NCBI GenBank assembly: GCA_018711035.1
Contig: DVIU01000121.1
Location: 1 to 35,403, forward strand
Source: Candidatus Scatousia excrementigallinarum
GTDB lineage: Bacteria; Cyanobacteriota; Vampirovibrionia; Gastranaerophilales; Gastranaerophilaceae
DNA: 35,403 nucleotides
Direction of reading: 5' to 3'
Position numbers and translations under genes: made by a program. The notes under the pieces are model-generated. The model did not search any database. It worked only from the letters and a program-made list of their open reading frames with translations, and had not been told where the DNA came from. This document shows, piece after piece, positions 1 to 35,403 of the stretch (position 1 is its first letter; the number at the start of each line of letters is the position of its first letter).

Positions 1-86
1 TAAACACTAGTAAATGAATTATTTTTATAGTATATATTATAATAAAGTTTTTGTAAAGCTTTTTTAAATATACATATTCGAAGGAG

Positions 87-1541
87 ATGAAAAATAAAAT
101 GAACGATTACACTATGACCAAAATAGTAGCCACCCTCGGCCCCGCTACTGCAACAAAAGATATGATAAAAAAACTTTTTAAAGCCGGAGTTACAATGTTT
201 AGAATTAACTCCTCCCACGGGGACGTAGAATTTCACAGTGCAAATCTTAAATGTATAAGAGAGATTGAACAGGAAGAACACCGCTTAATACCTGTTCTTT
301 TAGATTTACAGGGGCCAAAAATCAGAATAGGAAATATCGGAACTCCTATAGAACTAAAAAAAGGCGAAACTCTGAAATTCCGCCATCAGGATTCAATCAC
401 AGACGACATTCTGCCTGTAGATTACAAAGGAATGGCTGATGATGTGAAAATCGGAGAAATGATTCTCATTGATGACGGAAAAATTCAGCTTGAAGTAGAA
501 AAAGTCGAAAACGGAGTTATATTTGCAAAAGTTCTTACAGACGGCCTTTTAAAACCGCGTAAAGGTATAAATATTCCGGGTTCAACAGGAAGTATTGATG
601 TATTGACAGAAAGAGACCTGAAATTCGTTAAATTTGCGGTCGACGAAAATATTGATTATCTTGGTTTATCATTTGTAAGAGAGGCTGACGATGTTGTAAA
701 ACTTCGCGAGATATTGAAAGGTTACGGCAGAGAGGACATAAAAATAATTTCAAAAATCGAAAAACCTCAAGCCGTTGACAATATAGATTCAATTATTGAA
801 GTTTCAGACGGAATTATGGTTGCAAGAGGAGATTTGGGCATTGAAATTTCTACGGAAAAAGTTCCAATTGTACAAAAAACAATTATAAGAAAAGCTAATA
901 TAAAACATAAAGTTGTTATTGTAGCAACACAGATGCTTGAAAGTATGATTGAAAATCCTATTCCAACCCGTGCAGAAACCTCCGATGTAGCTAATGCAAT
1001 TCTTGACGGAACTGATGCAATAATGCTTTCAGGAGAAACGGCTGCCGGTGCTTATCCTGTTGAAGCTGTACAAATGATGAAAAAAATTGCAGATACTGTT
1101 GAATCTTCTCCGTTCATGAGAAAAAATAAATTCCCAAGAAGAATGATTGAAGAAGAAAAAGATAATCAGGCAATGGCACTGGGTATGTCTATAGCAGATA
1201 TGTGTAAAAAAATGAATGTTAAAGCTGTTATGGCATTAACAAAAAGCGGACTCACCGCACAATTTTTATCCGAAGGAAGATTGAGCGTACCGATTTTTGC
1301 CTGCTGCCCTGACAAAAGAATATGCAGCTCAATTAAATTGTACCGCGGGGTATTCCCTGTGCCTATGAATTTTGACGGAAAAATTGATAAAAAGACAGTA
1401 AAAACTATCGATAAATTTATTAAACGCCATATGGACAATGTGTCTGACGGTGATACATTAATATTTACAGGTTCAGTACCCGAACTTCTGATTGGCGGCA
1501 CAAACTTCATCAAAATTCATAAAGTCGGTTCAATCAAATAA
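87..1541 (+). CDS. pyk: Pyruvate kinase
   Basis: 484-aa ORF with pyruvate kinase motifs (TKIVATLGPAT, MFRINSSHG, IISKIEKPQAVDNID, GIMVARGDLGIE, VATQMLESMIENPIPTRAETSDVANAILDGTDAIMLSGETAAG). Confidence 0.97.
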   Translation: MKNKMNDYTMTKIVATLGPATATKDMIKKLFKAGVTMFRINSSHGDVEFHSANLKCIREIEQEEHRLIPVLLDLQGPKIRIGNIGTPIELKKGETLKFRHQDSITDDILPVDYKGMADDVKIGEMILIDDGKIQLEVEKVENGVIFAKVLTDGLLKPRKGINIPGSTGSIDVLTERDLKFVKFAVDENIDYLGLSFVREADDVVKLREILKGYGREDIKIISKIEKPQAVDNIDSIIEVSDGIMVARGDLGIEISTEKVPIVQKTIIRKANIKHKVVIVATQMLESMIENPIPTRAETSDVANAILDGTDAIMLSGETAAGAYPVEAVQMMKKIADTVESSPFMRKNKFPRRMIEEEKDNQAMALGMSIADMCKKMNVKAVMALTKSGLTAQFLSEGRLSVPIFACCPDKRICSSIKLYRGVFPVPMNFDGKIDKKTVKTIDKFIKRHMDNVSDGDTLIFTGSVPELLIGGTNFIKIHKVGSIK

Positions 1542-1676
1542 TAATAAAAAGGCCCCTTGAAAAAGGGGCTTTAAATTTGTTTTAGGAAGGTAGGAATAGG
1601 AATAAATTTGTCTCTCTCTTTGTTAAACGGAAAATTAATACTCTCTCTGGTGTGTTTATTTAATGTTTTATCTCTC
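1541..1676 (-). ncRNA. Candidate small RNA between pyk and the 88-aa gene, transcribed from the minus strand
   Basis: Promoter-like element at 1667-1714 (shared with 21443-21493), no ATG/GTG/TTG ORF downstream on this strand, three AGAGAGA-type motifs, a pyrimidine-rich UUCCUAUUCCUACCUUCCU segment, and an intrinsic terminator with a good minus-strand U-tract. Confidence 0.4.
1549..1572. terminator. Intrinsic terminator hairpin, possibly bidirectional, with the stronger U-tract on the minus strand
   Basis: AAGGCCCCTT-GAAA-AAGGGGCTTT stem. On the minus strand it is followed by CCTTTTTATTATT. Confidence 0.75.
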
Positions 1677-1714
1677 TGTATATATATAAAGTATATACCC
1701 AACGCCTAATTTCA
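1667..1714 (-). promoter_or_regulatory. Shared element TGAAATT-N9-GTATATACTTTATATATATAC ... AGAGAGATAAA (copy A)
   Basis: Same order and spacing as 21443-21493; the two copies differ by one TA unit and a few bases. Confidence 0.5.
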
Positions 1715-1830
1715 ATTAAGTTCTTTTTTGTTACAAAAATTAATATATTAACTAATCCTTTTTAACTATTGCAAAATTTTTAAAAGTGTTATATTCTTAA
1801 ATAGTGGTAAACATGTTTTGAGGTTAGTAA

Positions 1831-2097
1831 ATGTTAGTATCTTCGATTGCGCGTTTTAATGCTGTTAATAACATGAATAATGCAGCCATGAATATGATGA
1901 ATGCTGCGAACTCATTTACAAATTTAAGTGCATTTGGTGGAGAACATGATTTAACAATGTTGCATGAAAAAGATAAAAAATTAAGCCTCGATTTGGCATC
2001 AAACAGTTTACTATATAAAATATCTTATTTACAGGAAAAGGCTGCTCAGAAACGACAGCAGCAGGAAATGAAAAGAAACTTAGATTTAATGGTATAA
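1831..2097 (+). CDS. Small hypothetical protein (88 aa), Asn/Met-rich N-terminus
   Basis: ORF with GAGG upstream and a strong terminator immediately downstream. Confidence 0.75.
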   Translation: MLVSSIARFNAVNNMNNAAMNMMNAANSFTNLSAFGGEHDLTMLHEKDKKLSLDLASNSLLYKISYLQEKAAQKRQQQEMKRNLDLMV

Positions 2098-2125
2098 AAA
2101 GCCTACTTTACAAAGTAGGCTTTTT
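2096..2125. terminator. Bidirectional intrinsic terminator between convergent genes
   Basis: AAAAAGCCTACTTT-ACA-AAGTAGGCTTTTT near-perfect inverted repeat. Confidence 0.9.
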
Positions 2126-2127
2126 AG

Positions 2128-3318
2128 TTATTTATGACAACTCTTTGTAAATAATCTTTCAAGTACCGGATAGGAGGCAAGTGCCGGTATCAGAGTAATT
2201 ATAAGCAGAACAGGTATAATTCCTTTGGCCTGTGCGATAAAACCGATTACGGATAGAGCAATTGCCACAACCCCCCACGAAAAACCGTTTATAAATCCAC
2301 CTATGATACTTTTGTACTGAGGCAGGGTAGTTTGTGCCATAACCATAGTAACAGGCATCGCCATACCTGTACAGAATCCCATTAATACGAACACAGCAAA
2401 AGCCGCAACAGGAAACGTTTTATAGAACAGGGCAAACATTAACATAAGCGGAAATGTAGAAGTCATTGAAAATGCAAGAACAGCACGCGCCCCTGCCTTA
2501 TTTTCCACAGTTCGGCTGATAAATGAACCAATTCCTGCGGCAAAACTGAATGCAAATAATGCAATCCCGATTTTAAACGGTTTATATCCCATATTACGCC
2601 ACAAAAACGGCAGCAATATTGAAGTTGATGTTGTAACAAGTGTCTTTAAAATTGCGATTATATTTAAAATATTCAATCTTCTGTTGGAAAAAATATCTTT
2701 AAATGTTTGAATAAAATCATTATGAGTTTTTGTTTCGGCATTAGACGAAATTTTAGGCACAAAGCAAAACATCAGACTTGCGACCATAAGTCCGGGAATT
2801 GCAAGGAAAGGCATTGAATGTAAACCGATAAATTGAGCGACGGCGGCAGAAACAATAGGGCCGAGAGAATAGCCGAGTGTTCCCAATCCTATAAATATAC
2901 CCATATTTTTAATTACATCGCCGGTAGAAAAACGTACTGTAAATCCAAGTGCTTGCGGATGAAAAAAACTCGAGCCCAAACTTCCCAAAATAATAAAAAT
3001 CAATAGGGTAAAAACATTGTTGGCACTGGGTGCCAGAGAAATAAACAGAGAAGTTGCAATTAATCCCCAGAAAATAAAAGCACGTCGGGTTATATTATCA
3101 GCAAAAAAGCCGAATACAGGCTGTAAAAGCGACGCAAAAATATGCGAAAGACTGACGATAATTGTAGCAATCGCCATAGAAATACCAAGTTTTAACGCAA
3201 TAAACGGCATAATCGGATTTAACATGCCTGTATAAATATCATTTACAAAATGAGCTGACGAAAGCCAGATAAGGGGGGTCTTTTCGTTTATATTTTTCAT
3301 AAGTCTATTATTAAACAA
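2128..3318 (-). CDS. MFS transporter, fosmidomycin-resistance (Fsr)-like
   Basis: 396 aa, multiple TM segments; N-terminal HFVNDIYTGMLNPIMPFI and LLQPVFGFFADNITRR resemble Fsr-type MFS proteins. Confidence 0.8.
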   Translation of the reverse strand: MFNNRLMKNINEKTPLIWLSSAHFVNDIYTGMLNPIMPFIALKLGISMAIATIIVSLSHIFASLLQPVFGFFADNITRRAFIFWGLIATSLFISLAPSANNVFTLLIFIILGSLGSSFFHPQALGFTVRFSTGDVIKNMGIFIGLGTLGYSLGPIVSAAVAQFIGLHSMPFLAIPGLMVASLMFCFVPKISSNAETKTHNDFIQTFKDIFSNRRLNILNIIAILKTLVTTSTSILLPFLWRNMGYKPFKIGIALFAFSFAAGIGSFISRTVENKAGARAVLAFSMTSTFPLMLMFALFYKTFPVAAFAVFVLMGFCTGMAMPVTMVMAQTTLPQYKSIIGGFINGFSWGVVAIALSVIGFIAQAKGIIPVLLIITLIPALASYPVLERLFTKSCHK

Positions 3319-3325
3319 AAGTTAT

Positions 3326-3544
3326 TCAAAAATCAATTAAATCCTTTACCTGTACATCAAGCTTATCTGCAATATCAATAAGCAGCCCGAGGCTAATGCA
3401 ACGTTTCGCAGTTTCTATTTTAGCCAGATGTTCACGTGAAATGTCAAGCATTTCAGCAAGTTTATTCTGTGAATATTTCCTCTGTTTTCTGATGGTGAAG
3501 ATTTTTCGACCCAATTGTAAAATTTTTGTAGTCTTATTGTCCAT
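3326..3544 (-). CDS. XRE-family helix-turn-helix regulator (72 aa)
   Basis: RKQRKYSQNKLAEMLDISREHLAKIETAKRCISLGLLIDIADKLDVQVKDLI is a typical HTH_3 domain. Confidence 0.88.
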   Translation of the reverse strand: MDNKTTKILQLGRKIFTIRKQRKYSQNKLAEMLDISREHLAKIETAKRCISLGLLIDIADKLDVQVKDLIDF

Positions 3545-3609
3545 ATTTTTAATTTTCGTTTATAATAAAAATATGTATGTAGTCTTATTGAGAACAAACA
3601 GGAGGATAT

Positions 3610-4293
3610 ATGAAAACATATCAGGGATTTACACTTGCTGAAGTACTGATTACACTGGGAATTATAGGAATTGTTGCTGCAATGACCCTGCCTGCACTAA
3701 CCGGCAGTTATAAAAATCAGGAAAGAAGCGCAAGGGTTAAGAAATTTTATTCGATGATGTCACAGGTAATACTGCTATCAGAAAATGAAAACGGCCCGAT
3801 TGAATATTGGGAAAAGGGAGCCGGCGACATAAAAAATGAAGACGGAGAACATGATATGCACCAAAATGGGAAAGAATGCCAGCAATTTTTTTACAAATAT
3901 ATAAAAAAATACATAAAGAATTTAAAAAGCGAAACCGCGGAAAATAATGAAAGCCTTTGTGAATACAAAATAATCTTTGCAGACGGCTCATCATTATGCG
4001 CACATAACGGGAAATGCATGGATTTAATATACGATATAAACGGTGAAAAACAGCCCGATAAAGAGGGATATGACCGATTTCGCTTTATAATATGCACCGG
4101 AAATGATAATGCAGTAGATGATGCCGTATTACGCTGCGGCAGTAAAGATAAAAGATTTTGTACCTACGGACCTAACATATATAAAACAAGAGAAACAGCT
4201 TATAATGCTTGTAAAACAGCTCCTGCATATTGTAGTACTTTATTACAATATGACAATTTTGAATTTAAGAAGGATTATCCTTTCAAATTATGA
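3610..4293 (+). CDS. Type IV pilin/pseudopilin-like protein with a Cys-rich C-terminal domain
   Basis: GFTLAEVLITLGIIGIVAAMTLPAL prepilin cleavage/methylation motif, 9 Cys in the C-terminal part, GGAGG RBS. Confidence 0.85.
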   Translation: MKTYQGFTLAEVLITLGIIGIVAAMTLPALTGSYKNQERSARVKKFYSMMSQVILLSENENGPIEYWEKGAGDIKNEDGEHDMHQNGKECQQFFYKYIKKYIKNLKSETAENNESLCEYKIIFADGSSLCAHNGKCMDLIYDINGEKQPDKEGYDRFRFIICTGNDNAVDDAVLRCGSKDKRFCTYGPNIYKTRETAYNACKTAPAYCSTLLQYDNFEFKKDYPFKL

Positions 4294-5072
4294 TATTTGC
4301 TGTTCAGGTAAATTAAAACAGCTGCCGAAATCAACAAAATAACGACAGATACAATTTGCGCAATAGGGATACCTGAAATATCAAGTGCACTGTCCAGTCT
4401 GAAACTTTCTACAAATATACGTACGACAGAATAAAGTATCATATAAATACATACTGTTATACCGGGCTTTTCAATAGCATATTTTTTCATAATAAAATAA
4501 AGCACCAGAAAAATACAAAAATCAAGCAGGCTTTCATATAAAAAAGTCGGATGATAATATTCAAAATTAAACAACTGGGCATGCCTGTGTGATAAAGGAA
4601 TATACAATTTCCACGGCAAATCGGTTGGAAATCCGTAGGCTTCCGAATTAAAGAAATTTCCCCATCTGCCTATTGCCTGCCCTAATGCGGTTCCGCACGC
4701 AAAAGCATCTAACACGCCAGGAACCGGCAAATGATTTTTTTTAGAAAGCAAAATCAGTGTAATAATACCGGCAATTAAACCTCCATGTATAGACAGACCT
4801 CCTTCACGAAAATTCAGGATTTCAAGAGGATTTGAAAAATAATAAACCGGATTTAAAAGACAGTAATACAGCCTTGCACCCAGAAGCCCTGCAATAATAA
4901 GATACGCTGAAATATCCCAAATTGCGGAATAATTTTTGTCGGGATTAAATTTTTTAAAAATTAAATACGCAGCACTGACGCCGGTTATACAGGCAACAGC
5001 CATAGTCAAACCATAGTAATAGACAGGGAAATCACCTATACGAAATAAGACATCACCCGGAGATTGAAACAT
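4275..5072 (-). CDS. lgt: Prolipoprotein diacylglyceryl transferase
   Basis: GGLSIHGGLIAG, GQAIGRWGNFFNSEAYG and HPTFLYES motifs. Confidence 0.96.
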   Translation of the reverse strand: MFQSPGDVLFRIGDFPVYYYGLTMAVACITGVSAAYLIFKKFNPDKNYSAIWDISAYLIIAGLLGARLYYCLLNPVYYFSNPLEILNFREGGLSIHGGLIAGIITLILLSKKNHLPVPGVLDAFACGTALGQAIGRWGNFFNSEAYGFPTDLPWKLYIPLSHRHAQLFNFEYYHPTFLYESLLDFCIFLVLYFIMKKYAIEKPGITVCIYMILYSVVRIFVESFRLDSALDISGIPIAQIVSVVILLISAAVLIYLNSKYHNLKG

Positions 5073-5074
5073 AA

Positions 5075-5677
5075 TTACTCCTGAGCAATTGCCGCAGGCT
5101 GTGACGACGCATTCCTTTTGAGTTTCAAATCTTTTATATGATTCTGAACATCATCGGCATCAGCTGCTGCGGGTTTCTTTTCAAGATATAATTCGTAATT
5201 TTTAACAGCAGCACCGGTTAATGATTTAATATACTCTTTTGTTCTATCTGTCAGCACAAATGCTTTGTCATCACTTTCATCTGCATTATTATCTTCAAGT
5301 TTTTCCAATCTGCCATCATCATTAACTTTAAGAATACCGGTACTTAAATCTGCAACCAAATCCTCTTGCACAACAGCCACTCCATAATATGCATCAGCAA
5401 AATCCGGTTTTAATTCAATTGTTTTTTCATAAGCACTAATTGCGTTAGGATAATCTTCAGCTTTAGTATAAGCAATAGCAAGATTATAATGAGATTCATA
5501 CAAAGAAGCATCCAAATCAATACTTGACTTTAATCTTTCGATTGCCTCTGCATAATTTCCCTGTTCCATAAATGCAGCGGCTTTATTATTCAGTTCCTGC
5601 ACCGCAAGATTATTTATACATGCAGTGGTTACAACCGAAATAAAAAGAATACTGACTAATAAAAGTGCTTTTTTCAT
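5075..5677 (-). CDS. TPR-repeat lipoprotein
   Basis: Signal peptide with lipobox-like VTTAC; TPR units (AEAIERLKSSIDLDASLYESHYNLAIAYTKAEDYPNAISAYEKTIELKPDFADAYYGVAVV). Confidence 0.85.
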   Translation of the reverse strand: MKKALLLVSILFISVVTTACINNLAVQELNNKAAAFMEQGNYAEAIERLKSSIDLDASLYESHYNLAIAYTKAEDYPNAISAYEKTIELKPDFADAYYGVAVVQEDLVADLSTGILKVNDDGRLEKLEDNNADESDDKAFVLTDRTKEYIKSLTGAAVKNYELYLEKKPAAADADDVQNHIKDLKLKRNASSQPAAIAQE

Positions 5678-5771
5678 TTTAAATCATCCCTCTTCTTTTA
5701 GTTAATACAGCCCGCCACACGGGGCACGCTATGAACAATATTTAAAGTTATTATAAAATAAGCAAAAATAT

Positions 5772-5800
5772 TTGGCAAATTTATAGATTTAAGTTACAAT
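5772..5800 (+). promoter_or_regulatory. Sigma70-type promoter for the operon starting at 5852
   Basis: TTGGCA (5772-5777), 17-nt spacer, TACAAT (5795-5800). Confidence 0.6.
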
Positions 5801-5851
5801 AAATGTATGAGATTTTCTATAGTGTAAAAGGTCTAATAAAGGAGAATAAAC

Positions 5852-6127
5852 ATGTCTGATGATAAAGTTGTTAAGTTAGGGGCAAAACGCAGTGGACATC
5901 ACAGGGAAGAATCAAATTCCGCGATGGATAACGAACAGGAAGTTGTATATTGCAGCTTTTGTAAAAGACCTAATACACAAGTTTTAAAAATGGTTCAGGG
6001 CCCGGGTGTTAATATATGTTCGGAGTGCGCCATGATTGCAGTACAGTACCTTATATTAAACGACAGAATGCCATCTGCGGAGGCACAGCAAATTCTTGAT
6101 GCATTCTGGGGGAAAGCCAGAAAATAA
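5852..6127 (+). CDS. Stand-alone ClpX-type C4 zinc-finger protein (91 aa)
   Basis: VYCSFCKRPNTQVLKMVQGPGVNICSECAMIAVQYLI matches the ClpX zinc-binding domain pattern; no AAA+ module follows. Confidence 0.85.
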   Translation: MSDDKVVKLGAKRSGHHREESNSAMDNEQEVVYCSFCKRPNTQVLKMVQGPGVNICSECAMIAVQYLILNDRMPSAEAQQILDAFWGKARK

Positions 6128-7713
6128 TGGTAAAAGAGCTAAATCCTTTTGAAATAAAAGCAGAATTAATCAGAATAATCTCGAAATACTCAAAAAAGTA
6201 TTCCGGAGAAATTTCCCCTGCGGATTTTGAGGCTCTTGACAGCAGTAATAAAAATATTACTGCAAGGATACTTTTCAAAGAGCTTATAAATGTTAAAGCA
6301 GAAAGTGAAAATATTGTTAGAATACTGCTTGGAAGATATGTTGAAAAAGAAGAACTCACAAATCAGTTATGGAATATTCTGAAAAACAACCTTGCCTCTG
6401 TTGAAGCCAAAATAATTGTTCTTAACTTCCTTAGAGATTTGGAAACCGACTGGAAATACGAAGATTACGAAAGTTTCGTCGGTAATGCTGATGACATCAT
6501 AGACGAAGACACACGGCAGCTACTGGATAAAGCGATAGTTAATCCCGAAGTACAGATTGATTTTTTAGACTTTCTAAGTGCCGTAAATGAAAAGGATAAA
6601 GTTCTTTTGATAAAATCTCTTGCAGAAGACTATGATAGAGATGCACTTGCCAATATTCTTATACCGGTCTTTTTGTCACAGCCTGATTCAGAGGCAGGCC
6701 GAGAGGCACTTTCGATTTTAGGAAATTCAAAATCACAGCTTGCATATCATGCACTCAATACTGCCTACAACTTTGTAAACGACAGTATGAAGCCGCTTAT
6801 AAAAAAGAATCTTTCCACTCTTAAACTCAGTGGAATCAGAGAAGATAATTCGCAGGAATTTTATAAAAATCTTCTCTCAGAATCAAGACCCTACCGCTGC
6901 TGTGCAACTTATCCTGACGGACACGGCAATCAGGCTCTTATATTCTCAAGAACAAATAAAGAAAAAAGAGTTCAGTTTGTAGCAGTTGTAATAAATGACT
7001 ACAACGGAATAAGAGACTGTTTCGGATTTAATGATATTTCACAGTTTGAATGCGATAAGATTATTGAAAGGTTTTACAAAGAAGAAGAATCTCTTAATAT
7101 TCCCTCAAAAGCACTCAAGACAATATTAATGCATGCAGAGGCCCTGTCAAAACAAAAAGCTTCTAACTGGCTTTTGCCTTATGAATATGTGTGCTGGAAA
7201 AATCTTCTGGCAGACATAGAATATGACAAGGACGATTATCTAACGATACTTACCTCAATGTATCCTCCTCAGAATGCGAAACTTGAAAATTTTGACGTAA
7301 TGACGCACTGGTTCCTTGATTCGCACTATAGCAGCGAAGTTGAAGAATTTTTTGATAACCTGAATGAAAAAGTCAAAGAGGATTTAAAATCTCTTGACTT
7401 TGACAGGTGTATTAACGAACATTTGAATGAAATATTTTATCCGGAAGAAAAAGATGTATGGCATAAACGGCTTTTGACGTGTGCTTATCTTAAAATGCTT
7501 GACAATAAAGACACTCAAGCCGCAAATATTCTTGCAATATATAATGATAAATCTGTATTTGAGGAAATTTTGAAAAATATCCTGAGAAAAAGTATCTATG
7601 AATACTACTTTACTTTGAAATATAATACAGAAGAAAATAATGACAAATTTACATTAAAAGAACTTGATGCAATAATTGAAAAAATAGAAGATAAATGGGT
7701 GCAAAATGTATAA
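6127..7713 (+). CDS. Hypothetical 528-aa alpha-helical (possibly HEAT-like) protein
   Basis: Long ORF overlapping or abutting its neighbours; helical repeat-like N-terminal half. No family recognised. Confidence 0.75.
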   Translation: MVKELNPFEIKAELIRIISKYSKKYSGEISPADFEALDSSNKNITARILFKELINVKAESENIVRILLGRYVEKEELTNQLWNILKNNLASVEAKIIVLNFLRDLETDWKYEDYESFVGNADDIIDEDTRQLLDKAIVNPEVQIDFLDFLSAVNEKDKVLLIKSLAEDYDRDALANILIPVFLSQPDSEAGREALSILGNSKSQLAYHALNTAYNFVNDSMKPLIKKNLSTLKLSGIREDNSQEFYKNLLSESRPYRCCATYPDGHGNQALIFSRTNKEKRVQFVAVVINDYNGIRDCFGFNDISQFECDKIIERFYKEEESLNIPSKALKTILMHAEALSKQKASNWLLPYEYVCWKNLLADIEYDKDDYLTILTSMYPPQNAKLENFDVMTHWFLDSHYSSEVEEFFDNLNEKVKEDLKSLDFDRCINEHLNEIFYPEEKDVWHKRLLTCAYLKMLDNKDTQAANILAIYNDKSVFEEILKNILRKSIYEYYFTLKYNTEENNDKFTLKELDAIIEKIEDKWVQNV

Positions 7714-8110
7714 AGTAATGGCATTAGACATTGGAACAAAGAGAATAGGCATAGCATTGAGCGATTATTTATTGATGCTTGCAAACGGCCACTCATTCAT
7801 ATCACGCCAGCCGGAAGATAAAGCCGTCGAACTAATAGAAAAAACAGCAAAAGATAATAATGTAAAAATAATCGTAGTTGGAGTTCCGCTGAATATGGAC
7901 GGGACAAAAGGCTCTCAGGCGGATGACTGCATTAACTTTTCAAAAAAGCTTACAGGCTATGAAATAATTTATGAAGACGAGCGTCTTACATCAGATACAG
8001 CAGAAGAAAATTTAAGAAATAAAAAAATTGATTTCAGGAAAAATAAAGGACTTGTTGATATTGAAAGTGCTTGTATTATACTGGAACAATACCTGTCAAG
8101 AAAAAAATAA
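7706..8110 (+). CDS. ruvX: Putative Holliday junction resolvase YqgF/RuvX
   Basis: ALDIGTKRIGIALSD, VVGVPLNMDGTKGSQ and YEDERLTSDTAEE motifs. Confidence 0.95.
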   Translation: MYKVMALDIGTKRIGIALSDYLLMLANGHSFISRQPEDKAVELIEKTAKDNNVKIIVVGVPLNMDGTKGSQADDCINFSKKLTGYEIIYEDERLTSDTAEENLRNKKIDFRKNKGLVDIESACIILEQYLSRKK

Positions 8111-8125
8111 AGAAAGAGGACAAAA

Positions 8126-8401
8126 ATGGCAAAAGAAAATGATCAGTTAATCGAAACAGTAGATGAAAACGGTAATGTTATTACATTTGAACTTTTTGAC
8201 ATCGTAGAAGTTGATGAACAGGAATATGCTTTGCTGCTGCCTACGGAATCCGAAGCGGGCGAAGATGATGAAATAGTTCTTATGCGTCTAACCAAAGACG
8301 GTGAAGATTATATATTTGAAACAATTGATGATGACGAAGAATTTGAAAAAGTCGCATCATATGTTGAAAATCTTGAAGATGAAATTGAAGACGAGGAATA
8401 A
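8126..8401 (+). CDS. DUF1292 family protein
   Basis: Acidic 91-aa protein with ETVDENGNVITFELFDIVEVDEQEYALLLP; the ruvX-DUF1292 order is familiar from Firmicutes. Confidence 0.85.
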   Translation: MAKENDQLIETVDENGNVITFELFDIVEVDEQEYALLLPTESEAGEDDEIVLMRLTKDGEDYIFETIDDDEEFEKVASYVENLEDEIEDEE

Positions 8402-8404
8402 GTT

Positions 8405-9763
8405 TTGTTTGAGAAGTTTACTGAAAAAGCAATAAATGCAGTTGCAGAAGCACAAAAAATAGCAGAAGAAATGGAATCCGAATACATTTTATCGGAACAT
8501 CTTTTACTTGCCCTTGTGAGGGAAGCCAAGGGGGTCTCATTAAAGATTTTTAAGATGTATAACATCACCTACGAAAATCTCTATGATGAAATCTGCAAAA
8601 ATATTGAAATTACAGCAAAAATTCATGATAATGCAAAAGCAAATTTCAGCCATCATGTGAAAACAATTCTAAAAAAAACGCTGGATTTAGCCAATAAATC
8701 AGGTAACCCGTCAATTCTGTACGAGCATTTATTTCTTGCAGTGATAACAGATAAGCATTCAAATAATGTCAAAACTCTTGAAAAAATGGGGTTTGATGTT
8801 TATACAGCCCGAACACTTCTAGAAAAACTTGTTCAAAAAAAGATAAAAAAACTTTATCATCCGGAAATTGACGAAAATAAAGAAAACAAAAAAAATTCAA
8901 GCGATGCAGCCGATGCGTTGTTTGACAGTGCAGAATCTACAGCAGTATTTGAACGTGCCGTTGCAAAACTTTCTGCTTCTAACTATGAAATTCTCGGTAC
9001 AGAACAAATAATATCGTCAATATTGGAAGATAAAGACTCGTCACTTGCAGGAATTCTTGCAGAAAACGGCGTGACAGCAGAAAACTTTGAAGAAAAACTT
9101 GAAAATATCCAGTCACGACAGGCTGAATACGAAGGAAGACAAATTATTTTTACTCCGAATGCATTTACAACAATGAACATGGCACTTCAAACAGCAAAAG
9201 AATTAGGTTCTTCTGTAGTTTTACCTGAACACATTGTCCTCGGTGTTCTTAAAACAAAAAAAGGCCTTGCCTATGAGATTTTTAAAGAATTGAAAATTTC
9301 GGATGATGATCTGGCGCACAGTATTATAAAACCTATAGAAAAGCAAATGCCGGAAACCTTAACCATTCTCAGACTTGCAAAAGAAGAAGCACGGCGTCTG
9401 GGGCGTAATGTTGTCGGTACTGAAATGTTCCTTCTCGGAATCCTCGGAGAGGCAACCGGTGTAGGAGCACGGGTACTGTCCGAACTGGAAATAAATATTA
9501 GAGATGCACGAAAAGTTGTAGAAACACTTATAGGCTTTGGCAATGAGTATTACGACAGAGAAATAGTATTCACTCAAAGAGCCAAAAGAGTTCTTGAAGC
9601 AGCATGGGAACTTGCAAAAAATGAACATAAATCCAGAATAGAATCGTCGCACATGCTTCTTGCGCTCACAACGGAACCTACGAGCCTTGCAATGAAAGCG
9701 TTAGAACAGCTTGGTGTTGATGCAGTGGAAATAAAAGAAGGCGTAAAAAAATTCAGACAATGA
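8405..9763 (+). CDS. Stand-alone multi-copy Clp N-domain protein lacking AAA+ modules
   Basis: TTG start. FTEKAINAVAEAQKIAEEMESEYILSEHLLLALVREAKGVSLKIF opens a series of Clp_N-type repeats across 452 aa (e.g. FTPNAFTTMNMALQTAKELGSSVVLPEHIVLGVLK, LRLAKEEARRLGRNVVGTEMFLLGILGEATGVGARVL, FTQRAKRVLEAAWELAKNEHKSRIESSHMLLALT). No Walker A/B. Confidence 0.88.
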   Translation: MFEKFTEKAINAVAEAQKIAEEMESEYILSEHLLLALVREAKGVSLKIFKMYNITYENLYDEICKNIEITAKIHDNAKANFSHHVKTILKKTLDLANKSGNPSILYEHLFLAVITDKHSNNVKTLEKMGFDVYTARTLLEKLVQKKIKKLYHPEIDENKENKKNSSDAADALFDSAESTAVFERAVAKLSASNYEILGTEQIISSILEDKDSSLAGILAENGVTAENFEEKLENIQSRQAEYEGRQIIFTPNAFTTMNMALQTAKELGSSVVLPEHIVLGVLKTKKGLAYEIFKELKISDDDLAHSIIKPIEKQMPETLTILRLAKEEARRLGRNVVGTEMFLLGILGEATGVGARVLSELEINIRDARKVVETLIGFGNEYYDREIVFTQRAKRVLEAAWELAKNEHKSRIESSHMLLALTTEPTSLAMKALEQLGVDAVEIKEGVKKFRQ

Positions 9764-11100
9764 ATGTTACTGAAACCGTAAAAAGTTTTTTAAAAAGCTA
9801 TAATCTTGAAAATCAAAGAATAATTGTAGGATTTTCAGGCGGTTATGATTCATTATGCCTGCTTCATATTTTGAATAAGCTTGGCTCAGATATTGTAGCT
9901 GTACATCTAAACCACAACTGGCGCGGTGAAGAAAGTCTCCGCGATGAAAATTTTTGCCGTGATTTCTGCAAAGACAATGGAATAAAATTTTATACAGAAA
10001 AACTTTCCCCTGATGTTCCACACACAGAAACCGCTGCAAGAGAAGCGCGTTATGCCTTTTTTAGAAAATGTGTCGAAAAATTTTGTGCAAAGGCGGTTCT
10101 AACAGCCCATAACCTTGATGATTTAGCCGAAACAATGATTTACAGGATATTAAAAGGTACAGGCATTGTAGGGTTAAAAGGAATTAGTGAAAAGCGGGAA
10201 TATTTTTACCGGCCGCTTCTGAATATCCCGCGCAGTAAAATTGAACACTACTGCGCTGAAAATAGGCTTATTGCCGTCAATGACAGCTCGAACGAAGATG
10301 TAAAATATAAACGGAACTTCATCCGGCACAAACTTTTACCGCTTATAGCAGAAATTAATGAAAATTATCCTCAAGCATTGAAATCACTTTCAGAAATTGC
10401 AGATGAGACATGTGAAATAGTAAATGAATGCATGACCGCAATTGCAGAAAAAACAGGCAATTCGACTCCGAAATTTTTAAAACTGGGCAAAGCCGAACAA
10501 AACTACCTTATACATAAATATTTTCAGAAGAACAGCCTTGAATATGACAGAAAAAAAATTACTTCGGTTGTAGATTTTATTAAACAAAATTCAGAATCTA
10601 AATCCGGCAGGAAAGCTTCAGTAACAAACAATTTATGGATTTTCGCAAATAAAGAAAAATTCGAGTTTATATCAAGCCGAAAACATGATAACGAAGAAAT
10701 AAAGGTTATATCAGAAGGCGAATATGCTTTTGGTGACTACATTTTTATACTAGAAAAATTTACCGGCAGCATTGATAAATATCCGAAAGATATTGAAATG
10801 AAGGCCTATGCAGAAATAAAAGATATTAATTTTACTCTCAGACACAGGAGAAACGGAGACATAATATCTCCTCTCGGCCTAAAAGGGTCACAGACTCTGG
10901 CAAAATATCTTAATGAGAAAAAAGTTCCAAACCACGAAAAAAACAGTGTAATTCTTCTCTGCAAAGGGAATGAGGTAATGTGGGCTGCGGGTCTCGGATT
11001 AAACGAAAACATAAAAGTTGTGTCAAAACCAACTCATTTGATACAATTAATAAAAAAGGACGGTTATTATGAAAGTAGAAGACTTAAAAGTATTGTTTAG
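9760..11100 (+). CDS. tilS: tRNA(Ile)-lysidine synthase
   Basis: GFSGGYDSLCLLHIL PP-loop, HLNHNWRGEES, AREARYAFF, TAHNLDDLAETMIYRILKGTG and the TilS C-terminal domain. Confidence 0.95.
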   Translation: MNVTETVKSFLKSYNLENQRIIVGFSGGYDSLCLLHILNKLGSDIVAVHLNHNWRGEESLRDENFCRDFCKDNGIKFYTEKLSPDVPHTETAAREARYAFFRKCVEKFCAKAVLTAHNLDDLAETMIYRILKGTGIVGLKGISEKREYFYRPLLNIPRSKIEHYCAENRLIAVNDSSNEDVKYKRNFIRHKLLPLIAEINENYPQALKSLSEIADETCEIVNECMTAIAEKTGNSTPKFLKLGKAEQNYLIHKYFQKNSLEYDRKKITSVVDFIKQNSESKSGRKASVTNNLWIFANKEKFEFISSRKHDNEEIKVISEGEYAFGDYIFILEKFTGSIDKYPKDIEMKAYAEIKDINFTLRHRRNGDIISPLGLKGSQTLAKYLNEKKVPNHEKNSVILLCKGNEVMWAAGLGLNENIKVVSKPTHLIQLIKKDGYYESRRLKSIV

Positions 11101-11593
11101 TGAAGAACAGCTTCAAGCAAGGATAAAAGAACTTGCAGACGAAATGAATAAATTTTACAGAGGTGAAGAAGTAATTGCAATTTGTGTACTAAAAGGAGCG
11201 GTAATGTTCGCCACAGACCTTGTAAAACATTTAAATATGCCGTTAAAAATGGAATTTATACGGCTTTCCAGCTACGGTACCGGATTTAACACATCAGGTA
11301 AAGTAAACGCAGTAGACATTTCTCTGCCTGATTTAAACGGCAAAAATGTGCTTATAATTGAGGATATAGTTGATACAGGCCTCACTGCAAAATTTTTAAT
11401 GGACTTTATGCATACAAATTTCCACACGAAATCAACAAAATTCTGTTCACTACTCGACAAAAAAATAACCCGTAAAACCGAAATTGAACCGGACTATTAC
11501 GGATTTGAAATTGATGATAAATTTGTAGTCGGTTACGGACTTGACTATGAAGGTTATATGAGGAACTTAAAATTTATAGGCTATAAGGAATAG
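11069..11593 (+). CDS. hpt: Hypoxanthine phosphoribosyltransferase
   Basis: IAICVLKGAVMFATDL, LSSYG and VLIIEDIVDTGLTAKFL PRPP loop; 32-nt overlap with tilS. Confidence 0.95.
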   Translation: MKVEDLKVLFSEEQLQARIKELADEMNKFYRGEEVIAICVLKGAVMFATDLVKHLNMPLKMEFIRLSSYGTGFNTSGKVNAVDISLPDLNGKNVLIIEDIVDTGLTAKFLMDFMHTNFHTKSTKFCSLLDKKITRKTEIEPDYYGFEIDDKFVVGYGLDYEGYMRNLKFIGYKE

Positions 11594-11595
11594 TT

Positions 11596-12693
11596 TTGAA
11601 AGATTATTACAGAGAATCACTTAAGAAAATAAAGAATTTTTATACCGGAAAAACAGATGCGAAAACGGCGCAAACAAAGATATTTGAAACACTTTACGCT
11701 ATAATCCCATTTGAAAACGGTAAAATTTCTTTTTTAAACGGCAATGATACTGACACTGTATATTCGGTTAAAAAGAATGAACACTGTAAGTTTTATATAG
11801 ACGAGCCTCTTTGTGTTGACAATTTACAATACGGATTAATAACAATAGGCCGGAATAAACGCTTTAGCAGCAGTGAAATAACAGCTTTTAAAACATGTGC
11901 CTCTGTTATATCCAATATTATTAAAGAAATAGAGATGAATTCCATTGTCGAAACCCAGCTTAACATGCTGCGTCAAGGTATACAGCGGAAAAGCAGTGAA
12001 TATAAAAGAGCTGTGGAAGCTGACAGAATCAAAAATAAATTTATAGCAAATGTTTCGCATGAACTACGCTCACCATTAAATTCCATAATCGGATTTACGG
12101 ATTTACTCTACAAACAACTGCCCGGAAAACTAAATGATAAACAGCTTGAATACATTGATGACATACGTATTGCAAGCCTTCACCTCCTAAATATGGTAAA
12201 CGAAATTCTTGATATATCTAAGCTTGAATCCGGCACAATGAAGCTAAATCTATCAAAGTTTAATCTTTACATAAATATACAAGAGGTCTTAAATATACTG
12301 GAACCGTTGTATTTAAAGAAAAATTTACAAATAACCGTCGAAACAGACAAATTCACAGAAATAACGGCCGATTACCAGAAAATTCAACAAATACTTTTGA
12401 ATCTGGTGGGAAATTCAATAAAATTTACACCAAATGGAGGTAATATCCTTATTCGGGTCTCAAATTCAAAAAAATATACAACAATTTCAGTAAAAGATAA
12501 TGGATGCGGTATTAATCCCAAATTTCATAAAACAATATTTAATAAGTTTGAACAAATATCACAAACCTCAAATTCAACAGGATTGGGCCTCACAATCACA
12601 CGCGAACTTGTAAAACTTCATAATGGAAAAATTTCTTTAAAAAGCGATGAAGGCCTCGGAGCAGAATTCATTATAAAAATACCGGTAATATAA
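11596..12693 (+). CDS. Sensor histidine kinase
   Basis: TTG start; FIANVSHELRSPLNSIIGFTDLL (HisKA H-box), QILLNLVGNSIKFTPNGG (N box), DNGCGI, STGLGLTITRELVKLHNG (G box). No TM segments evident. Confidence 0.92.
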   Translation: MKDYYRESLKKIKNFYTGKTDAKTAQTKIFETLYAIIPFENGKISFLNGNDTDTVYSVKKNEHCKFYIDEPLCVDNLQYGLITIGRNKRFSSSEITAFKTCASVISNIIKEIEMNSIVETQLNMLRQGIQRKSSEYKRAVEADRIKNKFIANVSHELRSPLNSIIGFTDLLYKQLPGKLNDKQLEYIDDIRIASLHLLNMVNEILDISKLESGTMKLNLSKFNLYINIQEVLNILEPLYLKKNLQITVETDKFTEITADYQKIQQILLNLVGNSIKFTPNGGNILIRVSNSKKYTTISVKDNGCGINPKFHKTIFNKFEQISQTSNSTGLGLTITRELVKLHNGKISLKSDEGLGAEFIIKIPVI

Positions 12694-12697
12694 AATA

Positions 12698-12726
12698 TTG
12701 TCTTTTTCTAAAAAAAATGTTAAAAT
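12698..12726 (+). promoter_or_regulatory. Sigma70-type promoter upstream of the 239-aa membrane protein
   Basis: TTGTCT (12698-12703), 17-nt spacer, TAAAAT (12721-12726). Confidence 0.5.
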
Positions 12727-12754
12727 AAATACATAGCATATCGGGAGGTATAAA

Positions 12755-13474
12755 GTGGCGTCTTTAAAAGAAGCATACGATAGTACAATAGGAGAAAGTT
12801 TTACCGGATTAAAGCTTTTAATCTGGGCAATTCCTCTGTATATTTGCAGAGCACTCTATATGGAAAATAACTCGGTTCTGTTAACGCTTTTTGGAGGTGT
12901 CTTTGGCCTGCTTTTAATAGGTTTTTTAACTGAATCAGCGTTTAATGCGATTGATAAAAAGCCGGAACTTGTTCCCGGTATTAATTTGCTTTCAATGGCA
13001 TGGACAGGGATTAAGACTATTATAGCTATGGGTATACCTATTGGAGTTGCATACTTTTTAGGTACTCTTATAATAAGTTTTATAAATATTCCGGATCCCT
13101 CATGGAAAATGACAGCCGATATCTTTGTATGGTTTTTTGTGTCTGCGCTGCCTGTTTCAACATATATTGTATTTATAAGAAGATTAAATGTATTTGATGT
13201 ATTAAATATCAAAAAAGTTTTTATTGCTTATGGCGATTCATTCATGACGTTTTCGTATTTAATAGTAAAATTGTATATATTTGCTATCATAATTATCGGT
13301 TTTATAACATATATGTTCTGGCTTTTTGTAGGACTTGATAATGCATTAATCAATTTTATATGGTGCATTGCAGTAATGTATAATCTTGTAATCGCTGCGA
13401 ATTATCTTGCACAATTGAGTGAAGAAGTTTTTGCTTTTAGAGAAAAAGAAGAAATAAAAAAGACTGTACATTAA
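12755..13474 (+). CDS. Hypothetical integral membrane protein
   Basis: GTG start with GGGAGGT RBS; roughly 6 hydrophobic segments. Confidence 0.75.
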   Translation: MASLKEAYDSTIGESFTGLKLLIWAIPLYICRALYMENNSVLLTLFGGVFGLLLIGFLTESAFNAIDKKPELVPGINLLSMAWTGIKTIIAMGIPIGVAYFLGTLIISFINIPDPSWKMTADIFVWFFVSALPVSTYIVFIRRLNVFDVLNIKKVFIAYGDSFMTFSYLIVKLYIFAIIIIGFITYMFWLFVGLDNALINFIWCIAVMYNLVIAANYLAQLSEEVFAFREKEEIKKTVH

Positions 13475-13475
13475 T

Positions 13476-15467
13476 TTATTTTTTATTTACCATTTCACGA
13501 AGCTTTTTCAGTTTGTCACGAATTTCTGCCGCGCGTTCAAAATCAAGGATTTTTGCAGCCTTATGCATATCTTTTTCAAGTTTATCAATAAGTTTAGGCA
13601 AGTCTTTCTGTTCAATTCCCAGATCAACCATTTCTTCGGCAACAATATCTTCAAGATCCCGATAACTAGCAACCAGAGAAAGAAGGTTATTTTCAATAGG
13701 TTTTTTAATAGTCTGCGGAATAATTCCGTATTTTTTATTGTAAGCAATCTGAATCTCACGTCGCCGGTTAGTTTCATCTATAGCAGCCTGCATTGAATCA
13801 GTCATTTTATCAGCATACATAATAACTTCTCCGCAAGCATTACGAGCTGCACGCCCTATTGTTTGAATTAAACTGGTCTCTGAGCGTAAAAAACCTTCCT
13901 TATCAGCGTCCATAATTGCAACAAGAGAGACTTCCGGAATATCAAGCCCTTCTCTTAAAAGGTTTACACCTATAAGGACATCAAATTCGCCCAAACGCAA
14001 ATCCCGGAGTATCTCGACACGTTCAAGCGACTGGATTTCACTATGAAGATATCTTACCCTTATACCCTCTTGTATGAAAAAGTCCGTCAAATCCTCTGCC
14101 ATACGTTTTGTAAGTGTAGTAATAAGGACACGTTCATTTTTGTCGGTACGTTTTTTTATTTCTTCTTTAAGGTCATTAATTTGCGTATCAATAGGTCTGA
14201 CATGAATCTTAGGGTCAACAAGCCCTGTAGGACGAATAATTTGTTCAACAAGCTGGGATGAGGTTTTACGTTCAAATTCAGCAGGGGTTGCAGATATATA
14301 AATTTTCTGCCCGACACGAGAGAAAAATTCCTCACTTGTCAATGGACGGTTATCTTTAGCACAAGGAAGCCTGAAACCGTATTTTATTAAAGTATCTTTT
14401 CTTGCAGCATCGCCGTGGCTCATACCTTTTAACTGCGGCAAGGTAACGTGAGACTCGTCAACAACCGTAAGGAAATCTCCCTGAAAGTAATCCAAAAGGG
14501 TTGCCGGCGGAGAACCGGGGGGTCTGCGTTCTATAATTCTGGAATAATTTTCAATTCCGGAACAATACCCCATTTCCTTTATCATTTCCATATCATATTT
14601 AACCCGCTGTTCGAGTCTTTGTGCCTCTATAAGCTTATTCTCGCTGTTTAACTCAGCAAGACGCTGCTGAAGTTCTTCGCGAATTAAACGCATAGTCTCA
14701 TCAACATTTTCATCATAAGAAAGATAATGGACAGCAGGATATATAACAACCTTATCCGGCATTTCAAGGATTTCTCCGGAAACATTATCTATTCTTACGA
14801 TTTTTTCAATCTCATCCCCGAAAAAGTAAATTCTTGTAACAACTTTTTCATAAGCAGGCATAATTTCTACAATATCACCACGAACCCTGAAAGTTGAACG
14901 CTCAAGCACAAGGTCATTACGTGTATACTGGGTTGTAACGAGATGGTTTAACAATGCATCACGGTCGATTTCATCTCCGACATTTAATTCAACAGAACCT
15001 TTAAAATAATTCTCAGGCAGTCCTAAGCCGTAAATACAGCTAACTGACGCAATAATAATAACATCGTTTCTTTCGTAAAGACTTCGGGTTGAGTTATGAC
15101 GCAAGCGGTCTATTTCATCGTTAATGGACGCTGATTTTTCTATATAAGTATCCGTTCGCGGAATATAAGCTTCCGGCTGATAATAATCATAGTAACTTAT
15201 AAAATATTCAACTGCATTATCCGGAAAAAGCTCTTTAAACTCATTATAAAGCTGTGCGGCAAGAGTTTTGTTATGTGCAATAATTAAGGTCGGTTTTTGT
15301 ACTTTTTCAATAACATTTGCAATAGTAAATGTCTTACCAGAGCCGGTAATTCCCAGAAGGGTCTGCGCGTCGTCTCCGCGCAGTATACCCTGTGTCAGTT
15401 GTTCAATGGCTTTTGGCTGGTCTCCTGAGGGTAAATATTTAGAGTTTATTTTAAATTTACGTTCCAT
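13476..15467 (-). CDS. uvrB: Excinuclease ABC subunit B
   Basis: [96 protein letters not shown]. Confidence 0.98.
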
Positions 15468-15548
15468 AACAAAATTTTATCCCAAAGTAACATAATAGCA
15501 AATTTTTTCTTTTACAGATATTATATATTCAGAACAGGAAGTATTAAA

Positions 15549-16544
15549 TTGCTTTATCCGGTAAAATTCACTTCAAATACCCAGAATAAAAAGAATGAAA
15601 AAGCTGTGGAGAAGCAGCAGCAAAAAAAATACAACGATCCATTGAATAAAAATTGGATGGTTGCATTGTCATTTTCCAATGAACTGGGTGCTGCCGTATA
15701 TGAAATTGCGCCTAAATTAAGCCAGATATTGTGGATTCCGCCATTAATGTATCTTGGCGCTGACATTTACGATAAATATAAAAATGATAAAACACATTAT
15801 AAACCAAGCAGAACAAGAGCGGTTGAACAGGCTATTTATCAGGGATTGAGCGGTTTTGTACTGCCGACATTTGCAATTATTGCAGGACAAAAAGTTACAT
15901 CTCCGGTCGCAAAATTTCTCAATAAAGGTTTAAGTGTAAACGCGAAAAAAGAAACAATCCTTCATATAAATAATTCAATAGACCAGTGTGTCGGTGATAT
16001 CTTTAACGATAAAGATAAATTTAAAAGCTTCTTTCTGGAATCTCTGGAAAATAAAATAAGAGCCTGCAAAAACGAAAAACAATCCGATTCCTTTTTTAAA
16101 AAATTTATAAAGCAGTGCAATGGTAAATATGCTCTTGCAAATTGCAAAAAAGAAAAAATACTAGAGTACGCAGAAGAAAATGTAGAAAGACTTATTAAAA
16201 TAAAAGAAGATTTGCAGGCGAACAGAAAGCCGCCTGAGATTTCCAGAGCAAATTTCAAGAAATATATGAAAGAATATCCGATACTTAAAAATACATACGG
16301 AGAAAAATTTGCAAACAATGCACTGAGATATTCTCTAAAAACGTACGAAAATAAACTGTTGTTCGGAAACAAGCTGTTAAAAACCGTAGGCGGTATTATT
16401 GCGCTTATTATAAGCGTAAAGCCTATTGATACCTTTGTAAAAAAAGTGCTTATGCCCAAATATATAGACCCCGGAATAGACAGATTCAATCAGGCCCTTC
16501 TTGAATCAAGCAGCTTAAAGAAACACATTAAAAATAAAGCATAA
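15549..16544 (+). CDS. Hypothetical protein, 331 aa, with N-proximal and C-proximal hydrophobic segments
   Basis: Intact ORF with TTG start and upstream AGGAAG. No family recognised. Confidence 0.7.
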   Translation: MLYPVKFTSNTQNKKNEKAVEKQQQKKYNDPLNKNWMVALSFSNELGAAVYEIAPKLSQILWIPPLMYLGADIYDKYKNDKTHYKPSRTRAVEQAIYQGLSGFVLPTFAIIAGQKVTSPVAKFLNKGLSVNAKKETILHINNSIDQCVGDIFNDKDKFKSFFLESLENKIRACKNEKQSDSFFKKFIKQCNGKYALANCKKEKILEYAEENVERLIKIKEDLQANRKPPEISRANFKKYMKEYPILKNTYGEKFANNALRYSLKTYENKLLFGNKLLKTVGGIIALIISVKPIDTFVKKVLMPKYIDPGIDRFNQALLESSSLKKHIKNKA

Positions 16545-17765
16545 TTATTTGAATCTTGATTTAAATGTCTTTTTACCGGAAGAAATATCAACAACAGGGG
16601 TTTCAACCTGCTTTACAACCTCAGCAGGCAATTCAAAGCCGTATTTATAACCGTTCTCATCACGCGCTAACACCTCACTCATAACCAGAGAACCTGATTT
16701 ATTCAACGATAATTCCGCGATTGAGGAAATATAAAGTTCTTTATCTAACTGAATAATATAGTTATAAATACTTGCAATTCTCGCTTTCGCCTGTTTTTCA
16801 GTAATTTTATTCCGTGCAGCTTCTTCTCCTGCAAGCTTCATTACGGCATCAATAATTGAATTTGACTGTATAGAAGAAATCATACCTGATATTTCATCTT
16901 TATAACTGCCGTCATTGAGGTCAAAAATAACATACCCATAGTCTGAAAAAGTTAATGCACTAAATAGATTTTCCAGCTCATCACAGCTCAGTCCGCCGCA
17001 AATAAAGCTTTCCGAATTAATAAATTTTGTCTTCTGAAAAAGAACGGCGTTTGTTACAGAAGAGCATATTGCCTCAATATAAGATGTTTTACCGGCATCG
17101 GAAGCTCCTGAAATTAAAATATTCTTTTTGTCATTTAACAGGGAAATTAGAAAGGAATAGATGCTTTCATCAATTTTATTGTTTTGTAAAAGATAAGCAA
17201 AATCCGTATGCTCGCGTATCTTCTTTTTTATTGTAATAAAATAATCACACACGGGCGGCATAATAAGAGTTACTATCAGGTTTTCAAAACCAAACTTCAA
17301 TACAGGCCTGTCAGTATTTAATTTTGAAGCCTGAAGCAGCCTTTGTGCAAGTATATCTACATTTTCGATTTTCATGCCCGTATCGATAGTTTCACCGGAT
17401 TTTTTTACAAAAACATTCTGTCCGCTTTTTATTGAAAGAGCAGATACAGCGTTATCCGCTAAAAGCTTGTCAATCTCACCAAAACCAAACACAGAGGCTG
17501 TTAATTCGTTTATAAGAGATTCCCGGGAATCATGAGGAAGGGAAATGGAGGAATCTTTTAAAAAATTCAAAACAAAAAGATTTATAAGTTCTTTTTTTTC
17601 GTCCTTTGAATAATCAAACCATATCGGAATAGAATAAACTTTATCAGAAAGTTTTGCTAGAAGAATATCAACAAAAGGTAAAACCTCTTTTTCTTCTGCT
17701 ATAATTTCATTTTCTTCCTCGGCAACAAAAGGCTGGATGTCTCTAAATCTATCTTTAAAACCCAT
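16545..17765 (-). CDS. Divergent CpaF/TadA-like secretion ATPase
   Basis: CpaF-like layout (VFGFGEIDKLLADNAVSALSIKSGQNVFVKKSGETIDTG; Walker A ILISGASDAGKTS). Walker B/His-box region not conserved (YVIFDLNDGSYKDE). Located directly after a CpaE-like gene. Confidence 0.65.
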   Translation of the reverse strand: MGFKDRFRDIQPFVAEEENEIIAEEKEVLPFVDILLAKLSDKVYSIPIWFDYSKDEKKELINLFVLNFLKDSSISLPHDSRESLINELTASVFGFGEIDKLLADNAVSALSIKSGQNVFVKKSGETIDTGMKIENVDILAQRLLQASKLNTDRPVLKFGFENLIVTLIMPPVCDYFITIKKKIREHTDFAYLLQNNKIDESIYSFLISLLNDKKNILISGASDAGKTSYIEAICSSVTNAVLFQKTKFINSESFICGGLSCDELENLFSALTFSDYGYVIFDLNDGSYKDEISGMISSIQSNSIIDAVMKLAGEEAARNKITEKQAKARIASIYNYIIQLDKELYISSIAELSLNKSGSLVMSEVLARDENGYKYGFELPAEVVKQVETPVVDISSGKKTFKSRFK

Positions 17766-17767
17766 TG

Positions 17768-18967
17768 CTACCCTCTCAGAATATTATCTATACTATCAAC
17801 GGAAGAAGCCGTGTATTTTTTAATAAGTTCACGCCTATGGATACTGTCTGACACATGGATTGCAAGTTCTTTATAACTCTGAGCAACGTTTGATGCAGGG
17901 TTAATCTCAGATACAGGCACTCCCTTATTAATTGCCGCCATCATTGTAAAATAATTATTAGGAATTTTCCAGTAAATTTCTTTATTTAAAACTTTTTCCG
18001 CATCATCTGCCTTAATTTCATCATTTTCCATATAGCGGTTTACGAGAACCTGAACTTTATCACTGCTGTAGCCGAGTTTATCAAATAAATCAAGACAACG
18101 CTGGCAGTTACGCAATGCAGGAAGATTTATACATGTAACGAGGAATAATAAATCCGAATTATCAAGAGCGGTAATTGTCTTGCCGTCGAAATTTGCGTCG
18201 GTGTCAACTACAATGTACGAAAAACTATCTTTAAGAATATCGAAAAGTCTGGCAACCTGTTTTGATGAAATATCGTCCGCCTGCTTGAAATAAGGAGGGT
18301 CTGCAAGAACATAAAGACTTGTGTTTTTATATTTTTCAAGTGTATTTAACAAAAAATCTTTATTAATCTTATCTAAATTTTTCAGCATATAGGATATATT
18401 GAAAGAAGGCTTTAAATCAAGAAAAGTAGTAATATCTCCCAGTTGAAAATTCAAATCAATGAGAGCGACATTTTCTTTTGTAGTCTTAGCAAGTTCAAGT
18501 GCAAGATTTGAGGCAACAGAAGTCTTACCGATACCGCCTTTATTTGAAAATACGGTAATCATTCTGCATTTATTTATTTTCTGGTATTCACCGTTAAGCT
18601 GCTCACAAACTCGTTTTAAAACATCAAAAAATTCAGATTTTATTACCGGAGACGAGAGGATTTCCTTTGCCCCGAGTCTCATAACTTTTATAATAAAATC
18701 AACCGTAGGATTTTCCGATACTGCAAGAATTTTACAATTCGGGCAGTCTGAAGAAACTCTGGCAATAAAATCCATATTTGCGTCGTCATCCGTATCAACA
18801 ATCAGAAACGATTTTTGAATGGAAGAAAGAGTATTATAAAGTTCGGAATCACTGCTGAAATCATCCAGAACTTCGTAACCGCCATATTCCTTTAAATAGA
18901 GACTCATAAGCTCTTTAAAACGCCCCTGAGAAGATAAAATAACAGTTGAAATGTTTTCTGTTGACAT
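17768..18967 (-). CDS. CpaE/TadZ-like MinD-family ATPase with receiver-like N-terminal domain
   Basis: MITVFSNKGGIGKTSVASNLALELA deviant Walker A; VALIDLNFQLGDITTFLDLKP. The ORF track starts at 19015, but MSTENIST at 18967 has the better RBS (AGAAAGG). Confidence 0.8.
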   Translation of the reverse strand: MSTENISTVILSSQGRFKELMSLYLKEYGGYEVLDDFSSDSELYNTLSSIQKSFLIVDTDDDANMDFIARVSSDCPNCKILAVSENPTVDFIIKVMRLGAKEILSSPVIKSEFFDVLKRVCEQLNGEYQKINKCRMITVFSNKGGIGKTSVASNLALELAKTTKENVALIDLNFQLGDITTFLDLKPSFNISYMLKNLDKINKDFLLNTLEKYKNTSLYVLADPPYFKQADDISSKQVARLFDILKDSFSYIVVDTDANFDGKTITALDNSDLLFLVTCINLPALRNCQRCLDLFDKLGYSSDKVQVLVNRYMENDEIKADDAEKVLNKEIYWKIPNNYFTMMAAINKGVPVSEINPASNVAQSYKELAIHVSDSIHRRELIKKYTASSVDSIDNILRG

Positions 18968-19020
18968 AAAAACCCTTTCTAAAAGGATTTTAACATATTT
19001 CGAAAAAATGGGCAAGGCAT

Positions 19021-19199
19021 ATAAAAGCCCTGTACGAATGTGATTTTGTTACCTGCTGAGCTCGCAGGTGGGTGAGCGCCTCGATAAATCCGTTTCCCGC
19101 TGGCGAATAAAATTCGGCGGGTATACTTCAATACCTGTCAGAGTCAACTCTCCCTATTAATAAAAATGTAGGAACAAAATTGAACACCCGTACAGAGCA
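19021..19199 (-). ncRNA. ssrS: Structured RNA, probable 6S RNA
   Basis: No ORF. The 5' GCUCUGUACGGGUGUUCAAUUUUGUU pairs with the 3' AACAAAAUCACAUUCGUACAGGGC; large internal bubble with ACCUGC-GAGCUCA-GCAGGU hairpin; apical CCCGC..CGAAUUUUAUUCG..GCGGG stem; ~178 nt; good promoter directly upstream and a U-tract at the 3' end. Confidence 0.62.
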
Positions 19200-19204
19200 A
19201 TTAT

Positions 19205-19233
19205 ATTATAACAGTATTTCATATAAATTACAA
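19205..19233 (-). promoter_or_regulatory. Near-consensus sigma70 promoter for the 6S-like RNA
   Basis: Minus strand: TTGTAA (19228-19233), 17-nt spacer, TATAAT (19205-19210). Confidence 0.75.
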
Positions 19234-19241
19234 CACTATAA

Positions 19242-19265
19242 AACTCCCCGCTTGGGGAGTTTTTA
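19242..19265 (-). terminator. Intrinsic terminator of the 687-aa gene
   Basis: ACTCCCC-AAGC-GGGGAGTTTTAT on the minus strand, directly after the stop codon. Confidence 0.75.
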
Positions 19266-21329
19266 TTATAATCTCATTGATAAAGTTTCGGCTACTTTTT
19301 GTTCCATAGCATCAGCTTTTTGAAGCGCAGCCTGAGCCGGAGTTAAATCAACCCCTTGATTTGGAGCAATTACACTTTCAGGAGAAGGTATATATGTATA
19401 AGTCGGTTTTGAAGACTCAGTTGCAGAAGCAGTTGTAGGAATTGTTTCTTTATACGGATTACCGTTTTTTGTCATTGTAAGAAGATTTGACGGACTATTA
19501 TTGCTTACAAAAGGTTCTGCTTTCTTTTGAGCCGCGGCAGTTTGTTTTTGCGCTTGAGCCTGCTGCTGTTTTTGGTATTCTTCAACCATTTTCTGCATTT
19601 GAGTCTGTTGTTCAGGAGTTAATTGATTTTTCTTTTCATCATTATCTTCATCAAGAACAGATTTTGAAGGTTTGCCGAATAAGAAATGTGATATTTTAGT
19701 TGCATTCTTAGCCACAAACGGAACAATTATTGCCATTGGAATTGCAATTCTCATCGGAATACCAAGAAGGTTTCTGAATAAATTACCGGATCTTCTAAAA
19801 AGATTCATATTCCATTTAGCGGCCGATCTGCGTGCCAAGATACGTTCGTTACCGATATTAATAAATCCGCCGATTTTCTTTAATAAACGGGTAACCGGGT
19901 TTTTAACATTTGCCTTGAGCATATTGTCAAGAGCTTGTCTTCTTTGTTTATAAATGGCTTTATCTGCAAGCTTTCCGGCACGAACATCAGCATTAAACAG
20001 TTCACGTGCTTTTGTATAAGCTTCTACACCTTTTTTATCAAGACCTGCGAATTTAAGACCGCCGACTTTATGCATAGCAAGTATCCCGAGAGGCATTGCC
20101 ATAAAGTAAGTGAAGTCGTTTATAAATCTTTCTGCAAAAGTCTTGCCTTTTTCACCTTTTGGAGCCTTAAATGTATGTATTAACATATCCGCAAAAATAC
20201 CGGCCTGCATTGCAACTGCCAATTTACCGCCTGCGAAACGGTTGGTTGTACCTTCTAAAAACCAGCCGAAGGCTTTCGGCAAGAATCTGCCGAGTGCGGT
20301 TTTATTCCCTTTACCAAGAGTTGCAATATATTTATTGTGGTATTCGCTTAACGAAACACGTCTGCCGAACAGATGGGATTTAATCTTACCCCATACACCA
20401 TGCTTACGCCAGATTGAAACTTTAAGGTTCGGGTCAGCCTTTGAAAGAACCTGCATAACTTCTTTCGGGTGATCAATAAACTTAGCATCTAATAAGGCTT
20501 TATAAGCGGAAACCGAATCAAATCCGAGTTTTTTGACTTTAAGATTGTAAGCAAGTTTTTGCAAACCTTTAAGACCGTTTTTATCTGCAAGATTTTTAAT
20601 AACATCATCACTCACACCAAGAAGTTTTAATTCTTCTTTTTGAAGAGCAATCGCTTTTTCGTCAAAAGATAGACCTTTCAAACCATTAATAAAATTATCT
20701 ATGTATTTTTGGTCTACACCATACTGTTCGAGCTTCTGATAAGAATTGTATTTTCCGAGAGGAATCTCAAATAACAACATATTAATTTTTCTTCTGTTAT
20801 CAGATACAGGTTTTAAAAACTCCTCAAAAACCTGCTGTGTATCAGAAGCTAAAAAGCCTTCCAAACCTTTTCCGGGAACTTTCGCAAAATCCCATTCCGG
20901 AGCTGTTGAATGGTTTCTTAAAGAATATACAATATCGCTCTTTTTAGAAAGCTTCCACCAGCCTATATTCATTTTTCGGAGAAAATTATCAATTTTCTTA
21001 CCAACACCAGACTTTGTGGAATTTGTTGCGACTTTATCACCCCAAGCTCCCATTTTCCCAAGAATTGTATCTTCATATTTACCTTCCATCTTAGGATTAA
21101 GTTTATCCATTCCCTGAGCAATACCGTACCATACTGCCGTACCGACACCGAGGGTGGCAAGCGGATTAGATTCGTCGCCGGATGAAGCTTTAACACGGTT
21201 AGCAAGATAAGAATTATCTACCGACTGTTTAATTTTCTCGCCCTCAACTCCCTGCATAGCCGGAAGCGGCTGAGGAATGCCTGCCTGCATCGGGATATTG
21301 TGTTTCAAATTTATATTATTACTAACCAT
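19266..21329 (-). CDS. Large hypothetical protein (687 aa) with hydrophobic segments and a Gln/Ala-rich C-terminal region
   Basis: Long intact ORF with its own terminator; PMRIAIPMAIIVPFVA hydrophobic segment; QTQMQKMVEEYQKQQQAQAQKQTAAAQKK low-complexity region. Confidence 0.8.
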   Translation of the reverse strand: MVSNNINLKHNIPMQAGIPQPLPAMQGVEGEKIKQSVDNSYLANRVKASSGDESNPLATLGVGTAVWYGIAQGMDKLNPKMEGKYEDTILGKMGAWGDKVATNSTKSGVGKKIDNFLRKMNIGWWKLSKKSDIVYSLRNHSTAPEWDFAKVPGKGLEGFLASDTQQVFEEFLKPVSDNRRKINMLLFEIPLGKYNSYQKLEQYGVDQKYIDNFINGLKGLSFDEKAIALQKEELKLLGVSDDVIKNLADKNGLKGLQKLAYNLKVKKLGFDSVSAYKALLDAKFIDHPKEVMQVLSKADPNLKVSIWRKHGVWGKIKSHLFGRRVSLSEYHNKYIATLGKGNKTALGRFLPKAFGWFLEGTTNRFAGGKLAVAMQAGIFADMLIHTFKAPKGEKGKTFAERFINDFTYFMAMPLGILAMHKVGGLKFAGLDKKGVEAYTKARELFNADVRAGKLADKAIYKQRRQALDNMLKANVKNPVTRLLKKIGGFINIGNERILARRSAAKWNMNLFRRSGNLFRNLLGIPMRIAIPMAIIVPFVAKNATKISHFLFGKPSKSVLDEDNDEKKNQLTPEQQTQMQKMVEEYQKQQQAQAQKQTAAAQKKAEPFVSNNSPSNLLTMTKNGNPYKETIPTTASATESSKPTYTYIPSPESVIAPNQGVDLTPAQAALQKADAMEQKVAETLSMRL

Positions 21330-21442
21330 AGTTCACCTTAAACCTTTTACTATTAATATAAAAACACCAAATTATAAAAAATTGATTAATTAGATATAAA
21401 TTTTACGTTTATGTAAAGAAATGTAACGAGTTTAACAAAAAC

Positions 21443-21493
21443 TGAAATTCATAAATTTGTATATACTTTATATATACATAAGAGAGAGATAAA
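21443..21493 (+). promoter_or_regulatory. Shared element TGAAATT-N9-GTATATACTTTATATATAC ... AGAGAGATAAA (copy B)
   Basis: Matches the minus-strand element at 1667-1714; precedes the 56-aa ORF. Confidence 0.5.
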
Positions 21494-21510
21494 TAAGAGA
21501 GGCGATAAAA

Positions 21511-21681
21511 ATGGCAGTAGCTGATTTAAAAAAGATTGACAATAAATTAAAAGATATGTACAAAGATCAAGTTACAACAAATGTTTCAAACAACGAACCT
21601 TTCAAAGACAGATCCGAAGTCTTGTTCGCTCAAATGAATTTTATTGCCATGGCTAACAGACAAGCACTTCATCTTATTTAA
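21511..21681 (+). CDS. Small protein (56 aa), absent from the ORF track
   Basis: MAVADLKKIDNKLKDMYKDQVTTNVSNNEPFKDRSEVLFAQMNFIAMANRQALHLI; purine-rich leader (AAGAGAGGCGATAAAA) and a dedicated perfect terminator downstream. Confidence 0.7.
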   Translation: MAVADLKKIDNKLKDMYKDQVTTNVSNNEPFKDRSEVLFAQMNFIAMANRQALHLI

Positions 21682-21734
21682 AAAAGTTTTTTCATAAATA
21701 TAACTCCAATTAATTTTTCCCCTACAAATTTTGC

Positions 21735-21767
21735 ACCTGATTTTTCCCCAAAAATCAGGTTTTTTTT
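21735..21767 (+). terminator. Intrinsic terminator of the 56-aa ORF
   Basis: ACCTGATTTTT-CCCC-AAAAATCAGGT perfect 11-bp stem followed by a T tract. Confidence 0.92.
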
Positions 21768-21787
21768 GCTTGAAAAATTTAATAAAA

Positions 21788-21808
21788 AAGCCGCACTGCT
21801 GGCGGCTT
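21788..21808 (-). terminator. Intrinsic terminator of the 593-aa gene
   Basis: AAGCCGC-CAGCAGT-GCGGCTT followed by TTTTATT on the minus strand. Confidence 0.85.
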
Positions 21809-21833
21809 AATATATTCTCTCTCTTAATCTTAT

Positions 21834-23615
21834 TTATGAAAATGCTTTGAACGTACGTTCAATATTCTTTTCAATAGTTCCTTTTATTGAATCATACTCA
21901 GTTTGCAAAGCATTATGTTCAGTATCAAGCAATTTAATCTGGTTATCGTATTCTTTATCTTTAGCTTCAATTTCTTTCATCTGGTGGTTATACCAAACTT
22001 CAGCTTTTGTCGCAGCATTCTCATCTTTTTGTTCTACAATATCCCCGATAGAAGTATAAATAGTGGAGACCCATTGAACGTCAGTCAAACCGTCGCCTTC
22101 CTGACTTGGAGATGAGAACTGAACTTTTTCAAGAGTAATAACGCCATGTTCAAGTGCAAATTGCAGCCACTCAGGACTGTTCATAAGCCCGTCTTCAAGC
22201 ACTACATAATTTTCATTAACTTTTGAATCTGAAACCCATCCGTCAAAATTTTCATCATACTTATCAAGGTTCATATAACCTGATTTGTAATCGCTTTCGC
22301 CATTCATCCTATGCCAGAGATTAATGTACCACTGTCCTTTATCACTGTCTGTAAGTTGACGAACTTTCTTTTCTAAATAAGGCTCGACATCAGGTTCCTG
22401 CGGTTTTGTTGCCTCCCATGCTGCTACATCGTTATCATATTCTTCCTGTTTGAATACATCTTCTGTTTCATTCAATACTTTTAAGTCATGATTTACAAAG
22501 TGCTGAATTGCGTCATAAGATTGCTGTTCAGACATAAGCCCTTCAACCATAGCATAATTCAAATCTACAATTTTTTGCTGTAATGTTTTAGTTTGAATAT
22601 TACCATTTTCATCAAAATAATAATCACTCATTAATTTTTCTACTTCAGAAGAATTTTCTGTAATATCAACGTCGTCTTCAGCACAACAATGGTAGACTTT
22701 GTCAGCATTTTCAGAAAGGACATCCGCTAACTCCTCGGCGCGGGAGCCTCTATTATTATAATCATCTGACCACCAATGGGCATATGCACCATTACTACCA
22801 TAGTTGTTGCTTATTGTAATAGACTGTCCGGTCGTTGTTGTATATGTACCCAGGTTAAGTAAGTGAGACAACACGTGACTGTAACAATCAGTTGAGCCAG
22901 AGGATTCAGTATGCAAAATACTTCCAGAACCATCAGCTGAATAAATTGACCAGCTAAACTTTTCTGGGTCATATGTCACGACCGGATTACCTTCTGAATC
23001 TGTTAAAGTCTCTCCCGGTAAACCTAAATCCTTTGAGAGAGCCATCATCGCAGCGGCATAACATATAGCAGTTGACCACAAGAAACTATCGTACAATTCA
23101 GAAGAACTTTCGGAAACGCCTTCTTCCCAGTAGATAGGATTCATTTTGTCAGGTTCCTGAGCTTTCCACTCCTGGTATTTTTTATTATATTCATCCCATG
23201 CGGTATCATAGGCAGGGTTTTTAACCTGAACAACTTTACCCTGATCTAATGAACCTAAAAGCCCGTATTTATCAAGAAACTCTTCAAGATTGTCACTTTC
23301 TTCAAAATTTTTACCGTCAAGTTCACTTACCATAATCTGTCCGGCTGCATTTACCAAGCCGTATTGATTTTTTAGAGGCCCGTAGAAAGAAAGAGAGTTT
23401 CCTGTTAATCTTTCATATGAGACATTTCCGTTAGTATCATAAGTTGAATACATTAGCTGAGACTCATTCAATGCATTAACGTACTCTTCGCCAACTTTTT
23501 GTGTTTGATCTGCCAGTCTGATTTTTGCGTTAGAAAGCTGCATAGCGCGAAGCTCATTGTTATTGAGCCTTGCAGTAAGGGTTAATAATCTAGCTTGTCC
23601 TGCTGCCATTCCCAT
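21834..23615 (-). CDS. Hypothetical 593-aa protein with coiled-coil-like ends and a large variable centre
   Basis: N-terminal MGMAAGQARLLTLTARLNNNELRAMQLSNAKIRLADQTQKV and C-terminal IKLLDTEHNALQTEYDSIKGTIEKNIERTFKAFS; own terminator. Confidence 0.8.
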   Translation of the reverse strand: MGMAAGQARLLTLTARLNNNELRAMQLSNAKIRLADQTQKVGEEYVNALNESQLMYSTYDTNGNVSYERLTGNSLSFYGPLKNQYGLVNAAGQIMVSELDGKNFEESDNLEEFLDKYGLLGSLDQGKVVQVKNPAYDTAWDEYNKKYQEWKAQEPDKMNPIYWEEGVSESSSELYDSFLWSTAICYAAAMMALSKDLGLPGETLTDSEGNPVVTYDPEKFSWSIYSADGSGSILHTESSGSTDCYSHVLSHLLNLGTYTTTTGQSITISNNYGSNGAYAHWWSDDYNNRGSRAEELADVLSENADKVYHCCAEDDVDITENSSEVEKLMSDYYFDENGNIQTKTLQQKIVDLNYAMVEGLMSEQQSYDAIQHFVNHDLKVLNETEDVFKQEEYDNDVAAWEATKPQEPDVEPYLEKKVRQLTDSDKGQWYINLWHRMNGESDYKSGYMNLDKYDENFDGWVSDSKVNENYVVLEDGLMNSPEWLQFALEHGVITLEKVQFSSPSQEGDGLTDVQWVSTIYTSIGDIVEQKDENAATKAEVWYNHQMKEIEAKDKEYDNQIKLLDTEHNALQTEYDSIKGTIEKNIERTFKAFS

Positions 23616-23715
23616 AGTTTAGCTTTCCTTTTCTTTGAACATGTAACCTGTTTCAATTATATCTACGGAATTTATAGCTAAAAACTTAAAATTTGCTTAA
23701 AAATTGTTACAATAT

Positions 23716-23745
23716 TTTACAATTTTTACAGGGTTATGTTAAGAT
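23716..23745 (+). promoter_or_regulatory. Predicted leaderless promoter of nadD
   Basis: TTTACA (23716-23721), 18-nt spacer, TAAGAT (23740-23745), then 6 nt to the ATG at 23752. No SD. Confidence 0.45.
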
Positions 23746-23751
23746 TTGTAT

Positions 23752-24342
23752 ATGAAATTATGTTTATTTCAAGGAACATTTAATCCGATTCATAATGCGC
23801 ATATACAGGTTGCACAATTTGCGCTGAAGAATAAGGTTTGTGACAAAATTATATTCATACCTGCATACAAGCCTCCGCACAAGGATTGTGATGACAGAAT
23901 TTGTTATAACAGGCTTGAGATGACAAAGCTCGCGGCCGAATTAAACCCTGCATTTGAGGTTTCGGATATCGAATTTATACTAAAAGGTAAATCATACACT
24001 TACATAACAATTTGCGAACTTTATAAAAAATACAATATTGATGGCAAAATCAAATTCCTTATAGGAACAGACGCATTTGAAAAAATAGAAAGCTGGTATG
24101 AATCCGATAAGCTAAAAGAGCTTGTTGATTTTGTCGTATTTATCAGAGAAAATAATTTTGATGAAAAAAATTTTGATTATTTAAAATCTAAAGGTTATAA
24201 TTTTACATTTATGCCTCTTAAATTTTTAGATATTTCATCAACAAAAATAAGAGAAAAAGTAAAAAATAAAGAGAGCATAAAAGGACTTGTACCAGCAAAA
24301 GTAGAGGAATACATATACAAAAATGAATTATACAAAAGTTAA
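23752..24342 (+). CDS. nadD: Nicotinate-nucleotide adenylyltransferase
   Basis: LFQGTFNPIHNAHIQVAQ, IFIPAYKPPHK, FLIGTDAFEKIESW, ISSTKIREKV. ATG at 23752 preferred over the track's TTG at 23746. Confidence 0.95.
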   Translation: MKLCLFQGTFNPIHNAHIQVAQFALKNKVCDKIIFIPAYKPPHKDCDDRICYNRLEMTKLAAELNPAFEVSDIEFILKGKSYTYITICELYKKYNIDGKIKFLIGTDAFEKIESWYESDKLKELVDFVVFIRENNFDEKNFDYLKSKGYNFTFMPLKFLDISSTKIREKVKNKESIKGLVPAKVEEYIYKNELYKS

Positions 24343-24913
24343 TGAAGAAGAAATAAAACAATGGTTAAAAGATAATCTGAATGAAGAAAGATACATCCAC
24401 TCACTGGGAACAGCAGAATGTGCAAGGGAATTAGCGGATAAATTCGATTTAGATAAGGATAAAGCATATACAGCAGGACTTTTGCACGACTGTGCAAAAT
24501 GTTTTTCAAATGAAAAACTGCTTAAAATTATACAGACTAATCTTAATGTAGAAGAAGCGGAAATGCTTAACTACAAAACCTTACATGCACCTGTAAGTGC
24601 CTACTATGCAAAAGAAAAATTCGGCGTATATGATAAAGAAATATTATCAGCAATCAGATGGCACACTCTCGGTCAGATTGATATGTCCGACTTTGAAAAA
24701 ATTATATTTCTGGCTGACAAAATCGAACCTAATACACGTGATAAAGAATATGCGGCTGTAATAAGAAGCTACCTTGAAGAAGAAAACGGCTTAAATAAGG
24801 CTCTGTTAAAATGTTACAAAGAAACAATAAAAAGTCTTGTCAAACGAGACCTTAAAATTTGCCTATTAACAATAGAAATTTACAATAAACTTGAAGATTT
24901 GGTAAATGTTTAG
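24323..24913 (+). CDS. yqeK: HD-domain phosphohydrolase, YqeK family
   Basis: RYIHSLGTAECARELA, AGLLHDCAK, IRWHTLGQIDMSDFEKIIFLADKIEPNTR; nadD-yqeK adjacency. Confidence 0.92.
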   Translation: MNYTKVNEEEIKQWLKDNLNEERYIHSLGTAECARELADKFDLDKDKAYTAGLLHDCAKCFSNEKLLKIIQTNLNVEEAEMLNYKTLHAPVSAYYAKEKFGVYDKEILSAIRWHTLGQIDMSDFEKIIFLADKIEPNTRDKEYAAVIRSYLEEENGLNKALLKCYKETIKSLVKRDLKICLLTIEIYNKLEDLVNV

Positions 24914-24977
24914 TCATGATTTGACAAAATTCGGGCATGTTCATGATAAAATTTAGACAGTAAAAGAGGAATTGTAG

Positions 24978-27107
24978 ATGAAAGTTCTGGAAATCAAGAA
25001 TAATTTAGTTAAAATATCGTATAATCGGGAAGATAACCTTTTATTGTCAGGTTTTGTCATTATTGAAGATTCCCAAACTCCTTACGTTGCACAGGTATTA
25101 AGCCTCAAGGCAGATAACGGTATTAACTATGCTATTGTAAAACTCCTATTTACTTTTGATTCAGAAGGTATAGTAAAAAATTACGACGGCACTATTCCGT
25201 CTCTTGACTCTGATGTAACCAAACTTTCATCTGATGAACTCTTAGATATTATGCCGGTTAATCATCCTGTGGAAATAGGTATGCTTGCCAGCCAGGATGT
25301 AAATCTGAAAGTTGACCGTTCTGTTTTAGAGCAGAATTTGTTAATTTGTTCTGAAAATAAAGAGAATACAAATACGGCAATAGAAAATTTTGTCTTCCAA
25401 CTCAGTACCGAAAATTATAAATCTGTAATTTTCGACATAGACGGTAAGTTTCCCGGCCAAAAACTTAAATTCGGTAAGGATTTCAAACTTCCTCTGAATT
25501 ATGACACTATCAACTTTATTTATGAACACGATCTGGATAATGTTGAACCTGCTAGCAAAGCCTTAATTCAAGACATTTTTCTTGAAGTGCAGGAATATTC
25601 AAAAACTGTTCTGGATAAATTTATACCGTTTGATACATTTATAAATGTAGTCGACCAGCAATATAAAGCTCTAGGTTTGACAGAGCTTGTCTTATTGAAA
25701 AATAAACTGTTAAAATACAGAGAAGAAAATGTTTTTGCACAAAATGCAAAAGAAATTCATACTCTCAGAAGCGCAATTCGTGCAAATCTGACAAATATTC
25801 TTGATATTTCTTCTGCAAGTGATATTTTGCAGAACGAAATTATCAAATATGTATACGACTCAATAGATGAAATGGATTTATTTGTATATTCATTTGTTTC
25901 TTTAAATAATGATAATGCTGACAAAAAATTAATCAGACATTTTTTAACGAAAAACAAAATCTATACAACTATAGCTTGCAGTCACAATTTCAAATATTTA
26001 TATGAACTTAAAGAGCGTGCAGGCAATCTTATTTTATTTGCGCCCCAGACACTTCAGCACGATTTTGCTTCATACAACACATTCCTCAATAAGTTAAATA
26101 CGGACGAATTCATTATTTACGGCAAAGCAACACAGCACGTACCGCTTATAATAGAATTAACCTCAATACTTGAGCGGGAAGATGAACAAACACAGGATGT
26201 GCCTCAAGAGCATACTAATATTCAGACTGAACCGGAAGAAGAACAGGTAACAACAGAAGAACCTGATGATTTTTCAGATGAATCCAATTCATATTCATAC
26301 GAAACATTGATTTCTGATGATACTCCGGTTCAGCAGGAACAAGAAGAATCCGAAACTGAAGATAATATTGAAGAATCACAGACACAAGAAGAAATTCAAC
26401 CGCAGGTTATAAGTGATATAATTGATAAAGAAATAGCAGAGGAGAAAGAACCAGCTCCATTACCTGAAATTATCGAAGAAGCTCCGGAAAATTATTCAGA
26501 GGATCTGCCTGATGTATTTAAAAATCCTCCGGATGAAACTCTGCTTCAAGAGGCACCTATTGAAATAGAAGAAGAAGTGCCTCCGCCTGTATCTGAAAGT
26601 TTTATTGACGGAAATATTATTGAAGAAAGCGAGGAACCGCCTGCCCCGGTCATTAATTATGACGATACCAGCCTGCCTATAATATCTGAAAACGAACTTC
26701 ATGAAAAAACAGAAGAAGCAAACATTACACCTGCTATTCAGGACAACGCGGCAGAAGTTGTTGACGAAATTATGTTTTCAAAACCAAACGTTGATATTCC
26801 TCCTATAGATGAAGAATTTGATGAAGAAGCACTTACAGAGGATGACTTAAACTTTATAGAAGACGTAAACATAGGAACTCCTGAAATTGCAGAAGAAGTT
26901 AATGTGCCTGTTTATCCGGCTGAAACACCTGTAAAAGCAGAGATTCCCGTCTTTGAACAGGGAGATAGAGTTACACACCCTAAATACGGAGAGGGTGTTG
27001 TAGAAAAAATGATTAAATATGGCAATAAAACACTCTGTTCAATAAACTTTGTAAATATAGGCAGAAGATTATTAGACCCTGCTATATCAGAAATTGAAAA
27101 AGTTTAG
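24978..27107 (+). CDS. 709-aa protein: HerA/HAS-barrel-like N-terminal part without Walker A, long acidic linker, PcrA/UvrD-type C-terminal Tudor-like domain
   Basis: C-terminal FEQGDRVTHPKYGEGVVEKMIKYGNKTLCSINFVNIGRRLLDPAISEIEKV resembles the PcrA/UvrD C-terminal domain; Glu/Pro-rich linker at about residues 395-650. Confidence 0.7.
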   Translation: MKVLEIKNNLVKISYNREDNLLLSGFVIIEDSQTPYVAQVLSLKADNGINYAIVKLLFTFDSEGIVKNYDGTIPSLDSDVTKLSSDELLDIMPVNHPVEIGMLASQDVNLKVDRSVLEQNLLICSENKENTNTAIENFVFQLSTENYKSVIFDIDGKFPGQKLKFGKDFKLPLNYDTINFIYEHDLDNVEPASKALIQDIFLEVQEYSKTVLDKFIPFDTFINVVDQQYKALGLTELVLLKNKLLKYREENVFAQNAKEIHTLRSAIRANLTNILDISSASDILQNEIIKYVYDSIDEMDLFVYSFVSLNNDNADKKLIRHFLTKNKIYTTIACSHNFKYLYELKERAGNLILFAPQTLQHDFASYNTFLNKLNTDEFIIYGKATQHVPLIIELTSILEREDEQTQDVPQEHTNIQTEPEEEQVTTEEPDDFSDESNSYSYETLISDDTPVQQEQEESETEDNIEESQTQEEIQPQVISDIIDKEIAEEKEPAPLPEIIEEAPENYSEDLPDVFKNPPDETLLQEAPIEIEEEVPPPVSESFIDGNIIEESEEPPAPVINYDDTSLPIISENELHEKTEEANITPAIQDNAAEVVDEIMFSKPNVDIPPIDEEFDEEALTEDDLNFIEDVNIGTPEIAEEVNVPVYPAETPVKAEIPVFEQGDRVTHPKYGEGVVEKMIKYGNKTLCSINFVNIGRRLLDPAISEIEKV

Positions 27108-27108
27108 T

Positions 27109-27459
27109 CTATTTTCTTAAATTTGAAGCACCTTTCAAATAAACAAATTGAGGAACAAAAGTTTCCTTACAGTTTAAAACGATAAGAACACGAAGACATT
27201 TTTTTATAGAATCCGGGACATTTAATTCGTGAAAGCACATCATTGCAACATTTTGAAAGCCTAAATCAGTTCTGGCAAACTTTGCAGGAAATGCTGCATT
27301 TAAGTCATCAGTCATGGTGAAAATAACATGAGAAATATCACCAATCTCAATATTATTAAGATTAATCATCTTAGATAAAAGTTCAATCGTAGCCTCTTTT
27401 ATAGCTTCGGGAGAATTTTCATCAACAGTTATAGCACCTCTTATACCTTTAGTAGTCAT
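27109..27459 (-). CDS. aroH: Chorismate mutase, AroH type
   Basis: KGIRGAITVDENSPEAIKEAT, IFTMTDDLNAAFPAKFAR, CFHELNVPDSIKKCLRVLI. Confidence 0.95.
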   Translation of the reverse strand: MTTKGIRGAITVDENSPEAIKEATIELLSKMINLNNIEIGDISHVIFTMTDDLNAAFPAKFARTDLGFQNVAMMCFHELNVPDSIKKCLRVLIVLNCKETFVPQFVYLKGASNLRK

Positions 27460-28377
27460 TTAAACCTGCTTTTTTAAACCGTTATACCAGTCACGTGCGT
27501 TCATTTCGCCTTTCCCTTCAGGTTTAATTCTTTCTAAAAGCAGGCAATCTTTACCGCAAGCAACTTTAACCCCTTCTTTTGTAATTTCTACAAATTCACC
27601 TGGCTTTCCATTTCCGTCAACAACTTTTGTTTGAAGAACCTTAATTAGCTTACCGTTATACATAAAATGAGCGGACGGGAATTTATAAATTCCACGTACA
27701 AGATTATGTATTTCTCGCGCAGATTTTAACCAATCGATTGCGGTTTCTTCTTTAGTGAGTTTATTAGCCATACAAACACCGTCTTCACATTGAGGAATTG
27801 GCTTTATAGAACCTTCAACAAGGCCACGCAAAGTTTTTTCAAGTAATTCTGGAGAAAGTACACTAATTTTCTCAAATAATTCCTCACAATTCATTGTCTC
27901 CGGAATCGGAATAACCTGTTTAAGGCAAACATCACCGCAATCCAGACCGAGTTCCGTAATCATTGTACAAATACCGGTTTCTTTATCTCCATTAATAATC
28001 GCACGCTGAATAGGATTAGCTCCCCTGTATTTAGGAAGAAGCGAGGCATGGAGGTTAATCGTTTCATATTTAGGAATATCCAGCACTTCCTGCGAGAGAA
28101 TTTGTCCGAATGCAAATGTTACAAAGAAATCCGGATTTAATGCTTTAAGAGCTTTCTGAATTTCCGGGTCTTTTCTTATAGATTTAGGCTGGAAAACAGG
28201 GATATCATGTTTCAGCGCAAATTGCTTAATCACTGACATCGTTAATTTATGACCTCGTCCGGCCGGCTTATCAGGTTGTGTGACAACGCCGGCAACTTCA
28301 ATTTTATCTGAATTATAAAGATATTCCAGAGAGTTTAAAGCTATTGCCGGAGTACCAAAAAATATAACTCTAATCAT
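27460..28377 (-). CDS. fmt: Methionyl-tRNA formyltransferase
   Basis: VIFFGTPAIALNSLEYL, VVTQPDKPAGRG, NLHASLLPKYRGANPIQRAIINGDKETG. Confidence 0.97.
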   Translation of the reverse strand: MIRVIFFGTPAIALNSLEYLYNSDKIEVAGVVTQPDKPAGRGHKLTMSVIKQFALKHDIPVFQPKSIRKDPEIQKALKALNPDFFVTFAFGQILSQEVLDIPKYETINLHASLLPKYRGANPIQRAIINGDKETGICTMITELGLDCGDVCLKQVIPIPETMNCEELFEKISVLSPELLEKTLRGLVEGSIKPIPQCEDGVCMANKLTKEETAIDWLKSAREIHNLVRGIYKFPSAHFMYNGKLIKVLQTKVVDGNGKPGEFVEITKEGVKVACGKDCLLLERIKPEGKGEMNARDWYNGLKKQV

Positions 28378-28933
28378 TATTTAATTCTGCCTCTAAATCC
28401 GGTTCTGATAACAATTTATTTTCGTCAACAGGCGGCAGGTTATGCTTTTTAAGAATTTCATCTGCCTCAAATCTGTTAACACAATGGTCAATAAATAAAA
28501 TTCCTTCCAGATGGTCGTATTCATGCTGGATTGCACGTGCAAGAAGACAGCCGTCTCTGGCTTCCAGAATAAAGGTTCTGCCATTAATATCCTGAGCTTT
28601 TACAGTAACATTTTTGTATCTTCTTACAGGTGTATAAGCTTCTGGAAAACTCAAGCAGCCCTCATCTTCAATAATTGCACCTGACCTTTTGATAATTTTA
28701 GGGTTAATAAAAACCATAGGTTTCATAGGATTATCTTTTGTCGAAGCATCAATAACATACACTCTCAGATTAACGCCTATTTGCGGTGCTGCAAGCCCTA
28801 CACCATTATATGTATACATAGTATCAAATAAATCCTGCACTAAATCTGCAATTTTTCTGGATACTTTATGAACTTCTTTTGAAGTTTCGCGTAATGACGG
28901 TTCTCCGTATTTTAAAATTTTCTTTACTGCCAT
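28370..28933 (-). CDS. def: Peptide deformylase
   Basis: GVGLAAPQIG, EDEGCLSFPE, QHEYDHLEGILF. Start at MAVKKILKYG (28933) is preferred because of the GAGGTAAGA RBS. Confidence 0.96.
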   Translation of the reverse strand: MAVKKILKYGEPSLRETSKEVHKVSRKIADLVQDLFDTMYTYNGVGLAAPQIGVNLRVYVIDASTKDNPMKPMVFINPKIIKRSGAIIEDEGCLSFPEAYTPVRRYKNVTVKAQDINGRTFILEARDGCLLARAIQHEYDHLEGILFIDHCVNRFEADEILKKHNLPPVDENKLLSEPDLEAELNND

Positions 28934-29003
28934 TCTTACCTCACTACAAAAATTATACAATAAACTACTTTAATCGTAAAGTTTTTGTAATATTCAGCGT
29001 ATA

Positions 29004-29672
29004 TTAAATAACACCTAAAAATTTATGAACCTGAGGAATCATACGAACTTTTCGATATTTTTTATAAAAGCATTCAAAAATTTCATCTCTCTTTGAATCT
29101 GACACTGCAAAGTTATTACCTTTCATCTCAGGTTGAAGGATTATCTCACACCCTGCCGTACCGGCTATTTGAACAGCAGAATTAATTTCATCTTCTGTAA
29201 TATTGTCATTAAAAACAATTTTCGCAAAGATTTCTTTTGATGAACCGATTTCAAAAAACCTTTTATAATCGTCAATATTCATTTTCATACCTGTAGAACT
29301 TTCCAGTTTAATATCAGCAGAAATAACATCAACGTATTCAATAACTCTTGTAAGATTATCAGGCAATGTTCCGTTAGTTTCAAGATAAATGCGGTGCCCC
29401 GCAGCCTTGAGAAGCGGCAAAAATGCTTCTAGAAATTCAACGGAAAAAAGCGGTTCTCCACCGGTGAGCGAAACTGTAAAAATATCATTCATCTTTGAGA
29501 TTTCATTCATTAATTCAGAAGGTGAATACTCTTTTGACTTAACTATCTCAAAATCAGTATCGCAATAATTACAATGCAGATTACATCCGCAAAATCTTAT
29601 AAAAAGCTGTCTGGTGCCTACATAAGGCCCCTCCCCCTGAATTGAAACAAATATTTCTCTAATTTTAGCCAT
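29004..29672 (-). CDS. queE: 7-carboxy-7-deazaguanine synthase (radical SAM)
   Basis: IFVSIQGEGPYVGTRQLFIRFCGCNLHCNYCDTDFE and VSLTGGEPL. Confidence 0.95.
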   Translation of the reverse strand: MAKIREIFVSIQGEGPYVGTRQLFIRFCGCNLHCNYCDTDFEIVKSKEYSPSELMNEISKMNDIFTVSLTGGEPLFSVEFLEAFLPLLKAAGHRIYLETNGTLPDNLTRVIEYVDVISADIKLESSTGMKMNIDDYKRFFEIGSSKEIFAKIVFNDNITEDEINSAVQIAGTAGCEIILQPEMKGNNFAVSDSKRDEIFECFYKKYRKVRMIPQVHKFLGVI

Positions 29673-30708
29673 GGAATAAATTTTCTCTGATATTACCGTG
29701 TGATAACTTTTTCAGCTTCTCATAAAGTCTTATCTCATCGTCAGATAAACTTTTAGGAATTTGAATTTCTACAGTAATAATCATATCACCAAATTTTCCA
29801 TTTGTCTTTATTCCCTCTCCTGCAAGTCTGAATTTTTGTCCGGAAAGAGTATTTTTTGGCAATGTGAGTACAACATTTCCATCAAACACAGGTACCGAAA
29901 TCTTCCCGCCAAGGACAGCCTCAAACGGCGTTACAGGAAGTTTGTATATCACATTGTTTCCTTCAATTTTAATATTAGAATTAGGTTCTATTTTAACAGT
30001 AAGATATAAATTACCGTTAGAACCGCCGTAAAAGCCCGGATTGCCTTCCCCGTGAATACGTAATTTAGTACCGTTTTTGACATTCGGCGGAATTTTTACA
30101 GTAATTTTTTTGTGCTGAGAAAATTCTCCGCTTCCATTACAAACACTGCATTTTGCCCCGTTTATAAAGCGTCTTCCTTCACAATTAGGACAAAGTTCTT
30201 TGTGAATAACATTTATCACTCTTGAAGTCCCGCGTACTGAATCCTCAAGAGATATTGTAACCTCCGAAAAAATATCATCCCCGCTTTTAGGATATTTTTT
30301 ACTCTTTTTTTCTTTGGCAATCCCGTCAAGAATATCATTAAGTGCACTTTTCAAGTTTGTTTTCTGAAAAGCTTCTTTGCTTTCTTCAAATGAAGGCCGC
30401 GTGGTATTTGCCTCTTTACGTTCTGCGGACTTTTTGTATTCGTTTTTCGCGCCTTCTGATTTAACTTTTTGTTTAGGAGTTTTATAAAAACCGTTTAGCA
30501 TATCGTATTGCTTGCGTTTCTTTTCATCTGACAAGACTTCATATGCTTCAAGAACATCTTTAAACTTTTGCGCGCTTTCAGGGGCTTTATTAACATCAGG
30601 ATGGTATTTTCTCGCTAATTTCCTGTACGAAAGTTTTACATCCTGAGCATCACTGTCAGGTGTAACCCCTAGAATCTCATAGTAATTTTTTCGAACTCCA
30701 ATGACCAT
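29665..30708 (-). CDS. DnaJ-family co-chaperone with a half-size zinc-finger region
   Basis: J domain (NYYEILGVTPDSDAQDVKLSYRKLARKYHPDVNK); only two CxxC motifs (CPNCEGRR, CSVCNGSG); DnaJ C-terminal domains. Confidence 0.92.
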   Translation of the reverse strand: MVIGVRKNYYEILGVTPDSDAQDVKLSYRKLARKYHPDVNKAPESAQKFKDVLEAYEVLSDEKKRKQYDMLNGFYKTPKQKVKSEGAKNEYKKSAERKEANTTRPSFEESKEAFQKTNLKSALNDILDGIAKEKKSKKYPKSGDDIFSEVTISLEDSVRGTSRVINVIHKELCPNCEGRRFINGAKCSVCNGSGEFSQHKKITVKIPPNVKNGTKLRIHGEGNPGFYGGSNGNLYLTVKIEPNSNIKIEGNNVIYKLPVTPFEAVLGGKISVPVFDGNVVLTLPKNTLSGQKFRLAGEGIKTNGKFGDMIITVEIQIPKSLSDDEIRLYEKLKKLSHGNIRENLFHG

Positions 30709-30740
30709 ACTTCTTTATTAATGATATTTATAAAAAAATC

Positions 30741-30759
30741 AACTGATAACTGATTAGTT
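30741..30759 (-). terminator. Weak intrinsic terminator overlapping the stop codon of the PurD-like gene
   Basis: AACTAAT-CAGTT-ATCAGTT (one G-U pair) followed by GATTTTTTTATAA on the minus strand. Confidence 0.45.
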
Positions 30760-31995
30760 ACAAATATCAGTACGGTACTTTTTATTTTTAAAATCAATAA
30801 CATCTACATTTTCGTATAAATTTTTTCTTGCTCCGGAAAGTGTTGAGGAACTTTGAGTTACAACAAGTGTTCTGCCTTTGTTTGTTTCATATTCAAGATA
30901 TTCATTTTTTGCAGTTGAAAAATGATTTACAAAAGTATTATCATCAACTTTATCGAGACCGCTTATCAAAAGCCCGTCGTGTCTGGCAGAAAGAACCACC
31001 GAAACCGAAGAAAGATTTGAGTTTTTTATGGAGAAATAATCATCCGCAAAAGAACCTATTGCACATGCTTCAAATAAATCAAGAAGGTTTTCACCAATTG
31101 AATTTAATACCCCCGCGGCGTCATAGTCTTTCAAAAACGGCGTAAATCCTGTTGTCAAATAGTTATTCTCATCAGTAAGCACACATTCAACGCCTAATAT
31201 ACCGAGGTAAGGAGTTCCTCTGTGCTCAAGAGATTTCAAAATATTGAAAACAACATTATTCATAATTGAAGAAATAACATTTTCAGAGACTTTATAATCC
31301 GGCACAAACGAGCCAACACCTGTAGTATAAAGCCCGCCGTTACCGTTCTCCATAAATCTGTAATCTGCACTGACAGCAAGAGGTAATGCCTGATAACCAT
31401 CAGTTACAACATAAAGTGTGAATTCGTGCCCGTTTATAAAATCTTCCAGAACAACTTTCTTTTCATCACTGAGAAACAAATCATCCAAACATTGTCTTGC
31501 CATGGAAACCGTTGAGCAAACAGCCTTAACCGAGGTGTCCGAATCTTCATCCGAACCGATTAAAATAGGATAAGAAGCATTTTTTACATAATCAGCGGCA
31601 AGCTGCGGTTTTTCAAAGATGCCAAATTTAGGAGTGGGTATTCTCTGTTTATACATAAATTTCTTTGCAACAGAACGACTTATTGCAAAATTCGCCGCGC
31701 CCGCTGCCGGTGCAAATATTAACTGCGAATTAGCCTGAAATAAATCAGAAATATCTGATTTTATTGACTTTTTAGAACATGCAACCGTCAAATCAATACC
31801 GTTTTCAAGTACAAACTCAAGCAATTTTTGTGAATCATCTTCGCGAATATCAACACATTCACAAATTTCACTCATAGCAGTATTGCCAGGTGCTGCGTAA
31901 ATCTTTTCTACATTTTCATACTCATTCAGCTTTTGCAAAAGTGCATGTTCTTTTGCTGAATGCCCTACAATTAGTATCTTTTTCTTTTTATCCAT
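30754..31995 (-). CDS. Divergent PurD-like ATP-grasp protein, possible pseudoenzyme
   Basis: Overall PurD layout (KILIVGHSAKEHALLQKL, VEKIYAAPGNTAM, VVLEDFINGHEFTLYVVTDGYQALPLAVSADY, GLYTTGVGSFVPD), but the GLAAGKG loop and NxRFGDPE motif are missing. Confidence 0.75.
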   Translation of the reverse strand: MDKKKKILIVGHSAKEHALLQKLNEYENVEKIYAAPGNTAMSEICECVDIREDDSQKLLEFVLENGIDLTVACSKKSIKSDISDLFQANSQLIFAPAAGAANFAISRSVAKKFMYKQRIPTPKFGIFEKPQLAADYVKNASYPILIGSDEDSDTSVKAVCSTVSMARQCLDDLFLSDEKKVVLEDFINGHEFTLYVVTDGYQALPLAVSADYRFMENGNGGLYTTGVGSFVPDYKVSENVISSIMNNVVFNILKSLEHRGTPYLGILGVECVLTDENNYLTTGFTPFLKDYDAAGVLNSIGENLLDLFEACAIGSFADDYFSIKNSNLSSVSVVLSARHDGLLISGLDKVDDNTFVNHFSTAKNEYLEYETNKGRTLVVTQSSSTLSGARKNLYENVDVIDFKNKKYRTDICN

Positions 31996-32057
31996 ATGTA
32001 TATAATACCATAAAAATTCAGCCGGTAATCACTCAAACTAATTTAAAAAGAGGATGT

Positions 32058-32087
32058 TTGTAAAGATAATTTAAGGTTAAATATAAT
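32058..32087 (+). promoter_or_regulatory. Sigma70-type promoter upstream of the 79-aa ORF
   Basis: TTGTAA (32058-32063), 18-nt spacer, TATAAT (32082-32087). Confidence 0.5.
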
Positions 32088-32148
32088 AAAATAATGACAA
32101 AATTATAATTATCGTTAAATGAATAATTGTAGTAAGTGAGGTATTGTA

Positions 32149-32388
32149 ATGGCGGATTTAGTAAGTATATTGCAGAAAGTTTTTGTACCTGCGCCTATGC
32201 AGACAACAGTTCCTGTTCGCGGAACATCAACCAATCCTTTCGGCAATAATCCATTTGTAAATTATAACGGTAACAGTTATAACAGTGCTACTTACGCAAA
32301 AAATAATCCTGTCCGCGGCGGCTATTTTGCCGGCTATTACAACGGTAAACAAAATATTGTAGGTAGAAGATTATTTATTGAAGTTTAA
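32149..32388 (+). CDS. Small hypothetical protein (79 aa), Asn/Gly/Tyr-rich
   Basis: ORF with GAGGTATT RBS and a good promoter. Confidence 0.65.
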   Translation: MADLVSILQKVFVPAPMQTTVPVRGTSTNPFGNNPFVNYNGNSYNSATYAKNNPVRGGYFAGYYNGKQNIVGRRLFIEV

Positions 32389-32407
32389 AAATTATTCATG
32401 CTAAAAT
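32378..32407 (+). promoter_or_regulatory. Predicted leaderless promoter of the DUF6492-like gene
   Basis: TTGAAG (32378-32383), 18-nt spacer, TAAAAT (32402-32407) with TG extension, then 6 nt to the ATG at 32414. No SD. Confidence 0.45.
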
Positions 32408-32413
32408 CATAAT

Positions 32414-33406
32414 ATGGATAAGTATGATTTAGTAATCTTTTGTAAAACGTTTATACGTGATATTGATTGTTTTCTTATACAGGCTCAATCTGTAAAGGAA
32501 TTTAATGTTGATAATATTCCGTATTATATTTCTGTTCCTTCTGAAGATATTGGCGAATTTGAAAAACTAAAAGAAAAATATGCTCTTACATATCAAATTC
32601 TTGCAGATGAAGATATATCTGAACTCTTAACTGAAAATGATTATAAGGATTCGGCACATAACGTAAGCTATATTAATCAACAGTTAGTTAAATTTGAATT
32701 TAGCCGGATGAATATTGCAAAACACTATATAGTTATGGATGGAGATTGTTACTTTATCAGAAATTTCTATATATCTGATTTTTTGTTAGACTCAAATACC
32801 CCGTACATGCCATTAACAGAAGGAATAAAAGGAGATAGAATCCTATTTCAACTTTTCTCCCACTCAAAACGCAGTCATAGAGCAGCTAACAGCAATGGGG
32901 GGGGGGGCTCATCCAAAGTTTTTATTGGAAGAAAAGGAAAGTATTATACTATAGAAATGCCGTTTGTCATAACTTCGTCCTACGTTCTCGACTTTGTTAA
33001 CAATTTTTTGAAAAATGAAAAAAATATGACGCTAAAAGATACATTAATGAAGTATCCATGTGAAATGCAACTGTATGTAGATTATGTTTTATATAAAAGA
33101 TTTAATTATCAAGCCTGCAATGCATTTTTTATGCCGAATCATATGGAAACCATGTATCAAATTTGCAGATGGCTGGGCTATGATACTGATTTAATCGCTC
33201 AGAATTATCTGGGCATTCTGATGAACAAAGGTTATGTAAAATCATTAAAGTTTAAACCAAATTTTATTGGAAAATATATCATCAGAAATATTATAAGATT
33301 TCATCATAAAATATCAAAACAAAGAGTTCCGATACACGTAAAACTCTTATTGGGAATTATTCCGGATAAAAATCTAAGAATAAAAATCAGGAATTACCTC
33401 AGATGA
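32414..33406 (+). CDS. DUF6492-like glycosyltransferase-type protein containing a poly-G tract
   Basis: [77 protein letters not shown]; next to gmd and another glycosyltransferase. Confidence 0.75.
32897..32907 (+). repeat. 11-nt G homopolymer within the coding sequence
   Basis: AAT GGG GGG GGG GGC TCA: eleven consecutive G in an AT-rich gene. Confidence 0.97.
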
Positions 33407-33494
33407 AAATTTAAAATATCTTAATAAACAATACTTATATCTCCCGTTTAGTATAAAATTAAAAAATAGATTATTTTTTAGGGGAGAAAACTTT

Positions 33495-34583
33495 ATGAAA
33501 AAAGCTTTAATAACAGGGATAACGGGGCAAGACGGCTCATATTTGGCAGAATTACTTCTCGAAAAAGGTTACGAAGTTCATGGGATGAAAAGACGAGCTT
33601 CTTCTTTTAATTCTTCAAGAATTGACCACCTTTATCAGGATATTCATAATAAAGATGCTAAATTTAAACTTCATTACGGCGATTTAACCGACAGCTCAAA
33701 TATAATAAGGTTAATTCAGGAAATTCAACCCGATGAAGTTTATAATCTTGCGGCACAATCCCATGTTAAAGTTTCTTTCGATTGTCCTGAATACACAGCC
33801 AACGCCGACGCTCTTGGTACATTAAGGATATTAGAGGCAATAAGAATTTTAGGTTTGGAAAAGAAAACCAAATTCTATCAGGCTTCAACATCAGAACTTT
33901 ACGGAATGGTTCAGGAAATCCCACAAAAAGAAACAACTCCCTTTTATCCGCGTTCACCGTATGCCTGCGCGAAACTTTATGCTTACTGGATTACAGTAAA
34001 TTACCGTGAAGGTTATGACATCTACGCATCAAACGGTATACTCTTCAACCATGAGTCACCTCGCCGCGGAGAAACTTTTGTAACAAGAAAAATTACAAGA
34101 GCCGCAGTTAGAATTAAACTCGGACTTGAAGACAAATTATACCTTGGAAATCTATCCTCCAAACGTGACTGGGGACACGCAAAAGACTATGTGGAAGGCA
34201 TGTGGAGAATCTTACAGCAGGATAAGCCGAAAGATTATGTTCTTGCAACAGGTGTAACTACAACTATTAGAGATTTCTGTAAAATGACCTTTGCTGAACT
34301 GGGAATTGATATTGAATTTAAAGGAAAAGGTGTTGACGAAGTCGGTATTGATAAATCCACCGGAAAAGTTGTGATTGAAGTTGACCCTCGTTATTTCAGA
34401 CCGACTGAAGTAGATTTGCTGCTCGGAGATTCTACTAAAGCAAGAGATGAACTCGGCTGGAAACCTAAATATGACTTACCGGCTCTTATAAAAGAAATGG
34501 TTCAAGAAGATTACGCCGAAGCAGAAAAAGAAAAGTTCCTGCGTAAAGAAGGTTATGAAATTTTAATACCTCAGGAAGTTTAA
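33495..34583 (+). CDS. gmd: GDP-mannose 4,6-dehydratase
   Basis: [75 protein letters not shown]. Confidence 0.97.
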
Positions 34584-35403
34584 ATGAAGCAGCTCCTTTT
34601 TATAGGTCATGAATTTCATAAAAAAACAAAATCAGCAGATTTCATTAAAGATTTACTGGCATTAAGATATAATGTTGAATGCTATTATATAAATCCATCG
34701 GAAAAATACTCATTTGAAAATCTTGCAGACAAAGAGTACGATGTTCTTATTTTGTGGCAGGTAATGCCGTCACTGAAAGAATTGCATAAATTTATTACAT
34801 TTCAGCACTGTGCATTTTTCCCGATGTATGATAATACAAAAACTTTGAACAGTTCTTTGTGGAACGAATATACTGAGTGCAATATTATTAATTTTTCAAA
34901 AACTTTCCACAAAACCTGTCAGGCCGGCGGATTATCAAGCTACTACATCCAATATTTTCCGGAACAGGCAGAAATTTTTAATTATGGCGAAGAAGATTCC
35001 GTTTTTTTCTGGCAAAGAAGCGAAAAAATTACAACTAAAACTATAGAAAAAGTTATTAATGTTGGCAAAATTAATAAATTGTACTTGCATAAAAGTACAG
35101 ATCCGGATAATAAATTTAAACAACCTGCAAAAAAATGGAAAAATAAAGTTATTTATTCAACGTGGTTTGACACAAAAGAAGAAATGCAAAATTATATCCA
35201 GCAGTCAGCAATTTATTTTGCACCACGCAAGTACGAGGGCATAGGCATGAGTTTTCTTGAGGCAATGGCAGCAGGAAGATGTGTTATTGCACCTGACTAT
35301 CCTACAATGAATGAATATATTAAAAACGGAGAAACAGGATATTTATATAATTTCAAAAGACCACAAAAAATAAAATTTGATGATATAAGAAAAATTCAAA
35401 AAA
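34584..35403 (+). CDS. Glycosyltransferase (GT4-like), truncated by the window edge
   Basis: Open frame from the ATG at 34584, directly after the gmd stop, to the window end; APRKYEGIGMSFLEAMAAGRCVIAPDYPTMNEYIKNGETGYLYN donor-site motif. Not in the ORF track. Confidence 0.85.
   Translation, partial: MKQLLFIGHEFHKKTKSADFIKDLLALRYNVECYYINPSEKYSFENLADKEYDVLILWQVMPSLKELHKFITFQHCAFFPMYDNTKTLNSSLWNEYTECNIINFSKTFHKTCQAGGLSSYYIQYFPEQAEIFNYGEEDSVFFWQRSEKITTKTIEKVINVGKINKLYLHKSTDPDNKFKQPAKKWKNKVIYSTWFDTKEEMQNYIQQSAIYFAPRKYEGIGMSFLEAMAAGRCVIAPDYPTMNEYIKNGETGYLYNFKRPQKIKFDDIRKIQK

Follow-up and report, generated by a model that had tools for sequence, protein, structure and literature searches.

The genome from which the window derives carries about 100 poly-G tracts, most of which lie in the leaders of type IV prepilin-like genes and are one G out of frame. 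This arrangement is probably the work of slipped-strand phase variation acting on a very large pilin repertoire and a few surface-glycan genes, with most of the switches OFF. Replication slippage that adds or removes one G would join or split the leader and the pilin body. With most genes one G off, a cell would make few pilins at any moment, and the set made would be renewed by slippage. The window is the whole stretch of DNA that was analysed (35,403 nucleotides) and is the entire contig C64 of G000, an assembly of 2.81 Mb and 304 contigs (completeness 99.8%, contamination 7.8%). It belongs to the Gastranaerophilales, which are uncultured, non-photosynthetic gut Cyanobacteriota. The 11-G tract of the window (G11) would be one of the roughly 100 slippage switches spread across this genome.

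The tract lies in the first of three neighbouring genes:

32414 to 33406, + strand: 330-aa DUF6492 protein, probable glycosyltransferase with a conserved DGDCYF motif (family match and orthologue)
32897 to 32907, + strand: G11 tract, in frame, coding for Gly162-Gly165; no other G/C run in the window exceeds 6
33495 to 34583, + strand: gmd, GDP-mannose 4,6-dehydratase (PF16363, E 6e-159); also adjoins the orthologue in G002
34584 to 35403, + strand: group-1 glycosyltransferase, open at the contig end (PF00534, E 2e-16)

The tract cannot be due to chance, as the window holds four overlapping G8 matches against 0.09 expected from dinucleotide shuffles, and none of 100 shuffles reached four. It occupies nt 484-494 of an open reading frame with 30% GC, and the assembled gene is in frame (ON). 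An earlier reading made from the sequence only had given this position and translation exactly. Recomputing the products gave 330 aa for G11, 195 aa ending in RSRLC for G12, as that reading had it, and 179 aa for G10; here its length was right but the ending is KESIIL and not GESIIL. The gene does stand beside gmd and a glycosyltransferase gene, as had been noted. The only family match of the protein itself is DUF6492 (E 1e-7), so that glycosyltransferase is a putative assignment. A search of PDB chains with the protein gave no relevant match; GREMLIN-1 (E 0.0019 among 177,635 chains) was set aside as a probable chance match. A single-sequence structure model (pLDDT 37) was too poor for use.

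An orthologue with 73% identity is present beside gmd in G002, a genome of the same genus, and keeps the DGDC motif. It has no tract and its loop is unrelated, hence the window tract is young and lies in a variable loop that tolerates change. What the comparison shows is that the tract arose recently, not that a structural Gly loop is fixed there. The sequence-only reading had held that homologues lacking the homopolymer, with the same Gly-rich loop encoded by mixed codons, would speak against a switch; the G002 orthologue does lack the tract, but its loop is not rich in Gly and is not conserved either.

Across G000 we counted 100 tracts of G9 or longer by one pattern and 102 by its reverse, compared with approximately 1.2 expected under a first-order Markov model of window composition. 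Among the 99 distinct tracts collected, 73 were G11, 14 G10, 6 G9 and 6 G12. Seventy-six precede a prepilin motif and about 10 others share this leader, with a contig end intervening or the motif not recognised, which gives about 86 tracts in prepilin-type leaders. The contingency locus proposed from the window gene is thus plausible, given some 100 similar tracts in the genome including those in glycan genes. The dominant targets are nevertheless prepilin leaders, and surface-sugar genes account for only a small part of the set.

Tract counts among the 59 genomes searched ranged from 0 to 116 inside the family and were mostly 0-6 elsewhere in the order. Most of the other records that show such a leader with its tract carry the label Candidatus Gastranaerophilales or Melainabacteria. 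A high count does not always denote the same system, because the tracts examined in G025, which has about 90 of G8 or longer, lack prepilin leaders: none was recognised among 27. Most of these (L316-L345) belong to a dispersed repeat in which G10 is followed by TAAACCGCTCATACCAAAGGTTTTGGCGATTTTTT, often downstream of a ATGGCAGAT... start. A search of viral contigs with one fixed-spacing pattern found no tract-bearing prepilins. One G9 tract of G000 (L117, contig C282) adjoins a lipoprotein-like gene (MKKLFSITLLSIISLFCACNNEDE...) resembling those of Bacteroidota, and the assembly may have acquired this contig by contamination.

At least 125 prepilin motifs occur in G000, and at about 50 of these no tract was seen. 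Where a tract is present it lies some 30 nt after the start codon, in the leader before (G/A)FTLAEVL. The usual order is a GGAGG ribosome-binding site, often with a TATAAT-like box upstream, then ATG, mostly 29-34 nt, the G tract, a spacer and (G/A)FTLAEVLITLGIIG. The spacer is often 16-30 nt, extends up to about 160 nt and is longer in a few genes. An open-frame leader reads, for example, MQKIDIARIS-GGG-QRRTLTGK-GFTLAEVL. The window itself contains a tract-free member of the same large family, which is the natural comparison for those with tracts:

3610 to 4293, + strand: prepilin-like gene with leader MKTYQ before GFTLAEVL (PF07963 N_methyl, E 1e-6; TIGR02532)

Members share the (G/A)FTLxE cleavage/methylation motif and a hydrophobic helix after a short leader. 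TIGR02532 is above cut-off for two of them, and PF07963 is above cut-off for the prepilin-like protein P0002 and below it for a tract-bearing member. The genome encodes a prepilin peptidase (one PF01478 match, E 3e-10). A single-sequence model of P0002 (pLDDT 40) was too poor for use. These are type IV prepilin-like proteins, which may assemble into pili.

We then scored the frame of each gene as the tract length that opens the frame from start codon to pilin body, which was possible for 71 genes of G000. Six were in frame, 64 were at +1 (one G too many, mod 3) and one was at -1. G009, of the same genus, gave a similar result (4 in frame, 39 at +1, 1 at -1), as did G021 from another genus (5, 19 and 0), although the in-frame deficit in G021 alone is not significant (p 0.14). 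In G033, from a third genus, the direction was reversed, with 4 genes in frame, none at +1 and 31 at -1. A set of genes from scattered MAGs comprised 2 in frame, 16 at +1 and 26 at -1. The out-of-frame genes of G000 do not look like decayed pseudogenes, since 62 of 65 keep bodies of at least 150 aa; bodies were likewise intact in 40/40 such genes in G009 and 19/19 in G021.

The actual length follows the frame. In G009 and G021, genes with ON lengths of 8, 9, 10, 11, 12 and 13 have tracts mostly of 9, 10, 11, 12, 13 and 14, respectively, and in G000 length and frame are associated (Fisher p 2e-5), the p values here being guides because paralogues depend in part on one another. We therefore rejected a preferred length of purely mutational origin as the sole cause, as length tracks frame (n = ON+1 for ON 8 to 13). 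Stops 2-3 codons past the tract in the resting frame are found in G000 and G033 and weakly in G009, and resting-frame stops in G021 show no difference between classes; immediate stops thus fit as a reason for the resting frame in only some of the genomes. A different start codon, with which G11 would be the real ON length, was also discarded: in representative leaders checked by hand, the downstream frame has upstream stops and no ATG, GTG or TTG before the tract. No allelic copies of differing tract length within their own MAG were seen among the fetched loci. Contig breaks at tracts were not taken as a sign of polymorphism, because near-identical leaders and poly-G artefacts also break contigs.

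Comparison of G000 with G009 points to rapid change in the family. At sites common to both genomes the flanks mostly show 77-87% nucleotide identity on one or both sides, and in many pairs (among them L121/L284, L129/L248, L091/L217 and L076/L253) the pilin gene between matching flanks fails to align. Leader and tract are both kept in L065/L283, and L080/L255 are true orthologues with 72% protein identity whose tracts are G11 in one species and G12 in the other. When G000 pilins are compared with the fetched G009 loci, the best protein matches have a median identity of 40%, a lower bound on similarity given that the G009 locus set is incomplete. At syntenic sites, then, the pilin gene is often replaced between species, and the family is fast-changing.

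Outside the prepilins, four glycan genes of G000 bear tracts:

GT92-like protein: G9, in frame
Polysaccharide pyruvyl transferase: G10, in frame at 9 or 12, i.e. one G off
Pseudaminate cytidylyltransferase: G11 in the C-terminal tail
Group-1 glycosyltransferase of 1052 aa: G9, in frame

The first and last are the further tract-bearing glycosyltransferase genes for which the sequence-only reading had proposed a genome screen. Locus L134 (tract at 3174 of contig C20) encodes a protein of some 490 aa that matches no Pfam family. Its leader tract is G11 but the frame is open at G10 or G13, and so it is one G out of frame, as the pilins are.

For the window gene alone, the G11 may have no role as a switch and have expanded incidentally, without effect on fitness, in a variable loop. 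We regard this as possible but rather unlikely. It would agree with the unrelated, tract-free loop of the 73%-identity orthologue and with an assembled state that is in frame, unlike most pilin tracts. G11 is, however, the modal switch length of the genome (73 of 99 tracts), other glycan genes carry tracts including one that is out of frame, and a one-base slip of either sign cuts the protein off in mid-sequence.

For the system as a whole, we count in favour of phase variation the approximately 100 tracts, their nonrandom frames, the intact bodies, the turnover of pilins, the prepilin peptidase and the tracts in glycan genes. The pilus switch of Bifidobacterium breve is a measured precedent (PMC9187656). 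As slippage would have it, tracts are far more numerous than chance allows, and a one-unit change breaks or restores the frame in both the window gene and the pilin leaders. Against it, plain phase variation predicts about one third of genes in frame and both OFF frames, whereas one OFF frame is near-exclusive in each lineage and its direction differs between genera. The in-frame assembly and tract-free orthologue of the window gene also count against a switch there. MutL is present in the genome, which counts against slippage and led us to reject MutL loss as a cause of unstable tracts.

The near-exclusive OFF direction is left unexplained by simple phase variation or by the B. breve precedent, and two readings remain. 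Tracts may toggle between the ON length and its neighbour, with lineage-specific slippage bias and selection against expression, or they may be recoded. Under programmed recoding the tracts would be purposely one G off, and RNA polymerase slippage or ribosomal frameshifting would yield full-length pilin, so that many pilins are made at a low, set level with the DNA unchanged. This is a live rival, albeit an unlikely one. It accords with +1 in 122/139 genes of G000, G009 and G021 (and -1 in 2), with -1 in 31/35 G033 genes, with a length that tracks frame rather than one preferred value, with the resting-frame stops within 2-3 codons of the tract in G000 and G033, and with the intact gene bodies. 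A single mechanism, however, misfits the reversed direction in G033 and many other MAGs. Toggling is favoured because every genome examined has some in-frame genes, because genera differ in direction and because DNA slippage works the pilus G tract that has been studied best (PMC9187656). Similarly, we consider it improbable that the dozens of prepilins per Gastranaerophilales genome are purposely one G off and expressed by G-tract recoding or by a direction-biased slippage machinery, which would be a genome-wide expression system based on recoding in place of ordinary phase variation.

It is very improbable that a consensus miscount of one G conceals tracts that are really in frame: poly-G runs are hard to sequence, and artefact-like runs of 52-53 G at G009 loci near contig ends urge caution with MAG poly-G counts, but some genera are shifted to +1 and others to -1 (also among records whose NODE and k127 contig names suggest short-read assemblers), lengths 9 to 13 are all shifted alike, a synthetic G11 control gave about 0.5% additions and 2.7% omissions, too little to move a consensus (PMC9187656), and the existence and position of the tracts would stay unexplained.

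Poly-G contingency loci are already known; what is new here is some 86 leader tracts in one prepilin family, mostly one G off. The closest parallel is with bbr_0113 and bbr_1889 of B. breve, also a gut commensal, which have G10-11 near the start of pilus genes and, in the reference, are out of frame and stop early (PMC9187656). There the reference G11 is out of frame and G10 in frame, pili are visible when the genes are in frame, and the productive (ON) length is enriched in mice (PMC9187656). B. breve has two such loci with sortase-dependent pilins, whereas here, in another phylum, type IV prepilin-like genes bear the tract in the prepilin leader, dozens of them to a genome, and the direction bias is lineage-specific. 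Switching has been demonstrated in B. breve and is inferred here.

As in the Campylobacter phasome, many poly-G tracts lie in an AT-rich genome within surface-gene coding sequence, with G on the coding strand (PMC6321876). For C. jejuni genomes the median is about 20 phase-variable tracts, lengths 9-10 being commonest, and the ON share in a draft set is near neutral expectation (PMC6321876). In contrast, here there are about 100 tracts, mostly G11 (13 in G021), concentrated in one gene family, and the ON share is 5-21%. In the main Neisseria species a genome carries 15-19 poly-G tracts with a modal length of 9-10, and homopolymer tracts there (pilC, pgl) control type IV pilus biology and pilin glycosylation (PMC5953494). 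In Neisseria, however, pilE/pilS recombination generates the diversity of the pilin and pilC holds the pilus tract, whereas here the tract is in the prepilin leader of dozens of genes. A full-text literature search found no report of such a repertoire, which is weak evidence of absence as most subscription journals were outside its coverage.

If the phase-variation reading is true, this repertoire, from an uncultured class of gut Cyanobacteriota, would rank with the largest phase-variable ones described for a single gene family. Gene callers are then predicted to overlook or shorten most of these pilins, since the consensus is out of frame, and single cells to differ widely in their surface pilins. 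The strict off-by-one direction, opposite between genera, poses a testable question, namely DNA switch or recoding.

Two variants of the leader were also seen. In 4 of 76 G000 genes (L077, L084, L100 and L048) a separate start and ribosome-binding site follow the tract, and the second ATG opens a short leader of the MKKFAFTLAEVL type. It is as if a poly-G leader had been set before an ordinary pilin gene. In G033, six loci (L197, L200, L205, L208, L213 and L215) have poly-C of 10-11 on the coding strand where paralogues have poly-G, as in MLKNKNARLA-PPP-...AFTLAEVL, which suggests that leader tracts may have arisen independently.
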